The translations under genes and the position numbers were made by a program. Of a stretch of 64,000 nt of DNA, positions 1 to 64,000 are shown piece by piece. A model generated the notes under the pieces. The model did no database searches, had not been told where the DNA came from, and saw only the letters and a program-made list of their open reading frames with translations. Every line of letters starts with the position of its first letter. The first letter of the stretch is position 1. Source of the DNA: Natrinema caseinilyticum (GTDB lineage Archaea; Halobacteriota; Halobacteria; Halobacteriales; Natrialbaceae). The stretch spans positions 620,001 through 684,000 of the forward strand of contig NZ_CP100445.1 of NCBI RefSeq assembly GCF_024227435.1, read 5' to 3'.

Positions 1-580
1 TCTGGCGAATGCTGTTGCAGCTGACTGCGGAACTATTCGATACTGGAGAGGTACAGGCAATCGACTCGACTAGTATCGCTCATCGCTCGTCGAGTTACAA
101 CTACGCAAAGCGCGTCAGAGGGACGTTTGAGTCGGTCAAAACCACTATTCTTGTAGACTGTTCTACGCGGGCTATTCTCGATGTACACTGCTCGATGAAC
201 CTACCACACGACACGCAGATTGCGTGGCAAGTTCTGAAAAGAAATCTCAGTACCGTGGAAACTATCGTCGCTGATAAAGGGTTTGACTGGGACGAACTCC
301 GCCACATGCTGCGAAAAGAGGGAATTAGACCGGTCATCAAGCATCGTGAGTTCTACTCGCTCGATGCAGCACACAATGCTCGGATTGATGATGAAACCTA
401 CCATCAACGGTCTATCGCAGAATCGATATTTTTCGCGCTGCGCAAACGTTTCGGTTCAACACTTAAGTCAAGACCGTGGTTTGGACAGTTCCGAGAACTC
501 ATCCTTAAGGCCGCCGTGAGAAACATCGAACAATCTCTCAGGGCCTAACTCAGATGATATCGACCGTCTAAACAAGACCC
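1..580 (+). mobile_element. IS5-type insertion sequence, 3' part
   Basis: The window opens inside an insertion sequence whose transposase ends at 548. About 25 bases further on, around 565-580, lies an AT-rich stretch (gaccgtctaaacaagac) that could be the outer terminal inverted repeat. The left end lies outside the window, so the inverted repeat and any target duplication cannot be confirmed. The base composition is visibly lower in GC than in the core genes further right. Confidence 0.6.
3..548 (+). CDS. IS5-family transposase, truncated at its 5' end by the window edge
   Basis: DDE-type transposase of the haloarchaeal IS5 group. The three catalytic acidic residues are visible in order: Asp in AIDSTS, Asp in VADKGFD, and Glu in RSIAESIFFALRKRFG, which has the usual spacing to the following Arg/Lys-rich segment. 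The frame is open back to base 3, so the methionine at 9 is probably internal and the true start lies upstream of the window. The C-terminus is intact and ends shortly before the presumed right end of the element. Whether the element is active cannot be judged without its left half. Confidence 0.85.
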   Translation, partial: WRMLLQLTAELFDTGEVQAIDSTSIAHRSSSYNYAKRVRGTFESVKTTILVDCSTRAILDVHCSMNLPHDTQIAWQVLKRNLSTVETIVADKGFDWDELRHMLRKEGIRPVIKHREFYSLDAAHNARIDDETYHQRSIAESIFFALRKRFGSTLKSRPWFGQFRELILKAAVRNIEQSLRA

Positions 581-859
581 AAGGCGCGTATCTTGCGTAT
601 GCTTCACTGATGATAGCGGCGCCCCTCGACAAAGACAGATTTCTGTCCCACGTGATCACACGAGTAAGCGCCAGACCCTATACCACGTGTGAAGGTTCGG
701 CAGATTGTCGCACTGAACTCATCCTCTGAGTCGGTCGCACCGCTTCTGACAAGAACTGGACAGCTCATGTACTGTGTGCTGAACTCAGGGCGTATATTGG
801 CCACACGATCTTCCAAATTTCGGTGTTACGTACAGGTGAGAAGTGTATCGGTTCACCGA

Positions 860-1264
860 TCAGGAGCGGTCAATATCCCGGTTTCGGTTGGAGAGTGCGC
901 TGAGCGCGATAAGAAGGTAACCCAATCCGAAGCAACGGATCACCGTAACCAGTCCCTCGTTCCACTCTATCGTCTCCGGTCGTTCGTAGGCGTAATTCTC
1001 GCTCAATTTGAGTGCCTGCTTCGGAATGAAGAGTGCGACAGCTCCCGCAATTCCCAGAACGTACATTGATGCAGTGTATGCTCTTCCCCCAGCAATGCTG
1101 ACGAGTAGGAAGACGATCCCTTCTGCTCTGATTGCAGGAGTAAACCAGGGTTTCGCGTTGACCTCGTCAGGGTTCTTGAGAGCAAATTGCTCATAGAGGT
1201 AGCGAATCTTCGCTGGAAACACCGCGATGATGACTCCGATGAGGCCCATAATTGTTCTATACAT
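860..1264 (-). CDS. Small multi-pass membrane protein, function unknown
   Basis: A 134-residue protein with about four hydrophobic segments: roughly residues 5-17, 48-62, 66-82 and 106-124. Short charged loops connect them. I do not recognise a family. Support for a real gene comes from the clear membrane-protein pattern and from a TATA-like element about 28 bases upstream of the ATG, which would give a leaderless transcript. It stands alone between the IS remnant and the GNAT gene. Nothing points to a substrate or partner. Confidence 0.6.
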   Translation of the reverse strand: MYRTIMGLIGVIIAVFPAKIRYLYEQFALKNPDEVNAKPWFTPAIRAEGIVFLLVSIAGGRAYTASMYVLGIAGAVALFIPKQALKLSENYAYERPETIEWNEGLVTVIRCFGLGYLLIALSALSNRNRDIDRS

Positions 1265-1286
1265 GTGAAAATAGTACGCCTCGCAC

Positions 1287-1297
1287 TGTTTTAAACT
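1287..1297 (-). promoter_or_regulatory. TATA-like box for the 134-aa membrane protein
   Basis: On the minus strand the sequence reads GTTTAAAAC, centred about 28 bases upstream of the ATG at 1264. That is the spacing expected for an archaeal TATA box driving a leaderless mRNA. Confidence 0.4.
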
Positions 1298-1520
1298 GCG
1301 GTTCTATTGAAACCTGCCGAACTCGAACACTTGAGAGCGGTCAAATGCACAATAGGCAGGTTCACTGAGCAGGCGGTTCACCGTTTTAAGCGTGAAACAA
1401 ACGTCCCCGCCGTGCTGAACTCACCCTCCGAGTGTAGCACGTTATTTCTGTCAAGAATGCGGATTTCTCCACAGCTAACCGAGGGAGTGGACTCACAAGT
1501 CGAGACGTGAAGCACACCGC

Positions 1521-2003
1521 TCAGAGTGGTCGAGCAACCATTTCTCCCCAGTGTTCGAATCCATATCGATCGTAGAAGGCCTGCGCACGATCGTTCTCTT
1601 GATCGACGTCGAGGACGATGCGGTCTAATGGAAGATTCTGCTCCTCAGCGATGGTGATAACAGTGTCCATAAGTTCAGTTGCGACTGTTGTTCCACGGTG
1701 TGACTTTTTGATGAACAGTTCATTGAGTACTGCAGCGTCCCAGATCATGGCGAGTCGTTCCGGGAGGACAAACGCGTAGCCGACCACCTCGCCATCGACC
1801 TCAGCGAGAACGATGCAGTCTTCGTTATTTACACAGTCGGCAGCCCACTGGAGATATCGATCCCGGTATGTCCCGTCGAGCTTTGTTCGATATGTACTCT
1901 CCTTTTCTGCTCCCCCAGTGTTGCTCCCAAGCTCAAGTTCGAACTGCTTTTTCAGGTTCCAGAGCTCTTCACTGTCTTCGTGAGGATCGTATCTTCGTAT
2001 CAC
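1521..2003 (-). CDS. GNAT-family N-acetyltransferase
   Basis: A 160-residue GNAT-fold protein that would transfer an acetyl group from acetyl-CoA to an unidentified amine. The C-terminal half has the typical pattern: strand 4 (GEVVGYAFVLP), the acetyl-CoA pyrophosphate loop region (KKSHRGTTVATELMDTVI, where RGTTVA stands for the usual Q/RxxGxG/A), and the strand 5 to helix segment (LDVDQENDRAQAFYDRYGFE). It starts with GTG at 2003, three bases after the stop of the upstream nucleotidyltransferase gene, so the two are probably co-transcribed. The substrate is unknown. Confidence 0.85.
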   Translation of the reverse strand: MIRRYDPHEDSEELWNLKKQFELELGSNTGGAEKESTYRTKLDGTYRDRYLQWAADCVNNEDCIVLAEVDGEVVGYAFVLPERLAMIWDAAVLNELFIKKSHRGTTVATELMDTVITIAEEQNLPLDRIVLDVDQENDRAQAFYDRYGFEHWGEMVARPL

Positions 2004-2006
2004 ATT

Positions 2007-2558
2007 TTATAAGTTTTTTGTGTTCACTAATATGGCACGGTATTCCTGACGGTGGATGGGTCTCTCATTAGCATCACCGTGCAGCACCATTTTGCAGACG
2101 GTATCGAACTCGTCCGTTCGATGGACGGCGATTCCGTCGCGGAGGATTTCCCGTAGTTCGTCCGCGTCGTTCGAAACGGCTTGCAGGCTCTCGAAGTCGG
2201 TCTCGAAAGCGTAGCGGTCGCCGTCGAACGCGTCCTCTTCGAGGGATTGCCTGGCGCGGTTCGCCCGCCGCTGATTTCCCGTCCTGTCCTCACGCACCAG
2301 CACCCAGAGGTCGATATCGCTGTGGCGGTCGGCCTCACCGTGGCCGACGCTCCCATAGAGGACAACGGCAAGGACACCATCGAGTTCGTCCAGCAACGTC
2401 TCCGTCGCAGCCTTTACTGGAGCGTGGAACTCCGACTGCGGAATTTCGAGATAGGGCTCGTCTGGGCGGGTCAACCGGTCGCGGTTGATCTGCACAAGCC
2501 GACGCGATCCGTCGCGTTTCTCAACGACGAGATTGTTGTTGGAGAGGGCATCGATCAT
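2007..2558 (-). CDS. Nucleotidyltransferase-domain protein, probably shortened at its N-terminus
   Basis: The motif GSVGHGEADRHSDIDLW is the GSxxxG...SDxD signature of minimal (MNT/polymerase-beta-like) nucleotidyltransferases. Haloarchaeal relatives as I remember them are about 220-240 residues, with an N-terminal winged helix ahead of the catalytic domain. Here only the last helix and wing of such a domain (MIDALSNNNLVVEKRDGSRRLVQ) remain in frame, and a TAG at 2571-2573 closes the frame upstream. The gene may therefore be 5' decayed, or start exactly here. No HEPN partner lies alongside; the neighbour downstream is a GNAT gene. Confidence 0.75.
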   Translation of the reverse strand: MIDALSNNNLVVEKRDGSRRLVQINRDRLTRPDEPYLEIPQSEFHAPVKAATETLLDELDGVLAVVLYGSVGHGEADRHSDIDLWVLVREDRTGNQRRANRARQSLEEDAFDGDRYAFETDFESLQAVSNDADELREILRDGIAVHRTDEFDTVCKMVLHGDANERPIHRQEYRAILVNTKNL

Positions 2559-2732
2559 CTTGTAATATCGCTACTTGAGTTTTCGATCGACGGAGGGTGA
2601 TCGGTGCACCGATGACCGCGAACTCCGGTTCACGGATGAGGGCGAAGCGGTCCTCAGCAAGAAACGCGACGCGAACGAACTCGTTGGGACGGCGGGAGGC
2701 AGATTTATGCACGCCGATGCTGACGGCCGCGT

Positions 2733-3617
2733 ATGGAGACGCGTCCGCTGGGCGAAACCGGCCATGACAGCACCGTGATGACCTTCGGCGCGATCGCGCT
2801 CAACTGGCTCGAGCAAGACGGCGCCGACCAGCTGGTCGAACTCGTACTCGACCACGGCGTTAACCACTTCGATGTCGCCCCGACGTACGGTGACGCGGAA
2901 CTCAAGCTGGGTCCCAAACTCCGCCAACACCGCGCGGAGATCTTTCTCGGCTGCAAGACTCAGAAGCGCGAGTACGAGGGAGCAAAGCGAAAGCTCGAGC
3001 AGTCACTCACCCGCCTCGGTGTCGACCGGATCGACCTCTATCAGATCCACGGCCTCGAGTACGAACACGAATTGGAAACGATCACGGGCGAGGGCGGCGC
3101 CCTCGAGGCCCTCCGCGAGGCTCAATCGGAGGGACTCGTCGACCACATCGGGCTGACCAGCCACGGCGATCCCCAGCTCATCCTCGACGCCCTCGACCGC
3201 ATCGACGACCTGGCGACCGTGATGTTTCCACTGAATCCAGTCGTTGCCGGCAAGGATGATGACGAGTACGACTACGAGGCCGTATTCGAACGGGCGGACG
3301 AGCTGGACGTGGGGACGCTCGGCATCAAAGCCTTCGCGAAGGGACCGTGGCCCTCGACCGACGAACTGCCCGAGCGTGACCGCCCGTACGCGAACTGGTA
3401 CGAACCGGTCGACACGCCCGACGAGATCCGGGAGCGGTTCGACTTCGCGGCCGCACAGGGGCTCACGAGCGTCGTCAGTCCAGGCGACCCCAAGCTCGTT
3501 GCGATGGTACTCGACGCAGCCGACCGCTACGACGGGATGTCCGAAGAAGCCCAGCGGTCGCTCATCGAGCGGCTGCGCCACGAGCAAAGTCCCGTTCCCG
3601 AGCAACTGCACCACTGA
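2733..3617 (+). CDS. Aldo/keto reductase
   Basis: A 294-residue NAD(P)H-dependent oxidoreductase of the aldo/keto reductase superfamily (TIM barrel). Recognisable parts are the N-terminal GETGHDSTVMTFGA, the catalytic Asp and Tyr in NHFDVAPTYGDAE, the Lys in LGCKTQKRE, the His region in LYQIHGLE, and VSPGDPK near the C-terminal coenzyme-binding region. It resembles the group of AKRs that often act on small aldehydes or ketones, but the substrate is not evident. The ATG at 2733 is preceded by gccgcgt rather than a strong ribosome binding site. The next gene starts 32 bases downstream on the same strand. Confidence 0.88.
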   Translation: METRPLGETGHDSTVMTFGAIALNWLEQDGADQLVELVLDHGVNHFDVAPTYGDAELKLGPKLRQHRAEIFLGCKTQKREYEGAKRKLEQSLTRLGVDRIDLYQIHGLEYEHELETITGEGGALEALREAQSEGLVDHIGLTSHGDPQLILDALDRIDDLATVMFPLNPVVAGKDDDEYDYEAVFERADELDVGTLGIKAFAKGPWPSTDELPERDRPYANWYEPVDTPDEIRERFDFAAAQGLTSVVSPGDPKLVAMVLDAADRYDGMSEEAQRSLIERLRHEQSPVPEQLHH

Positions 3618-3649
3618 CCCGACGAGGGTACAGCGCCGCGAAATCACCG

Positions 3650-4369
3650 ATGGACGTCCCCACGACGGTTACAACTGCGCTCGCAGACCGTCCCGTGACC
3701 GGGCGGGTTTGCCTCGAAGCCGGCGCAGGCGTTGGCAACACGACCGCCGGGCTGCTCAAGGCTGGTGCAAGCCGCGTCTATGCTGTCACAGATGACGGTG
3801 AACACGCGAACGCCGTTTACGAGCGAGTCGACAGTGGTGACGCCGACCGGACCGCCGTTCTGAAGGCAGACCTTCGACGCCTCCCGCTGGCTATCGATTC
3901 CGTAGATCTCATCACCGCTCACGGTCTGTTCAACGTGCTTCCGCCACCGTGGCTCGAGTCGGTCGCGGCGGAGCTAACGCGCGTCGCTACTCCGGGCTGC
4001 CATCTCGTCATCGACGACTACGAACCGCTTCCTGACGACGCAGCTGTGCGCGAACTCTTCGCGCTCGAGAACGCCGCGACCGAACTGGCCGAAGGGCGGC
4101 CCGCGCTAACGTTCTATCCGGCAACGGTGCTTCGCCGACTATTCGTCGGCTATGGGTGGGAGTTCGACCGGCAACGGACCTTGCTGGACCCGGTTCCGTG
4201 GACCACGGGCCACATCGAGGCACACGCTGAGGTAGCGCAGACTGCAGCGTCCGAGGTGTCGGGCGAACTGGGGGCGTCTCTGATGACAGCGGCCGAGCGC
4301 CTCGCGACGGAAATCGGTGCGGAATCAGTCGGTCAGATGTACAGCGTCGCATTGCAGTTGCCCGCCTGA
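3650..4369 (+). CDS. SAM-dependent methyltransferase (class I)
   Basis: A 239-residue Rossmann-fold methyltransferase. The S-adenosylmethionine-binding glycine motif is LEAGAGVGNTTAGLLKAGA (about residues 24-42), followed by an acidic residue after strand 2 (VYAVTDDGEH). Motif II/III is represented by LRRLPLAIDSVDLITAHGLF. The C-terminal part has the class I pattern (TPGCHLVIDDYEPLP). The substrate is not deducible. It lies 32 bases downstream of the aldo/keto reductase on the same strand and may be co-transcribed with it. Confidence 0.8.
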   Translation: MDVPTTVTTALADRPVTGRVCLEAGAGVGNTTAGLLKAGASRVYAVTDDGEHANAVYERVDSGDADRTAVLKADLRRLPLAIDSVDLITAHGLFNVLPPPWLESVAAELTRVATPGCHLVIDDYEPLPDDAAVRELFALENAATELAEGRPALTFYPATVLRRLFVGYGWEFDRQRTLLDPVPWTTGHIEAHAEVAQTAASEVSGELGASLMTAAERLATEIGAESVGQMYSVALQLPA

Positions 4370-5191
4370 CTCGAGCCATCACGTCAACAGATGTCGACTG
4401 GTACATCAGTGACAAACGATACCGGCTCACGGACGAAACCGAAGCGTTCCGCTCGCACTTGAACTGGTCGGGAACGGTGAAAATACTGCTACTCACTCAT
4501 GCTCATCACGACGAGTCTCGGGTTTCCACCTCCAGCGTCCGATGGACGGATCGTCCGGCTCAGGAGATGGTTTCGTTTCGCTCCCGTCCTAGGCTCGTGG
4601 CTGTTGCGATTATTTTCCGAGTATATGCGTGACTTTGGAGAGGTCTGCAACTTCGTTCCGCCACAGCCGAAATCGCTGAATGTCTCGACCGGACAGGTCA
4701 TTGAGGTTGTCGATTCCCGCTTCGTCGCACCAGTCGAGGAAGTGGTTCGTATGGTAGCGGTGATTTCGGACCGTGGCTTTGGTACAATTCGTCGCCTTGT
4801 GATCAAGGAAGAGTTCTTGCGCTGTCGTCGGATCAAGCGGTTCGAGATCGGTTTTGTCCGTGGTCATGATTGTCACAGATGCCCGTTAGAAGACGTCTCG
4901 CGCGCGATCCTGGGGCGGAAGAGTTCGTACGTATCACGCCCCTTACCTGCCCCAACCCACTCGCTTACTTCGTTCGCGTGAACCCACAGACGGAGTAGGG
5001 TCGGTTATAGGCAGAACCAGTGTCGATGAACTGGATTCGATCACGTCCCCCGCCGGGGATCGTCGCCGTTGTATCGAACGCTTATTTCGTCGCCTTCACT
5101 TGCAGAAGTGCTGTTGGATATCGGCTTTGCACGTTCCGGAGCGTGTCAATCCACCAGTGGGTCTTTGTGACGGTGACTCCCACTACATGAT
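4370..5191. other. 822-base gap holding only a gene remnant
   Basis: No intact gene is visible between the methyltransferase and the next membrane protein. On the minus strand it carries the integrase fragment at 4610-4876. On the plus strand an open frame from about 4369 to 4620 has a protein-like reading near its beginning (TDVDWYISDKRYRL) but no obvious start codon. It looks like a decayed island edge. Confidence 0.5.
4610..4876 (-). pseudogene. Remnant of a tyrosine recombinase/integrase (N-terminal core-binding domain only)
   Basis: The 88 residues match the N-terminal SAM-like core-binding domain of haloarchaeal phage-type integrases: TDLEPLDPTTAQELFLDHKA, then KATVRNHRYHTNHFLDWCDE, then NLNDLSGRDIQRFRLWR. 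These domains normally continue for about 250 more residues into the catalytic domain with the R-H-R-Y tetrad. Here the reading frame stops at 4610 and no catalytic part follows. The piece is a relic of an integrated element, not a working recombinase. Confidence 0.7.
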
Positions 5192-5596
5192 ATGGCTGAA
5201 GACTCGGAGAGCCCATCCGTATCGACGACTCCGGCCATCTACGGGCTGGTTGCCGGCCTTCTCCATGCAGGTGTCGCTGCCCTTCTCTGGGATTACTTCC
5301 GGTATGGTGTTCTCTGGGACGTTTCTTTCACAGGAGTCTACATTACGGCCGGGATATTTGCCCTCGGATTCGTTCCAGTTCTGTCCTCCACGAGGCAGAA
5401 GTCCATCTCGCCCGTTCTCCTGGTCAGTATATTACTACTCGCCTCGGTCTACAGCGAGTGGCAGGGGTACTTCAGTCCCCGGTTCGGTGGACCGGGACCG
5501 TTCGGTTGGTATATCCTTCTCTGGGTCGGTGTGGTACTCCTTGCGGGTCTGGCAGGCGACCTCGAGGTCACACTCAAACAACGAGAGGCTACCTGA
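5192..5596 (+). CDS. Four-helix membrane protein, function unknown
   Basis: A 134-residue protein with four hydrophobic stretches: about residues 14-34, 41-62, 68-83 and 101-121. The N-terminus is short and rich in Ser, Thr and acidic residues, and the C-terminus is charged. I do not recognise a named family. It sits convergent with the following exporter gene and has no obvious operon partner. Confidence 0.65.
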   Translation: MAEDSESPSVSTTPAIYGLVAGLLHAGVAALLWDYFRYGVLWDVSFTGVYITAGIFALGFVPVLSSTRQKSISPVLLVSILLLASVYSEWQGYFSPRFGGPGPFGWYILLWVGVVLLAGLAGDLEVTLKQREAT

Positions 5597-5670
5597 GACC
5601 GCTCGAACCGCTCTGAGCCACTCGGGAGGATGACTGCTGGCATCCGAGGTGTCCGATTCGGTGTTTTCCG

Positions 5671-7398
5671 TTAGTCCTCCGCTGTCTCAGAAGTCTTACC
5701 TGTCGAACCTTCGGACGCTTCGGTGCGGTCGGTTCGGTCGTCGTCTCCCGGTATCTGCCGTGGCAAGAACGTCGAGGCGATGAGCAAGAACAACACGAGC
5801 AGTACGAGGAGGGCCAGCCCCGCCCGTTGAGCGTCGAACATTGCAGCTTCGAAGATATTCTCGAGCAGTTGTCGTTCCGTCGGAGTGAGTTGGTTCAGGA
5901 ACTGTTGTTGAGCGGCTTCGGTCGCCGTCTCTGTCGCATCTTCGAGAGCTATCACCAGATCATTTCGTTGCTCCGCAGAAACGGTCACGCGTTCCGCTCG
6001 GAGCACTCCATCGACGACGCTACCGTAGAACTGTCCGAGGAAAAACGAACCAACGATTGCTGTCCCCAGGGAATATCCGATCGAATAGCTTACGTTCAGG
6101 ACACCGGATGCCTCGGCGGAGTCCGCGGTCGGGACGGCCGACATCGTCATATTGGTGATCTGTCCCAGTATAAGTCCGACACCGGCTCCAACGATCCCTA
6201 CTGGGATAGCCATCTCGCCGATCGTCTGACTGGGGCCTGTCTGCTCGTACAACAATACCAGTCCAAGGCCCATACACACGATGCCGACCTGGATAAGCGT
6301 CTTCGGTGAGATGTACTTCCGCCAGCCGGTCGTAAACGTCGACAAAAGGATCGACGCGAGAGAATACGGTACCAACGCGAGCCCGGTTTCGAAGGCGGTG
6401 TACCCGAGCACTGCCTGGACGTAGACCGGGAAGATGAAAAAGAAACCAGCCGAGATTATCGAGCGAAGATTGTACGTGATAACGCCGGATAGAAAAGGGC
6501 GGTTCGTCAGTACACGCAGCGGAACGAGCGGTGACTTCCCGGCACGCTGCAGTCGCCGTTCGTACTGAACGAACGCGGCGAACGCGAGCAATCCGACCCC
6601 GAGAAACCAGATCGCCGGCGACGTCCCGAGCGGATTGAACTGCACCCCGCCGACGAGGAACGGCCGCCGTTCGACTATCCACCCGTACTTCCCACTGAGA
6701 AGGAATCCGGTGACGAGCGACGTCGAACCGACGATGGACAGAACCGTCCCGCCTCTATCCGGCGAACTGCGTGTTTCTGACAGCGGTTTCGGACTCACGT
6801 ACCGAACGAAGAAGAGAATAACCCCTACACCGACGAGTTGGAGCGCAAACCCCCACCGCCAACTCGCGTACGTGGTGAGTGCGCCACCGATAATCGGCCC
6901 GAGCGTTCCTCCGATCCCGCTCACGCCAGCCAACAGTCCGAACGCCTTCGCCCGGTCATCGCCCTCGTAACTGACTCGCAATTCGGTGTGTGTCAGGGGA
7001 AATATCACGGCGGCCGCGGAGCCCTCGATGAACGACCAGCCGAGATAGAGGATCGTCGTATTCCAGCTGATCGCCGCCACCAGCGTCCCACCGGCGTAGA
7101 CGATCAGTGCGACTGCCATCACGCGTCTCCGACTGTACCGAGACGGCAGCGTCCCGGCCGGGAGAACAAGCGCAGCTATCACCAGCGAGTAGAGTGCAAC
7201 CGCCCCTTGGATCACGGTGACCGAGGTATCGAACTCGTTCACCATCGTGGGGATCGCCACGTTCATCAGGGATGCGTTGATGACCACGAGGAACGTCGTC
7301 AGACTCACGGCGATTGCCGGGCCCCAGTATTGTACTCCCTCCGTTACGTCGGTAGAGAGACGAGTGCTCCCGTTGGAAGTAGACTCATCTGGGGACAT
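5671..7398 (-). CDS. MFS multidrug transporter, DHA2 (14-helix) family
   Basis: A 575-residue integral membrane protein with about 14 predicted helices, the size and layout of DHA2-type drug:proton antiporters such as EmrB/QacA. Typical segments are TTFLVVINASLMNVAIPTM (helix 1, with the N-A-L-x-x-I-A-I-P-like motif), the motif A-like loop RYSRRRVMAVALIVY and motif C-like GVSGIGGTLGPIIGG. The frame is open a further 56 residues upstream, but that extension lacks transporter features, so I prefer the ATG at 7398. It lies 330 bases downstream of acxC on the same strand. Whether it serves that pathway or exports a toxic compound is unknown. Confidence 0.85.
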   Translation of the reverse strand: MSPDESTSNGSTRLSTDVTEGVQYWGPAIAVSLTTFLVVINASLMNVAIPTMVNEFDTSVTVIQGAVALYSLVIAALVLPAGTLPSRYSRRRVMAVALIVYAGGTLVAAISWNTTILYLGWSFIEGSAAAVIFPLTHTELRVSYEGDDRAKAFGLLAGVSGIGGTLGPIIGGALTTYASWRWGFALQLVGVGVILFFVRYVSPKPLSETRSSPDRGGTVLSIVGSTSLVTGFLLSGKYGWIVERRPFLVGGVQFNPLGTSPAIWFLGVGLLAFAAFVQYERRLQRAGKSPLVPLRVLTNRPFLSGVITYNLRSIISAGFFFIFPVYVQAVLGYTAFETGLALVPYSLASILLSTFTTGWRKYISPKTLIQVGIVCMGLGLVLLYEQTGPSQTIGEMAIPVGIVGAGVGLILGQITNMTMSAVPTADSAEASGVLNVSYSIGYSLGTAIVGSFFLGQFYGSVVDGVLRAERVTVSAEQRNDLVIALEDATETATEAAQQQFLNQLTPTERQLLENIFEAAMFDAQRAGLALLVLLVLFLLIASTFLPRQIPGDDDRTDRTEASEGSTGKTSETAED

Positions 7399-7728
7399 AC
7401 AGTAGTCTAACGCTTTTGCCCCACAAATAGCACGTGGACCTACTGAGGCACCGAGAGTTGAAGAGACTGCCCAGTCCTTCGGGGCGGGGAGGCTGTCAGT
7501 TCGGTTCGTCAGCGACCGATGGACGCCGCCGTTCGTCGAGGTCGGCGTAACTGCGGGTCTCGTCACCGTCGTCGAACTGGAGCGCCGTCCCGCTCGAGAT
7601 CACGGGTCAGGCTGGATTCGAAACACCCCTTCAGGGAGGACGGTTGATTGGCGCTGTCTGGGATGGTCGTCGTGCGAAATAGTACGTTGGATCGAATCGA
7701 TGGTCGCGTGCGTACGATTACTGACCGC
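7399..7728. other. 330-base intergenic region
   Basis: Lies between acxC and the exporter gene, which run in the same direction. I see no gene, repeat or convincing promoter here. Confidence 0.4.
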
Positions 7729-8226
7729 TTACTGTTTGTCCGGCGCGTTCCGTCCCAACCAGTCCTCGTAGAAGTCGTCGATGTACGGCCTGAAGTCGAA
7801 GATAATCGGGTAACCCGGCGGAACCGCTTCGACTTCGAGTTGCGTTTTACAGCCCGGACAGAAGTACTCGCGGAGGACCATCCACTCGGGATCCGAGTGC
7901 ATGGCCTCCGGATAGATCTCCTGGAGATCCTCGCGACTGTCCCTGACGTTGATGAGTGCCTCGTGCTTCCAGTTCTCTCGATAATCTCCGAACTCGTGGC
8001 CGCAATCACACTTCGTGATCCGCTCGCTTCCGTTGTTGACCACGTAGAGGTGATCGGTCAGCGGGAGCAAGATCGTGTCGTCCCACTCCGCTCGTTCCTG
8101 GAGGATCTCCCGGTACGTGTCGAAGCGGTCCGAGTCCTTGTACGCACTCATCATATCCTTCGCGTCGTCGAAGGGGATGGTGCCGTCAATGAGCGATTCG
8201 ATTCGTTCTCGTGAGTACTCTGGCAT
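7729..8226 (-). CDS. acxC: Acetone carboxylase gamma subunit
   Basis: The 165-residue protein fits the small gamma subunit of ATP-dependent acetone carboxylase (about 20 kDa). Recognisable features are YREILQERAEWDD (about residues 38-50), a first Cys/His cluster KCDCGHEFGDYRENWK (Cys73, Cys75, His77), VRDSREDLQEIYP, a second cluster REYFCPGCKTQLEVEA (Cys123, Cys126) and the end FYEDWLG. Two cysteine pairs are consistent with a metal site. It is the last gene of the tight acxA-acxB-acxC operon, three bases after acxB. This subunit separates acetone carboxylases from plain hydantoinases and oxoprolinases, which lack it. Confidence 0.88.
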   Translation of the reverse strand: MPEYSRERIESLIDGTIPFDDAKDMMSAYKDSDRFDTYREILQERAEWDDTILLPLTDHLYVVNNGSERITKCDCGHEFGDYRENWKHEALINVRDSREDLQEIYPEAMHSDPEWMVLREYFCPGCKTQLEVEAVPPGYPIIFDFRPYIDDFYEDWLGRNAPDKQ

Positions 8227-8229
8227 TGG

Positions 8230-10503
8230 TTAGTCCTCCGTTTCGAACGTAAAGTCGGCAGGCAGGTCCCAGAACGAGCGGAAGTGGTCGTCCCACTCCT
8301 CGCTCAGTTCGAGACTCTCGTTGTAGCTCCGTTTCACGACGGGGATGAAGTTCCCCTCGACGACGTCTTCTCGGCGTTGTTCCATCCACTCGTCGACCGG
8401 CATCGCTTCCTCGCCCCGTTGCTCGCGGATGCGCTCCCGTTTCGTTGCCGTTTCCTCCGGATCGACTTCGTACGCACCGTCACCGACCTCCGTCACGTGA
8501 GCACCGTAGACGCGCTCGGCATACTCCGGGTGGACGTGTTCGTCGTTGAGGTCCGCCTCGATGAGTTCGATGTCCCGCTCGAGTGGGTCGCCGAGACCGG
8601 CGCCGCCCCGGTTGACGCTGAGGTACAGGTCGCGTTCGTCGTACTCTTCGAGGAGCGAGGTCCCTCGTTCCTCGAACTGACGGTCGTCGCCGTCGACGTA
8701 GTCGAACATCTGGGAGTCTTCGGGCGTCCCGTCTCGAATCGGGTACTTGTCGCGGTTCTCGATCCGTTCGTCCATGTCGTTGTCTCTGACGTTGTGAATG
8801 TAGCCCGTCGAGGACGGGTAGCCGCCGAACATGCCGGGACTGTTGAACGCCAGCGCGTTCCCGTTGTTCTGCAAGTAGAGTTCGTCGGTTCCCCAGGCCA
8901 TTCGGACCGATTCGAAGGCGGACCCGCCGCGGTACTTGCCCATCCCCGCGCTGTTTGGCTTGAGCCGCCGACCGAGATACAGCGCGGGTTCGAGTAGTTC
9001 CCACACTTCGACCTCGCCGAGGTCCGCTTCGGGGTTCCACATCGCGTACGCGGCATCGAAGCCGTCGGTGAAACCGCGAGCGCCGAACCCTTGACTCGAC
9101 AGTTCGAAGTTCAGCGTCGCGAACGGTTCGCCGAACATGTCGGTGCCCTCCCCCTGGAAGTAGTTGGCGGTATCGCCGTAGCTCGAGGCCATCTCTTCGA
9201 TGTAGCCCCTGGCGTTGAACGATCGCGTTAGCGACCGGATCATCCCCGAGAGCGACGGCCGGAGGAAGTGCCACGCATCGGCCGTCGCCGCTCGGACGGT
9301 GTCCGGATTACACCACGCCCCCTCCGGAGCCGACGTCTCCGTGGCGTAGTAGGCGCCGTCGTTGATCTTATCGTTCGGAATGATCGTCTGGGTCAGTAAC
9401 ACCCAGATCGCACCCTGGAGCGCGCTCGGCGTGCAGTTGAAGACGTGTTCGCCCTGGGCGTCCGCGCCGTCGAAATCGAGTTCGAACGAGCCGTCCGATT
9501 CGATGTTGACCTCCAGGGGCGCGTGCATCATGTCGTCGTTGGCGGACCGTTTCGGCAGGCCCTGTTCGCCCTCGAGCGGGACGTCGGTGAACGTCGGCGC
9601 CCGGTAGCGACCGGGGACGGTGAGTTCCCTGATTCGCTGTTTGAAGTCCCGACGGCCGTCCTCGATGACCTCTCGCACGAATCGCTTGTAGGTGTCGACG
9701 CCCTCCTCCTCGATCAGGCTGTGGACGGCGTCGCGAACCATGTGACACCCGGCGAGCCGGCAGCGCTCGTCGAGTTTCCAGAGTTCGGGCGTTCGCACGC
9801 CCATCTCGGCGCGTTTCTCGTAATCGGCGTCCAGGCGATCGTTCTCGCCGATCTTCATCGCCGGAATGTCGAAGCCGTCGTCGTACCTCGACGTCGGCCC
9901 GACCGGGTCACCGCCGGGCGACGACGCACCGATGTCGACCTCGTGCGTTACGCCGCCCGCCCACGCGACGAGTTCCCCCTCCCAGAAGATGGGGACGATA
10001 GTCTGAACGTCGGTGTTGTGGACGTCGCCGATGTGCGGATCGTTGTTACAGAAGATGTCACCCGGTTCGATGCCCGGATTCGTTTCGTAATCCTGGCGGA
10101 TCATCCACTTTATCGCGTCGCTGGTCGTGTGGACGTGGACGATAATGCCCGTCGACAGCGCGACGCTATCGCCTTCGGGTGTGTACAGCATGAAACTCAG
10201 TTCCCCGATCTCCTTTACGATGGGGCTCGCGGAGATGTTCAGCGCCGTCTCGCGGGCGTTGACCAGTCCGCCTCGAAGCTGTGAGAAGATTTTCTCGTAT
10301 TCGATAGGCGTCTCCGATTTGAGTTCCAGTTCGTCGATACCGTAGCAGTGGCCGGTCTCCTCGTACTGCCGTTCGGCCGTTTCGAGCATCTCTTTGATCG
10401 ACTGTCCGTTCCAGCCGATTCCCTCGTCCGTTCCGGTCTTCTCGGAGAGTCGTTCCTGTTCGGCTCGCACGCGGTCGGTGAGGTTGTCTTGTTCTGAAGC
10501 CAT
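8230..10503 (-). CDS. acxB: Acetone carboxylase alpha subunit (HyuB/oxoprolinase-type)
   Basis: A 757-residue hydantoinase-B family protein, matching the roughly 85 kDa alpha subunit in length. This subunit carries the Mn site where phosphorylated acetone and bicarbonate are joined. The family core FCNNDPHIGDVHNTD is followed by AWAGGVTHEVDIG. His162, Asp165 and His187 have the i, i+3, i+25 spacing that I recall for the Mn ligands of the Xanthobacter enzyme (His150, Asp153, His175). SQGFGARGFTDGFDA and the VNRGGAGLGDPLERD segment are also family-typical. It sits three bases after acxA and three before acxC. An alternative is a carboxylase for another ketone. Confidence 0.88.
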   Translation of the reverse strand: MASEQDNLTDRVRAEQERLSEKTGTDEGIGWNGQSIKEMLETAERQYEETGHCYGIDELELKSETPIEYEKIFSQLRGGLVNARETALNISASPIVKEIGELSFMLYTPEGDSVALSTGIIVHVHTTSDAIKWMIRQDYETNPGIEPGDIFCNNDPHIGDVHNTDVQTIVPIFWEGELVAWAGGVTHEVDIGASSPGGDPVGPTSRYDDGFDIPAMKIGENDRLDADYEKRAEMGVRTPELWKLDERCRLAGCHMVRDAVHSLIEEEGVDTYKRFVREVIEDGRRDFKQRIRELTVPGRYRAPTFTDVPLEGEQGLPKRSANDDMMHAPLEVNIESDGSFELDFDGADAQGEHVFNCTPSALQGAIWVLLTQTIIPNDKINDGAYYATETSAPEGAWCNPDTVRAATADAWHFLRPSLSGMIRSLTRSFNARGYIEEMASSYGDTANYFQGEGTDMFGEPFATLNFELSSQGFGARGFTDGFDAAYAMWNPEADLGEVEVWELLEPALYLGRRLKPNSAGMGKYRGGSAFESVRMAWGTDELYLQNNGNALAFNSPGMFGGYPSSTGYIHNVRDNDMDERIENRDKYPIRDGTPEDSQMFDYVDGDDRQFEERGTSLLEEYDERDLYLSVNRGGAGLGDPLERDIELIEADLNDEHVHPEYAERVYGAHVTEVGDGAYEVDPEETATKRERIREQRGEEAMPVDEWMEQRREDVVEGNFIPVVKRSYNESLELSEEWDDHFRSFWDLPADFTFETED

Positions 10504-10506
10504 CGT

Positions 10507-12654
10507 TCAGTTCTCCTGTGTCAGGTGGAAAATTCGGTGATTGTCCAGGTCGGCCGTGAAGTTCGGTGGGACGACGAACGTGGTAGCGGGAGACTCGACG
10601 ATGGCGAGTCCATCGATGACGTTCCCGGCCTCCAGGTCGGTCATCTCCCATATCGCCGCGTCCTGCCAGTGGCCGTTCCAGTACACGTCGCGCGTCCCCT
10701 TGGCCGCTTCCGCCGGCGGCTCCTCGTCCTGGAGGGCCACGTCCGGTATCTGCGGTTTTTCGGTCGGAACGTGTCCGACGCCGACGGCGCGGGTGATGGT
10801 GTATCCCAGTTCCGGCGACGCGGCCGACCGAGCGTACACCTTGGCGTAGTGGTCCTCGAAATTCTCGATGAGCTGGTCGACCTCTTCCGGCTCGGTGATG
10901 TTCGCGGTCGGGGCCGACACCTCGAGGGTGTTGAGTTGACCCTGGTATTGCATCCGGACTTCGGGGTCGAGCGAGACGTCCTCGGGATCGTAGCCGCTGC
11001 GCTCGAATTCCGCGACGATATCCTCTCTCAAGGTCGCCCACTGGTCGTTGAGCGTCTCGGCGATATCCATCTTCGCCTCGTCGTCGAGTTCCGGGCCGAC
11101 GGGCAGGTCGATGGTCGCCTCGTAGCGGTACTCGTAATCCCCACACGCGCAGCCGAACGCCGAGAACGCGGCCGCCCACGCCGGAACCAGCACGTCCTGA
11201 AAGCGCAGATCCTCGACGTACTGGGCCGCGTGAACCGGACCGCCACCGCCGTACGAGATCAACGAGTAGTTGACCGGCGAATAGCCCTTTCCGAGCACTG
11301 CCGCGTTCACCTGGTTCTGGAGGCGCGACTCCATGAGGTCGACCGCACCCTCGGCAGCCTCGTAGGCGTCGACGCCGAGTTTCGAGGCGATCCGCTCTTC
11401 TATCGCCGTCTTGGCCGCCTCCGTATCCAGTTCGAGGTCGCCCCCGAGGAAGTAGTCCGGGTTGAGAATACCGAGCAGAAGGTCACAGTCGGTGATCGTC
11501 GGCTGTTCGACGTCGCCCTCGACGTTGCAAACGCCGATTTGATCTCCGGCACTCTCCGGCCCGATCTCCATTCGATTCGAGTTCGGGTCGATCTTGACGT
11601 GCGAGCCCGTTCCGGCACCGATACTGTCGAGTTCGACCATCGATTGGTTGAGCAAGTACCGTGCGATGGTGGGTTCCGGATCGACGGAATACGACGAGTC
11701 GGTGATGAGCGACAGGTCGAAACTCGTCCCGCCGATGTCGGTACACACCAGATTGTCGATGTCGAGGTGGTTCGCGACGTAGTCCGCGCCGATGACTCCG
11801 CCGATGGGGCCGGAAATGAGCGTGCTCGCCAACCGTTCCGAACTGTAACTGATGGTGCCGCCGTGACCGGCCATCACCCTGAGTTCGAATTCGGCGCCGA
11901 GGTCGTCACAGGTTTCCATCACGCCGTGCAGTTGTTCTCGAGACGGTTCGGCCGCGTACGCCTCGGCGATCACCGTATTGAGCCGCATGAAATCGCCCCT
12001 CACGGGTTGTATTTCGCTCGCGAGGTACAGCGGGACGTCATCGCCCCGTTCTTCCATCACTTCCCGAGCGATTTCTTTGGCTCGCTTCTCGTGCGCATCG
12101 TTCGCATACGAGTAAATGAAGTTGAAGATCAGGTAATTGATATCCTCGTCGAGGAGGTCGTCGACTGCTGACCGCACCTCTTCTTCGTACAACGGGATCG
12201 CTTCCCGCCCCAACGGGTCCATTCGTTCGCGAACGCCACGAATGAGGTCTTTCGGGATGAACGGTTCGTTGTGCTGGTGCGTGACGGAGTGGAGCCGATC
12301 GGAGTACGAATAGTTCGTGTACGTCTGTCGTGCCCGCTCCGTTCGGAGATAATCTTCCTGTCCCGCAGTGACGATCACCCCGCCGATTTCGCCCTCCTGT
12401 TCGAGCAAGCGATTCAGCATCGCCGTGCCCGAATAGATCCCGGCGGTGAGGGACGGAAACGCGTCGTCAGGCGAGACGTCCCAGTATCCCAGACCGTCGT
12501 CGATGGAGTTACGGAACCCCTCCGATTCGTTTTCCGGTGTCGTCTGTGCCTTTCCGACAGTGAACCCGCCATCGGAATCGATGACGATGGTGTCCGTCAG
12601 TGTCCCACCTGCATCGATCGCCAGTATTTCTGGTTGGTGTCTATCCACGGACAT
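10507..12654 (-). CDS. acxA: Acetone carboxylase beta subunit (HyuA-type ATPase)
   Basis: A 715-residue hydantoinase-A family protein, the size of the roughly 78 kDa beta subunit that uses ATP to phosphorylate acetone and bicarbonate. Residues 11-22 (LAIDAGGTLTDT) form the first phosphate-binding strand of the acetate/sugar kinase fold. The second, VCTDIGGTSFDLSLI, follows the ISGPIGGVIGA segment, and LISYGGGGPVHAA is the third nucleotide-binding block. PAWAAAFSAFGCACGDYEYR is close to acetone carboxylases as I remember them. It is the first gene of the operon, with the ATG at 12654 and a TATA-like box about 65 bases upstream. Confidence 0.88.
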   Translation of the reverse strand: MSVDRHQPEILAIDAGGTLTDTIVIDSDGGFTVGKAQTTPENESEGFRNSIDDGLGYWDVSPDDAFPSLTAGIYSGTAMLNRLLEQEGEIGGVIVTAGQEDYLRTERARQTYTNYSYSDRLHSVTHQHNEPFIPKDLIRGVRERMDPLGREAIPLYEEEVRSAVDDLLDEDINYLIFNFIYSYANDAHEKRAKEIAREVMEERGDDVPLYLASEIQPVRGDFMRLNTVIAEAYAAEPSREQLHGVMETCDDLGAEFELRVMAGHGGTISYSSERLASTLISGPIGGVIGADYVANHLDIDNLVCTDIGGTSFDLSLITDSSYSVDPEPTIARYLLNQSMVELDSIGAGTGSHVKIDPNSNRMEIGPESAGDQIGVCNVEGDVEQPTITDCDLLLGILNPDYFLGGDLELDTEAAKTAIEERIASKLGVDAYEAAEGAVDLMESRLQNQVNAAVLGKGYSPVNYSLISYGGGGPVHAAQYVEDLRFQDVLVPAWAAAFSAFGCACGDYEYRYEATIDLPVGPELDDEAKMDIAETLNDQWATLREDIVAEFERSGYDPEDVSLDPEVRMQYQGQLNTLEVSAPTANITEPEEVDQLIENFEDHYAKVYARSAASPELGYTITRAVGVGHVPTEKPQIPDVALQDEEPPAEAAKGTRDVYWNGHWQDAAIWEMTDLEAGNVIDGLAIVESPATTFVVPPNFTADLDNHRIFHLTQEN

Positions 12655-12716
12655 CCTCTCGGCATATGCTATTTGTTATCAACAACCTTGCTTCGAACCG
12701 GGCCCCATATATATCG

Positions 12717-12728
12717 ATTATTTATAAC
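12717..12728 (-). promoter_or_regulatory. Candidate TATA box for the acxABC operon
   Basis: The minus-strand sequence GTTATAAATAAT lies about 65 bases upstream of the acxA ATG. The neighbouring TATATAT at about 12708-12714 is an alternative. Either would leave a leader of roughly 30-40 bases. The whole 286-base divergent region is AT-rich compared with the flanking genes. Confidence 0.4.
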
Positions 12729-12833
12729 AGATCCGGCGTCAACCCCGTCGAGGGAGGACGCGAAACCAACTGATACGCGCCATGAAAAGTCGTTTCTGGG
12801 AATAATTGAAAAATCGCTCACGAAGTGACGGAT

Positions 12834-12842
12834 GATTTATAG
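12834..12842 (+). promoter_or_regulatory. Candidate TATA box for the acyl-CoA ligase operon
   Basis: ATTTATAGG on the plus strand, about 100 bases upstream of the ligase start, within the same divergent region as the acx promoter. The spacing implies a leader of about 70 bases, which would hold the AGGA ribosome binding site just before 12941. Confidence 0.35.
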
Positions 12843-12940
12843 GTAGATTGATAGTTCGGCGTGTGGAGGGTGCGACACATCCACGACACACGGTACCATG
12901 AACCCAACCAATCAGTCCACCAGTTGTCCAGGATGTGGCC

Positions 12941-14515
12941 ATGAATCGTGACCTCTGCTCCATGGGCGAGTTCTACGAGGAACTGTTCCGTCGGTACGGG
13001 GAGAAGCCGGCCATTAGATACGAGAACGAGATCACCACGTACGCCGATCTCGATGCCCAGTCGGCGAAATTGGCGAGCGCGTTTCACGCGCTCGGGATGT
13101 GTGGAAACAACCGCGTCGCGATCCTCATCGGGAATCGACCCGAGTTTCTCATCACCGAGATCGCAGCGGCCCGAGCGAACGTGACGACGGTCCCGCTAAA
13201 CAGCCAGCTCAGCGACGAGGAATGCGAATACACGCTCTCCGATGCGACGCCCGACGTTCTGGTCGTCGGGCCGACGTTTTTCGATACCGTCCGGGACCTC
13301 CAGCAGCGATCCCAGGAGTGCAGTCACGTCATCGGACTCGGCAGCGACAGCGAACTCCCGATCGGGTTTCACAGTTTCGACGGGCTGCTGGAGAAAGCGC
13401 CGTCGACTCCACCGGAGCCCCACTCGAGAGCGGACGATATCGCGACGATTTTCTACACGGGCGGAACGACCGGCGAGCAAAAAGGGACGCGTCACACCCA
13501 CGAGAGCATCGTTCTCAATCTCTACTCGCACGTCTACGAGTTCGAGGTGCGAAAGGGAGAAATCGGCTTACTCGTCACCCCGCTCTCGCACTCGGCCGGG
13601 TATTTCGCGAAGTCGATTCTCATGCAAGGGGGAACCGTCGTGCTCGATCAGGTATTCGAACCGGAGGCCCTCGTTCAACGCATCGAGAACGAACGCGTCT
13701 CCTGGGTGTATCTCACCCCGACGATGATCGGCGAACTCCTCGACCACCCCGCCATTGCAGACGCCGAGACATCCGCACTCGACACGGTCGTGTACGGATC
13801 CGCGCCGATTCCGACGTCCCGGCTCGAAGAGGGACTCGAGGCACTCGGACCCGTCTTCGTTCAGTTCTACGGGTTAACCGAGGTACCGAACCTCGTTGCC
13901 GTCCTCCCGAAGGCGAAACACGATACTACGGAGGACGAGTGGCTCCAGTCGAACGGAATTCCGGCCCAGCTGGCCGACGTCACGCTACTCGAGTTCGGAG
14001 ACGAGCGCGACGAGTGGGGCGACGACATCGGGGAAGTCGGCGTGCGATCCCCCTACGCGATGGAAGGCTACGTCGACGACGGTCCGACCGCGCCCCGATC
14101 CGACGACGAGTGGATACGGACCGGAGACATCGGCCGCATCGACGACGACGGTCGCCTGTCCATCCTCGATCGGATACAGAACGTCATCGTTTCGGACGAC
14201 CAACTGGTGTACTCGACGAAAGTCGAGAGCGTCGTCCAGCGCCATCCTGCGGTTCGCGAGGTCGCAATCATCGGCGTGCCGAAGAACCAGGTCGACTACG
14301 CCTCCGATGTCACCTTCCGCAGGACCGAACAGGACATAAAAGCGATCCTCTCGCTCGACGACGATGAGATGCTCGACCTCGAGGAACTACAGTCGTTCTG
14401 CCGAGGGCGGCTCGACCCACCGGCGATACCGAAATCGGTCGACACCGTCGGAACGTTGCCCCAGACACCCTACGGGAAGATCGACAAAAAACTGCTGCGG
14501 GACCCGTACTGGTAA
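12941..14515 (+). CDS. AMP-forming acyl-CoA ligase (ANL superfamily)
   Basis: About 524 residues with the adenylate-forming enzyme motifs in order: the A3 phosphate loop FYTGGTTGEQKGT, A5 QFYGLTE, A7 RTGDIGRIDDDGRLSILDR and the A10 catalytic lysine in TPYGKIDKKLLR. It would activate a carboxylic acid to its CoA ester with ATP. I chose ATG 12941 because AGGA lies seven bases upstream; an in-frame GTG at 12935 is the alternative. Its position, divergent from acetone carboxylase, makes acetoacetate a plausible substrate, which is an inference. Its stop codon overlaps the start of the next gene by one base. Confidence 0.85.
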   Translation: MNRDLCSMGEFYEELFRRYGEKPAIRYENEITTYADLDAQSAKLASAFHALGMCGNNRVAILIGNRPEFLITEIAAARANVTTVPLNSQLSDEECEYTLSDATPDVLVVGPTFFDTVRDLQQRSQECSHVIGLGSDSELPIGFHSFDGLLEKAPSTPPEPHSRADDIATIFYTGGTTGEQKGTRHTHESIVLNLYSHVYEFEVRKGEIGLLVTPLSHSAGYFAKSILMQGGTVVLDQVFEPEALVQRIENERVSWVYLTPTMIGELLDHPAIADAETSALDTVVYGSAPIPTSRLEEGLEALGPVFVQFYGLTEVPNLVAVLPKAKHDTTEDEWLQSNGIPAQLADVTLLEFGDERDEWGDDIGEVGVRSPYAMEGYVDDGPTAPRSDDEWIRTGDIGRIDDDGRLSILDRIQNVIVSDDQLVYSTKVESVVQRHPAVREVAIIGVPKNQVDYASDVTFRRTEQDIKAILSLDDDEMLDLEELQSFCRGRLDPPAIPKSVDTVGTLPQTPYGKIDKKLLRDPYW

Positions 14516-15228
14516 TGGAGCTTACAAATCAGGACTCGAATCGACTCCGGATCGAGTTTCAGACCGAGCCGATCGGCGTACTCGAGTCGATACGCCGCGA
14601 GCTATCCGGATCCGCCCAGATCGAACTCGACAACGTGGTACCCGGGTCGGCTAACAGCCACTGGCTCGAGTTCTTCACGATAACCGCCCCGAGCGTCGCG
14701 GACTTGTCCGAGGTCCTCGCCGAGATAGAACACGTCGAGCCGATATTCGTCCAGCCAACGAGTTCGATCTCGAATACGTTCTACGTACTCACCTACATCG
14801 ACGAACACCAGCCCAGACCGACGGCGACTCTCCTCGAGCACGACGCTATTCCGCATCGCATTCTCGTCCAGAATCACGGCATGACCGTCGTCGCGTCCGT
14901 CTCGAGCTGGCAAAAACTAAAACAGTTAGCCGAGAACGTCGAACGCCAGCAACGCTCGTTCGAACTCGTCGGCGTAAAAGAGACCAACGAAATGAGCTTC
15001 CCGCTCGGCGGCAGCAATCTCAAGTACAACCTGCAAGGAAAGTTGACGTCCGAGCAGTTGACGATCATCGAGACCGCCTACCGGTGTGGGTACTTCGAGG
15101 TCCCACAACAGGCGACAGCCGAAGACGTCGCGCGAGAACTCGACATCAGCCAGTCGACGCTGAGCGAGCAGCTCCGAAATGCACAGAACGCGGTTTGGAA
15201 CGTCCTCTTCGGCGATCGGATCCAGTAG
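14515..15228 (+). CDS. HTH_10 (bacterio-opsin activator-type) transcriptional regulator
   Basis: A 237-residue haloarchaeal regulator. The last 50 residues form the HTH_10 domain (TIIETAYRCGYFEVPQQATA, then EDVARELDISQSTLSEQLRNA), the C-terminal DNA-binding module of Bat-like proteins. The N-terminal 170 residues form the mixed alpha/beta sensor or adaptor region typical of these proteins, without a PAS or GAF domain that I can identify. Its ATG overlaps the ligase stop (TAATG), so the two are translationally coupled. It is the obvious candidate to control the ligase and the divergent acx operon, but direct evidence is only positional. Confidence 0.85.
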   Translation: MELTNQDSNRLRIEFQTEPIGVLESIRRELSGSAQIELDNVVPGSANSHWLEFFTITAPSVADLSEVLAEIEHVEPIFVQPTSSISNTFYVLTYIDEHQPRPTATLLEHDAIPHRILVQNHGMTVVASVSSWQKLKQLAENVERQQRSFELVGVKETNEMSFPLGGSNLKYNLQGKLTSEQLTIIETAYRCGYFEVPQQATAEDVARELDISQSTLSEQLRNAQNAVWNVLFGDRIQ

Positions 15229-15493
15229 CTATCCCCGGCGTCTGCGTTTAGCGACTGCGTTCGGCGTTGCAAAGACCGGCGTCCGCGAATCGAACGACTC
15301 CGATTCGCACTCTCCGAATGCGGTTCGCCCGCCGTCGCGGCGGTTCAGGTCGCTCGAATGGACCCGCCGTTCACGCGGACGTGTCCGGCCACGGTCGAAC
15401 GGCCCGAACACGACATTACAGTCGGCCCTTTCGGGTATCGGCCACGAGAATTAATACCGGGAATCTAATTGAATACTACTAGAAATACCGAAC

Positions 15494-17334
15494 GTGTTCG
15501 GCACTGACCCTCCTGACGAACCGGGATCGATACTGGACCGTTTCGTCGACAACCTCCCCGGGCTCGCCTACCGATGCGACCCCGAACTACCGTGGGAAAT
15601 GACGTTTCTCAGAGGGTGCGTCGAGTCCCTCACCGGATACCCCCCATCCGCGTTCGAGCAGGGTGACGTCACCTACGCCAGCCTCATCGCGGACGACGAC
15701 CGTGAATACCTCGAACGGAACGTCAGAGAGGGAATCGATGCCAAACGACAGTTCACCGTGACCTACGGCATCCGGACGCGGGACGGTGACAGCAAACACG
15801 TTTTCGAGCGCGGTGTCCCGGTCGTCGACGACGGCGAGGTGAGGGTTCTCGAGGGTATCATCATCGACATCACCAGGCAAAAGCGGTACGAACGGTGCTT
15901 GAAACGCCAAAACGATCTCTTCGCTCATACCCAGCAGATGGCTGCAGTCGGCGGGTGGGAGTTCGACCCGCGATCGAACGACCTCCGGTGGACCGACCAG
16001 GTCAATCGCATCCACAGCCTTCCGTTGGACGCGTCTCCATCACTCGAGGAGGCGATCGATTTCTACCATCACGAGGATCGACCGATCATACGGCAAGCGA
16101 TCGAGGATTCGCTTCGAGACGGCGTGGCGTTCGATCACGAACTCCGCATCGTCACTCACCACGGCGAGCGACGGTGGGTCCGTGCGAAGGGCACTCCGCA
16201 ACTGTCGGGCGAAACGGTCGTCCGAATCCGCGGCGCGATCCAGGACATCACCGACCGTCGGGAGCGCGAGCAGTCACTTCAGGACGAACAGGCGTTCACG
16301 AAGAGTCTCTTCGAGGCGTTACCGGATCTCCTCTACGCGTTCGACGAAGAAGGATCGTTCACGCGGTGGAACGACCAGTTTCGACGCGTCACCGGCTACA
16401 CTGACGCGGAGATTTCCGCGATGGAACCGATCGATTTCATCGCCGAACAGGATCGGCCCCTCGTCCGAAGACACATCGAGAAGGTCTTCGCGGAAGGCCA
16501 GGCCACGACCGTCGAAGCCCGATTGAAATCGAAGTCGGGCACGCTTACTCCGTACGAGTTTACCGGCGCACCGATGGTGAGCGAAGAGGGGACGCTGCAG
16601 GAACTGGTCGGGATCGGTCGCGACGTTTCGGGCCGCAAGGAGCGCCAACGTCGGTTCGAGGCGGTGTTCAACAACACCTACCAGTTCACTGGGTTGGTTG
16701 ACCTCGACGGATCCCTCCTCGAGGCGAACGAAGCGGGACTCTCGTTCGCCGACGCTGATCGACAGGAGGCCATCGGAACCAAACTCTGGAACGCCTTGGA
16801 ATTCAGTGACGAATCGGGTCGGGAATCAGTTCGCCGGGGATTCGAGAAGGCCAGGTCGGGACATTCGTACCGGAACGAGATCCGAATTCAGGGTGCAGAC
16901 CGGGAGGCTGTCGTTGACTTTTCGATCCGACCCATCACCGACGACGACGGGGAAGTCATCCAGCTCGTTCCGGAAGGACGCGATATAACGGGCCTCAAAG
17001 ACCGGGAGCGTCTCCTTCGAGTGCGGTCTTCGAGCAGTTCATCGAGAACGGTATCGAGCACAATACCGCGTCCACACCGCGGGTGGAAATACGGGTATAC
17101 AGGCGGGACGACGAGGGATGCGTCGAAATCGCCGACAACGGGTCGGCAATCTCCGACGACGAGTGGGTAATGGTGGGTGAGGAAGTACGAGACGAACCAT
17201 CACAGTTGCAACACGGAAGCGAAATCGGATTGTTGCTCGCTCAGTGGTCCGTGTACAAGTTCGGCGGAACCCTCGAGTGCAACAAAACTGACGACACTGG
17301 TAGCGTCGTTACTGTGTCCTTCCCGGTCGAATAA
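15494..17334 (+). pseudogene. PAS-domain sensor histidine kinase gene with an internal deletion and frameshift
   Basis: The frame from GTG 15494 encodes about four PAS/PAC units (for example SLFEALPDLLYAFDEEGSF, then VGIGRDVSGRKERQRRFEAV) and reads normally to GLKDRERLLRV at about 17020. The frame then turns to Ser/Arg nonsense and stops at 17170. In the +1 frame the ATPase side resumes immediately: VFEQFIENGIEHNTASTPR (N box), then CVEIADNGSAISDDEW, ending at 17334. The roughly 150-residue histidine-containing dimerisation region is missing at the junction, and the G1 box lacks its usual DNGPGIP. As written, no working kinase can be made. Confidence 0.75.
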
Positions 17335-17720
17335 CGCCCCGTTCGGCCCCGATGTCGGCACGTCCGTTCGAGAAACCGGGACCGCCCACGTCGACCCGGT
17401 GAGAAAGCCGGAATCGATTGTCGGCGGATTCTTCGCTTCGGGGCGCGTTGTGCCGCCTCAACGGGCAACGGTCTCACTCGAGAAATCGGCGGCCGGGATC
17501 GAATGTGACTCGAGCGAGTCGTGTCGGGACACCGCCATCCCGTCCGCTTCGTTCGTGCTCGAGGTCCAAGGAGGGGACTCGCGATGGAAGCAACTCCGGT
17601 CGATATCTCCGAGATAGCCGTCCCGTCGAACGGTTCGTCGTTGCCGAACGACGATCGATTTCTGGTCGTCCCGACGGAACCCGGTCCGGACACGCAGGTG
17701 GTCGTAGTGGTGGCCGTTGC
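17335..17720. other. 386-base gap without a gene
   Basis: Between the broken kinase gene and the converging small protein gene. I find no convincing reading frame, RNA or repeat. Confidence 0.4.
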
Positions 17721-18161
17721 TCACTGCTCAGCCGTCTCAGCCCCCGCCGAGAGGGCCGCCGACAGAATCGCGGTGTGGACGGTTCGAAGATCGGACTCCT
17801 GAATCGTGGCGGCCGCCTGGAATCGCTCGCGTGCGCTCGCCACAGTCTGTGGGTCGGCGGCGAGGTGTGAGAGGACGAACCCGTCAACGTCGACTCGGCG
17901 AGCGGCTTCGAAGTCTGCCTCTTCGTACAGACTGGCGAAGTCTTCGACGAGACTCGAGACGAGTGCGTCCGTCGCGTCGGCACCAGGATCACCCGCGGGA
18001 ATCGTCGAGACGGTCGGGTCGAAGTACTCACCGTAATCGACGACGCCCGCGTTCTCGTACAGGAACTCGGAGAGTTTCTCGAAGACGTCCGTCGAGACGT
18101 AGACGCCGAACTGTTTGTATCGGTCGTCACCGGTCATCGCGTTTCGATTGTCTCGAGTCAT
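17721..18161 (-). CDS. Hypothetical haloarchaeal protein
   Basis: A 146-residue acidic, mostly helical protein with no membrane segment. The frame is open for another 136 residues upstream, but that part is Arg/Ser-rich and looks like a shadow. The ATG at 18161 begins the segment with normal haloarchaeal composition (DDRYKQFGVYVSTDVFEKL). I recognise no domain. It is the only gene between the broken kinase and a two-gene membrane operon, and there is no clue to its role. Confidence 0.55.
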   Translation of the reverse strand: MTRDNRNAMTGDDRYKQFGVYVSTDVFEKLSEFLYENAGVVDYGEYFDPTVSTIPAGDPGADATDALVSSLVEDFASLYEEADFEAARRVDVDGFVLSHLAADPQTVASARERFQAAATIQESDLRTVHTAILSAALSAGAETAEQ

Positions 18162-18594
18162 CGCATCTGGCCTCCCCACTCGCGTGGTCGGAAGGTACGC
18201 GCCCGAGAATAATAAATCGCGGTCGTCGCCGACCGGCGGTCTGCGGTGAGGCTGTGGCCAGCAAACGGGTACCGTCGAATCACCGCCCGACGAGCACATC
18301 ACCGGTGCTATACCGGTCGGACGACCGCGTTCCTCACGATACCGAGAACCGGGAGTCAGCAGTTCCGGGATCGATAGTATCCTGTCAAAGTCGAATCTGT
18401 GGTACTGAGAACTCCTTACGGCGCGTTCGGCGTCGGGAAAACGTAACTTCGGGACGCACTCGTGGTGCCGACTCACCGTGAGATATCGGTCGTGTCCGGT
18501 TCCGCTCCGTCCCATTCGCGCTCGCAGTTCCGTGATATCGAAGAGATTCGACCGAACGGTTCGACTCACCGCCCCGCGATATCGACCGTCGGCG
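18162..18594. other. 433-base gap without a gene
   Basis: Separates two minus-strand genes. Open frames here have the composition of shadows, and I see no structured RNA or repeat. Confidence 0.35.
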
Positions 18595-18894
18595 CTATCG
18601 CGGGTCGGTCGATCGTTTCTGCTTCAGATCGCGCCACAGTTCGTATCCGGAGCCGACTACGACGGCGATACCGTAGCAACCGACGAGAAACGGTATCCAG
18701 TAATACTTGAGTCTGACACCCGGCGAGAGTGCGTTGCCGATCGCGGTTCCGAGGACGTAGATCACGTAGCCTGGAAGCGCAAGCGGGGTCAGTAGGGACG
18801 ACTCGATCCGGCCGATCACCAACGGAACGACCAACAGCCCGTAGGTAACGAGCGTGACGGGACTCGAGAGCGCTCGCCGAACTGACGCGCTCAT
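18595..18894 (-). CDS. Three-helix membrane protein coupled to an aspartoacylase-like enzyme
   Basis: A 99-residue membrane protein with hydrophobic stretches at about residues 11-28, 37-54 and 66-84 and a basic, charged C-terminus. Its ATG at 18894 overlaps the stop of the upstream enzyme gene by four bases (ATGA), a sign of translational coupling. It may anchor or assist that enzyme. I do not recognise a family. Confidence 0.6.
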   Translation of the reverse strand: MSASVRRALSSPVTLVTYGLLVVPLVIGRIESSLLTPLALPGYVIYVLGTAIGNALSPGVRLKYYWIPFLVGCYGIAVVVGSGYELWRDLKQKRSTDPR

Positions 18895-19700
18895 CGGTTC
18901 CGGTCCACCTCGAGGAGTCCGTGCAGCGCGAGAGTCTTCGCCGTCGCCAGGCGCGTGTGCTCGTTTTTCGCCTCCCGGTCGAGCAGGAAATCGGTGGTCT
19001 CGAAGAGATACGCTTTCGCCCCGACCTCCCGAATCGCCTTCTGAAAGAGCAACGGGCCGCCACTGTGCGTTCGGTGGGCTGACACCCGGTGGAACGGCAT
19101 ATGCCAGGGAACTACCACGTCGTTGAGATAGGCCGCGAGTTCGGTCCCGGAGGCGTTCGCCGAGTGATAGACTGCCTGGCCGACGTAGTTCTCGTGGACG
19201 CCGGCGATGCCGAGTGATCGGTGGAGATCGAGGACCACCTCGGGTTCGTAGCGCTCGACGACGTCCCAAATACCTCGCGCGAGGTCGCTTACCGGTTCGC
19301 TGTCGGCCGGAAAGTGGCGGTTCAGATCGCCCTCGGGTCCCGCACGTGCGTTCTCCTCGATGGCGACGCGATTGGTTTCGGGAACGACGACGAGCCGTCC
19401 CGAATCGGGTTTCCAGTCGACGACCTCTCGAGCGACCTCGATTCCGGGTCGTTCGTCGCCGTGGATGCCCCCGAAGACCATCGCCGTGGGGCCGTCGCGC
19501 GACGCGACGCGTTCGTAGAGCGTCGTTTCGTGAACCGTGCCGGGAAGGATGGACTCCGAGTCGGCCGAAATTTCGGCACCACCATCCCGGTTGCGAGCTG
19601 CCGTCAGGAGGGCCTCGTCTCCGGGTGGTCGACTCACGACGCCACTGGCGGCCGCACCGACAATGGTCCCGCTGGCGATCAACATGTTTCGCCGCTTCAT
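18891..19700 (-). CDS. Succinylglutamate desuccinylase/aspartoacylase-family zinc hydrolase with N-terminal signal
   Basis: The 269-residue protein has the zinc-site signature of M14-like aspartoacylase-family enzymes: GGIHGDERPGIEVA (His and Glu ligands) and later VLDLHRSLGIAGVH (His ligand). LVVVPETNRVAIEEN and DLNRHFP are also family-typical. I start it at ATG 19700, where GGGAGAT lies eight bases upstream. The N-terminus MKRRNMLIASGTIVGAAAS then reads as a signal or anchor with twin arginines, suggesting export. The catalytic Glu may lie in YLFETTDFLL. The substrate is unknown; carboxypeptidase or N-deacylase activity is possible. Confidence 0.75.
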   Translation of the reverse strand: MKRRNMLIASGTIVGAAASGVVSRPPGDEALLTAARNRDGGAEISADSESILPGTVHETTLYERVASRDGPTAMVFGGIHGDERPGIEVAREVVDWKPDSGRLVVVPETNRVAIEENARAGPEGDLNRHFPADSEPVSDLARGIWDVVERYEPEVVLDLHRSLGIAGVHENYVGQAVYHSANASGTELAAYLNDVVVPWHMPFHRVSAHRTHSGGPLLFQKAIREVGAKAYLFETTDFLLDREAKNEHTRLATAKTLALHGLLEVDRNR

Positions 19701-19986
19701 AGTATCTCCCATAACAGACTGCATAAAGCACCTTCCCATCGATGTTTCCGAAGTCCACCGAATTCCGGACCGTTCGCGAAAGCGAACGAAATTACTTCCC
19801 CGTCAAAATAGTTGCGCGTACCGGTCGCTGACGGATGATCTAGGCCGTCCCGTGGACGGTTCGATTCGCCCGAGCGCAGTGACCCTACTGTTCGCGATCT
19901 GCAACGGGGAAAATCTCACTTAAGTCATCCAAATCGATGAAACGATTGTTTCTATTTATATCGATTACGATGGACGAAAAGACGAG

Positions 19987-20967
19987 ATGCAGGAAAAGAC
20001 ACGCCTACAGCGTCGTACAGTACTTTCCGCTACGGGAACGGCAACACTGCTTGGCGTTGCAGGACTAGCGACCGCCGAGGCAAGGTCGACCGTCGCCAAC
20101 GCACCGGTTCCGGAATCGGCGGACGCGTACACGTATCCGACGATGGGGGTCGACGGCGATGACGTACCGACCGCGACGGTGTACGGCAATTTCAAGTGTC
20201 CCGTCACCAAGGAATTCGTTTCCGGAAACCTGTCGGCTATTATCGACGAGTTCGTCAGTACGGGCCGACTCAGGCTTCGGTTCTACAACCTCGCATATAA
20301 GCCCGGCAACACGTCTGCGTTCTTCATTTCGGGTAGCGATCCGCGCTGTGCGGCCATGGGACTCGGAACGTGGGACGAAGACCCGAACAGTTACTGGCAA
20401 TTCTTCGCGGAGACGTTCGACAATCCACCGAGCGGGTACGTCGATCTCAGCGAGCTCGTGTCACGGGCCCGATCGGCCGGTGTCTCGAACGCCAGTCGAA
20501 TAGCCGACCGAGTACAGGCGGGCGAATACGACGCCCAAGTCGAGCGAGTCAGTGCAGAGGCGGCGAGCGACGGTGTCACGTTCACCCCGACGCTCGAACT
20601 CGCGGGTGACACGACCGCACCGCATCACGGAACACAGGCGATTCTACAATGGATCGAATCGCGGCTGGACGACGAGCCGACCGAGCCGGTCGAGCAGACC
20701 GAACCGACTGAGTCGACCGACTCAACCGATACGACCACCGAGGCCGGGACCGAGACGGATCGGACAGAAACCGAGTCTTCTGATTCGACCGCGTCCGAAC
20801 CGACCGATACTCCATCTCGAACCATCTCGGAGGAGGAATCGACCGGATCCGACGAGGTCGTCGTCCAAACCCAGACGCGGAACGTCGACGACAGCGGAGA
20901 CGCAGGTGCGATCTGGGACCAGAAGTGCGATCGGCCCGATGTCTGGGGACTCGACGACGATTGCTAA
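19987..20967 (+). CDS. Tat-exported DsbA-like thioredoxin-fold protein with an acidic Thr/Ser-rich tail
   Basis: A 326-residue secreted protein. Residues 1-30 form a Tat-type signal with twin arginines (LQRRTVLSATGTATLLGVAG). The thioredoxin-fold domain (about residues 45-225) has the active-site position in YGNFKCPVTKEF, so it is CxxT rather than CxxC, and the cis-proline region is GVTFTPTLEL. A linker of about 65 residues follows, made almost only of Glu, Thr, Ser, Asp and Pro. The protein then ends in a short ordered tail with two cysteines, WDQKCDRPDVWGLDDDC. The linker may hold the domain away from the S-layer. Confidence 0.78.
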   Translation: MQEKTRLQRRTVLSATGTATLLGVAGLATAEARSTVANAPVPESADAYTYPTMGVDGDDVPTATVYGNFKCPVTKEFVSGNLSAIIDEFVSTGRLRLRFYNLAYKPGNTSAFFISGSDPRCAAMGLGTWDEDPNSYWQFFAETFDNPPSGYVDLSELVSRARSAGVSNASRIADRVQAGEYDAQVERVSAEAASDGVTFTPTLELAGDTTAPHHGTQAILQWIESRLDDEPTEPVEQTEPTESTDSTDTTTEAGTETDRTETESSDSTASEPTDTPSRTISEEESTGSDEVVVQTQTRNVDDSGDAGAIWDQKCDRPDVWGLDDDC

Positions 20968-21631
20968 CTGATCGCTCGAGCGACCCGTCGCGGGCGCTTC
21001 GAGACTCGACGCACTGTTACTGGTATATTTGTCGCTGATCCGAACGGGTTCGCCGACGGCTGGTGTCGCACGACGAGTCGTCTGTGTCGACTGTCCGCGA
21101 CACTGGCCCCAAGACCGTTCTGGTCGTCGAAAACGCCTGCAGTCCCGACGGTGGACGCCCGTCCCCGGTGAACTGTCGGTAGAACTGAGGCCGACAGCGG
21201 TAAACGACGGAAACCAGTCAGCGGCAGCCGAGGGCGTGCCACCCGGCCGGTCCGATCGAACTTGCCACTTCTGTTGGGGGCGGTGAGGACTAACTCTCGT
21301 TTCCCAAGATAGTATATTATGCTGATAATCTCTCGACCGATGTGGGCGCCACAATTGGAAAATGTTCAATTCTACAATTCGAGTAAAATTCACTGGCTAT
21401 ATCGGGAAGTAGATGGAATTTTTTCACAGCTATATAATAAACCATTGTGTATTTCATATTAATGACAAACTCGTATTGGTTTGCAATATTTATATTGATC
21501 TGATTGATAAGAACTAGTATATTTAGGCGTGGGTTCGGATTCGAGCGGACGACGAGATGAACCACGCCGAGAACACCCGGGAAACTCACACTCGACCGAC
21601 GCGAGGGACGAACGACCGAACTCGGGGAGAG
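20968..21631. other. 664-base gap with an AT-rich island
   Basis: Between the DsbA-like gene and the 3' end of the SMC-related gene. Bases about 21300-21540 are strikingly AT-rich for this genome, with repeated runs such as tatattat, tatataataaa and aatatttatatt. No gene is visible. The rest has ordinary composition and no feature I can name. Confidence 0.5.
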
Positions 21632-23587
21632 CTAGATTTCGCGGACGTACGTATACGTGTCCGAAAGAGCTTCGGCATCTTCGCGGAGCAAAGCGACGAC
21701 CAGACAATCGACGTACTCCTCGAAGTAATCCACGAGGTCGCCAATCCGACTCGAATCGATCGCTTCGAGCGAATCCAGCAGCATGAAGGGAACGATTTCG
21801 TGAACGTCGTGGACCAGATAGCCCGCGAGTGCAAAGACGAGCCCCGTGACCTCGCGTTCGCTTTCAGAGAGGTGATCGACGGTATCTTCGTAGGTCGACC
21901 CACCGTCCGTCGTCCGAACGATGTGGAGATCGAATGCCGATCGTGCGACCTTTCTGCGACCTTCTCTGACCGTTTTCTCGCGTCGCTCGATCCAGATACG
22001 ATCGATATTCCGATACTCGAGGATCGAAAGGATCGAACTCATGTGATCGTTGAACGCGTCGACAGCGTTTTCCTCTATGCGATCGACGCGCGTTCTGAGA
22101 TCGATCAGTTCGTCGTCGATGGTTTCCCGGCGCTCCTCCAGATCGCCTCGTTCCTCTATTTTCTCTTCGATTTCGTCGATTCGGGTATCGACCTCCTCGC
22201 GCTCGGCTTCGAGATCCTCGAGTTCGAGTTCGAGGCGGTTCAATTCGCGGTGTGTCTCGATAACGTCGCTGTAAGCGGCGTCCTCGAACGTATCGGCGTG
22301 TGCTTCCAGGTCGTCGACGCGCGCCCGTTGATCCTCGAGACTCGTTTCGAGTTCTTCGATGCGTTGTGAACGTCGCTCGAGTTCGTCCTCGACCGACGAA
22401 AGCCGCGTTTCTATTTCGCCGCGCTTTTCGGTTCGCTGGCGGAGTTCTTTCCGACGTGCAGACAGATCGTCGATTTGCCCCTGGAGATCGCTTCGTTCCT
22501 CGAGTTTCGCCTGCCGGAGCGATCGCAGTTGTTCGAGGGTCGAATCGATCCGTTCCCGGTCGACCTGTGAGCCACACGTCCAGCAGACGACCTCGGCCGA
22601 GTCGTCGAGGAGCTGTTCGGTGATGGCTCCGTCTTCCTCACCGCCCGTTGCATCGGGTGCGCCAAGATCGAGATCGAACCCGTCGTCGGCGAGGCGGTCC
22701 TCGTTGAACCGAATCACGCTCTGGAGTTCGCTCACCGTCGCGTCGAGGGACCGTTTTCTGGCGCGAAGCTCCTGAATCTGTCCCTCGAGGCGATCGGGCG
22801 ACTCGTGCTCGTCGTCGACGGCCTCGAGCTCCGTCTCGAGTTCGTCGCGTTCCCGTTCGAGCTCGGCGTAACTTTCACGTTCCGTCTCCAGATCGTACTC
22901 GATCGATTCGAGTTCCGTGCGGGCTTCCTGGAGATCGGCAAACGCGGACTCGATCTCCTCTTTTCGATCACGGCTGGCATCGATGTCGAGATCGAATGCT
23001 TCGAGTTCGGCTTCGAGTTCCGTGATTCGTTCCGTCGTCGTCTCGATCTCGTCTTCGAGTGTGACGCGTCGTTCCTCGAGGTCGGGCAATTCGGTTCCGA
23101 GTCTGGACAGTTGCTCGAGACGGTCGTCCAGGTCTCGCTTTTCGGCCTCGAGCATGGAGATCTCCGCTTCGATCTCGTCCGTGTCGATCGGCCGCATGAT
23201 GAGTTCCCGGAGGTCCTCGCCGCCCCTGACCGCCCGACGCGCCTCGTTGGATTCGAGCAAAAAGGCGAACAGATCTGCGAGTTCCGGATCCTCGAGATAG
23301 GGATCGCCTTCGAAGACGACCTCTCCGTTGCGCCGCTCGAGGTATCGCGTGTATTGTTCGTCACCGAACGATAATTCGACGTGGCCGGCGTCCGCGTCCC
23401 CTTTCAACGACGACCGTCGACTGCCGAGTGCGGCCATGATCGTCTGGAGAAACGACGTCCGATTCGTCGCGTTCCGGCCAGTCAGAACGTTTACGCCGGG
23501 TTGCAGCAGTACCTCGGTGTTGTCGATACCGCCGATATTCTCCGCCTGAACGGCGATCGACGAGGTGACTGACTCTGGAGATGACAC
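21632..23587 (-). CDS. sph3: Archaea-specific SMC-related protein (Sph3-like)
   Basis: A 651-residue SMC/Rad50-like ATPase. The N-terminal nucleotide-binding half has a degenerate Walker A, LTGRNATNRTSFLQ (about residues 36-48), with Arg where Lys is usual, a form I recall as typical of this archaeal family. Two long coiled coils flank a zinc-hook-like CWTCG (Cys335, Cys338). The C-terminal half has a signature-like LSESEREVTGLVFAL and a Walker B/D-loop FMLLDSLEAIDSSR. It starts with GTG at 23587, 66 bases after rdfA. In Haloferax, Sph3 and RdfA are both linked to rod shape, so a cell-shape role is the best guess. Confidence 0.82.
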   Translation of the reverse strand: MSSPESVTSSIAVQAENIGGIDNTEVLLQPGVNVLTGRNATNRTSFLQTIMAALGSRRSSLKGDADAGHVELSFGDEQYTRYLERRNGEVVFEGDPYLEDPELADLFAFLLESNEARRAVRGGEDLRELIMRPIDTDEIEAEISMLEAEKRDLDDRLEQLSRLGTELPDLEERRVTLEDEIETTTERITELEAELEAFDLDIDASRDRKEEIESAFADLQEARTELESIEYDLETERESYAELERERDELETELEAVDDEHESPDRLEGQIQELRARKRSLDATVSELQSVIRFNEDRLADDGFDLDLGAPDATGGEEDGAITEQLLDDSAEVVCWTCGSQVDRERIDSTLEQLRSLRQAKLEERSDLQGQIDDLSARRKELRQRTEKRGEIETRLSSVEDELERRSQRIEELETSLEDQRARVDDLEAHADTFEDAAYSDVIETHRELNRLELELEDLEAEREEVDTRIDEIEEKIEERGDLEERRETIDDELIDLRTRVDRIEENAVDAFNDHMSSILSILEYRNIDRIWIERREKTVREGRRKVARSAFDLHIVRTTDGGSTYEDTVDHLSESEREVTGLVFALAGYLVHDVHEIVPFMLLDSLEAIDSSRIGDLVDYFEEYVDCLVVALLREDAEALSDTYTYVREI

Positions 23588-23653
23588 GAGGACTTCTTCA
23601 CGCCGCTGAATATAAATGTTATTTGGTTGCGGTGGTCTTCCCTGAGATTCCCG

Positions 23654-24280
23654 TTATTCGACCGATGTGACGTCGCAGTCACACCCCCCTCGCTCGAGCA
23701 GTTCGGTGACGGAGTAATCTGCACCACAGTTTCCACAGATCGCGCGAACGTCGACGAAAACGTCGTAATTTCGGTCGGCGATTTCGCCTGCGTTGCCCAA
23801 CTCGTCGAGCGTGGACTCGGTGACGACCTGCGTGCGACCGGTCAGTCGTTGAATCGTCTCCTTTTTCCGGTCCACCCGGTCGCCTGAATCCTCGTCGGGG
23901 AGTGAGGCGTCACGAACGTTCGTCAGGTAGGTATAGACCGTCTGATGGGTCAAAAAGTCCGATCGGACGTCGTCGATATCGACCCCCGATCGCTCGAGTT
24001 CGCGCCGTTTGCGAACCGTTTCGGATCGCGGAACATCGTCGTCGGTGAGCGTTCGATAGAGCGCTTCGATATCGGAATTGAGGACGGACGCCCCCGCATC
24101 GCGCAAGGCCGATCGGAGCACCGCCTGATTGAACTCGGTCGCGAGGTCCCGAAGACTCGTGCGCTCGGCACCGTCGCCGATCCACTCGGCCTCCAGTCGG
24201 TCACCCCATCCCTCGAGGTCGTACGTATCGATCACTCGCTCGACCTTGGATCTCCGACGGCCGCTCGAGTCGTCTGTCAT
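23654..24280 (-). CDS. rdfA: Rod-determining factor RdfA-like protein
   Basis: A 208-residue soluble protein of the haloarchaeal RdfA family. The N-terminus has SKVERVIDTYDLEGWGDRLE, followed by a helical segment (SLRDLATEFNQAVLRSAL). It continues with TVRKRRELERSGVDIDDVRSDF, KKETIQRLTGRTQVVTES, and a C-terminal zinc-binding module with two Cys pairs (ICGNCGADYS and GGCDCDV). RdfA was identified in Haloferax volcanii as needed for rod formation. Here it is directly upstream of the SMC-related gene on the same strand, matching the expected pairing. The identification is from remembered family features. Confidence 0.78.
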   Translation of the reverse strand: MTDDSSGRRRSKVERVIDTYDLEGWGDRLEAEWIGDGAERTSLRDLATEFNQAVLRSALRDAGASVLNSDIEALYRTLTDDDVPRSETVRKRRELERSGVDIDDVRSDFLTHQTVYTYLTNVRDASLPDEDSGDRVDRKKETIQRLTGRTQVVTESTLDELGNAGEIADRNYDVFVDVRAICGNCGADYSVTELLERGGCDCDVTSVE

Positions 24281-26046
24281 GGTGAACGTGACTGAGTCCG
24301 ACGGTACAAATGTTGTGGTCTACTTTGAGATCGACCATCACCACGGTGGCGCTCACCGCTCGCGGTCACGCCTCCGTTCGTTTGTAACGTCATTTTGATG
24401 AACAGAAGCCGACGTGGTGGGTGTCCCGTTCGCGTCGCACCGACCGCCGGTATACTTTTATTTGATAACTGATCAGAACGGTAGTTGCGCACCATAGTAT
24501 TGTGTTCGTCAAACAAATCTACTTCGGGTACGAGCTGGTCCGCGACTCCGATGGAACTGGTGGCGGATCGCTCGCAAATCGAGCGGTCGAACCCCTGACG
24601 AATTCGATTCGAACGATACAGTCGGACTGGCCGGCCTATCACGATATACCCGTGGCGACAGTCTCTGCTTCCCGAAAGAGGACGACAGAGCGCCGTAGCT
24701 GCCGTATTTCTCCGATAGGAGAGACGAAATTCCGCCAGCCGATTTCGGGTGGTATCGGGTGATGGCTTCGTTCTCGAGAAGGCGATTTCGAGCGTGATTT
24801 ATTGTAGGTGTGGAGCAATATTCACGACGATCGATCCTGACAGGGGAGCATTACTGACGGCCTGTTATTGATCAGGTTGTGCCATGGGTGTATTATTATG
24901 TTTGGCCAGTGGAATAATCGCCTCGTTGCCATCGAGGGCCAGATATGCGATGGCCCGAGTGCCGTACGAATTCGGAGCTGCGACGGGTGCGTTCCCGGCC
25001 GTTCGACAGTTCGCCGTCACGTTCGGGAAGAGTTGCCGACAGGGTTCGGCGGGCCCCTGTCAGGCACCGACCGATATCCGACGGTCGACCGTCGCCGTTC
25101 TGACGACGGAACCGTTCCACTGTGCGACGTCGGCCGCGAGCGATGACGCGAGGCGAACGGCCTGTCTTTACAGACATAACCTTGTAACGGTAACAGGAGG
25201 AACTCTCGATGCACTCGGATTACGTCCGTCCACCGAGAACACCCGTGTTTGTGCCGGCTACACCGGCGACGTTCCGGAGTCGGGTCGACACCGCCGTGCG
25301 TGACGGTTCGTTGACACGATTGCCAATCACCCGATAGAGCGCGATTCCCGACCCGTTGGGCTTGACCGACGAATGCGCCTGGTGAGTTCCCACTCTGCCT
25401 ATCGCGAAATGATACTGGAAATAGATATATAATATAGTATTTTTCTATATTTGGAAAACTATACACTTCTATTGGCGGCCCGTTAGCTTTCGTATCCTCG
25501 AGCGGAATAATCGATCTCCCGCTATTTCACGCCCCCAAACAGTGCATACTCGTCATCCGTCCACGACAGGTGGTGTGTTTCGATCGAAACAGTACTTGGT
25601 ATTGGAATACTGGGACTGTTTTTCTCGACTACGGCGGCAATCAGCATAGATCGGGGCCTTTACCGTAATAATATTGCCGAATTCTGCCTCCAATTGCGAT
25701 TTATTAAGGAAGCGAATAGATACGTGGCGAGCACCGCCGACGGACTGTCTTGCATGAATAAAACAATTGCAAGCCACGTTTTTTAGATGGTTATTTTATG
25801 TATTTGGTGCTACCGGTCGTGAAACTCCTATCGTGGCCTCACAGTTCGGACCGCACACATATATGATCGTCGTCACATCCACGGCTAGTTTTTCGGTTCG
25901 ATCCGTGACAGTGCAGTATCTGGCTTGTACCGAGTTTCACGGCGTAAGTTCGTCGATTCGGAACTCGTGTAAACTCAAATTTAGTTGTTGATAGTTCCTG
26001 CCCCCACCGCCCATATTTTTATACTCGTTGGCCCTATCGCTGGAAC
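24281..26046. other. About 1.77-kb stretch without a recognisable gene
   Basis: Upstream of rdfA and upstream of the alcohol dehydrogenase. Several open frames of 70-150 codons exist on both strands, but none has a protein-like pattern. Short AT-rich patches occur at about 24440-24490, 25410-25470 and 25640-25800. No tRNA, repeat array or terminal inverted repeat was found. Such gene-poor DNA next to an IS element suggests decayed insertions. Confidence 0.5.
26013..26024 (+). promoter_or_regulatory. TATA box of the alcohol dehydrogenase gene
   Basis: ATATTTTTATAC, about 28 bases upstream of the ATG at 26047. The spacing fits an archaeal TATA box driving a leaderless transcript. Confidence 0.55.
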
Positions 26047-27111
26047 ATGCGAGCCGCTGTACTCGAGGAACATGGTGAACCGCTTGCGATCAGAGACGTC
26101 GACTATCCCGAACCGGGACCCGATCAAGTCGTCGTCGAAACCGAGGCGTGTGGGATCTGTCGGAGCGACTGGCACGCCTGGAAGGGCGACTGGGAGTGGA
26201 TGGGTATCTCGCCCGAGCCGGGCCAGATCTTCGGCCACGAGCCCGCGGGGGTCGTCTCCGAGGTGGGGGACGACGTCGAGACCCTGAGCGAGGGCGACCG
26301 CGTCACCGTTCCGTTCCACCTGGGCGACGGCACCTGTCCGTACTGCCAGAACGGCCAGGCTAACGTCTGTGACACCGGAATGCCGCTCGGCTTCATCGAC
26401 GGCGCGCCTGGCGCCTACGCCGAGGCCTTCCCCGTCCGAGAGGCGGATTTTAACGCCACCAAACTCCCCGACGGCGTCGAGTACGAGGAGATGGCCGCGC
26501 TGGGCTGTCGTTTCATGACGGCCTATCACGGCATCGCCGACCGGGCGAACATCCGCCCCGGCGACGTGGTCGCCGTCCACGGCTGTGGCGGCGTCGGCCT
26601 CTCGGCGATCCACATCGCAAACGCCCTCGGCGCCATCCCGATCGCGGTCGACGTCCAGGAGGAGAAACTCGACCGCGCCGAGAACCTGGGCGCCGCAGCC
26701 ACCATCAACGGCGCCAAGATCGACGACGTTCCCGGCGAGGTCCAGGCCGCCAACGACGGCCGGGGTGTCGACGTCGCCGTCGACGCGCTCGGCATTCAGG
26801 AGACCTGCCACAACTCCGTGATGTCGCTCGGTAAGACCGGTACCCACGTCCAAATCGGCCTCACCGAGGGCGACACCGGCGGCGAACTCTCGCTCCCCGT
26901 CGACATGATGACGCTCCAGGAACTCGACTTCCACGGCTCCTACGGCATGCCCCTCAACCGCTACGACGAGCTGTTCCGTCTCATCGAGCGGGGCACGCTC
27001 GACCCCCAGAAGATCATCGGACAGACGCTCTCGCTCGAGGAGGCACCCGAAACGCTGGCTTCGATGGACGACTACGAAACGGTCGGTATTCCCGTTATCA
27101 CGGAGTTTTGA
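26047..27111 (+). CDS. Zinc-dependent alcohol dehydrogenase (MDR superfamily)
   Basis: A 354-residue medium-chain dehydrogenase that would oxidise an alcohol with NAD(P). The catalytic zinc ligands are Cys38 in CGICRSDWH and His64-Glu65 in FGHEPAG, with a further ligand probably Cys154 region (ALGCRFMTAYHG). The structural zinc loop has Cys97, Cys100 and Cys108. The first ligand position holds Asp94 instead of Cys (LGDGTCPYCQNG), a substitution like the Glu seen in some archaeal ADHs. The Rossmann motif is VHGCGGVGLSAI. It has its own promoter and no operon partner. The substrate is unknown. Confidence 0.9.
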   Translation: MRAAVLEEHGEPLAIRDVDYPEPGPDQVVVETEACGICRSDWHAWKGDWEWMGISPEPGQIFGHEPAGVVSEVGDDVETLSEGDRVTVPFHLGDGTCPYCQNGQANVCDTGMPLGFIDGAPGAYAEAFPVREADFNATKLPDGVEYEEMAALGCRFMTAYHGIADRANIRPGDVVAVHGCGGVGLSAIHIANALGAIPIAVDVQEEKLDRAENLGAAATINGAKIDDVPGEVQAANDGRGVDVAVDALGIQETCHNSVMSLGKTGTHVQIGLTEGDTGGELSLPVDMMTLQELDFHGSYGMPLNRYDELFRLIERGTLDPQKIIGQTLSLEEAPETLASMDDYETVGIPVITEF

Positions 27112-28000
27112 AACATCGACGCTGGGTCGCAGGTACCCAGATTCCGGCCGGACGGCGGTCCGTGTTCGATTTCCACCGGGACGGGCCGTTGTGCGACCTG
27201 TTCTATCGACAGCGGTCGTTCACCTATCGTTCATCCGAGTACTCGGTTCGATTCCGAAACCCGGGCGGGCGGGAACCGCCCTGGGCGTGAGAGACATGAG
27301 CGCACTCGAAGCGGGGGCGAGTCCACGTCCGAGCGATCCGGGCACGAATGCACGCAATCGGCGTTCTAGCACGTCGGTTGGGCCAAGCACGTACCCGGCG
27401 GGGTATTACATCCCCGCACGTCGGCTAATGCACGTTTCGACCATTGTTATGCAGTCGATTGGCCGATGGTAGTGTCCCCAATCCTCCCGCAGGCAACGTG
27501 TAATTCGACCGTAGCTATCTGTTACGGTCGACCGACACGAACGCTTCGGGTCCGTCGTCAGGCGGGATATCGGCGTGGCGACTGGTCACACAGAAACGGG
27601 ACGATTGTTGCTCGCGTGCCCCCGTCGCATATCGTTCCGCACTGGACTGGGGGAAAACGGTAGTGACCCGGTGACCGAGTCCAGAGACCATCAGAACGAG
27701 CGATACGTACAGTTCGAATCCCCGGAGACCGTCCGGGAATCAGCTGTCGAAGAGCCTGCAACCCGTTCGAGGGACTCGCGTACCGACGACTCACCGCCTT
27801 TCCGACCCGGTATCGGTCGAACGGTGGGAACCCGTCCTCCGACCCCGATCCCCCCACTCGAGTCGAAAACGGACCACGACCCGACGGAATCGACGGACTG
27901 CGGTCGGGACAGCAGGGGACGTCCCGATCCGGAGCCGTGCCCCCGCCGGTGAACCGATTCTCGGATGCCGAACCGGTATACGCGCTGAGTGACTGTACTG
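27112..28000. other. About 890-base gap without a gene
   Basis: Between the alcohol dehydrogenase and the right end of the IS200/IS605 element. Open frames look like shadows. The sequence TTCGAATCC at about 27714 resembles a tRNA T loop but has no matching stems. Nothing else stands out. Confidence 0.45.
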
Positions 28001-28130
28001 TGACATCCCCCTCGCCGTAAACGGCGAGGCTTCCCACGCATGGGGAATACCAGTTAGTCGTCGCTGGCAGAGGGTTTAGACTCTCGAAACGCCGTGAGCG
28101 TCATCTGCGCTGGTACGCTCGTCTCACGGT
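28001..28130 (-). ncRNA. Predicted omega RNA (reRNA) of TnpB at the right end
   Basis: IS200/IS605 TnpB proteins use an RNA encoded across the tnpB 3' end and the right end, with the guide coming from flanking DNA. Here the segment after the tnpB stop at 28054 carries two stem-loops: tccccatgcgtgggaa (about 28031-28047) and the CTCGCCGT hairpin at 28011-28028. The element then ends near GGATGTCA at 28001. The guide would start at about base 28000 and read leftward. The 5' extent is a guess. Confidence 0.4.
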
Positions 28131-29313
28131 GAGTCGTGGCCGTGTCACTACGGCTCCCGTCCTGTGGCGAGTCATCGCGTTCCGCCTTGTCAAGCGGGAC
28201 GCTCTCTCCCCACGGGTCAACCCGTCGTGCGATATTCGCGGAAGCGTTGATGTCGGCCTGAAACGTCGAAACGTGGCAGTCGTCGTTCGGACACCGGAAC
28301 TCAGCTTGTGAGTCCCGACGACCGATGCGGTGGCACGAGTGGCACGTCTGCGAGGTGTACGCCGGATTCACGTACTTGAACGGGATGCCTGCTTCCGTCG
28401 CCTTGTCCTCGATTCGCCCTTGGAGTCGGGCGAACGCCCACGAGTGAAGCCGACGGTTCATGTACTTCCCGTAATCGAGACGCTCACGGATGTACGTCAA
28501 GTCCTCCATCACCAACACCGGATTCTCGAAGGAACGGGCGTACTCGACGGCCTGCCGAGACGCCTTCTCCACGATGTCGGTGAGCGCGTTCTGGTAGTAC
28601 GAGAAACGGTCTTCAATCCGCCACTCGGATGCGTCACGCTCTTGGAGGCGTTTCAGGGTCGTGTGCATCTCTTTGCGGAGATGCTTCGCTCTGCTTCCGC
28701 TACACACAAACGGGTCAGTCGGAGACCCGTCCTTGAGGGCATAGCCCGTTATCAGGGCGGTTTCTCCGATGTCTAATCCGATGTGCGTGGCGTCACCGTC
28801 CGTCGCTGGTTCTTCGACTGGGTACTCGACGGTGACGTGTAGTACCCAGTTCTTCCGGTGCTGTTGAAGCCGTATCTCGCCCGCCTTCGCGTCCTCCGAT
28901 ACGAGGTCGTGCCAGAGGTCTTCCTGTTCTGGGTTGATGCGGAGCGGTATCCAGAAGTTCGTTCCCCGACCGGGGCGTGGAACCCACCACGTGAACTCGT
29001 AGTCGCGTTCTTCGGAGTGGTCGAACTTCGCGGCTTGGTTCGTGAACCGTATCGGGTGGCCGTCGTCCAACTCCTTGGCGTTGTACGTCTTCCGAAGTTT
29101 CGGGACGTAGTTGCAGAGAGCGGCTTTGGCCTGATACGGGAGGTCGTAGGGCGTCACGATGTCGCTCACCGCCGACATGGTACTCGCACCGGCGTCAAAC
29201 GCTTCTTGTAGACCGTCACGGTACGTTTCGAGCAGGACGTTGAGTTTCGACCGCTTGTGCGTGGTGGGTGGCGCGAACGTCGCCTGCAACGTCTTCGTGA
29301 CGGTCGGAGACAC
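28054..29313 (-). CDS. tnpB: TnpB, RNA-guided nuclease of the IS200/IS605 element
   Basis: A 419-residue TnpB of the usual length. The split RuvC nuclease residues are Asp181 (IGLDIGETALITGYAL), Glu270 (PVLVMEDLTYIRERL) and Asp354 (TFQADINASANIARR). The zinc finger is CHSC (Cys324, Cys327) with CPNDDC (Cys341, Cys346). All catalytic and zinc residues are present. It starts with GTG at 29313, one base after the tnpA stop codon, so tnpB is probably co-translated. Its role is guided cleavage of the donor site, which helps retain the element. Confidence 0.9.
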   Translation of the reverse strand: MSPTVTKTLQATFAPPTTHKRSKLNVLLETYRDGLQEAFDAGASTMSAVSDIVTPYDLPYQAKAALCNYVPKLRKTYNAKELDDGHPIRFTNQAAKFDHSEERDYEFTWWVPRPGRGTNFWIPLRINPEQEDLWHDLVSEDAKAGEIRLQQHRKNWVLHVTVEYPVEEPATDGDATHIGLDIGETALITGYALKDGSPTDPFVCSGSRAKHLRKEMHTTLKRLQERDASEWRIEDRFSYYQNALTDIVEKASRQAVEYARSFENPVLVMEDLTYIRERLDYGKYMNRRLHSWAFARLQGRIEDKATEAGIPFKYVNPAYTSQTCHSCHRIGRRDSQAEFRCPNDDCHVSTFQADINASANIARRVDPWGESVPLDKAERDDSPQDGSRSDTATTHRETSVPAQMTLTAFRESKPSASDD

Positions 29314-29314
29314 G

Positions 29315-29707
29315 CTACTCCTCCTCGACGTACTTCATGAGTACGTCGATGCTCACTTGGCCGGTGGTGGCGAGGAAGTACCCCGGTTGCCAGAACGCCT
29401 TGTCGAGTGCCTGCCGAACCTCGGGATTCTCGTCACGGATTTTGCGGGACGTGACGCCCTTGAGCGAGTTGATGAACTTGGTGAGGTCGGTCGTTGGCTT
29501 CGCCGTGAACAAGATATGAACGTGGTCGGAACCGCCGTTGACGTTCTGGATGTTCACGCCGAAGTCCTCGGAGATGTCGCTGGCAATCTCACCGACCCGT
29601 TCTGCGATTTCGTCGGTGAGGAGGTCTGCGCGGTACTTCGTGACGGTCACGAAGTGATATTGGAGCGCGTAGACCGTGTGTGACCCGGTTTCGAGGTTGT
29701 ACTTCAT
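29315..29707 (-). CDS. tnpA: TnpA, Y1 HUH transposase of the IS200/IS605 element
   Basis: A 130-residue Y1 transposase that cuts and joins single-stranded element ends. The HUH motif is DHVHILF (His62, His64) and the catalytic tyrosine is Tyr126 in VLMKYVEEE. The core TVYALQYHFVTVTKYR is conserved in haloarchaeal members. I prefer the ATG at 29707, which opens with the family-typical KYNLETGSHTVY; a start eight residues further up at 29731 is possible. It is complete in length and directly precedes tnpB. Confidence 0.9.
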   Translation of the reverse strand: MKYNLETGSHTVYALQYHFVTVTKYRADLLTDEIAERVGEIASDISEDFGVNIQNVNGGSDHVHILFTAKPTTDLTKFINSLKGVTSRKIRDENPEVRQALDKAFWQPGYFLATTGQVSIDVLMKYVEEE

Positions 29708-29850
29708 TTGGCCGTACTGATTTATACACACCCAATTTTAATGAATGTTTGCAGTCGTGGGGTATTCGGCCTGCAACCGACGGTGGTTCGTGTAGGAGTT
29801 GTCGGCTTCACGCCCGTCCTAAAGGGCGGGATTCTCGCCTTGAAAAAAAG

Positions 29851-29960
29851 ATAGTAGTCTTTGAAAGTCAATGCACACCCCGATCGCGAATTCGGGGCCA
29901 GCGAGTCTTCGCTGGCCGCTTCACTGCGATCGGTGAGTGAATCGTTTCAAAGACTACTAT
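29851..29960. repeat. 110-bp palindromic MITE abutting the IS left end
   Basis: The element begins ATAGTAGTCTTTGAAA (29851-29866) and ends with the exact reverse complement TTTCAAAGACTACTAT (29945-29960). Inward of these 16-bp ends the arms remain partly complementary (cgatcgc against gcgatcg), down to a central GGCCAGCGA...TCGCTGGCC stem, so the whole unit can fold into one hairpin. It has no coding capacity. A possible AG duplication flanks it. It begins exactly where the IS200/IS605 left end stops. Confidence 0.65.
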
Positions 29961-30448
29961 AGCGACGGGGCTGCGAAGCATCCGGAACTGACGGTCGGAG
30001 CTCTCGGCAGGTTCTCGACCGTCGGTCGATACCCGTCCGCCGCTCGAGTACGGGACTCGAACGATGAGGATGCGACGAGAGAATGAGGGCGACGACGGGG
30101 GCGCAAAGCGACGTCGAGGGCGATGATCGACGCCGAAATCACGAGGGAGTACCGGTTGTCTCTCCGTCAACCAACTCCAGGGTAAGCAGAACATTTCCGC
30201 TCGTTTCACGGAGAAAGGGACGTTTTAGATGGCTTCAGTTGGTTCCCACATATCGAAACTGATCCCGTCGCTGCATTGCGATTATGAGGTTCTTACGTCC
30301 GTTCTATCGGTATCGATGGATTGCATGTTCGTGCGGGACCTCCTCGAGACCCCGGCGATGACCGACCACCGGGTAAGACACCCATAGTCTCTCATTCCGT
30401 TCGGTTACAAGCCGGATAACTACAACCGGTGCTGTTAACCGAACAGAC
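29961..30448. other. 488-base gap without a gene
   Basis: Between the MITE and the small zinc protein. I see no coding pattern or repeat. Confidence 0.4.
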
Positions 30449-30664
30449 ATGATCACCTGTACAAACTGTGAAACAGCCCAGTTCCTGCAGATCACGCAGA
30501 GTCGCGTCTATTTCGAGGACGGAGAAATGATCAACGAAATCTCCGAGACCTACGAGTGTACGTTGTGTGGGGCGACTGGTCGATACGTCTACGACGACGA
30601 CCGCGACGAAGAGACGATCACAGGTGACGTCGAACACACGACCGAACGCCCGAAATACGCCTGA
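30449..30664 (+). CDS. Small double-CxxC zinc-ribbon protein
   Basis: The 71-residue acidic protein has two Cys pairs, CTNC (residues 4-7) and CTLC (about 37-40), about 30 residues apart, the layout of a zinc ribbon. The middle is predicted as beta strands, and the C-terminus is acidic and probably disordered. Small zinc proteins of this type are abundant in haloarchaea and mostly uncharacterised. It stands alone just outside the gas-vesicle cluster and converges with gvpM. Confidence 0.7.
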   Translation: MITCTNCETAQFLQITQSRVYFEDGEMINEISETYECTLCGATGRYVYDDDRDEETITGDVEHTTERPKYA

Positions 30665-30849
30665 CGAGCGGCCCCCGTCCGGGGGCGATCTCGTTTCCGA
30701 GAGCCCGTTCGAACGCGAAGAACACGACGGTGGACCGCTCGGTTCTCGATCACCATCTGCCCATCTGCCCATCTGCCGGCGTCGTCGCGATTCTGCTCGG
30801 GACCGTTCACCGCTGATCGAGTCTCTCGGCCGCTGTTCGGATTCCGTAT

Positions 30850-31167
30850 TTACGCGTCCTCGTCTCGCTTACGGTCCTCGTCGTGAGGCCAATCGACGGA
30901 CCGGTCGTCCCGTTCGTCGGGGCCCGGAACCGATTCGCGCGTGGCGTACTGTCCACGACTGACGGCGGCTCGACGGCTGGCATCCCACTCCTCGAAGAGG
31001 CCGTACTCCGTCATGGTTTCCATGCCCGCGATCGCGGCTGTGAGTTTGATCCCCACGAGCGGAATATCCGCGACCGATACGATCACGTCCGCGCGAAGGA
31101 TCGCGCCGTCTCTGAGCAACACGTCGAGAACGTCGACGAGCGCCTCGTCGTTTTTTTGGGGCCTCAT
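30850..31167 (-). CDS. gvpM: Gas vesicle protein GvpM (GvpA-like)
   Basis: A 105-residue GvpA/J/M-family protein. The conserved core is VDVLDVLLRDGAILRADVIVSVADIPLVGIKLTAAI read in parts, the same amphipathic helix-strand-strand-helix plan as GvpA. The C-terminus is extended and highly charged. GvpM is a minor protein essential for early vesicle assembly in Halobacterium. The ATG at 31167 overlaps the gvpL stop by four bases. It is the last gene of the leftward gvp operon. Confidence 0.85.
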   Translation of the reverse strand: MRPQKNDEALVDVLDVLLRDGAILRADVIVSVADIPLVGIKLTAAIAGMETMTEYGLFEEWDASRRAAVSRGQYATRESVPGPDERDDRSVDWPHDEDRKRDEDA

Positions 31168-32114
31168 GGTCTCGGATTCGCGTGATCGCTCCCAGCGGTC
31201 GTCTCGCCATCTCCGCCCAGTTCCGGTGCGAACGTGTACGGCGGCCACGGTCCCGTAAATCTCACCTCGAGGCCCTCGTTCGCCGCCACGTCGTCGAGTA
31301 TCGATCCGATCGCGGCTTCGTCGTCCTCGTGGGCCAGGAGGGTAAGTCGGCACAGCGTTTCGCCGGCGTCCGAGCGTTCGGTCTCGTCGCTCGGGGGACC
31401 GCCGCGTTCCGTCACGTCGTCGAGCGTCGCGTTCGGCGAGCGCTCGAGCGCGTGGACCTCCCGGGCATCCGCGGCCAGTCGCTTCCGGAGGTCGGCCGTC
31501 ACCGACTCCCGTCGGGCCGCTCGTCGCTCGGCGAGCCGCTGGTCGAACTTCTTCTCGAGCAAGAACGCCGTGCCGTCGTCGGCGTTTCTGATCTGTTCGT
31601 CGAGTTCGCGCAGTCTGTCGTCGTGCTCGATCAGCGTCCCGTCGTCGATCGGGTCGACTTCCACGACCTCGACGCGGTACTCCCAGTGATCGGCCAGCCC
31701 CGAAAGCGCCCCCTCGAGTGTGTCGTGCTCCCGGCGGAGCCACTCGCCGACGGTCTCGTCGTCACCCCTGAGGATGGTATCGAACTGGAACGGGATCGGC
31801 GTTCCGAAGGCCTGACCCGCCTCGTCTACGACCGTCTGGTGGCGGACGAGCCAGCGTCTGATCTGTGCGATATTCGCCGTGTCGTAGATGGCGTCGCAGG
31901 CGTGGACGACGGCACCGATTCCGTCTTCGACCACGATCGAAACCGGTTCGTCGTCGACACCGTTCGTCCGAAACGCGGCGTCCTCGTCGGCCCGGACGAG
32001 ACAGTAGAGGTACCGGCCCTCGTCGATCACCGGCGTCTCCGCCGGGTCGCCCGTCGTCCGATCGGTCGGCTCCTCGAGTCGTTCCGCCCGCCGCTCCGAG
32101 CCGTTTTCGCTCAC
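31164..32114 (-). CDS. gvpL: Gas vesicle protein GvpL (GvpF/L family)
   Basis: A 316-residue GvpF/L-family protein. Typical segments are GRYLYCLVRADE near the start of the folded part, FGTPIPFQFDTILRGDDETV, a charged helical middle (LLEKKFDQRLAERRAARRE) and the end FTGPWPPYTFAPEL, which parallels the FTGPFAPYSF end of GvpF. GvpL is thought to be a hub that binds other minor Gvp proteins during assembly. Overlaps of four bases with gvpK before and gvpM after show tight coupling. Confidence 0.88.
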   Translation of the reverse strand: MSENGSERRAERLEEPTDRTTGDPAETPVIDEGRYLYCLVRADEDAAFRTNGVDDEPVSIVVEDGIGAVVHACDAIYDTANIAQIRRWLVRHQTVVDEAGQAFGTPIPFQFDTILRGDDETVGEWLRREHDTLEGALSGLADHWEYRVEVVEVDPIDDGTLIEHDDRLRELDEQIRNADDGTAFLLEKKFDQRLAERRAARRESVTADLRKRLAADAREVHALERSPNATLDDVTERGGPPSDETERSDAGETLCRLTLLAHEDDEAAIGSILDDVAANEGLEVRFTGPWPPYTFAPELGGDGETTAGSDHANPRP

Positions 32115-32455
32115 TCGCCGTCACCTCCGAACACGCTGTAGCCCGGCCTCCGAGCGGCCGTGGGTTCTCCGTGGAGCTGTTCGATCGCGTCGTTGACCAG
32201 CCCGTCTAGATCGTTCCGGAGGTCGTCGACGCCGGGTTCGATCCCCTCGTCGCTTTTGAGCTGTTCGATTTCACCTTCGATCGTCGAGAGCTGGGTGCCG
32301 AGGCGCTCGATCTCGTCGTCCGTGAGGTCGCCGGATTCCATGCGACGGATGGCCTCGCGCTCGAGCGCGTCGATCAGAATCTCGACCACTGCGATAACCA
32401 GGGTCATCAACCCGTCGCGAGCGTCCGTCCCGTCACCAACGTCGATGCTGGTCAC
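32111..32455 (-). CDS. gvpK: Gas vesicle protein GvpK
   Basis: A 114-residue GvpK-family protein needed for vesicle formation. The core GLMTLVIAVVEILIDALERE, then AIRRMESGDLTDDEIERLG and LSTIEGEIEQLK, is the family pattern of amphipathic helices. The C-terminus is acidic and short. Overlaps of four bases join it to gvpJ and gvpL. Confidence 0.88.
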   Translation of the reverse strand: MTSIDVGDGTDARDGLMTLVIAVVEILIDALEREAIRRMESGDLTDDEIERLGTQLSTIEGEIEQLKSDEGIEPGVDDLRNDLDGLVNDAIEQLHGEPTAARRPGYSVFGGDGE

Positions 32456-32898
32456 GAGTCGTCACCCCCCGATTCGGCCCGCGGCTCGGCGGACGATTCG
32501 TCGGATTCCGATTCCCTGTCGTCCTCGCCCGCGGGTTCCTCCGAATCGGCGGTTTCGCGTTCGTCGTCGGCGTTCGGCTCGTCGGCCGCCGTGATGTTGA
32601 CACCCCGTGCAGGGTCGATAACCGGATTCGGCCGATCCGCCTCCGCGAGTTCGGGTTCGTCGACCGCCGCAGCGACGCGCTCCATATCCGTCCCCTCGGG
32701 AAACTCGAGACCGTACTTCGCCGCGGTTTCGAACGATGCGATGGCGGCTCGAACCTGGACGCCGAGCAGTTGCGTGTCGCCGATCGAAACGGCGATATCG
32801 GCGTTGATGACGATTCCTTTGTCGAGCAGCATCTCGACCACTTCGGCGAGGTCCGCCTTCTGGCGACTGGGTCGAAACTCGTCACTCACTGGCATCAC
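32452..32898 (-). CDS. gvpJ: Gas vesicle protein GvpJ (GvpA-like) with a long acidic tail
   Basis: A 148-residue GvpA-family protein. The first 80 residues contain the conserved core (LAEVVEMLLDKGIVINADI, then VSIGDTQLLGVQVRAAIASF). The remaining 65 are an acidic tail of Asp, Glu and Ser. Starts GTG 32898 and ATG 32895 are both possible; AGGAGG lies directly in front of them. It is separated from the upstream 302-aa gene by the only sizeable gap in the operon (77 bases), bridged by a small open frame. Confidence 0.86.
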   Translation of the reverse strand: MMPVSDEFRPSRQKADLAEVVEMLLDKGIVINADIAVSIGDTQLLGVQVRAAIASFETAAKYGLEFPEGTDMERVAAAVDEPELAEADRPNPVIDPARGVNITAADEPNADDERETADSEEPAGEDDRESESDESSAEPRAESGGDDS

Positions 32899-32983
32899 CT
32901 CCTGTATCGGACGTCTCCGGGTTCGCGTCGGTCGTCGGACTCACCTCGCGGCCGCGTCGTCGTCGCGTTCGTGTGTCAATCAT
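32882..32983 (-). CDS. Possible 33-aa small basic protein between the GvpI-position gene and gvpJ
   Basis: ATG 32983 overlaps the last bases of the upstream gene (ATGATTGA). The frame runs 33 codons and ends inside the gvpJ start region. The peptide begins MIDTRTRRRRGRE and ends acidic. It could be a real small protein, or a coupling ORF that carries ribosomes over the gap to the gvpJ ribosome binding site. Only position supports it. Confidence 0.3.
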   Translation of the reverse strand: MIDTRTRRRRGREVSPTTDANPETSDTGGDASE

Positions 32984-33884
32984 TGGTCGTTCTCCGTCGT
33001 TCCCGCTCGAGTTCGAAGCGGCGGCCGTAGATTCGCTCGCGCGTCGGTGCCGTCGAGAGCGTCACGTCCCGCGGCACGGTCGAGTAGCGCGTCCCGCCGC
33101 CGAGATCCTGCCTGTCCGTCGGGATCGTCGACGCCGCCGTCGGATTTCGCGAGTTCGTACTCGTATCCTGACGGCGCATCTTCTCGCGGTTGAACTCGTA
33201 CAGTCGTTCGAACCGTTCGTGGGTCTCGAGTAGCGCCGTTCGGAAGGCATCGATGCCTTCTATGGCCTGCCGCTGAATGGCCGCCTGATACGCTTCGGGG
33301 TCGTCCCGAATGTCGAGGTCCCCGAACGCTTCCGTCGTGGCCTCGGAGGCGCTCAGGTCCGTCTCGAGAAGGTCCCCACCTTCGCCGAAGAGGCGCTCGT
33401 CACCGCGTGCGATCTCCGAGACCGCTTTTTCTACCGTTCCGGCGTCCGCGTCGTCCGCGAGATTCTCGAGGGCGTCGTCCAGTTCGCGTTTCTCCTGCCA
33501 GAGGTCGCTGAGATCCGCCGCGTTCCAGGTTTCCAGCAGGTCGATCGCGTCGAACAGTTCCCGGAAGTCGACGAGTGCCGTCGCGTCTGCTTCGTCGGCC
33601 AGCACCTCGTCGACGCTGCCGGCCTCGAACGCGTCCACTACCTCCCCCTCGTCGATCGCCTCGGGCAGGTCGGTGAGATCCATCGCCTCGAGCAGTTCGC
33701 CGATCTCCTCGACGACTCGAACGAGCGCGTCGACGTCACCGATCACCGACTCGATGGTGTCGTCGTCGAGGTCCTCGATGGCGTCGCTGTCGGCGAGCGT
33801 CTCAGAGAGTCTCTCGAGGCTCTCCATCCCGTTCGCGAGCAGTCCGTCGAGCGTCTCCTCGCCCTCGTCCTCGCCGTCGCTCAT
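32976..33884 (-). CDS. Gas-vesicle-cluster protein in the gvpI position
   Basis: A 302-residue protein between gvpH and gvpJ, where gvpI lies in Halobacterium. GvpI there is shorter and basic as I remember it. This protein is acidic and helical for about 220 residues (for example VVEEIGELLEAMDLTDLPEA), then turns basic, with a tail rich in Arg and Thr (for example TRERIYGRRFELERERR). It may be a long GvpI, a fusion of an acidic helical domain with a GvpI-like tail, or unrelated. Four bases overlap gvpH. Confidence 0.65.
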   Translation of the reverse strand: MSDGEDEGEETLDGLLANGMESLERLSETLADSDAIEDLDDDTIESVIGDVDALVRVVEEIGELLEAMDLTDLPEAIDEGEVVDAFEAGSVDEVLADEADATALVDFRELFDAIDLLETWNAADLSDLWQEKRELDDALENLADDADAGTVEKAVSEIARGDERLFGEGGDLLETDLSASEATTEAFGDLDIRDDPEAYQAAIQRQAIEGIDAFRTALLETHERFERLYEFNREKMRRQDTSTNSRNPTAASTIPTDRQDLGGGTRYSTVPRDVTLSTAPTRERIYGRRFELERERRRTTND

Positions 33885-34441
33885 CGCTCGTCCTCTGGCT
33901 CGTCGACATCGGTCTCCGGACGGACCTGAACGGAGAGGACGCCGTTTCTGATTCTCGCCCGCGACGAGGTCTGGCGCCAGGGGACCGCCACGCGACCGAT
34001 TTCGCGGGCCCCGACGGCGATGACCAGGTCGGAATCGTCGAAGCCGACCGTGACGTCGTCCGGATCGACACCGGGGATGTCCGCGGTGACGAGCAGTTCG
34101 TCGTCGTGGGTTCGGGTCGCCACGTGGTGGTCGCTCGAGGGACCCGACGACCGAACCCGTCGCGTTCGCGGCCGACCGGTGTCTCCATCGCGGGCCGCGT
34201 CCTCGCCGAATGGCCAGTCGTCCGCCGACAATTCGTCGCCCGTTTGGATCGAAACGTCGTAATCGAAGACGGTCCGGTCGCTCCGACGCCGACCGGCTCT
34301 CGACGCCCGTCCGCTCTCGAGCGATTCGAGGGCGGACAGGAGACTCGAAAGCCAGTGGTCGCTTCCGTCAGCGTTCCAGTCGTCGGCGTCGCGGTCGGAA
34401 TCCGATTCGTCGCGGTCGTCGTCCGGAAATCGTTCGCTCAT
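33881..34441 (-). CDS. gvpH: Gas vesicle protein GvpH (Hsp20-like)
   Basis: A 186-residue protein with an acidic, low-complexity N-terminal half and a C-terminal alpha-crystallin/Hsp20-type domain. That domain has DDELLVTADIPGVDPDDVTV, then DDSDLVIAVG, and ends ARIRNGVLSVQVRPE. GvpH is a chaperone-like accessory protein in halophilic archaea, not strictly essential. It overlaps gvpG by one base and the next gene by four. Confidence 0.85.
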   Translation of the reverse strand: MSERFPDDDRDESDSDRDADDWNADGSDHWLSSLLSALESLESGRASRAGRRRSDRTVFDYDVSIQTGDELSADDWPFGEDAARDGDTGRPRTRRVRSSGPSSDHHVATRTHDDELLVTADIPGVDPDDVTVGFDDSDLVIAVGAREIGRVAVPWRQTSSRARIRNGVLSVQVRPETDVDEPEDER

Positions 34442-34695
34442 TATCGTTTCACCTCCACGCGGCCGCTCGAGAGCCGCTCGTGAACGTCGCGGGCCGTCTC
34501 CAGTTCCGCCTCGAGTTCCGCTTTGCGTCGTCGGTATTCCGCGTCCGAACGTTCGCCGAGTTCGTACAGCAACTGATTCTCCTTGAGGTCGGCCTCGATC
34601 GCTTCGACGTCGTACATCTCGTCGAGAGCGATGGAGTGAAGCGCATCGACGATGCCGACGAACGGGCGAACGAGGAGATCGTCGAGAACGAACAT
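34441..34695 (-). CDS. gvpG: Gas vesicle protein GvpG
   Basis: The 84-residue protein matches GvpG: MFVLDDLLVRPFVGIVDALH at the N-terminus and a long charged helix (ENQLLYELGERSDAEYRRRK) after it, likely a coiled coil. GvpG is an essential accessory protein. It lies two bases after gvpF. Confidence 0.87.
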   Translation of the reverse strand: MFVLDDLLVRPFVGIVDALHSIALDEMYDVEAIEADLKENQLLYELGERSDAEYRRRKAELEAELETARDVHERLSSGRVEVKR

Positions 34696-34697
34696 GG

Positions 34698-35420
34698 TTA
34701 TCGTTTGGCTCCGATTTCCACGTCGACGAAGCTGTAGGGCGCGAAGGGGCCCGTGTATTGAACCAACAGTTCGTCGTGATCGTCTTCGAACTCGGCCACC
34801 GCCTCGTCGAACGCTTCGCGGTCGTCCTCGTCGACGAGATACGACCGATTGAGCACGAGCCGATCGCTGAACAGGTCGTTTTCGACTGACTGTGCGGCGA
34901 TGGTGCCGAACACGTCGGCCACCTCGGCTTCGACCGCGTCGCGGTCGACGTCGGCGCCCTCCTCGCGAACGAGTTTGAGGCCGAGTTCGACCGTGCCTTC
35001 GATATCGTTCATCGCGCGCCGGAAAGCCGGTCGCGCACCCCGCAGGACGTTTTTCAACTCCCGATCGCCTTCGAAGGCCATTCCGAACTGCATGGGAACG
35101 ATGGTCGTTCCGCCGTCGTGTGCCATGATCTCCCGGAGGACCTCGTCGTGGATCTGCGCGTCTTCGTCGGTCTCCGCCGGATCGGTCGTGTCGATATCGG
35201 AGACGACGGCCCCGAGTCGCCGATGGGAGACCGTGTAGACGCGCTCGGCACCCGCGACGGCCTCGGTCTCGAACTCGATGTCGTCCGATTCGACGACACC
35301 GTAGACGTACCGGTTCGTCACCTGTGGATCACCCGCTCGGATACCGTCGCGTCCGGTCGTCCGTCTCTCCGATCCGCGTTCGGCCGCGGCTCGAGTCCCG
35401 ATCGGTTTCCCGACCTGCAT
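34698..35420 (-). CDS. gvpF: Gas vesicle protein GvpF (GvpF/L family)
   Basis: A 240-residue GvpF/L-family protein, first gene of the leftward gvp operon. The folded part begins RYVYGVVESDDIE and includes IVPMQFGMAFEGDRELKNVL, and it ends QYTGPFAPYSFVDVEIG. GvpF is the one accessory protein known to contact GvpA directly. The ATG at 35420 gives a 34-residue Arg-rich leader that GvpF does not normally have. GTG at 35321, with GGTGATCC upstream, may be the real start and would give 207 residues. Confidence 0.87.
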   Translation of the reverse strand: MQVGKPIGTRAAAERGSERRTTGRDGIRAGDPQVTNRYVYGVVESDDIEFETEAVAGAERVYTVSHRRLGAVVSDIDTTDPAETDEDAQIHDEVLREIMAHDGGTTIVPMQFGMAFEGDRELKNVLRGARPAFRRAMNDIEGTVELGLKLVREEGADVDRDAVEAEVADVFGTIAAQSVENDLFSDRLVLNRSYLVDEDDREAFDEAVAEFEDDHDELLVQYTGPFAPYSFVDVEIGAKR

Positions 35421-35686
35421 AGTCGCCGTCCGACGCGCTGCTGACGCCGAGAACGGCGCTTGCGGATCGATATGGGCGTGTCAGCGTCGTCACGGTCGAT
35501 GGTGGTACGTCTCGATGACATGAGTCTCAGATATCGTGTCGTCCTCGTCGTCACGGGCGTCTCCCGTATCGCTTCGAAGCGTCGGCCCCCGAGCGCCTCA
35601 CGGTGGTGCTTGCCATCGCAGCCTCTCGCTCGCTTGCAGTAGCAGCGCGAGGCGTGTTACGGCGCGGCGCTCAACCCTCGCTGGCT
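35421..35686. promoter_or_regulatory. Divergent promoter region of the two gvp operons
   Basis: The 266 bases between gvpF (minus) and gvpA (plus) must hold both promoters, as in the divergent gvpACNO/gvpDEFGHIJKLM arrangement of Halobacterium. I do not see a strong TATA box. If gvpF starts at 35321, the region is about 100 bases longer. No gvpE gene is present nearby to act on it. Confidence 0.4.
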
Positions 35687-35968
35687 ATGGCACAACGAAC
35701 ACCGAATTCATCGAGCCTCGCAGAAGTCCTCGACCGCGTCCTCGACAAGGGCGTCGTCATCGACGTCTGGGCGCGTATCTCGGTCGTCGGGATCGAACTA
35801 CTGACGGTCGAGGCTCGTGTCGTCGTCGCCTCGGTCGACACCTTCCTGCACTACGCGGAGGAGATCGCAAAAATTGAGCAAGCGACGGCGGAGGGAGACA
35901 TCGAAGAGATCGAGGAACTCGAGGTCGAGACGCGGCCCGAATCGTCACCGAAGTCGACACCGAACTAA
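35687..35968 (+). CDS. gvpA: Gas vesicle structural protein GvpA
   Basis: A 93-residue GvpA, the rib-forming shell protein. The core is nearly that of Halobacterium: [20 protein letters not shown], then [20 protein letters not shown] and [13 protein letters not shown]. The C-terminal 20 residues after the core are acidic, then Ser/Pro-rich, longer than the usual short tail. The ATG at 35687 is chosen because the sequence before it has no GvpA character. The next gene starts six bases after the stop. Confidence 0.93.
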
Positions 35969-35974
35969 TGCGTC

Positions 35975-36451
35975 ATGCCGGACGATACCTCGCGCAAGCG
36001 CACGGTCCGCGGCCGGAACATAAGCGCCAGCAGAGCGCAGAAAGCCGGCCGGAGAGCGAAGAAAGAACTCGCGCGATCTGCATCGAACTCGAACGCCGGT
36101 TCCCGAAGCCGCGACACCCCGCTCTCCGATCCTGCGGAGATCGACCCCGATCCGTTCGTCGAAACCGAGCGAGAGATCGTCGCGTCGCACGTCGACATTT
36201 CCGACGACGCCATCGAGTCGATCGTCGGAACGACGCGAGCGCTGCGCGAGGAACTCGGGCTGGTCGTCGGGACGCGTGCGGCGATTACGGCAGCGAAGGG
36301 GCTCGAAGTCTTCGGTGGTACCGCCGAAGCCGGGACGTTCGACGACGAGACGATGACGAACGTCTTCACGGACGTTCTCGCACCGGAGGTGGCGCGCGGG
36401 GACGGAGGCGACGTCGACGAGTTGCGATCACAGATAACCGACACCGTCTGA
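35975..36451 (+). CDS. Unrecognised gas-vesicle-cluster protein between gvpA and gvpO
   Basis: A 158-residue protein in the place normally occupied by gvpC and gvpN. It has a basic N-terminal 35 residues (SRKRTVRGRNISASRAQKAG), a disordered Ser/Asn stretch and a C-terminal mixed domain (for example DDAIESIVGTTRALREELGL, then VVGTRAAITAAKGLEVFGG). It lacks the repeats of GvpC and the Walker motifs of GvpN. Six bases after gvpA and 51 before gvpO, it is almost certainly co-transcribed with both. The function is unknown; a shell-strengthening or length-controlling role is only a guess. Confidence 0.7.
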   Translation: MPDDTSRKRTVRGRNISASRAQKAGRRAKKELARSASNSNAGSRSRDTPLSDPAEIDPDPFVETEREIVASHVDISDDAIESIVGTTRALREELGLVVGTRAAITAAKGLEVFGGTAEAGTFDDETMTNVFTDVLAPEVARGDGGDVDELRSQITDTV

Positions 36452-36502
36452 TCCAACGGCGGTGGCGATCGAACAGAATCACACCGAATCGACACTGGAC
36501 AT

Positions 36503-37054
36503 ATGGCCGAAGCAGACACGCGATCACGGGAGCAGTGTAAGGCCCTCACCGAGGACGGCGAGCGCTGCACGCGGCAGGCACAGGACGACGGGTTCTGCTA
36601 CCAACACGACGAAGGTGATCCAACAGTGAGCAACAGTCAGGCAGCCGAACACGACCGAGAGGCCGAATCGGCGGACGAACAGGCCACCGGCAGTACCGGC
36701 CCTCCGGAATCGCGCGCGGGAACCGACATGACCGCCGAGGAGCGAACCGATCCCCAGACGGCCGACACGGACGACGTCGACGCGGACCAGGAGATCGCGG
36801 GAATTCTCGCGGTCAGGAAGACCGTCGAATCCACCGCCGGCCAGCTCGTCGGTCACGAGTTCGATGGAGTCAGCGAAATCTCCCCGACCGACGACGGCTG
36901 GCGCGCGATCGTCGAAGTAATCGAACGCCGCGCTGTCCCCGACACACAGGACATCATCGGCCGCTACGAGATCGAACTCGACGACGACGCCGTCGTTCAC
37001 GGATACCGGCGGATCGATCGATACCGCCGCGGAGACACCACAGAGTTCGAATGA
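36503..37054 (+). CDS. gvpO: Gas vesicle protein GvpO with an added N-terminal zinc knuckle
   Basis: A 183-residue protein. The C-terminal 90 residues are GvpO: LAVRKTVESTAGQLVGHEFD, then GWRAIVEVIERRAVPDTQDI and YEIELDDDAVVHGYRRIDRY. GvpO is an essential accessory protein in Halobacterium. In front is a separate module with Cys12, Cys22, Cys32 and His35 (CKALTEDGERC, then GFCYQHD), a C-x9-C-x9-C-x2-H zinc-knuckle pattern found in other haloarchaeal and viral proteins, joined by a 50-residue acidic linker. That extension is not part of classical GvpO as I know it. Confidence 0.85.
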   Translation: MAEADTRSREQCKALTEDGERCTRQAQDDGFCYQHDEGDPTVSNSQAAEHDREAESADEQATGSTGPPESRAGTDMTAEERTDPQTADTDDVDADQEIAGILAVRKTVESTAGQLVGHEFDGVSEISPTDDGWRAIVEVIERRAVPDTQDIIGRYEIELDDDAVVHGYRRIDRYRRGDTTEFE

Positions 37055-37127
37055 GAACTCCGTGAGAGACGAACGGGCCGATCACAACCTCGAAGGTCCT
37101 CGGACGCCTCGAGCCGAACACGCGCCT

Positions 37128-37466
37128 ATGACGAGGGACGCAGTTCGCGGCGTCGATGTCGGACCGCACACGCGCTGTGCCCACTACCACACCAGCCACG
37201 ACGTCGTTGCGTTCAAGTTCGCCTGCTGCGAACGCTACTATTCCTGTTTTCGGTGCCACGAGGAAGTCACGGACCACGAGTCCGAACCGTGGCACCGAAA
37301 CCGATTCGACGAGCCCTCGGTGCTGTGTGGCGTTTGCGACACCACGCTCACCGTTCCCGACTATCTCGAGGCCGACTATCGGTGTCCGGCGTGCGGAGCC
37401 GCGTTCAATCCGGGCTGTGCGAGCCACGCGGAGGTATACTTCGAGACCGAACGATCCGATTCGTAA
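37128..37466 (+). CDS. CHY zinc-finger protein
   Basis: A 112-residue protein of the CHY zinc-finger family, which binds several zinc ions. Clustered Cys/His residues are in TRCAHYHTSHDVVAFKFACC, YYSCFRCHEEVTDHESEPW, LCGVCDTTLT and YRCPACGAAF. ATG 37128 opens directly into the domain; an upstream ATG at 37062 adds a 22-residue segment with no family features. Its role in archaea is not established. The last 91 bases overlap the 3' end of the gene on the other strand. Confidence 0.82.
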   Translation: MTRDAVRGVDVGPHTRCAHYHTSHDVVAFKFACCERYYSCFRCHEEVTDHESEPWHRNRFDEPSVLCGVCDTTLTVPDYLEADYRCPACGAAFNPGCASHAEVYFETERSDS

Positions 37467-38632
37467 CGGGCGAAACGGCGTAGAGCCGGTCGGGCCCAGT
37501 CGTCGGCCGGTGCAGTCTGCGAGTCGACCGACATCGCGGCGTCGTCGACCACGGCCGCTTCGACCCGCGGGGGGACTTCGTTGACGATCGATCGGCCGTC
37601 CGTTTCGCGGACGACCAGCCCGTCGTCTCCCAGCGACGACAGGTGGTGTGAGATCGTACTCGGGTCGCGCTCGAGTTCGTCGGCGAGTCGATCGTTACGG
37701 GCCCGGCCGAGTTCGACCAGCGTCTCGAGAACGTCGCGCTTTGCAGGTTCCGCGAGGGCGGCCGTTAGTTCGGCTCCGTCCGCATCGAGGAAGTACCGGC
37801 GTTTGCCGTTGACCTTGATGGCGGTCACCAGCGACTCGTCCTCGAGAACGCGAACGTGGTAGCGAACCGTCGAAAGCGGGATACCGGTTCGGTCGCTCAC
37901 TCGAGAGAGGTAACTACCGGGCGCGGCCTCGATCCGCTCGTAGATTTCCCGCCTGCCGTCGCGATCGAGCGGATCCGAGTCGTCGTACCGGCTGTATCTG
38001 AATAGCGGAAGGACCTTCCAGGGGAGGGCGGAACCGGCCCGCTGGAGGCGTCCGACGCCACGGACGTGGCGCAGCCAACTGGCGGTTGCGCTGCTCGCCG
38101 CGCCCGCAGTCCCGGCGGCGCCCGAACCACCCGCCGCCGCGCCGGAAACGGTAATCGCACCGAGCAGTCCGACGAGCACCGCGTCGGTCGCAGCCCCCGT
38201 CGCACCGGGAGTCCCGGCCGAAGCGGAGTTGTTCCGGCTCCGGTCCGCGTTCCCGGTTTCGGTCCGTCGTGCGTCGTCGCTCGAGTCAACACTGTCAGGG
38301 TCCGCCGTACGCCCGTCGAGCCCGGTCCTGGCACCGACGGCGGCGGAGACCGTTCCCTCGCTGACCGACTCGACCGCAGCGATCGTCTCTTCGAGCGTCC
38401 CACCAACGGCGTCCGTCGTCGTGTCGACGGTGTCGGTCGTCTCTTCGAGAATGGCGGATGGCGAGTTCGCCGTTCCGGTGATACCGAAGAGGCCACCGCC
38501 GGGGGAGGCCGCGGTCGGACTCGACAGGTCCATCGTGGCCCCCGCCGCAACACCAGTGAATCCGCCGCCGAGGAGCATCGCGACGAGGACAACTGCGAGC
38601 ACGCGCCCCGCGGTCGGCGAATCCCGTTTCAT
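37376..38632 (-). CDS. Membrane-anchored winged-helix transcriptional regulator
   Basis: A 418-residue protein with a signal or anchor helix at about residues 8-28, a long Ser/Thr/Asp linker, a second hydrophobic Gly/Ala segment at about 150-178, and then two winged-helix domains. The first has LSRVSDRTGIPLSTVRYHVR and the second RNDRLADELERDPSTISHHL. The first part would face outside and the DNA-binding part the cytoplasm. It may sense an envelope signal, which is inference. The last 30 codons run antisense to the CHY gene, suggesting a recently extended C-terminus. Confidence 0.78.
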   Translation of the reverse strand: MKRDSPTAGRVLAVVLVAMLLGGGFTGVAAGATMDLSSPTAASPGGGLFGITGTANSPSAILEETTDTVDTTTDAVGGTLEETIAAVESVSEGTVSAAVGARTGLDGRTADPDSVDSSDDARRTETGNADRSRNNSASAGTPGATGAATDAVLVGLLGAITVSGAAAGGSGAAGTAGAASSATASWLRHVRGVGRLQRAGSALPWKVLPLFRYSRYDDSDPLDRDGRREIYERIEAAPGSYLSRVSDRTGIPLSTVRYHVRVLEDESLVTAIKVNGKRRYFLDADGAELTAALAEPAKRDVLETLVELGRARNDRLADELERDPSTISHHLSSLGDDGLVVRETDGRSIVNEVPPRVEAAVVDDAAMSVDSQTAPADDWARPALRRFARYESDRSVSKYTSAWLAQPGLNAAPHAGHR

Positions 38633-38764
38633 ACCGGTCTCCCCCTATGAGGCGTGGACCGTAATACGCTTTTTCGGTATCGTGTCGGTGCGGTACTGTC
38701 GTCGGTGCGTTTTCGAAGGTCGTATCCAGCAAGGTATTTCCGCTTCGAGCGGCGGAATTTAGGT

Positions 38765-41599
38765 ATGGATGCGGCGCTTGGCCCGCCCGAGGCGATGGCC
38801 GAGAAGTACGACGACCTGACGCCGATGATGCGTCAGTATTACGACCTCTGTGACCGCTACGACGACGCGATCGTTCTGTTTCAGGTCGGTGACTTCTACG
38901 AGACGTTCTGCGAGGCGGCCGAACGGACCGCCCGCCTGCTCGAGATTACCCTGACCAGTCGCGAGGACAGTACCGGCGAGTACCCGATGTCCGGCATTCC
39001 GATCGACAACGCCGAGTCGTACATCGAGCGGTTGCTCGAGGCCGGCTACCGGGTCGCAGTCGCAGATCAGGTCGAGGAACCGGGCGAGTCGCCGGGCGTC
39101 GTCGAGCGCGCCGTCACGCGCGTCATCACGCCCGGGACGCTCACCGAAGACGAATTGCTGGCGACCGACGACAACAATTTCGTCGCGGCCGTCGCACGCG
39201 GCGACGGGTCCGGATCCGGCGACGCCTGCGGCGAGTTCGCGCTCGCCCTGCTCGACGTATCGACGGGTGATTTTCTCGCGACCAGTTCGACGTCCCGGGA
39301 GTCGATCGCCACCGAAGTGAGCCGGTTCGACCCCGCCGAGGCGGTCGTCGGCCCCGACGCGTCCGCCGATCTGTTTCCGGCGGGCTGCATGGTGTCGCCG
39401 TTCGACGAACGCGTCTTCGATATCGATCGCGCCAGCAGGACACTCTCGAGGTACTTCCAGACCCCCGATACCCTGCTCGCGAGCGACGCCGAAATTCGGG
39501 CCTGCGGCGCGCTTCTGTCCTACGCAGAGTACGTCCGCGGTGGCACACACGAAGGCGAGCGCGGCGATCCTTCCCAGGGAGACGGTGAACGCGACGACGG
39601 CGAGTGCGGCGCCGGGACCGAGGGCGCTGACGACTCCGTTCCCGGGCAGCCCGATCGCAAGCGCCTCGAGTATCTCACCCACCTCACGCGGTACGACCCA
39701 CGAGAGTATCTGCTGTTGGACGCGGTGGCCCTCCGCAGCCTCGAACTGTTCGAACCCCGGGCCGTCCACGGGCGGGACGACGCGACCCTGATCGGCGTCT
39801 TAGACGAGACCGCAAGCGCTCTCGGCGGGCGTAAGCTCCGCGACTGGCTCCGGCGGCCGCTGCTCGAGGCGAGTCTGATCGAGGCGCGACAAGACGCGGT
39901 CGAAGAACTCACGGGCGCGGTCCGGACTCGCGAACGACTCCACGACCGCCTTCGCGAGGTTTACGACCTCGAGCGGCTAATCGGACGGATTTCGCGCGAA
40001 CGTGCGAACGCACGGGACCTGCGCTCGCTTCGGGACACCCTCGCCGTCGTGCCCGACGTGCGTGCGGAACTCGGTGCGGCCGACTGCGATCGACTGCAGC
40101 GTCTCCGCGAGAAACTCGATCCGCTGGCCGACGTCCGCCGACTGATCGAGGACGCGATCGTTCCCGACCCGCCGATCGAAATCACCGAGGGCGGGGTCAT
40201 CGCCGAAGGGTACGATACCGGCCTCGACGAATTGCGCGCAACGGCCCGTGATGGCAAACAGTGGATCGACGAGTTGGAGGAACGCGAGCGCGACCGGACG
40301 GGGATCGACTCGCTTTCGGTCGGGTACAATTCGGTTCACGGCTACTACATCGAAGTGACGAACCCGAACCTCGAGCAGGTTCCCGAGGACTACCAGCGCC
40401 GACAGACGCTCAAAAACTCCGAGCGGTTCGTGACTCCGGCGCTCAAAGAACGCGAAGATCAGATCGTCGGCGCGGAAGAGCGGGCGGACGAGCGGGAGTA
40501 CGAACTCTTCTGTGACGTGCGCCGCGAAATCGCCGACGAGGTCGAACGCGTGCAGGCACTCGCCGACGCGCTGGCGACGCTGGACGCCCTCGTCTCGCTC
40601 GCGACGGCCGCGGCCCAGTACGACTACAGCCGTCCCGATATCGTCGACCGCGACGGGAGCCAGGTCATAGAGATCGAGGGCGGCCGCCATCCCGTCGTCG
40701 AACGGACGCAGGACTCGTTCGTCCCGAACGACGCCCGCTTCGAGCGCGATCGGCGGCTGGCGGTCATCACGGGTCCGAACATGTCGGGCAAATCGACGTA
40801 CATGCGGCAAGTCGCACAAATCGTCCTGCTCGCGCAGGTCGGAAGCTTCGTTCCGGCCGGAGCCGCCCGGCTCACCCCCGTCGATCAGATTTTCACCCGC
40901 GTCGGCGCCAGCGACGACATCGCGGGCGGACGCTCGACGTTCATGGTGGAGATGGAGGAACTCGCGACCATCCTGCGGGACGCTGACGAACGGTCGCTGG
41001 TCCTGCTGGACGAAGTCGGTCGCGGTACCTCGACGGCGGACGGGACGGCCATCGCGCAGGCGATTACCGAACACCTCCACGACGAGGTCGGCGCGACCAC
41101 CCTCTTTGCCACCCACCACCACCCGTTGACCGAACTCGCGGACGATCTCGAGGCGGCGTTTACGCTCCACTTCGAGGTCGACCAGGACGGCGACGAGGTC
41201 GTCTTTCACCACGAGATCGCGACCGGTGCCGCGACGGGGTCGTACGGCGTCGAAGTCGCGACCGCAGCCGGCGTTCCCGACCCGGTCGTGAATCGCGCGC
41301 GGGAGCTGATTTCGCCCGCCGCTCGCGGCGGTCTCGAGTCGAGCGGTGACGCATCTCCCACCGGGTCCACCTCGAGCGGTGAACCCGTTTTCGACCCCGT
41401 CGGCGATCCACCAGTAACGGCCACTGCGGACGGTGGTGAGTCACCAGCCAGTTCGCCGGCCACGTCGCAGGGTCACGCGGCCGGCGGCGACGTCCCGTCC
41501 GACGTGGCTGCCGAACTCCGCGCGCTCGATCTCGCACACCTCACTCCCGTCGAAGCGTTGACCGAACTCGACCGGTTGAAGCGGTTGCTCGAGGAGTGA
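38765..41599 (+). CDS. mutS: DNA mismatch repair protein MutS
   Basis: A 944-residue MutS. The N-terminal mismatch-binding domain has the FxE-type motif in [20 protein letters not shown]. The core and clamp regions follow, with [18 protein letters not shown], and the ATPase domain has Walker [15 protein letters not shown] (about residue 668), Walker [18 protein letters not shown] and the ATHHHPL switch. ATG 38765 is chosen because upstream codons have no MutS character. A Ser/Gly/Asp-rich linker of about 60 residues precedes the C-terminal helices. No mutL gene is in the window. Confidence 0.93.
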
Positions 41600-41738
41600 G
41601 TCGCCAGCCGATCACCGACCGTTAGCGATTCTCCGGCGGGAGCGGGACCTCATCGTTCGCGCACGACAACCGGTGAGAACGCCGTCGGATTGCACGGACC
41701 GGCACAAGTCACAACCGCCGCGGCGACGAACGAACGCT

Positions 41739-41882
41739 ATGACCTATCGAACGACGATCGGCTGGTCGCTCATCACCTCGGGTATCGTCACGCTACTGTT
41801 GGCGTACCTTCCCGGGAAGTCGTGGTGGTGGGGCGTCGGGCTTCTGGTGCTGGGTATCGTGATTTTCACGGTTCGCCGGTAG
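41739..41882 (+). CDS. Small two-helix membrane protein (47 aa)
   Basis: The peptide has two hydrophobic helices (IGWSLITSGIVTLLLAYL, then GVGLLVLGIVIFTV) separated by a short PGKSWWW turn and ends in basic residues. The hydrophobic pattern and haloarchaeal codon use support a real small gene. No function is known to me. Confidence 0.5.
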   Translation: MTYRTTIGWSLITSGIVTLLLAYLPGKSWWWGVGLLVLGIVIFTVRR

Positions 41883-42028
41883 CCGGCCGCCGTTGCGAAG
41901 CGACGGCCGCGCGAGGTGGGGCCTGCCACTGATCCCCTCGACCGACCCCGATCGAGACGCCGCCGTCCGCTCCCGGTTGAAAGGTTATTCCGTCCGGTGG
42001 GCGAACGTTTCACCACGACTCACGGGAG

Positions 42029-42496
42029 GTGATGATCGACATGGGAGAACTAACACTAACCAGCCAGGCGTTCGACGACGGCGAACGCATCCCCGAGGAG
42101 TACGGCTACGCGAAAACGAACGTCAATCCGCCGCTCGAGATCGACGGCGTTCCGGACGGCGCCGAATCGCTCGCGCTGATCGTGGACGACCCCGACGCGA
42201 GGAAACCCGCCGGCACGGTGTGGGACCACTGGGTCGTCTGGAATATCCCGCCGGAGACGGGGACGATACCGGACGGGTGGACCCCCGACGAGGCGATCGA
42301 GGGGCACAACGACTTCGGCGAACGCGGCTACGGCGGCCCGAATCCGCCGGACAGGGAACACACCTACCGGTTCAGGCTGTTCGCCCTCGATACGACGCTC
42401 GATCTCGGGCCGACCACCGACGCGGACGCACTCGAGTCGGCGATCGATGGGCGCGTCCTCGAGCGGGCGGACCTCGCGGGCACGTATCCGGCCTGA
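42029..42496 (+). CDS. YbhB/YbcL-family (PEBP, Raf kinase inhibitor-like) protein
   Basis: A 155-residue phosphatidylethanolamine-binding-protein-fold protein. Its hallmarks are LALIVDDPDARKPAGTVWDH, then WVVWNIPPETGTIPDG, GERGYGGPNPPDREHTYRF and RLFALDTTLDL, the conserved anion-binding pocket. Prokaryotic members bind small anions or lipids, with roles poorly known. Two nearby ATGs (42029, 42032) are possible starts, and ATGGGAGAA at 42041 is a third. Confidence 0.85.
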   Translation: MMIDMGELTLTSQAFDDGERIPEEYGYAKTNVNPPLEIDGVPDGAESLALIVDDPDARKPAGTVWDHWVVWNIPPETGTIPDGWTPDEAIEGHNDFGERGYGGPNPPDREHTYRFRLFALDTTLDLGPTTDADALESAIDGRVLERADLAGTYPA

Positions 42497-42573
42497 GAAT
42501 CGTCTCCGGGCGAAGAACCCGGACGGCGAATCGACAGCCTCGCCCGGGTCGGTGCCGACGGCCGCTCACTCGC

Positions 42574-43317
42574 TCACTCGGACGGCGGCTCGAGGGCGAC
42601 GAACTCGAGGCCGTGATCGCTCAACAAGCGATTCGCGCGGTCGGTCACGGACGGGGAAACGAGGATGCCTCGAACGGTCGCGTCCGCGTGCAAATCTCGC
42701 TCGAGGGCGTCGACGTAGCGCCGAAGCTGGCTCACCGCGTCGGGACCCACCCGGCGTCGTTTCAGTTCGACGACGACCGCGCGACCGGCCGAGTCCTCGC
42801 CGTAGATGTCGACCGCACCCGCGGGCGTGGCGCGCTCCGTCGCGAGCGGCGTGAACCCGGTCTCGAGCAGGTCCGGGTCCTCGAGAATTCGCCGGCGGAG
42901 GTCCGCTTCGGTGCCGACGAGGGACAGTTCGGTCTCGTCGGAGCCGGAAAACGCGGACACCTGCTGGATGTCGCGAAATCGCACGCGAAGGCGTTCGTCC
43001 GGCGCCGATCGGGAACTCTCGAGAACGAGGGCCCCGTCGTCGCAGAAGACCTCGTGATCGCACCCCGGTGGTTGCCAGTTGACCGGCTGTTGACCCTCGG
43101 CGGTGTGGACCAGCGCTGCCCCGTCGGGTTTGAGCATGACGTGTCGATCGCCCGCCTCGAGGAAGCTCGTGGCGCGGCCGTCGTAATCGACGGTACACCG
43201 TCCGTAGACGGTCACCAAGGCGCTTCGATCGATCCCGCGCGCGATCGCGTCGCGGGCTGCCTCGGGCGTCGGCTGTTGGAGGGTTTTCGTTGGGTGCCCG
43301 TACTCTGAATCGCTCAC
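42574..43317 (-). CDS. nucS: Endonuclease NucS
   Basis: The 247-residue NucS/EndoMS nuclease cuts both strands at mismatches and branched DNA. The C-terminal RecB-like catalytic domain has AGAVDIYGEDSAGRAVVVEL (the Asp and the start of the ExK motif) followed by KRRRVGPDAVSQLRRYVDAL. The N-terminal DNA-binding domain includes CTVDYDGRATSFLEAGDRHV and VNWQPPGCDH. It lies about 1 kb after mutS, on the opposite strand. Archaea with both systems may use them in parallel. Confidence 0.9.
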   Translation of the reverse strand: MSDSEYGHPTKTLQQPTPEAARDAIARGIDRSALVTVYGRCTVDYDGRATSFLEAGDRHVMLKPDGAALVHTAEGQQPVNWQPPGCDHEVFCDDGALVLESSRSAPDERLRVRFRDIQQVSAFSGSDETELSLVGTEADLRRRILEDPDLLETGFTPLATERATPAGAVDIYGEDSAGRAVVVELKRRRVGPDAVSQLRRYVDALERDLHADATVRGILVSPSVTDRANRLLSDHGLEFVALEPPSE

Positions 43318-43468
43318 TGAATCCCCCTACCGGTGGGCCGAATAAAAAGTGCCCGACAGCGACACGAACCGCCCCGCAGTGACGGCGAGAGCAAGACGAC
43401 GGTCGGCGCGAACCTTCGGCGACGAAATCGGCTCGGGTCGATTTCGGACCGATGTGTTCGTGGGGACG

Positions 43469-43951
43469 TCACTCCACGCTAAACGGGCTCTCGCGTGCTG
43501 TCCAGTTCCAGCCCGGAAGCCGCTCCTGGAAGCCGGCGGCCAGCGCGGCTTCGCAGTCGTCGACACCGGCGTTCTCGTCTTCGTCACCCTGAACGTGGAC
43601 GTCGACGTAGTGAAACGTCGCCTCGCCGAGCGTTCGTAAGGGTTGCGTGCCAGCTATCGTCGCGGCCAGTTCCCGACCGAGGACTTCGTCGACGACGAAT
43701 CCGGGATAATCGCTCTCGACGTCGAGGTCTCTCAAGATGGCGACCATCGCGGCGATATTGACGGCCAGATCGCCGTCCGCGAACACGGCGTCGACTTCTG
43801 TTCGATACTGCGTTTCGGACACTGCGTCTACGTCGGTGTCGAAACGAGCCCCGAGATCCGCCCGGATGTCGTTGATTATCGGCACGACGACGTCGGCCCG
43901 TTTTGCGATCCAGTCTCGTTCCTCGACGACGCGATCACGTGTAATTCTCAT
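43469..43951 (-). CDS. Hypothetical haloarchaeal protein with a strong TATA box
   Basis: The 160-residue acidic protein starts with RITRDRVVEERDWIAKRADV and is mostly helical. Its middle resembles a metal-free alpha/beta protein, but I recognise no family. I prefer ATG 43951 because a clear TATA box lies about 50 bases upstream, inside the longer open frame that reaches 44098. The upstream part would not be transcribed in full. Confidence 0.6.
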   Translation of the reverse strand: MRITRDRVVEERDWIAKRADVVVPIINDIRADLGARFDTDVDAVSETQYRTEVDAVFADGDLAVNIAAMVAILRDLDVESDYPGFVVDEVLGRELAATIAGTQPLRTLGEATFHYVDVHVQGDEDENAGVDDCEAALAAGFQERLPGWNWTARESPFSVE

Positions 43952-43996
43952 CTGATGGAACCAACTACTGTCCGAACCGCCCTGGTTTTTGCGAAG

Positions 43997-44005
43997 GCTT
44001 TTATA
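43997..44005 (-). promoter_or_regulatory. TATA box of the 160-aa hypothetical gene
   Basis: On the minus strand GGTATAAAAGCC lies about 50 bases before ATG 43951. It is one of the clearest TATA boxes in the window, and would give a leader of about 20-25 bases. Confidence 0.6.
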
Positions 44006-44310
44006 CCACGCAAAGAATAGCCTCGAGTAAGCGGGTTCTCCCTGGAATCTTCCCGCACGGACCAGGATGACCGGTCCGGGAGCGTGTTCGTCAGGCACGG
44101 AGTAGGATACAATGGATCGGGAGACGAGACGGAGTGTGAGCTACGTTGGCATACAGTGCCGACGTGACTCACGGTCGACTTCGACGCGGCGGACGCCGGG
44201 TGGCGGCCGACGTCGTGTCGAACGCCGTCGTCGGTTACCGATCGATATCCTGTGTCTGACGTCACATGCGGTCCTGGGCGGCGAGTTCACGCAAGCCACA
44301 TTCGGCGATT

Positions 44311-46245
44311 ATGAGTACTGTAGAGCAGCAACTCGACGATTTGAAAGCACAGATCACGAGCGAGTTACCGAGCGATATCTCGGTTTCCTCGGTGAAATAC
44401 GAAGGCCCCGAACTGGTGGTCTACACGCGCGATCCGAAGAAGTTCGCCCAACAGGGCGATCTCATTCGGCAACTCGCGAGCAAGCTTCGCAAGCGAATTA
44501 CCGTCCGGCCGGACCCGAGCGTCCTCTCGCGACCCGAACAGGCCCGCGAGGAGATCATGAACGTCATTCCCGAGGACGCGGGGGTCACGGATCTCGACTT
44601 CCACGCTGATACCGGCGAAGTCGTCATCGAGGCCGAAAAGCCCGGTATGGTGATCGGTCGTCACGGATCGACACTCCGCGAGATCACGAAAAACGTCGGC
44701 TGGACGCCGGAAGTCGTCCGGACGCCGCCGATCGAGTCCTCGACTGTCTCGAACGTTCGAAGCTTCCTCAAACAGGAGCGCGACGAGCGCCGGGACATTT
44801 TGGAGAAGGTCGGCCGACAGATCCACCGCGAGGAGATGTCCGAAGACGAGTACGTTCGCATCACCACGCTGGGTTGCTGTCGCGAGGTCGGACGAGCATC
44901 GTTTATTCTCTCGACTCCCGAAACGCGAATCCTCATCGATTGCGGCGACAAGCCCGGTGCGGAAGGAGAGGTTCCGTATCTCCACGCACCCGAAGCGCTC
45001 GGTGCAGGCCCACAGACCATCGACGCGGTCGTTCTCACACACGCTCACCTCGATCACTCCGCACTGATCCCGCTCCTGTTCAAATACGGCTACGACGGCC
45101 CGATATACTGTACCGAACCGACGCGGGACCTGATGGGCCTCTTGACGCTCGACTATCTCGACGTCGCAGCCAAGGAAGGGCGCGCCCCGCCCTACGAGAG
45201 CGAGCAGGTCCGCGAGGCGATCAAACACACCATCCCCCTCGAGTACGGCGACGTCACCGACATCGCGCCGGACGTCAAACTCACCTTCCACAACGCGGGT
45301 CACATTCTCGGCTCTGCCGTCTCGCACTTCCACATCGGCGACGGGCTCTACAACGTCGCGTTCTCCGGCGACATCCACTACGAAGATACCCGCCTGTTCA
45401 ACGGTGCGGTCAACGACTTCCCGCGGGTCGAGACGCTCGTTCTCGAATCGACCTACGGGGGTCGAAACGACTACCAGACCGATCAGATCGATTCCGAGCG
45501 AAACCTCAAGGAAATCATCAACGACACCTACGACCAGGGTGGAAAGGTCGTCATCCCCGCGTTCGCGGTGGGGCGCTCTCAGGAGATCATGCTCGTCCTG
45601 GAAGAGGCGATGCGCAACGGCGACATTCCCTCGATGCCGGTTCACCTGGACGGGATGATCTGGGAAGCGACGGCGATCCACACCACCTATCCCGAATATC
45701 TCCGAGACGACCTCCGGGATCGCATCTTCCACGAGGACGAGAATCCCTTCCTCGCCGAGGAGTTCAACCACATCGATGCCGGTGAGGAAGAGCGACAGGA
45801 CGTCGCGGACGGCGGTCCCTGTATCATCCTCTCGACCTCCGGGATGGTCACTGGCGGGCCGATCATGTCCTGGCTCTCCCACATCGGGCCCGATCCGGAC
45901 TCGACGCTCGTTTTCGTCGGCTACCAGGCCCAGGGTACCCTCGGCCGGCGCATTCAGACGGGCTGGGACGAAATACCCACGAGCGAAGTCGGCGCCATGG
46001 GCAACGGCGGCGGCCGCGGGACCCTCTCGTTGAACATGGACGTCGAAACCGTCGACGGCTTCTCCGGCCACGCCGACCGCGCCGGCCTCGAGAACTTCGT
46101 CAAGACGATGAATCCCCGTCCTGAAAAAGTGCTCTGTGTCCACGGTGACGAACGTTCTACCCAGGATCTCTCGTCGGCACTCTACCACGACTTCGATATG
46201 CGCACGTTCGCCCCGAAGAACCTGGAGACGTTCCGGTTCCTTTGA
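44311..46245 (+). CDS. fttA: aCPSF1/FttA transcription termination ribonuclease (KH + beta-CASP)
   Basis: A 644-residue archaeal CPSF73-like nuclease that ends transcription by cutting nascent RNA. Two KH-type RNA-binding domains occupy about residues 1-180 (the second has GMVIGRHGSTLREITKNVGW). The metallo-beta-lactamase core has the zinc motif HAHLDHSALIP (about residue 243), FHNAGHILGSAVSHF and AFSGDIHYEDTRL. The beta-CASP domain has VIPAFAVGRSQEIMLVLEEA and ends SGHADRAGLENFV. ATG 44311 is chosen because the 15 codons before it lack family character. It is universally conserved in archaea. Confidence 0.93.
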   Translation: MSTVEQQLDDLKAQITSELPSDISVSSVKYEGPELVVYTRDPKKFAQQGDLIRQLASKLRKRITVRPDPSVLSRPEQAREEIMNVIPEDAGVTDLDFHADTGEVVIEAEKPGMVIGRHGSTLREITKNVGWTPEVVRTPPIESSTVSNVRSFLKQERDERRDILEKVGRQIHREEMSEDEYVRITTLGCCREVGRASFILSTPETRILIDCGDKPGAEGEVPYLHAPEALGAGPQTIDAVVLTHAHLDHSALIPLLFKYGYDGPIYCTEPTRDLMGLLTLDYLDVAAKEGRAPPYESEQVREAIKHTIPLEYGDVTDIAPDVKLTFHNAGHILGSAVSHFHIGDGLYNVAFSGDIHYEDTRLFNGAVNDFPRVETLVLESTYGGRNDYQTDQIDSERNLKEIINDTYDQGGKVVIPAFAVGRSQEIMLVLEEAMRNGDIPSMPVHLDGMIWEATAIHTTYPEYLRDDLRDRIFHEDENPFLAEEFNHIDAGEEERQDVADGGPCIILSTSGMVTGGPIMSWLSHIGPDPDSTLVFVGYQAQGTLGRRIQTGWDEIPTSEVGAMGNGGGRGTLSLNMDVETVDGFSGHADRAGLENFVKTMNPRPEKVLCVHGDERSTQDLSSALYHDFDMRTFAPKNLETFRFL

Positions 46246-46278
46246 CGCCCTCCTTGCAGTGAAGGCGGGGCAGTCTCC
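46243..46278. repeat. Solo IS605-type end-like hairpin after fttA
   Basis: Directly after the fttA stop the sequence reads cgccctccttgcagtgaagg, then cggggcagtctcctcgag. An imperfect CGCCcTCCTT/AAGGCGGGgC stem is followed by CTCCTCGA, the same plan as the hairpin at 60870. It resembles haloarchaeal IS200/IS605 ends but has no transposase beside it. It could also serve as a terminator for fttA. Confidence 0.4.
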
Positions 46279-46494
46279 TCGAGTCAGGGTCGAACGGCCG
46301 TTTTCGGCGTTGTTTCCACGCGTTCTAGCCAGCAGTCTCGACCGGAGCACACGGTCGGCGAGACAGGTCACCGATCGACGGACACCGGCGGACGGACGCG
46401 CAGATCCTGAGACGCTGTGTGCGTACCAGTCGAGTTTCGACGGCCGTCGAGGGGACAAACGGTTCGCGGCCGGGGCCGTCGAGGACGATCCGAG

Positions 46495-48201
46495 TCAGTC
46501 GGTTCCGCTTCGCGATACCGCGCGCAACTCCGACTCGCTGGTCGCTTTCACGAGTTCGACCACGAACGCCGCTCCGCCTCCGTCGGCCGTTTCGACCCAG
46601 ACGGCGCCACCGTACCCGTCGATCAGGGTATCGACCAGATAGAGACCGATGCCGGTTCCTTCGCTCTCGAGGCCCTTCTGCCCGCGACCGAAAATTTCGT
46701 CGCGTTGTTCGTCCGGAACGCCGGGACCGTTGTCGGCCACGCGGATCAGAACCGACTCGTCTCGATCGGTAACGGAAAGTTCGACGCGCGGTGTGGCCGC
46801 GTCGTTGTGCAACACGGCGTTGTTGAGGAGATTCGTGAACACGGACGACAGCATCTCGTCCGCACGGACCGTCACGTCGGTCGGCAACTCCCCGTCGACG
46901 ACGAACTCGGCCGACGGGTAGCTGGTACGGGCCTTCTCGAGTTGGTTCCAGATGACCGGCCCGAGATGAATGGGCTCGAGATCCAGATCACCGTTGGTGG
47001 TCAGGGTTTCGACGAGTTCACCGACGACCTGGGTGAGTTCGATGACGTGGTTGCTGCTTTCCTGAACTAACTCGAGGTGTTGCTTCCCCGCCGGGTCCAC
47101 GTGTTCTTCCAGGAGTTCGCTGCGACCGGTGATAACGTTCATCTCGTTTCTGATGTCGTGACGGACGATGCGGTTGAGGACGGTCAATTCCTGTTCGCGA
47201 TTTTTCAGCGTCGTAATATCTCTGAGGACGATCAACCGACCGGTTTGACTCCCTCGCAAGTTCGTGAGCGGAGAGATCTGGATCGCGAAGTGTCGGGTTT
47301 CACCGTCGATATCGAACGCGAGTTCGCTCTGAGCGTCGGATACGTCGTCGAACTCCGTTATTTGAGACGAGGGAAACGCTTCCTCGAGCGAGTCCCCGAC
47401 GACGACGTCGCTGTCGACGAGACGTTTGGCCGCGGGATTCGCGTCGACGATTCGGTTGACCACGTTGACGACGAACACGGCGTCTTGCATGTTGTCGATA
47501 ACTTTCGTTCGTGCGACGGGGACGATGTCGAGGAGCTGTAGCCGGTCGACCGCGAAGTAGAATCCGACGACCTTTACCATACTCGTCAGGGTGAGCGTAT
47601 CGACGGGAACGCGTCCGACCCACCAGACGACGAGTCCGACTACCACGAACGTAATGGTCGAGATGAGGATCCCCGCTTGCTTCTTGAAGTCCGGAAGTGA
47701 GAGGAACAGGCGGACGAGGAGGTAGACACCGATCCCGAGATACGTGAACATCGTCAGGGCGTATACCCAATAAAACGGCTCGAACGTGGGCACCAAGAGC
47801 CCGGTCGTCGGGTCTATCGAGGCGGAGTAAACCAACCCGTGTCTCGGGTTCGACCACACCGCGAACTGGGTCACGACCGGGATCACGACGAGTACCGCGC
47901 CCGTTCGATAGGTGATATATTCCTCGTTGTTGGTGTATTCGATCGCCATCAGCAGATAGCCGATCGCCATGAGCGGCCCCGCGACGAATCGCCAGTTCCA
48001 CCAGAATATTTTCTGTGCCTCCGACGTGGCGAACATCTGAAGCGTTACCGTCAGGCCCAGGAAGACGAGGCCGACGATGTCCAGAATAAATCCTTTCGCT
48101 CCCCTCCGGTCACGGTGACGCCAGATCGTGCTCAAGAGCACGGTACAGACGACGGTGGCAGCGATATACGGAAGCGCGACCGGTGTGAATTCGTATCCCA
48201 T
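46495..48201 (-). CDS. Membrane sensor histidine kinase (7TM N-terminus, PAS, HisKA, HATPase)
   Basis: A 568-residue kinase. Seven predicted helices cover about residues 1-220, matching the histidine kinase N-terminal 7TM sensor unit (for example FFWWNWRF-like IFWWNWRFVAGPLMAIGYLL). A PAS domain follows (MQDAVFVVNVVNRIVDANPA), then the H box LNRIVRHDIRNEMNVITGR with the phosphorylated His. The ATPase has N box VFTNLLNNAVLHN, G1 VADNGPGVPDEQ and G2 GTGIGLYLVDTL. All catalytic motifs are intact, unlike the broken kinase at 15.5 kb. No response regulator lies next to it. Confidence 0.88.
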   Translation of the reverse strand: MGYEFTPVALPYIAATVVCTVLLSTIWRHRDRRGAKGFILDIVGLVFLGLTVTLQMFATSEAQKIFWWNWRFVAGPLMAIGYLLMAIEYTNNEEYITYRTGAVLVVIPVVTQFAVWSNPRHGLVYSASIDPTTGLLVPTFEPFYWVYALTMFTYLGIGVYLLVRLFLSLPDFKKQAGILISTITFVVVGLVVWWVGRVPVDTLTLTSMVKVVGFYFAVDRLQLLDIVPVARTKVIDNMQDAVFVVNVVNRIVDANPAAKRLVDSDVVVGDSLEEAFPSSQITEFDDVSDAQSELAFDIDGETRHFAIQISPLTNLRGSQTGRLIVLRDITTLKNREQELTVLNRIVRHDIRNEMNVITGRSELLEEHVDPAGKQHLELVQESSNHVIELTQVVGELVETLTTNGDLDLEPIHLGPVIWNQLEKARTSYPSAEFVVDGELPTDVTVRADEMLSSVFTNLLNNAVLHNDAATPRVELSVTDRDESVLIRVADNGPGVPDEQRDEIFGRGQKGLESEGTGIGLYLVDTLIDGYGGAVWVETADGGGAAFVVELVKATSESELRAVSRSGTD

Positions 48202-48564
48202 GGGTTCGATCCGTTACCGATTCGATCGGAATGTTGCGCTCGTTAAATCGCCCGTTGGAGGGCGTCTCCGCCGGCCACCCGAGGGTATCGGCGGCTCGAA
48301 ATGCGAATTCGGAAATGGTGTTCGGCGATCAATGAGTGGAATAAACATTCGGGGCGTTCGTCTTGTTATGACAGTGTAGTACAGTGTCCAAGTGTGATTA
48401 ACGTTGTGGCACGGGCGACTTTCGACCGCGTGACTCCCGGCGCACGGTCTCGTCTTCAGTCGGTTCCTGGTTGTCGTTCCGACTCGCCGACGGAACGGAC
48501 TCTCTCGATCAGATAGCCGAGAGTGCGATTACGTCCGCGTGGTCGGTCCGTCAGTGATGGCGGT
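48202..48564. other. 363-base gap without a gene
   Basis: Between the kinase start and the bluB stop. It must contain the kinase promoter. Nothing else is visible. Confidence 0.35.
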
Positions 48565-49251
48565 TCAGTCGGCGTTCTCGCGTGTGGTCTCGGCCGCTCG
48601 GTCCGAATTCCACCGCTCTTCGTGAATCAGGGGATCGACCTCGAGTCGGTCGCGCCATCCGACGTTCTGAAGGATCGGTTCGTCGGGAAATCCGCCGTCC
48701 GGATAGCCGAGACAGAGATACGCGACCGGCTTTACGTGCGGCGGGATCCCCAGTATCTCCTGTACCTCGTACGGGTAGAGAACGCTCACCCACCCGACGC
48801 CGACGCCCTCCGCTCGAGCGGCCAACCAGAGATTCTGTACCGCGAGACACGTCGAGTACAGGTCGGTCCGTTTCATCGAACTCCGTCCCAACACGTGTGG
48901 CGCCCCCCGAGTCGGATCGCAGGTCACGCAGACGTTGACGGGGGACTCGCGAATTCCCTCGAGTTTCAGCCGAGAGAACTCCGCTCGCCTCGGTTCCGTA
49001 TAGCCCTCGCGAGCGGCGGCGATCGCCCGTTCGGCGACCGACCCGATTGCCGCTTTCGTCTCGTCGTCCCCGACGACGACGAAGTCCCACGGTTGGGAGA
49101 AGCCGACGCTCGGTGCGCGATGTGCGGCCTCGATAATCCGATGGAGGACGTCGTCCGGGATCGGTTCGTCACGAAACCGGCGAATGTCGCGTCGGGCCCA
49201 GATCGCCTTGTAAACCGCGTCACGTTCTGCCTCCGTGAATGCAACCATCAT
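48565..49251 (-). CDS. bluB: 5,6-dimethylbenzimidazole synthase BluB (nitroreductase fold)
   Basis: A 228-residue flavin-destroying enzyme that turns reduced FMN into dimethylbenzimidazole, the lower ligand of cobalamin. BluB-type segments are YKAIWARRDIRRFRDEPIPD, then IIEAAHRAPSVGFSQPWDFV, STCLAVQNLWLAARAEGVGV and GWVSVLYPYEVQEILGIP. These separate it from ordinary nitroreductases. No other cobalamin genes are in the window. Confidence 0.88.
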   Translation of the reverse strand: MMVAFTEAERDAVYKAIWARRDIRRFRDEPIPDDVLHRIIEAAHRAPSVGFSQPWDFVVVGDDETKAAIGSVAERAIAAAREGYTEPRRAEFSRLKLEGIRESPVNVCVTCDPTRGAPHVLGRSSMKRTDLYSTCLAVQNLWLAARAEGVGVGWVSVLYPYEVQEILGIPPHVKPVAYLCLGYPDGGFPDEPILQNVGWRDRLEVDPLIHEERWNSDRAAETTRENAD

Positions 49252-49404
49252 TTCATTACTGAAATTCGGGTTGTATAAATGGGGGGCTATCGATCCGACT
49301 GTTCCGAATCCGACCCGGCGATGACGGTCGTCGAATGACGGGTGGCGACCGTGCGACTGCTCCTATCCGTTCGCCCGGCGGCAAGTCACCCGTCTGGCGT
49401 CCGG

Positions 49405-50217
49405 TCACTCGAACGCGTCGGCCGGGTCGACGACTTCACCGGTCTCCGGATAGACGCCGACCTGATCGCACACATCGGCCATCGGACACGCCTCGGGGTC
49501 CTCGAGACAGGCCGGCTGCAGCGCCGTACAGTACTCCCTCCCGAATTGGATCGTCGCCGTGTGCCCGAACCCGCACTTTGCTGCGGGGACGTCCCGCTCG
49601 AGCACGGACCGAACGTCTTCGTGGTCAGCGGTGGGTGGTGCGACCCCCATGCGCCGATAGATCCGGTGAACGTGGGTATCGACGGGAAAAACGCCGTCGC
49701 GACCGCCCGCAAAGAGCAACACGCAGTCCGCCGTCTTCGGTCCGACGCCCCGTACCTCGAGCAGCGTTTCTCGCACCGTCGACGGGGGCTCGTCTTTGAC
49801 GAACGAATCGAAGTCGGCGGCCGAGCCGAACTCCTCGCGGACCCACGAGGCGGTATCGATGAGAACCTCCGACTTTTGATTGTAGAGCCCCGCGGAGCTG
49901 ATGGTTTCGGCCAGCATCGATTGCTCCGCGTTCGCGAGCGCGTCGGCGAGGTCGACACCGTCTCCGTCGTATCTGTCGATCAGCGCGTCGTGTGCCGGCT
50001 GACTCGCCGTATCGCTCGTGTTCTGGCTCAGGATCGTCCGTACGAGGCAGGTGAACGCGTCCTGGCCGCCGTAGGTCTTCTGCCAGTACAATTCACCCAG
50101 CCGGTCGATAACGACCTCTGCACGGGTGTCAGCGGCCGCAGGATCGAACTCGGCGGGCGCGCCGCCTCCGTCCGATCCCCCGCTGATGTTGACCGCCGGC
50201 TCCGGATCGTCGCTCAT
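49405..50217 (-). CDS. nth: Endonuclease III (DNA glycosylase/AP lyase)
   Basis: A 270-residue base-excision repair glycosylase for oxidised pyrimidines. The helix-hairpin-helix with the catalytic Lys is EVRGVGPKTADCVLLFAGG, and the catalytic Asp is in FPVDTHVHRIYRRMG. The iron-sulfur cluster cysteines follow as C-x6-C-x6-C-x5-C (YCTALQPACLEDPEACPMAD, then VC), slightly wider in the middle than the bacterial C-x6-C-x2-C-x5-C. The N-terminal 35 residues are an acidic extension. It probably starts at ATG 50217. Confidence 0.88.
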   Translation of the reverse strand: MSDDPEPAVNISGGSDGGGAPAEFDPAAADTRAEVVIDRLGELYWQKTYGGQDAFTCLVRTILSQNTSDTASQPAHDALIDRYDGDGVDLADALANAEQSMLAETISSAGLYNQKSEVLIDTASWVREEFGSAADFDSFVKDEPPSTVRETLLEVRGVGPKTADCVLLFAGGRDGVFPVDTHVHRIYRRMGVAPPTADHEDVRSVLERDVPAAKCGFGHTATIQFGREYCTALQPACLEDPEACPMADVCDQVGVYPETGEVVDPADAFE

Positions 50218-50292
50218 ACCGTTTCGTTCGGACTCGGCGAATAAAATCGCGCCGGAACCGCCGGTCGCTCGAGTCGCGGCGATCCGCTCCGG

Positions 50293-50706
50293 TTATTCGA
50301 CCGTAACGGTCACCGTCACCTCGGCGCCCGCTGCCAGCGCGTCGACGAGGTCGCGGTCGAATCCCTCGGCTGCGAACTCGGCTCCGAGCAGTATCGTCCG
50401 ACCGTCCACGTGGTCGCTCGTCCGGCCGACGGCGCTTCGGTCGTCGGTGAATTCGAGACCCGGATCGCCTCGGCCCGTCACCGAATCGCGGTGACCGTCC
50501 GCCTCGACGGTGACCGTGACCGCCGCGTCGACGTCTCGACACGCCGCGACGAACTCGGGATCGAAGTCCGCCGGCGCGCGGTCGGCACCGATCGCGAGAA
50601 TACAGTCACCGGCGGGGGTGAGATAGTCGTCGGTCGTCACCTCGAACGTACTCGCGTGAGTCGCGCTGACGTTCTCGTGACCGCGAGCGTGGATGACCTC
50701 TTCCAT
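50293..50706 (-). CDS. DUF371-family protein
   Basis: A 137-residue archaeal protein of unknown function that I assign to DUF371. It has EEVIHARGHENVSATHASTF at the N-terminus, TPAGDCILAIGADRAPADF and a later RTILLGAEFAAEGFDRDLVD, and ends in a beta strand of alternating Thr and Val. ATG 50706 starts the conserved part; an open frame before it lacks similarity. It is upstream of nth on the same strand, 75 bases away. Confidence 0.75.
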   Translation of the reverse strand: MEEVIHARGHENVSATHASTFEVTTDDYLTPAGDCILAIGADRAPADFDPEFVAACRDVDAAVTVTVEADGHRDSVTGRGDPGLEFTDDRSAVGRTSDHVDGRTILLGAEFAAEGFDRDLVDALAAGAEVTVTVTVE

Positions 50707-51014
50707 GCGACGTGGTTCGGTGCCGGCCGGAAAACGGAATCGAATCGAGATCCGAGCGACTCGAGGTCGGCCGTGGTCGGATATCGTGTTCGTGCCGTGT
50801 CCGATACGGACGTCGCACGTCCCCCAACGGCGCTGGAAACCGCCACGGCACACGATTCCCGCACCGCTCTCGAGGATGCCGCAACCGGGGCAGGAATCTC
50901 CTCGGTCGACAGGTATCGTTCCGACCGATCCCGGAAGAGCGGTTGGAACGGTCCGAAAAAGGACACGAGACCGGTCTCGAACGAGTGATGGGCGCTACCG
51001 GACCCAGTGACCGA

Positions 51015-52358
51015 TCACACCAGACTCGCGCCGTCGAACTCGCTGCGGCCGAATTCGATGTCCATCAGATCGAGGATCGTCGGCGTGATGTCGAACAGGT
51101 CCGCGTCCTCGATCGATGCGTCGGGACTGTCGATGTAGAGCGACGTGTCGTCGAAGCTGTGCATTCCGTTTCGTGGCCCCGTGTCGAAAACCTTCGAATC
51201 GGCTTTGAAACCGGATTTGAGGTCGAAGCCGTTGTTCGGAATCGCGACCAGATCGGGTGCGATGTCGTCGTGATCGCCGCGGAACGCCTCCTCTTTTTCG
51301 ACGACGCGGTCGACGACGGTGTTCCCGTCGGGTCCCTCGAGCGCCTCGAGACTGGCCTTGAGTTCGTCGCGGACAGCGTGATACTCGGACTCGGGAACGG
51401 AGCCGCGGGGTTCCCGGCCCTCGAGATTGATGTAGAAGCGGCCGGGAATGAACGAGTAGGCCTTCGTTTCGTCGGCGATGTCGCCCAGTTCCTCCGGTTC
51501 GTCGGTCCGGAAGGAGAGCCACCCCTCCTCGCGGAGCCACTCGTTGAAGTGGACCTCGTAATCGAGGCTGGTGAAACCGTGGTCGGAGGCGACGATCAGC
51601 GTGACGTCGTCCGCCAGCGCGTTTCGCAGACGGCCGATGTAGTCGTCGACCTTCCTGTAGAAGTCGATGAAATCGTCCTTGTACTCGCCGTCGCGCTCGT
51701 AGTCTTTGAACAGGAAGTGGTTGACCCGGTCGGTCGTCATGAAGACGCCGAAAAAGAGGTCCCAGTCGTCTTCTTCGATGTAGTGTTTGAACGCCTCGAA
51801 CTGGGCATCGACCGTGGCGTTGGCGTCCTCGATGAACTCGGTCTTGTCTTCTTCGTGACCGAGTTTCGGATTGACGTCGATTCGGTAGTCCAGCGTCTCG
51901 AGGTAATCGCGTACGTCGTCAGGGTAGGCGGCCTTCTCGAGATCGGGTGAGAGAAAGCCCGAGACCATACGCTGGACGTTTCGCTGGGGCGGGAACGTGA
52001 CGGGGACGTTCATCACCGTGGCCTTCCGTCCGTTTTCTTGCACGCGGTCCCAGATGCGGTCGGCCTGAACCTCCCGGCCCATCGGGACGTAGGTGTCGTA
52101 GGTTCCGACTTCCCGATCCTGGAAGCCATAGACGCCGGTCTCCCCTGGGTTTACCCCGGTCGTCAGCGACGGCCAGCAGGCGCTGGATTCGGGCGGAACG
52201 ATGCTCGAGATTTCGTTTGCCGTTCCGTCGTCTGCGATCGCAGCGAAGTTCGGGAACAGTTCCTCGTTCTCCGACAGGAGACTATACGGTACGCCGTCGA
52301 CCCCGATAAATGCGACCCGAGGATCGCCGTCGCCCCGCAATCGATCGAACAGACCCAT
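51015..52358 (-). CDS. Alkaline-phosphatase-superfamily hydrolase (phosphodiesterase/nucleotide pyrophosphatase type)
   Basis: A 447-residue metal-dependent hydrolase. The first metal Asp is in VAFIGVDGVPYSLL, the nucleophile loop is SSACWPSLTTGVNPGETGVY, and the later metal ligands are in MTTDRVNHFLF and LIVASDHGFTSLDYEVHFNE, with GMHS near the C-terminus. This is the pattern of type I phosphodiesterases and nucleotide pyrophosphatases. No signal peptide is visible, so it acts in the cytoplasm. The substrate is unknown. ATG 52358 begins the conserved core; an ATG nine codons earlier is possible. Confidence 0.83.
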   Translation of the reverse strand: MGLFDRLRGDGDPRVAFIGVDGVPYSLLSENEELFPNFAAIADDGTANEISSIVPPESSACWPSLTTGVNPGETGVYGFQDREVGTYDTYVPMGREVQADRIWDRVQENGRKATVMNVPVTFPPQRNVQRMVSGFLSPDLEKAAYPDDVRDYLETLDYRIDVNPKLGHEEDKTEFIEDANATVDAQFEAFKHYIEEDDWDLFFGVFMTTDRVNHFLFKDYERDGEYKDDFIDFYRKVDDYIGRLRNALADDVTLIVASDHGFTSLDYEVHFNEWLREEGWLSFRTDEPEELGDIADETKAYSFIPGRFYINLEGREPRGSVPESEYHAVRDELKASLEALEGPDGNTVVDRVVEKEEAFRGDHDDIAPDLVAIPNNGFDLKSGFKADSKVFDTGPRNGMHSFDDTSLYIDSPDASIEDADLFDITPTILDLMDIEFGRSEFDGASLV

Positions 52359-52523
52359 GGTCACCCGTAGTTCGACCGTATACAAGAAGGTTCGTTTCGA
52401 GACAGTGTTTTGCGAACGGATGCCACTCCGATCGTCGCGGCGAAACCGCTCGCCGATTTCCAGTGCCGGACCAGGAATCGAGTTTTGTGTCGACCGGCGA
52501 ACGAAGCGAGTCGACGGAATCGG

Positions 52524-52655
52524 TTAGTCGTCGGTCGCCGTCGAGTCATCGGGGTCGAAGTTGGTCGGGACGACCGTGAGGTGGTCCATGCCCACGCCGG
52601 AGTCGGCCGCGACGTCGGTCGAGGACGATCGGACGGGCGAGTTGGAAGCTGCCAT
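52524..52655 (-). CDS. Small 43-aa acidic protein, too short for routine gene calling
   Basis: From ATG 52655 a frame of 43 codons ends at TAA 52524. The peptide starts MAASNSPVRSSSTDVAADSG, continues with a compact MDHLTVVPTNFDP and ends in acidic residues. The middle looks conserved rather than random, and I have a weak memory of similar haloarchaeal small proteins. An internal Met could be the true start. The function is unknown. Confidence 0.4.
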   Translation of the reverse strand: MAASNSPVRSSSTDVAADSGVGMDHLTVVPTNFDPDDSTATDD

Positions 52656-52809
52656 ACAGGAGGGAATACGCCGGGAACCGGAATAAAATTACCCATGCTC
52701 ATAACGCATGCGCCGGGCGTCCGTGGATAACTCTGGGGTATCCGCCGAAGTGACCGCGGGAGAAAGGCCGTCTCGTGCGGCCCGAGGCGCTACTGGTAGT
52801 TCGTTGCGT

Positions 52810-53343
52810 CTACTCGAAATGCTCTTCGTAGAGATCCTGGGCGTGTTCGATCGCGTCGTGGGCGGCTTGCTTGTCCTCCCAGCCCAGCGTCTCCACTTCC
52901 TTCCCCTCCTCGAGGTTCTTGTAGGTCGAGAAGAACTCGTCGATCTCGTCGCGTTGCTGTTGGGGGATATCGTCGAGGTCCTCGATGTGATCGTAGCGCG
53001 GGTCCTCGACCGGGACGGCGATAACCTTGTCGTCCTGTTCTCCGTCGTCGTCCATCTTCATGAGCGCGACCGGACGGGCCTCGATAACGCAACCGGGGAA
53101 CGTCTGGTCTTCGACGAGAACGAGGACGTCGAAGGGATCCTCGTCGTCGTAGTACGACTGGGGAATGAACCCATAGTCGCTCGGATAGTGGACGTTGCTG
53201 TGGAGCACGCGGTCGAGGACGACGCCCGGGACGTCCTTGTCGTACTCGTATTTGTTTCGTTCGCCCTTGAGACATTCGACGACGGCGTAGATCTCTTCGG
53301 GTGGATTCGGTCCGGTTTCGAGGTCTTCCCAGAGGTTGACCAT
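52810..53343 (-). CDS. ppa: Inorganic pyrophosphatase (family I)
   Basis: A 177-residue soluble pyrophosphatase that hydrolyses PPi from nucleic acid and amino acid activation. The family signature DEDPFDVLVLVED holds three metal-binding Asp residues. NKYEYDKDVPGVVLDRVLHS, NVHYPSDYGFIPQSYYDDED and AVPVEDPRYDHIEDLDDIP are also diagnostic. The length matches archaeal enzymes. It is a single gene with no operon partner. Confidence 0.93.
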   Translation of the reverse strand: MVNLWEDLETGPNPPEEIYAVVECLKGERNKYEYDKDVPGVVLDRVLHSNVHYPSDYGFIPQSYYDDEDPFDVLVLVEDQTFPGCVIEARPVALMKMDDDGEQDDKVIAVPVEDPRYDHIEDLDDIPQQQRDEIDEFFSTYKNLEEGKEVETLGWEDKQAAHDAIEHAQDLYEEHFE

Positions 53344-53519
53344 GTACCGAAAACTCCAGCGTCGATCAAAAAGTACTTTCGTAATCGAGTGTCACTATCG
53401 ACGTGACGGTTGCCAGATACCCGACAGACACGAATAGGACACAATCCACCGGTGTCCGGCGGTGTAGCGGTCGGTAGCGGGCTGTCCGACCGGCTGATAC
53501 GAAGCAATAGTTGACAAGT

Positions 53520-53528
53520 CTTAAATAG
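53520..53528 (+). promoter_or_regulatory. TATA box of the PadR gene
   Basis: CTTAAATAG, about 26 bases upstream of the ATG at 53550, implying a leaderless transcript. Confidence 0.5.
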
Positions 53529-53549
53529 TCTGGTGACATTTGCACACGT

Positions 53550-53909
53550 ATGTCAGAGGCACAATCAATCACCGGCGAACAGAGTATTGCGCGCGAACTC
53601 ACAGCCTTCCAGAACAACATCCTCGTCATCCTCGCGAAAGACCCCATGTACGGGCTCGCGATCAAGCGCGAGCTCGAGGACTACTACGGGACGGAAGTGA
53701 ACCACGGGCGACTCTACCCTAACCTCGACGAACTCGTCAACCTCGGGCTGGTCGAGAAGAGCGAACTCGACAAGCGAACCAACCAGTATTCGCTGACCGA
53801 GGACGGCTACGACGCCGTCCTCGACGGCATTCAGTGGACGCTTTCGAAGGTCGTCACGGACGACGACCGCGCCGACGAAATCACCGACATCGTCGAAAAC
53901 AGCTACTAG
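53550..53909 (+). CDS. PadR-family transcriptional regulator
   Basis: A 119-residue winged-helix regulator. The PadR core is ILVILAKDPMYGLAIKRELE, then DYYGTEVNHGRLYPNLDELV and NLGLVEKSELDKRTNQYSLT. The C-terminal helix is short, so it belongs to the minimal PadR subgroup. The target is not known. The end overlaps the converging gene by four bases. Confidence 0.88.
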   Translation: MSEAQSITGEQSIARELTAFQNNILVILAKDPMYGLAIKRELEDYYGTEVNHGRLYPNLDELVNLGLVEKSELDKRTNQYSLTEDGYDAVLDGIQWTLSKVVTDDDRADEITDIVENSY

Positions 53910-54592
53910 CGTCGACGGTCCGGTACCGGCTGGTCGGCCGTTTCGAAGAGGAGTTCGATCGACTCTTCGATCACATTTTGTTGTTTTTCGTCGGGCCAGG
54001 CGTTCCGAACGAAGTATTCGGTTCGAAACTCCGTGACCTCCTCGCTCGTGAGCGATTCGATCGGTTTGGCGTAGTGATTGCTCGCGAAGTCGGCCACCGA
54101 CGACGCGTTGTCACCGTGAACGTCGCCGTGTGCTTCTCTGACGGATTCGACCAGTTCGCGATTGCGAGCGTCGACGGCGTCCCAGTCGTCCGGGTCGTCG
54201 GCCCCCTCGAGTCGAATCTCGACCGCGCGATCGACGTCCTCGATGCGGTCCGTCCTGATGACGCCGTCTTCGTGCCACGATTCGGGATGGAGAACGAGGA
54301 CGTCGTCGCCCTCGTCGTCTCGAATACGGGCGGTGAACTCGTGGTCCGACAACAGTTCGTCGCGCCTGCGCTCGTACGCCCCGCGCTCGTTCTCGTCGAT
54401 AACGGATCGCTCGAGTCGAGTCAGCCGTTCGACTTCGTCGACGACGCGGCTGGGAAGATCGGCACCGCCGGTATCCGCTCCGCTAGTACTCCGAGGCGTG
54501 GGCGATCCGGATCCCTCGGCCGCCGACGTTCGTCCCGTCTCGTTCGGCTCACCGTCGTCATCATCGGCGTCGACTGTGTTCCGATCGGCCAT
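53906..54592 (-). CDS. rnhA operon protein (conserved haloarchaeal)
   Basis: A 228-residue acidic protein with a disordered N-terminal 50 residues. The conserved part begins PSRVVDEVERLTRLERSVID, continues with RRDELLSDHEFTARIRDDEG, and has VADFASNHYAKPIESLTSEE near the end. It is the protein that haloarchaeal annotations usually place beside rnhA, and here it follows rnhA on the same strand by 151 bases. The biochemical function is unknown. Confidence 0.72.
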   Translation of the reverse strand: MADRNTVDADDDDGEPNETGRTSAAEGSGSPTPRSTSGADTGGADLPSRVVDEVERLTRLERSVIDENERGAYERRRDELLSDHEFTARIRDDEGDDVLVLHPESWHEDGVIRTDRIEDVDRAVEIRLEGADDPDDWDAVDARNRELVESVREAHGDVHGDNASSVADFASNHYAKPIESLTSEEVTEFRTEYFVRNAWPDEKQQNVIEESIELLFETADQPVPDRRR

Positions 54593-54743
54593 AGCGAATC
54601 GTACGCACTCGAGCCGGTTTCCAATTGCCGATTCTGGTGCGGTGGCTCGCTCCGTTCGGGGTCGTCTCGAGCGTGGTCGAACCAGTTCGTCGGTTCGTCC
54701 GGTCCGATCGACCGGCCGTTCAGTCGGAAACGAAGCGGGTGTC

Positions 54744-55337
54744 TCAGGCGTGGTCTAACGCTTCGTTCGCGAGGTCGTCCGCGCGGTCGTTGATTTCTCG
54801 GGGGACGTGCTCTATCGTCCACTCGTCGAACGCCGCGAGGAGTTCGTGGACGGTGACGCGTTTCTCTCGGAGTTCGGGGTTGTTGGTGTCGTACTCGCCG
54901 CGGACCTGTTTGACGATGAGTTCCGAGTCGCCGCGGACGTGGACCTCGTCGTAGCCGAAGTCGCGCGCCGTCTCGAGGGCGGCGATCAACGCCTCGTACT
55001 CGGCCTGGTTGTTGGTCGCTCGCCCGATCGTATCGCTCCCTTCGGCGGCGATCCCGTCGCCGGTGACGATCACCCATCCGATCGCCGCGGGGCCGGGATT
55101 GCCCCGACACGCGCCGTCGAAGTAGACGTGGGCGCGCCCGCCGCCCTCACGGAGCAGCGCCTCGATACTCTGCGGATTCGAGCCCTGCACGACGACCTTG
55201 TCGTCGTACGCGACCGCGGTCGCACCCTGTCGGCTCGCTCGCCAGCGCTCGTGGTCCGTGTTTCCCGACTCGACGGCGACGTCCGCCTGCTCGAGCCGTT
55301 TGCGAGCCTCCTCGACGTCGCATTCGATGACCGACAT
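54744..55337 (-). CDS. rnhA: Ribonuclease HI
   Basis: A 197-residue RNase HI that removes RNA from RNA:DNA hybrids. Catalytic acidic residues are in AHVYFDGACRGNPGPAAIGW (Asp), ATNNQAEYEALIAALETA (Glu), VHVRGDSELIVKQVRGEY (Asp) and INDRADDLANEAL (Asp). A 70-residue N-terminal domain precedes the nuclease, as in other haloarchaeal enzymes. ATG 55337 is preferred over 55412, because the earlier segment lacks conservation. Confidence 0.9.
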   Translation of the reverse strand: MSVIECDVEEARKRLEQADVAVESGNTDHERWRASRQGATAVAYDDKVVVQGSNPQSIEALLREGGGRAHVYFDGACRGNPGPAAIGWVIVTGDGIAAEGSDTIGRATNNQAEYEALIAALETARDFGYDEVHVRGDSELIVKQVRGEYDTNNPELREKRVTVHELLAAFDEWTIEHVPREINDRADDLANEALDHA

Positions 55338-55460
55338 CCGTGTCCGTGGTCCGGCGGATCCGGATAAAGGTTTTCCGGTTCCAAAGCGTAAACCTGGTGT
55401 GTGAACGCCCACATCGCCGGTTCTCGGCAGGTACGGGCGAATAGACGAAAATGCTTACCA

Positions 55461-55473
55461 AATATTTATATAC
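55461..55473 (+). promoter_or_regulatory. TATA box of the tfb gene
   Basis: AATATTTATATAC, about 33 bases upstream of the ATG at 55500. It is close to a consensus archaeal TATA box. Confidence 0.6.
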
Positions 55474-55499
55474 CATGGTGATACTACTATAAAAGTGCG

Positions 55500-56462
55500 A
55501 TGACACGGTCCACCCGCCAGCGGGAGCGAACGCGCGAGACGGACGAGACCGAGGAACAAGAGGGGGTACGTGCCTGCCCCGAGTGTGAATCGGATAATCT
55601 CGTTAAGGACTCCGACAGGGGAGAGCTCATTTGTGAAGACTGTGGGCTCGTCGTGGAGGAAGAACAAATCGACCCAGGCCCGGAGTGGCGGGCGTTCAAT
55701 CACCAGGAACGACAAGAAAAGTCCCGCGTCGGTGCGCCGACGACACAGACGATGCACGACAAGGGGCTGACGACGACGATCGACTGGAAGGACAAGGACG
55801 CCTACGGACGCTCTATTTCCTCGAAAAAGCGTAGTCAGATGCACCGGCTACGCAAGTGGCAGGAACGTATCCGAACGAAAGACGCAGGCGAGCGAAATCT
55901 GCAGTTCGCGCTCAGCGAGATCGACCGCATGGCCTCAGCACTGGGTGTCCCGCGCTCGGTCCGCGAAGTCGCGTCGGTGATCTACCGGCGCGCGCTCAAA
56001 GAAGACCTGATCCGCGGCCGCTCGATCGAGGGCGTCGCGACGTCTGCGCTGTACGCCGCCTGTCGTAAGGAGGGAATTCCACGAAGCCTCGAGGAAATCT
56101 CGGAAGTCTCTCGCGTCGAACGCAAAGAGATCGGTCGCACGTATCGATACATCTCACAGGAACTCGGCCTCGAGATGCGTCCCGTCGACCCGAAAAAGTA
56201 CGTCCCGCGCTTCTGTTCTGAACTCGAACTGTCCGAAGAGGTCCAGACGAAGGCCAACGAGATCATCGAGAAGACGGCCGAGGAAGGGTTGCTATCGGGC
56301 AAGTCACCGACCGGGTACGCCGCAGCCGCGATTTACGCTGCGTCGCTGCTCTGTAACGAGAAGAAAACCCAGCGAGAGGTCGCCGACGTCGCGCAGGTGA
56401 CCGAGGTGACGATCCGGAACCGGTACCAGGAACAGATCGAAGCGATGGGAATTCACGGCTGA
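55500..56462 (+). CDS. tfb: Transcription initiation factor IIB (TFB)
   Basis: A 320-residue TFB. The N-terminal zinc ribbon has Cys26, Cys29, Cys45 and Cys48 ([10 protein letters not shown], then [14 protein letters not shown]). The B-finger region [20 protein letters not shown] follows, then two cyclin repeats (for example [20 protein letters not shown] and [20 protein letters not shown], ending [18 protein letters not shown]). Haloarchaea carry several TFBs, so the paralogue number cannot be assigned from this window. Confidence 0.93.
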
Positions 56463-56589
56463 CCGAGCTCCGTCCCGATTCAATTTTTCGCGGGCCGAAA
56501 CCAGATCACGAGCGGCCGCACAGTCGACGGGCTCGGGAGCTCGTTCCTTCGACGGGCGGATCGTCCGGCGGTGTCCCGCTCCGGCAGTT

Positions 56590-57243
56590 TTACTCGTCTT
56601 TACCGACGCTGATGACCTGCAACAGCGAGTAGACGGGGACCCCTTCGAGTTCCTCGAGACCCTGTTTGTCCGCGAGGACGACGCAGGCGAGGGGTTTTCC
56701 GCCTTCCGCACGGATCGCATCGATCGTCTCTCGCATAGTCGTGCCGCTCGTAATCGTGTCGTCGACCACGTAGCACTCGCGGTCGCGGATGCCGGCGAAA
56801 TTTCTCGAGAACGTGCCGCCGAGTTCCTCGATGTCGCCTTCCTCCCACTGGTGTTTCGCGGGCGTGTACGTTCCGAGGTCGGTCTCGAGTTCGCGAGCGA
56901 CGAGGGTGGCGATGGGTCCGCCGGCCTTTTCGATTCCGATCGTCAGGTCGACGTCTTCGCCGTGTTTGGCGAGCAGGTCGGCCATCGCCTCGGCGACGGC
57001 GCTCATTCGTTTGCTGTCCCGGCCGATCGCGGACCAGTCGACGTGGATGTCCTGCGGACCGCCTCCGCCGTTGTCCGGTCGCTGCGGTGATTGATCGGAG
57101 GGTTGGGGCGTCGTGCCGCTGCGTTCGACGAGCCAACTCGCCGTCTCGCGAGACACGTTCAGTTCGTCGGCAATCTCGCCTTTCGAGAGCCCGCGGGCCG
57201 CGAGCTCTGCCGCGCTCTCGATCAGGTCGTCGACGTTTTTCAT
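56590..57243 (-). CDS. gfcR: Transcriptional regulator GfcR (HTH + phosphoribosyltransferase-like)
   Basis: A 217-residue protein with an N-terminal HTH (LAARGLSKGEIADELNVSRE, then TASWLVERSG) and a C-terminal PRTase-fold domain with the PRPP-type loop CYVVDDTITSGTTMRETIDA. In Haloferax, GfcR activates sugar-degradation genes of the semi-phosphorylative Entner-Doudoroff pathway. Its ATG overlaps the stop of gdh by four bases, the same gdh-gfcR pairing I recall from Haloferax. The PRTase part probably senses a sugar acid. Confidence 0.87.
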   Translation of the reverse strand: MKNVDDLIESAAELAARGLSKGEIADELNVSRETASWLVERSGTTPQPSDQSPQRPDNGGGGPQDIHVDWSAIGRDSKRMSAVAEAMADLLAKHGEDVDLTIGIEKAGGPIATLVARELETDLGTYTPAKHQWEEGDIEELGGTFSRNFAGIRDRECYVVDDTITSGTTMRETIDAIRAEGGKPLACVVLADKQGLEELEGVPVYSLLQVISVGKDE

Positions 57244-58364
57244 ATGGAAGCGAGTTCGACCGCCGTTTTTATAGGCGTGTCGTCCTCGACACGCTCGGAC
57301 GACCCGTGACCGGCCGCTGCGACGTTCGCGGTGGCCTCGGGGAACGCCCTGTCGACCGCGTCCAGTCCGTAGATACCGGTGACGATCGACTCGAGAACGT
57401 CGTTCGGGAGGGCCGCGAGCGTTTCCGTCGCGGCCTCGAAGTGGGTTCGGTTCGAGTTGACGCTGCCGACGAGCGCCTTGTTGTGGAGGACGAGTTCGCG
57501 GTGGAGGTGGCCGCCATCGACCTCGAAGGACCAGTCACCGGGGACCCCGAGGAGGGCGGCGACGCCGTTCGGAGCGAGCGCGTCGATCGACTCGAAGGCG
57601 TGCTTCGCGTATCCGGTCGCCTCGTAGATAACGTCCATCGGCTCGTAAACGTCGGCGATTTCGGAGACCGGCGTTTCGCGCGAGTCGATGTACGTCGCGC
57701 CGAGTCGTTCGATGACGTCGATGGACGGATCGGGCCGATCCCGCCGGCCGAGGCAGTAGACCCGATCGTATCCGAGCGTCGTCGTGAACATCGCGACCGT
57801 CAACAGTCCCAGCGAGCCGTTTCCGAGAACCAGCGCGGATTCGGGCTCCCAGTCGAACGCCGACCGGGTCGCGCGGGCGTGCTGGAGCGCTTTTTCGGAG
57901 ATGCTGATCGGCTCGACGAGGAAGCCCCACGGTGCCAATTCTTCGGAGATCGGAACGAGAGCGTCGGCCGGGCTCGTGACGTATTCCGCCATGAATCCGT
58001 GGGCACCGACGATGCCGCGTTCGACGTACTCACCCTCCGGGGCCATGTCCGGTTCGCCCCGCTCGAAGTACTCGTTCGTCTCGACCCCCGCAGGCGGCCG
58101 ACGGACCGTCGGGACGACGTACTCTCCTTCCTCGAGGCAGGTTCCGTTCGCGTCTTCGACGACGCCGACGGCTTCGTGTCCGAGAACCAGCCGGTCGTCA
58201 CCGGCGGGAACCCCACCGTGGCTCCCCTCGATGACTTCGTAATCGGTACCGTCGACGCCGACGCGACAGATTCGAACGAGAGCGTCGCCGGTGGCTGGTT
58301 CCGGAACAGGCCGCTCGACGATTTCGGGAACCCCCGCTCCCGGCTCGACCGCGATAGCTTTCAT
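57240..58364 (-). CDS. gdh: Glucose 1-dehydrogenase
   Basis: A 374-residue medium-chain dehydrogenase of the archaeal glucose dehydrogenase type, the first step of the semi-phosphorylative Entner-Doudoroff pathway. It has ICRVGVDGTDYEVIEGSHGG, LVLGHEAVGVVEDANG, then PTVRRPPAG, ERGEPD, GIVGAHGFMAEYVTSPAD and the Rossmann segment SALVLGNGSLGLLTVAMF. The Cys and Asp in CRVGVDGTD and His-Glu in LGHEAVG are expected zinc or substrate ligands. It has its own TATA box and leads gfcR. Confidence 0.9.
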   Translation of the reverse strand: MKAIAVEPGAGVPEIVERPVPEPATGDALVRICRVGVDGTDYEVIEGSHGGVPAGDDRLVLGHEAVGVVEDANGTCLEEGEYVVPTVRRPPAGVETNEYFERGEPDMAPEGEYVERGIVGAHGFMAEYVTSPADALVPISEELAPWGFLVEPISISEKALQHARATRSAFDWEPESALVLGNGSLGLLTVAMFTTTLGYDRVYCLGRRDRPDPSIDVIERLGATYIDSRETPVSEIADVYEPMDVIYEATGYAKHAFESIDALAPNGVAALLGVPGDWSFEVDGGHLHRELVLHNKALVGSVNSNRTHFEAATETLAALPNDVLESIVTGIYGLDAVDRAFPEATANVAAAGHGSSERVEDDTPIKTAVELASI

Positions 58365-58386
58365 AGTGACACAGTAGGTGTCGTGC

Positions 58387-58400
58387 TTTTAAATATTTAT
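58387..58400 (-). promoter_or_regulatory. TATA box of the gdh-gfcR operon
   Basis: On the minus strand ATAAATATTTAAAAG lies about 30 bases upstream of the gdh ATG at 58364. This is the spacing of a leaderless haloarchaeal promoter. Confidence 0.6.
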
Positions 58401-58528
58401 TCCTACTCGAGTAAATTCCTGTAGTATCGGATCGTCGAACCGTCGGACCGGCGTGAACGGATCGGACAGGGCTGTTCGATCCGTCGCGACCGGAAACGAT
58501 TATCCGGCTGCCCATACCTGTACGTTGC

Positions 58529-59812
58529 ATGGAACGATACGACCTCGTCTACCAGCTCTACGACGAGTACGACACGAAGACGTTGCGGGAGTACCAGGAG
58601 TTCGTGGACGTCTTTCCGGCCGTCGATTCTCGAGTCGCCCTCGAACACTGGCAGGGCGCGACCGAGGAACTCGAACACCGAAAGGACGAGATTCGCTCGT
58701 CGTTCGCGGCCGGCGAGACGTTCGCGGAAATCGTCGCCCACGCGACCCGCGACCAGGCCTTTACGGCCCTCGATCTCGAGGCGAAGTACGGCAGGTCCGT
58801 CAACGTCCTCGTCCTCGACGTCGACGAGACGCTGCGATCCGCGGGCGGGACGGACAACGAGATCCCGCGAGACACGTTGCACCTCCTGACGGAATTTCAC
58901 GAAGCCGGGGTGCCGATCGTCATCTGCACGGGCCAGACCCTGGAGAACGTCAAGGGGTTCGCGATCCAGGGACTCGGCAGCGAAATCGTTCACTCGGGGG
59001 ACCTCTCGATCGTCTACGAGGCGGGAACGGGCGTGTTCACGCCGGGCCACGGTGCCGAGACGAAGCAGTTACTCTACGAAGATCTCGACGAGTCGATCCG
59101 GACCGTCTTCGACGGCGTCCGGTCACGCGTGCTTCCGGAAGCCCCCGAAGGGCTCCGGCGAGGCTGTCACCTCCAGGGCAACGAGTTCAACGTCACGATG
59201 AAGCCCAACTACGAAACCGGCTCCGCGGACGCCCGTGAAATCATCGACGAGGCACTCGTGTATCTGATCGACCTGCTCGCGGACGCCGTCTGTACGGCCC
59301 TCGGTGAAGACGACATCGAGGCCGACGACGCCGACGAACCGACGCTGGCCGGCGAAGCGGTCGTCGACTGGACGCGCGCGTTCTACGCGGTCCAGGATCC
59401 CGAGGTCAGAGCCGTTCTCGAGGGCGAGGGCGCGTATCCGGACCTCGACGCCGAGGCCGTCCCAGACCGGATCGCAGCGGTCCTCGAGCGCATCGACGTC
59501 GCGTACTACGAGGCCGATGCGGCCGAGATCGGCAGTCTGGAACTGAACAAGGTGGTCGGCGTGGAGCGGGCGCTCGACGTTCTCGGCGTCGACGATCCGT
59601 TCGCGCTCGTGATGGGCGACTCGAAGAGCGACCTCCGGGTCATGAAGTGGGTCGCGGACACGGACGCCGGCATCTCGGCCGCGCCCGAACACGCCTCGCA
59701 GGACACCCTCCAGCACGTCCTCGAAACGGACGAACTCGTCTTCGACCGCGGGAAAAGCGTGGACGTCCTCCGAACGGTGTACGCGCTCAATCGATTCGCT
59801 CGTCTCGGCTAG
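58529..59812 (+). CDS. HAD-superfamily hydrolase with an extra N-terminal domain
   Basis: A 427-residue protein. Residues 1-90 form a separate helical region (YDLVYQLYDEYDTKTLREYQ). A HAD phosphatase core follows: motif I NVLVLDVDETLRSAGG (nucleophile DxD), motif II VPIVICTGQT, a lysine in LELNKVVGVERALDVLGVDD, and motif IV LVMGDSKSDLRVMKW. The large cap makes it class IIB-like (sugar-phosphate phosphatase group). The substrate is unknown. It lies divergent from gdh, which hints at sugar metabolism. Confidence 0.8.
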   Translation: MERYDLVYQLYDEYDTKTLREYQEFVDVFPAVDSRVALEHWQGATEELEHRKDEIRSSFAAGETFAEIVAHATRDQAFTALDLEAKYGRSVNVLVLDVDETLRSAGGTDNEIPRDTLHLLTEFHEAGVPIVICTGQTLENVKGFAIQGLGSEIVHSGDLSIVYEAGTGVFTPGHGAETKQLLYEDLDESIRTVFDGVRSRVLPEAPEGLRRGCHLQGNEFNVTMKPNYETGSADAREIIDEALVYLIDLLADAVCTALGEDDIEADDADEPTLAGEAVVDWTRAFYAVQDPEVRAVLEGEGAYPDLDAEAVPDRIAAVLERIDVAYYEADAAEIGSLELNKVVGVERALDVLGVDDPFALVMGDSKSDLRVMKWVADTDAGISAAPEHASQDTLQHVLETDELVFDRGKSVDVLRTVYALNRFARLG

Positions 59813-60170
59813 GATTCCCGCCCCGGTCTGACGGGTGATCGCTCCGCGTTCGTCAGGAGGGTTTCCGCTCCGGTCTGAAAACCGAAATTTCGAGACCACC
59901 ATCCGCTGTGGCCGCCGATCGCTGTGAGACGTCGTTTAAACGGCCAGAACACAAATGCCGGCTCATCAACTGTCTCGAGGGCTATCTTTCGATCAGATCG
60001 ATCCGCCCGAGCGCGTTCGGGTACTGCTCCGCGAGGCCAGTAGGTCAGTGGTCGGCGAGCGCGGTGTGAGGGAAGCGGACGAGTCGGCCGTCCCCTTGCG
60101 CGACCGGTCGTGTCCGAGATCGGACAGTACCGCCGCTCGGACTCGCGATTGCACGCGAGGTGACCCACGA
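59813..60170. other. 358-base gap without a gene
   Basis: The following regulator's frame is open through most of this gap, but the extension (Arg/Ser-rich) lacks family character. No other feature is visible. Confidence 0.35.
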
Positions 60171-60851
60171 ATGACGACGATCACAGAACTGACGCTTTCG
60201 ACTGACGAGTTCGCACTCGCAGAGACCTTCCAGCAACTACCGGCCCTCGATGTCCGTGTCGAAAGCGTCGTTGCAGAAGGGCCGGTCCGGACGACCCCGC
60301 TGGTCTGGTTTTCGAACGTCGACCGCGGGGAACTCGAGGAGGCCCTCGCGGCCGACCCGACGGTAGCCGAGTACCGTCAGTTACTCGGGCGGACCGACGA
60401 GGGGGAACTGTTCTACCGTCTCCAGTACACCGACGCTGTCGGCTCGATCTGCCGGTGTGTGTACAGACACCGCGGGACGGTCCTCGATGCGCAGGTCTCC
60501 GATGGGAGGTGGACGCTTCGGCTCCTTTTCACTCGGCGCGAGGAACTCTCGAGGGCCGTCTCCGACATCGAAAAACGGGGCGTCGCCATCGACGTCAAGC
60601 GAATGGTCGAGGCCGGCCAGAACGAGGACTTCGAAACGTCGGCGGCACTGACGGAACCGCAGCAGGAAGCCGTCGCCGAAGCGTATCGGCAGGGGTACTA
60701 CGACGTCCCGCGCGAAATCTCGCTCGAGGAACTCGCGAACGAACTCGAGATTTCCCATCAGGCACTTTCCGAGCGACTTCGGCGAGCGAATCGCGTTCTC
60801 GCGGGCGAACAGGTGGACGGGTCGGCAGGCGGGCTGGCGACCTCCGATTGA
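60171..60851 (+). CDS. HTH_10 (bacterio-opsin activator-type) transcriptional regulator
   Basis: A 226-residue regulator, second of its family in the window. The C-terminal HTH_10 domain is LTEPQQEAVAEAYRQGYYDV, then PREISLEELANELEISHQAL and SERLRRANRVLAG. The N-terminal domain is a beta-rich sensor or adaptor region (for example GSICRCVYRHRGTVLDAQVS) without a known ligand domain. ATG 60171 begins the typical N-terminus (TTITELTLSTDEFALAETF). Targets are not known. Confidence 0.85.
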   Translation: MTTITELTLSTDEFALAETFQQLPALDVRVESVVAEGPVRTTPLVWFSNVDRGELEEALAADPTVAEYRQLLGRTDEGELFYRLQYTDAVGSICRCVYRHRGTVLDAQVSDGRWTLRLLFTRREELSRAVSDIEKRGVAIDVKRMVEAGQNEDFETSAALTEPQQEAVAEAYRQGYYDVPREISLEELANELEISHQALSERLRRANRVLAGEQVDGSAGGLATSD

Positions 60852-60867
60852 CGTCCGCCAGTGACTA

Positions 60868-60901
60868 CTCCCACGACTGAAGTCGTGGGCTTTCTCCTCG
60901 A
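60868..60901. repeat. Solo IS605-type end hairpin
   Basis: CCCACGACT-ga-AGTCGTGGG (60870-60889) is a perfect 9-bp stem followed by ctttctcctcgaa. This is the form of the subterminal hairpin at haloarchaeal IS200/IS605 (IS1341-type) ends. No transposase gene lies within reach, so it is a relic or a non-autonomous unit. It may also act as a terminator for the regulator ending at 60851. Confidence 0.55.
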
Positions 60902-60991
60902 ATCTGTGTAACCGCCGATTTCACACGGACACGGACGCAGAGCGACACTGCCGGCACGCGTTTTTTGGCGCTGCTCGGCGGACGCAACGGT

Positions 60992-61909
60992 ATGGCGTAT
61001 CACGATCCCGGACGGGACGACCCGCTGTCACTCCACGGCGTCGTTCCCCCGACCGTAACGGTGTTTCGGGACGACGAGTCCGTCGATTACGAGGCGACCG
61101 CATCACACGCTCGATTCGTCGTCGATCGGGGGGCTCACGGCGTGTTTCCCCTGGGAACCAACGGCGAGTTTCCACTTCTCACGGGCGAGGAGCGCGACGA
61201 CGTGATCGAAGCCGTCGTCGACGAGGTCGGCGACGAGGTGCCCGTCATCGCCGGCGTCGGTTCCCCGAGCACGTATCGGACCGTCGCTCACGCCGAGCAC
61301 GCCGAATCGGTCGGTGCGGACGGCGTCGTCGTCGTGACACCGTACTACTATCCGCTGGACCACGACGGGGCACTCGAGCACTACCGGCGGGTTGCCGAAG
61401 CCGTCTCCCTCCCGCTGTACATATACCACATTCCGAGCAAGACCGGTAACGAACTCTCCCTCGAGACGCTGGCCGACCTCGCGGCAATCGACACCGTCGT
61501 CGGCTGTAAGGACTCGAGCAAAAACGTTCCCTGGCTCGCCCAGGCGATCGACGCACACCCCGATCTGACGTTTCTGGCGGGATCCGATTCGCTCGTCTTC
61601 GCCGGGCTCGAGATCGGCTGTTCGGGTGCGGTTAGCGCGGTCGCGAACGCGTTCCCCGAACTGGTCGTCGACTGTTACGAGGCCTACGACTCCGGCGACG
61701 AGGCCCGTGCACGCGAATTACAGAGCGACATATTCCGCGTGCGAGAGGCGTTCAAGACCGGCGGCGCGTACATGTCCGGCGTCAAAACGGCCCTCGAGAT
61801 GCGAGGATTCGACGCCGGTCCGCTGCGGAGTCCGCTTCGACTGAAAGACGAGGAGTCCGCACGGGAGATGCGTGACCGACTGGAAGACGTCGGCCTCGAG
61901 GGAATCTGA
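60992..61909 (+). CDS. Dihydrodipicolinate synthase/KD(P)G aldolase-family lyase
   Basis: A 305-residue class I aldolase-fold enzyme. Family residues are GVFPLGTNGEFPLLTGEERD, the catalytic Tyr in YIYHIPSKTG and the Schiff-base Lys in TVVGCKDSSKNV. Its N-terminus LHGVVPPTVTVFRDDESVDY is typical of archaeal 2-keto-3-deoxy(-6-phospho)gluconate aldolases and their relatives. The gdh-gfcR operon 3 kb away favours the sugar-acid aldolase reading over lysine biosynthesis, as an inference. ATG 60992 begins the conserved part. Confidence 0.83.
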   Translation: MAYHDPGRDDPLSLHGVVPPTVTVFRDDESVDYEATASHARFVVDRGAHGVFPLGTNGEFPLLTGEERDDVIEAVVDEVGDEVPVIAGVGSPSTYRTVAHAEHAESVGADGVVVVTPYYYPLDHDGALEHYRRVAEAVSLPLYIYHIPSKTGNELSLETLADLAAIDTVVGCKDSSKNVPWLAQAIDAHPDLTFLAGSDSLVFAGLEIGCSGAVSAVANAFPELVVDCYEAYDSGDEARARELQSDIFRVREAFKTGGAYMSGVKTALEMRGFDAGPLRSPLRLKDEESAREMRDRLEDVGLEGI

Positions 61910-61980
61910 CCGCCTGGGGCGTTGGGCACCAGTGCGGGACCGTCCGGCATCGACGCGGAGACTTTTGTCACGGCAGTCGA

Positions 61981-63114
61981 ATGGCGGGTATGGAACTCAG
62001 CGACGAACAGGTGGCCGTTCGAGACGCCGTCCGAGAGTTCGCCCGGGAAGAGATCAGGCCGACCGCACTCGAGGCGGACGGCGAACAGGAGTTCCCCGAA
62101 GCGGTCTGGGACGGACTGGCCGAGATGGACCTGACGGGACTGACGGTCCCCGAGGAGTACGGCGGGTACGACGCGGACCCGGTCACGGCGGCCGTCGTAA
62201 ACGAGGAGGTCGCGTACGGAATGTTGGCCGTGGCGACGGCGCTGTCGGTTCACTCTCTCGCGACCTCCTGCATTGCGGAATTCGGGAGCGAAACCCAGCA
62301 GGACCGCTGGTTGCCAGACATGGCCGACGGGCGACCGGTCGGGGCGTTCGCGCTGTCGGAACCCCACGCCGGATCGAACCCCGCGGAGATGTCCACCCAG
62401 GCGAAACCGGACGGTGACGAATACGTCATCGACGGCGAGAAGCAGTGGATCACGAACGGCGAGCGGGCGGGCGTCTACATCCTCTTCGCGAAGACCGACC
62501 GCGACGACCCGTCGACGGTAACCCAGTTTCTCGTCCCCGGTGACGTCGACGGATTGACCGTCGGCGAAAAAGAGGACAAACTGGGCCTGCGTGCGAGCGA
62601 CACCACGAGCCTGACCTTCGACGGCGTTCGAATTCCCGCCGAAAATCGGTTGACCGAGGAGGGTGCGGGGCTGTCGGCCGCGTTCCACATCCTCACCGGC
62701 GGCCGGATCGCCATCGCCGCCCAGTCGGTCGGGCTCGCCCAGTGCGCGCTCGACGAGGCGCTGTCGTACAGTCAGGAACGCGACCAGTTCGGCGGACCGA
62801 TCGCCGACATTCAGGCGGTTCGCCACAAGCTCGCGGAGATGGCAACCCGGATCAGGGCCGCGCGACTGCTGACCCGAGACGCCGCAGGGAAACGGGCCGC
62901 GGGCGGTGCGGCGCTCGAGGCGAGCATGGCGAAGTACTTCGCGAGCGAGACGGCGATGTTCGCGACTAACGAGGCCGTCCAGATCCACGGCGGCTACGGG
63001 TACGTCACGGAAGGCGAGGTCGAACGACTCTACCGCGACGCGAAGATAACCGAAATCTACGAGGGGACGACCGAAATACAGAAACGGGTCATCGCGCGAG
63101 AACTGCTCGAGTAG
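61981..63114 (+). CDS. Acyl-CoA dehydrogenase
   Basis: A 377-residue FAD enzyme of fatty-acid or branched acyl-CoA oxidation. Typical parts are VGAFALSEPHAGSNPAEM (FAD/substrate site), YVIDGEKQWITNGERAGVYI, AQSVGLAQCALDEALSYSQE and QIHGGYGYVTEGEVERLYRD. The catalytic Glu is in KITEIYEGTTEIQKRVIA. Starts 61981 and 61990 are both possible. It is about 70 bases after the aldolase gene on the same strand, but there is no functional link that I can see. Confidence 0.92.
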   Translation: MAGMELSDEQVAVRDAVREFAREEIRPTALEADGEQEFPEAVWDGLAEMDLTGLTVPEEYGGYDADPVTAAVVNEEVAYGMLAVATALSVHSLATSCIAEFGSETQQDRWLPDMADGRPVGAFALSEPHAGSNPAEMSTQAKPDGDEYVIDGEKQWITNGERAGVYILFAKTDRDDPSTVTQFLVPGDVDGLTVGEKEDKLGLRASDTTSLTFDGVRIPAENRLTEEGAGLSAAFHILTGGRIAIAAQSVGLAQCALDEALSYSQERDQFGGPIADIQAVRHKLAEMATRIRAARLLTRDAAGKRAAGGAALEASMAKYFASETAMFATNEAVQIHGGYGYVTEGEVERLYRDAKITEIYEGTTEIQKRVIARELLE

Positions 63115-63167
63115 CGGTACCGCCGACCGGAAGGCATTTCTTTACGTTCATCATCGGGCGTAACTAT

Positions 63168-63584
63168 ATGGATGATTGGTCCACGACGGATTCGTCCGCA
63201 CGGGACTCGAGCGAGCGGCCGGAAAACGTCCGGCGGTTCCTCTACGCCTTTGCACTGTCGCATCTGCTGTTCTTGACCGATCTTGAGCGGGATATCGTCT
63301 CCATCGAAGTGACAGTCGCGGCCGTCGGTATCGGACTACTCGTCGGAACGGCGATGGCATATACGCTGGCGGACGTCCACGTCGGACGTGACAGCCCCCT
63401 AGTTACGTCGATCGCGACGCTCGTGGGAATCGGAGTCGCGACGGTACTCCTCTGGGTTCTCCTCCCACGAGAACACATATCGACGGTGTCCACCTTCACG
63501 ACCGCCTTCATTTTGGGGGCGGCGCTCACGTCCGCGATCCGTCACCACACTCGGCCCGCGACCGGCGCCACGAGCGCCGAGTAA
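63168..63584 (+). CDS. Four-helix membrane protein, function unknown
   Basis: A 138-residue protein with a charged N-terminal 20 residues and four hydrophobic stretches, about residues 25-40, 45-66, 80-98 and 105-125. The C-terminus is short and polar. I recognise no family. It follows the acyl-CoA dehydrogenase by 53 bases on the same strand. Confidence 0.65.
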   Translation: MDDWSTTDSSARDSSERPENVRRFLYAFALSHLLFLTDLERDIVSIEVTVAAVGIGLLVGTAMAYTLADVHVGRDSPLVTSIATLVGIGVATVLLWVLLPREHISTVSTFTTAFILGAALTSAIRHHTRPATGATSAE

Positions 63585-63636
63585 GTCGGTCCGGACGACC
63601 GAAGCTCATAATCACCCGTCGCACCTATCGGAACGT

Positions 63637-64000
63637 ATGACCGGGTACGACGCCATCGTCTACGATCTGGACGGCACCCTCGTCGAACTGGACGTCGACT
63701 GGAACGCCGTCGCGGTCGACGTCCGCGAGGTGTACGACCGTGCGAACGTCGAACCCCCTGGTGACGGCCTCTGGAACATGCTCGAGTCGGCGGTCGACGT
63801 GGGACTGGCCGCGGAGGTCGAATCCGCGATCGCGGCTCACGAACACGACGGCGCGCGGACGTCCGTTCGACTCGCCCGCGCCGACGAGTTACTCGAGCGG
63901 CCGCTCCCGGCGGGGGTCTGTTCGCTGAACTGCGAGCGGGCCTGTCGGATCGCGCTCGCGGAACACGCGCTCGAACCGGCCGTCGACGTGGTCGTCGGAC
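63637..64000 (+). CDS. HAD-superfamily phosphatase, 3' end cut by the window
   Basis: The first 121 residues of a HAD hydrolase are visible. Motif I is YDAIVYDLDGTLVELDVDWN, with the nucleophile DxD. The helical cap follows, then motif II/III-like VCSLNCERACRIALAEHALE. Motif III Lys and motif IV lie beyond the window. Phosphoglycolate-phosphatase-like enzymes look like this; the substrate is open. Confidence 0.82.
   Translation, partial: MTGYDAIVYDLDGTLVELDVDWNAVAVDVREVYDRANVEPPGDGLWNMLESAVDVGLAAEVESAIAAHEHDGARTSVRLARADELLERPLPAGVCSLNCERACRIALAEHALEPAVDVVVG

Follow-up and report, generated by a model that had tools for sequence, protein, structure and literature searches.

A putative small-ketone carboxylase cluster of the acetone carboxylase family in the haloarchaeon Natrinema caseinilyticum

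A gene cluster in the haloarchaeon Natrinema caseinilyticum is best explained, with good probability on the comparisons presented here, as encoding an ATP- and metal-dependent carboxylase of small ketones together with a linked CoA ligase and a Bat-type regulator. Its core occupies positions 7729-12654 of the window, the 64-kb stretch of DNA analysed here (C1:620001-684000 of a genome of 4.77 Mb in three contigs). Three genes on the minus strand are transcribed in the order beta (acxA-like, 10507-12654, 715 amino acids), alpha (acxB-like, 8230-10503, 757 amino acids) and gamma (acxC-like, 7729-8226, 165 amino acids); at both junctions, the following gene starts exactly 3 bases after the preceding stop. 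Beta was identified by Pfam (Hydant_A_N / Hydantoinase_A / Hydant_A_C), structure matches and conserved residues, alpha by Pfam (Hydantoinase_B), structure matches and its metal ligands, and gamma by Acetone_carb_G (E = 6e-44) and its zinc cysteines. The initial annotation had described a complete three-gene operon with the order, sizes and motifs of acetone carboxylase and had taken gamma as the telling part; coordinates, gaps, Pfam and structure matches agree with the former, and the gamma profile and both cysteine pairs bear out the latter.

These three carboxylase genes are genuine and undisrupted, and the purifying selection on them is strong. The beta-alpha-gamma order is kept in most of the approximately 75 related operons examined. 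Comparison with the closest relative that is complete, locus L176 (genome G415, of the same family; subunits 92-93% identical), gives a dN/dS of 0.036-0.038 for the three genes, at a dS near or above 1, where synonymous sites are close to saturation. The conserved order and a dN/dS of about 0.04 exclude chance as the origin of the operon. Recent foreign import was considered on compositional grounds and finds no sign there, the G+C content being 61.3% against 61.6% for the window and GC3 being 78-82%, like that of the neighbours.

By structure-guided and profile comparison, the operon belongs to the acetone carboxylase family. The top match among solved structures for every subunit is the acetone carboxylase of Xanthobacter autotrophicus (5m45/5svb; E = 8e-215 for beta, 5e-199 for alpha and 4e-50 for gamma), and identity to Xanthobacter AcxABC is 42-48% over the full length, which makes the fold of the three subunits clear. 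AcxABC of X. autotrophicus Py2 (PDB 5SVB, 5SVC, 5M45; PMC5543143) has the same gene order and subunits of similar size (approximately 717, 776 and 168 amino acids for beta, alpha and gamma). It is, however, regulated by a sigma-54 activator, whereas the cluster studied here has a Bat-type HTH_10 regulator and a linked CoA ligase and lies on a separate branch of the family.

Branch position, active site and substrate

In every tree built from joined beta and alpha sequences, the studied operon and L176 fall outside the clade of characterised enzymes. This clade has full support and comprises Xanthobacter, Cupriavidus metallidurans, Bacillota and the common haloarchaeal operons; the C. metallidurans enzyme is reported to be induced when cells grow on acetone or 2-propanol (personal communication cited in PMC2864759). 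The test of joining the studied operon to the clade gives a weak rejection with 52 rows (p-AU 0.019) and falls just short of one with 37 rows (p-AU 0.054), and the outside placement counts as moderate evidence because the tested group was picked after the tree had been seen. The bacterial operons closest by path are the uncharacterised ones of Aneurinibacillus danicus (L081), the nearest bacterial relative with 55-58% identity, and Alicyclobacillus tolerans (L031). Both share the metal-site signature KEIGEL / DVHN.D with the studied operon, and L081 has a linked ligase of the same subfamily, but in these Bacillota hosts a sigma-54 activator lies upstream. The operon is an offshoot within an enzyme family already known and not something wholly new.

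Some other operons differ at the metal ligands themselves. In an outgroup branch of acetone-carboxylase-like operons comprising L182 (Sinorhizobium meliloti pSymB), L023, L021 and L082, Gln replaces the metal ligand His150, and in L057, L075, L089 and L095 Met replaces the ligand His175; the chemistry of these operons may differ. Bracketing function through the S. meliloti outgroup was dropped on account of this Gln in its alpha subunit, and no functional paper on the S. meliloti acetone-carboxylase-like operon was found in the literature searched.

The metal and zinc ligands of the studied operon are those of the Xanthobacter enzyme. The alpha ligands of the metal (Mn), E89, H150, D153 and H175 in Xanthobacter (PMC5543143, PMC10865871), are all kept as E101, H162, D165 and H187, and the gamma zinc cysteines (Xanthobacter Cys74, 76, 124 and 127) as C73, C75, C123 and C126. 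In beta, the AMP-stacking (nucleotide-capping) Phe405 is kept as F402 and Asn578 as N575, while Ser391 is changed conservatively to T388. The second shell of alpha departs further, with Glu85 replaced by Lys97, Trp408 by Leu418 and Trp438 by Tyr448, whereas Glu85 and all four Trp are kept in Xanthobacter, Cupriavidus and the common haloarchaeal type. In the ligand-free Xanthobacter enzyme, alpha Glu85 pairs with beta Asn578 (PMC5543143). The original proposal of an acetone carboxylase thus stands for the family and is less secure in the strict sense, given the outside placement with its p-AU values and the second-shell changes.

Acetone is the substrate that we moderately favour, since those three-subunit relatives cited here that have been examined experimentally act on or respond to acetone; otherwise it would be another small ketone, for example butanone. 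What allows for such another ketone is the place in the tree together with the replacements in the second shell. That an enzyme of the same type works physiologically on butanone, a longer methyl ketone or a cyclic ketone carries a substantial, though minority, share of the probability. Besides the branch and the three replacements near the metal, the resemblance of the linked ligase to fatty-acid-CoA ligases speaks for it, as does the presence in a single genome of two different carboxylase operons that both have a ligase of their own. Acetone carboxylases, however, accept butanone anyway, and no neighbouring gene indicates a specific other ketone. Furthermore, the role proposed for the Trp residues near the metal site is to control the entry of metal or water (PMC10865871), not that of substrate, so that their replacement may affect metal choice only.

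The linked ligase and regulator

The functional unit is larger than the three genes at 7729-12654, to which it had been confined at first: it also takes in a ligase and a regulator at 12935-15228, because both are conserved beside these operons in haloarchaea. The ligase gene lig1, recognised by profile match and synteny as an AMP-forming acyl-CoA ligase, runs divergently on the plus strand at 12935-14515, its conserved start probably being the ATG at 12941, and its stop is overlapped by the start of the Bat-type HTH_10 regulator gene (14515-15228, plus strand). Both are 78-79% identical to their L176 counterparts, with a dN/dS of about 0.11. Relatives of lig1 adjoin carboxylase operons in 20 loci, as grouped by local clustering with a few looser members, and relatives of the regulator recur in 13 loci, all haloarchaeal. 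Within its own genome, lig1 shares 42% identity with the ligase beside a second carboxylase operon, 39% with one other, and approximately 31% or less with the remaining full-length AMP-ligases over similar lengths. The carboxylase-linked ligases, including the one beside the Aneurinibacillus operon, form one subfamily with the generic annotation 'long-chain-fatty-acid-CoA ligase'.

A block upstream of beta (12674-12714, minus strand), conserved between two sequences only, is a candidate promoter or operator. The two sequences compared keep a TATA-like stretch at about 12707-12714 and a 26-base block, GGTTCGAAG.AAGGTT.TTGATAACA, at 12674-12699. A search of 12655-12940 for promoter dyads and repeats returned short, chance-like repeats only.

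The arrangement in L176 is regulator, ligase, divergent beta-alpha-gamma and then a second ligase, lig2, which is intact directly downstream of gamma in both L017 and L176. In the present genome, comparison with relatives reveals only a truncated and frameshifted remnant of lig2, covering the first 45 or so residues (7529-7664, minus strand), and this loss counts against our best explanation. The same-genus genome G027 (L107) retains only a C-terminal gamma fragment (9110-9418), without alpha or beta nearby, which is 87.5% identical at the DNA level to window positions 7736-7927 over 192 bases and probably represents a lost operon. Both observations would fit a cluster that is decaying and no longer functional, an improbable reading given open, full-length frames for all three subunits, lig1 and the regulator and a dN/dS of 0.04-0.11 for these genes against L176. 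Elsewhere in the window, a segment of approximately 840 bases (55619-56449) is 78% identical to L107:7141-7971 of G027, near the gamma fragment, and an open reading frame at 28054-29313 resembles, by eye from its translation, a TnpB/OrfB-type transposon protein.

If the cluster is the small-ketone carboxylase that we prefer, the operon would encode a heterohexameric, biotin-free enzyme dependent on ATP and a divalent metal. By analogy with the Xanthobacter enzyme, ketone and bicarbonate would be phosphorylated at the beta nucleotide site, and the phosphorylated intermediates would travel through an internal channel to the alpha metal site (E101/H162/D165/H187), where C-C bond formation would yield a 3-oxoacid; gamma would hold a structural zinc. 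Lig1 would convert the 3-oxoacid to its CoA ester, and a genome thiolase would cleave this to acetyl-CoA; thiolases and a CoA-transferase pair are present in the genome. The Bat-type regulator would control the cluster, presumably in response to the ketone. What the data show directly is gene content, homology, ligand conservation, purifying selection and the conserved neighbourhood of ligase and regulator; activity, substrate, metal and the roles of ligase and regulator we infer. It counts against this reading that no ketone-producing enzyme (2-propanol dehydrogenase or monooxygenase) lies next to the operon, and an alcohol dehydrogenase in the window is 13 kb away.

Comparison with related ATP-dependent enzymes

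The membership of alpha in the Hydantoinase_B family and of beta in the Hydantoinase_A family, together with the hydantoinase-type names of haloarchaeal relatives in public records, could also suggest a diverged ATP-dependent amidohydrolase (hydantoinase, oxoprolinase or caprolactamase) that has retained a gamma-like subunit. This is very unlikely: caprolactamase and hydantoinase structures score far behind acetone carboxylase, the NCBIfam caprolactamase cut-offs are not reached (371/1000 and 79/1000 bits), and such enzymes are two-subunit or fused and have no gamma, which is present here. Three other Hydantoinase_B genes in the genome are available for such work.

The acetophenone carboxylase of Aromatoleum (PDB 5L9W, PMC5214803) is related in fold, with homologous large subunits and a small zinc-type subunit, and ApcB is the only NCBIfam match of gamma, below its cut-off. 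It differs in having a four-subunit core plus epsilon. E values against acetophenone carboxylase structures are 5e-111, 3e-50 and 2e-10 for the three subunits, the acetone carboxylase scores being approximately two to four times higher, and NCBIfam cut-offs for Apc subunits are far from reached (48/250, 195/1500 and 377/1500 bits). Similarly, the studied operon keeps 67% (alpha) and 71% (beta) of the residues that do not vary among Xanthobacter and 17 Bacillota enzymes, against 28% and 43% in acetophenone carboxylase. With no extra Apc subunit genes among the neighbouring genes examined, an acetophenone-carboxylase-like enzyme for an aromatic ketone has the smallest probability of all. The structure-sequence and profile searches thus reject the hydantoinase, caprolactamase and acetophenone carboxylase readings; the proteins do not cluster with these enzymes, and gamma did not turn out to be unrelated, two outcomes that would have spoken against the initial annotation.

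Haloarchaeal operon types and their meaning

A search with gamma across 392 genomes of the order returned matches in 35; about half of these belong to the acetone carboxylase type, the others being weaker hits that resemble acetophenone carboxylase. The studied operon is not the only one of its kind in haloarchaea, and the commoner type is closer kin of the characterised enzymes. The studied type is complete in L176 and partial in L017, at the end of a contig from a Halorientalis MAG; gamma genes also occur in the same-genus genome G023 and on NZ_CP100757.1 of Natrinema gelatinilyticum. The common type, found for example in Haloterrigena (L054), Haloquadratum (L064), Natronomonas, Halovenus and Natronorubrum (L180, a plasmid of Natronorubrum aibiense), shares family, gene order and the subfamilies of the AMP-ligase and Bat-type regulator with the studied cluster. 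It differs in grouping with the characterised enzymes, in an alpha of approximately 840 amino acids with a C-terminal extension of about 70, and often in a second alpha gene about 4 kb downstream (80% identical in L054).

In L054:7425-16561, L180:7147-18461 and L097-L102, this second alpha lies after the ligase, in L180 also a methylmalonyl-CoA-epimerase-like VOC protein, and the Bat regulator, so that two alpha genes accompany one beta and one gamma. On a plasmid of Halococcus dombrowskii, a gene for a zinc alcohol dehydrogenase (L179:3659-4711) directly precedes a common-type operon, which would fit a step from 2-propanol to acetone.

The host's own second carboxylase operon (at about C1:1095160-1100175; L016:3161-8176) is distantly related to the studied one and groups with operons of Asgard archaea and Dehalococcoidia. 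A luciferase-like monooxygenase gene lies upstream of it, and in the gamma subunits of L016 and L177 Ala replaces the first zinc cysteine (Cys74). A single common origin of the haloarchaeal operons is rejected, both for the studied type joined with the common type (p-AU 2e-7) and for the studied type joined with the host's second copy (p-AU 4e-8). These rejections indicate that the three carboxylase types most likely entered haloarchaea separately. A further-reaching view, which we hold only tentatively, is that the operon represents an uncharacterised biotin-free subfamily acting on a ketone other than acetone or with another metal, and that haloarchaea acquired three types separately and in each case linked them to a dedicated CoA ligase and a Bat-type regulator of the same sort.

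Public records already name haloarchaeal gamma genes 'acetone carboxylase subunit gamma', among them those on Halococcus and Natronorubrum plasmids, while the large subunits appear as 'hydantoinase/oxoprolinase family protein', in keeping with the earlier expectation that haloarchaeal homologues exist as automatic annotations. As that account had also supposed, a search of mainly open-access literature found no paper in which acetone carboxylase and haloarchaea or halophilic archaea are both mentioned, and nothing relevant on the use of acetone by these organisms.

For the fixation of bicarbonate, ketone carboxylases need no biotin but use a mechanism of phosphorylation and channelling that is rare and has been studied in only a handful of bacteria. 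In haloarchaea, salt-adapted forms of no fewer than three branches are available; the characterised active site occurs in one of these branches and not in the other two, so that the role of the residues surrounding the metal, in metal as against substrate choice, becomes testable by comparison of natural variants. The finding broadens the range of an enzyme already known and does not uncover a new enzyme. By analogy with its relatives, the cluster probably enables the cell to feed on acetone or a comparable small ketone, which predicts a ketone-using niche in brines.
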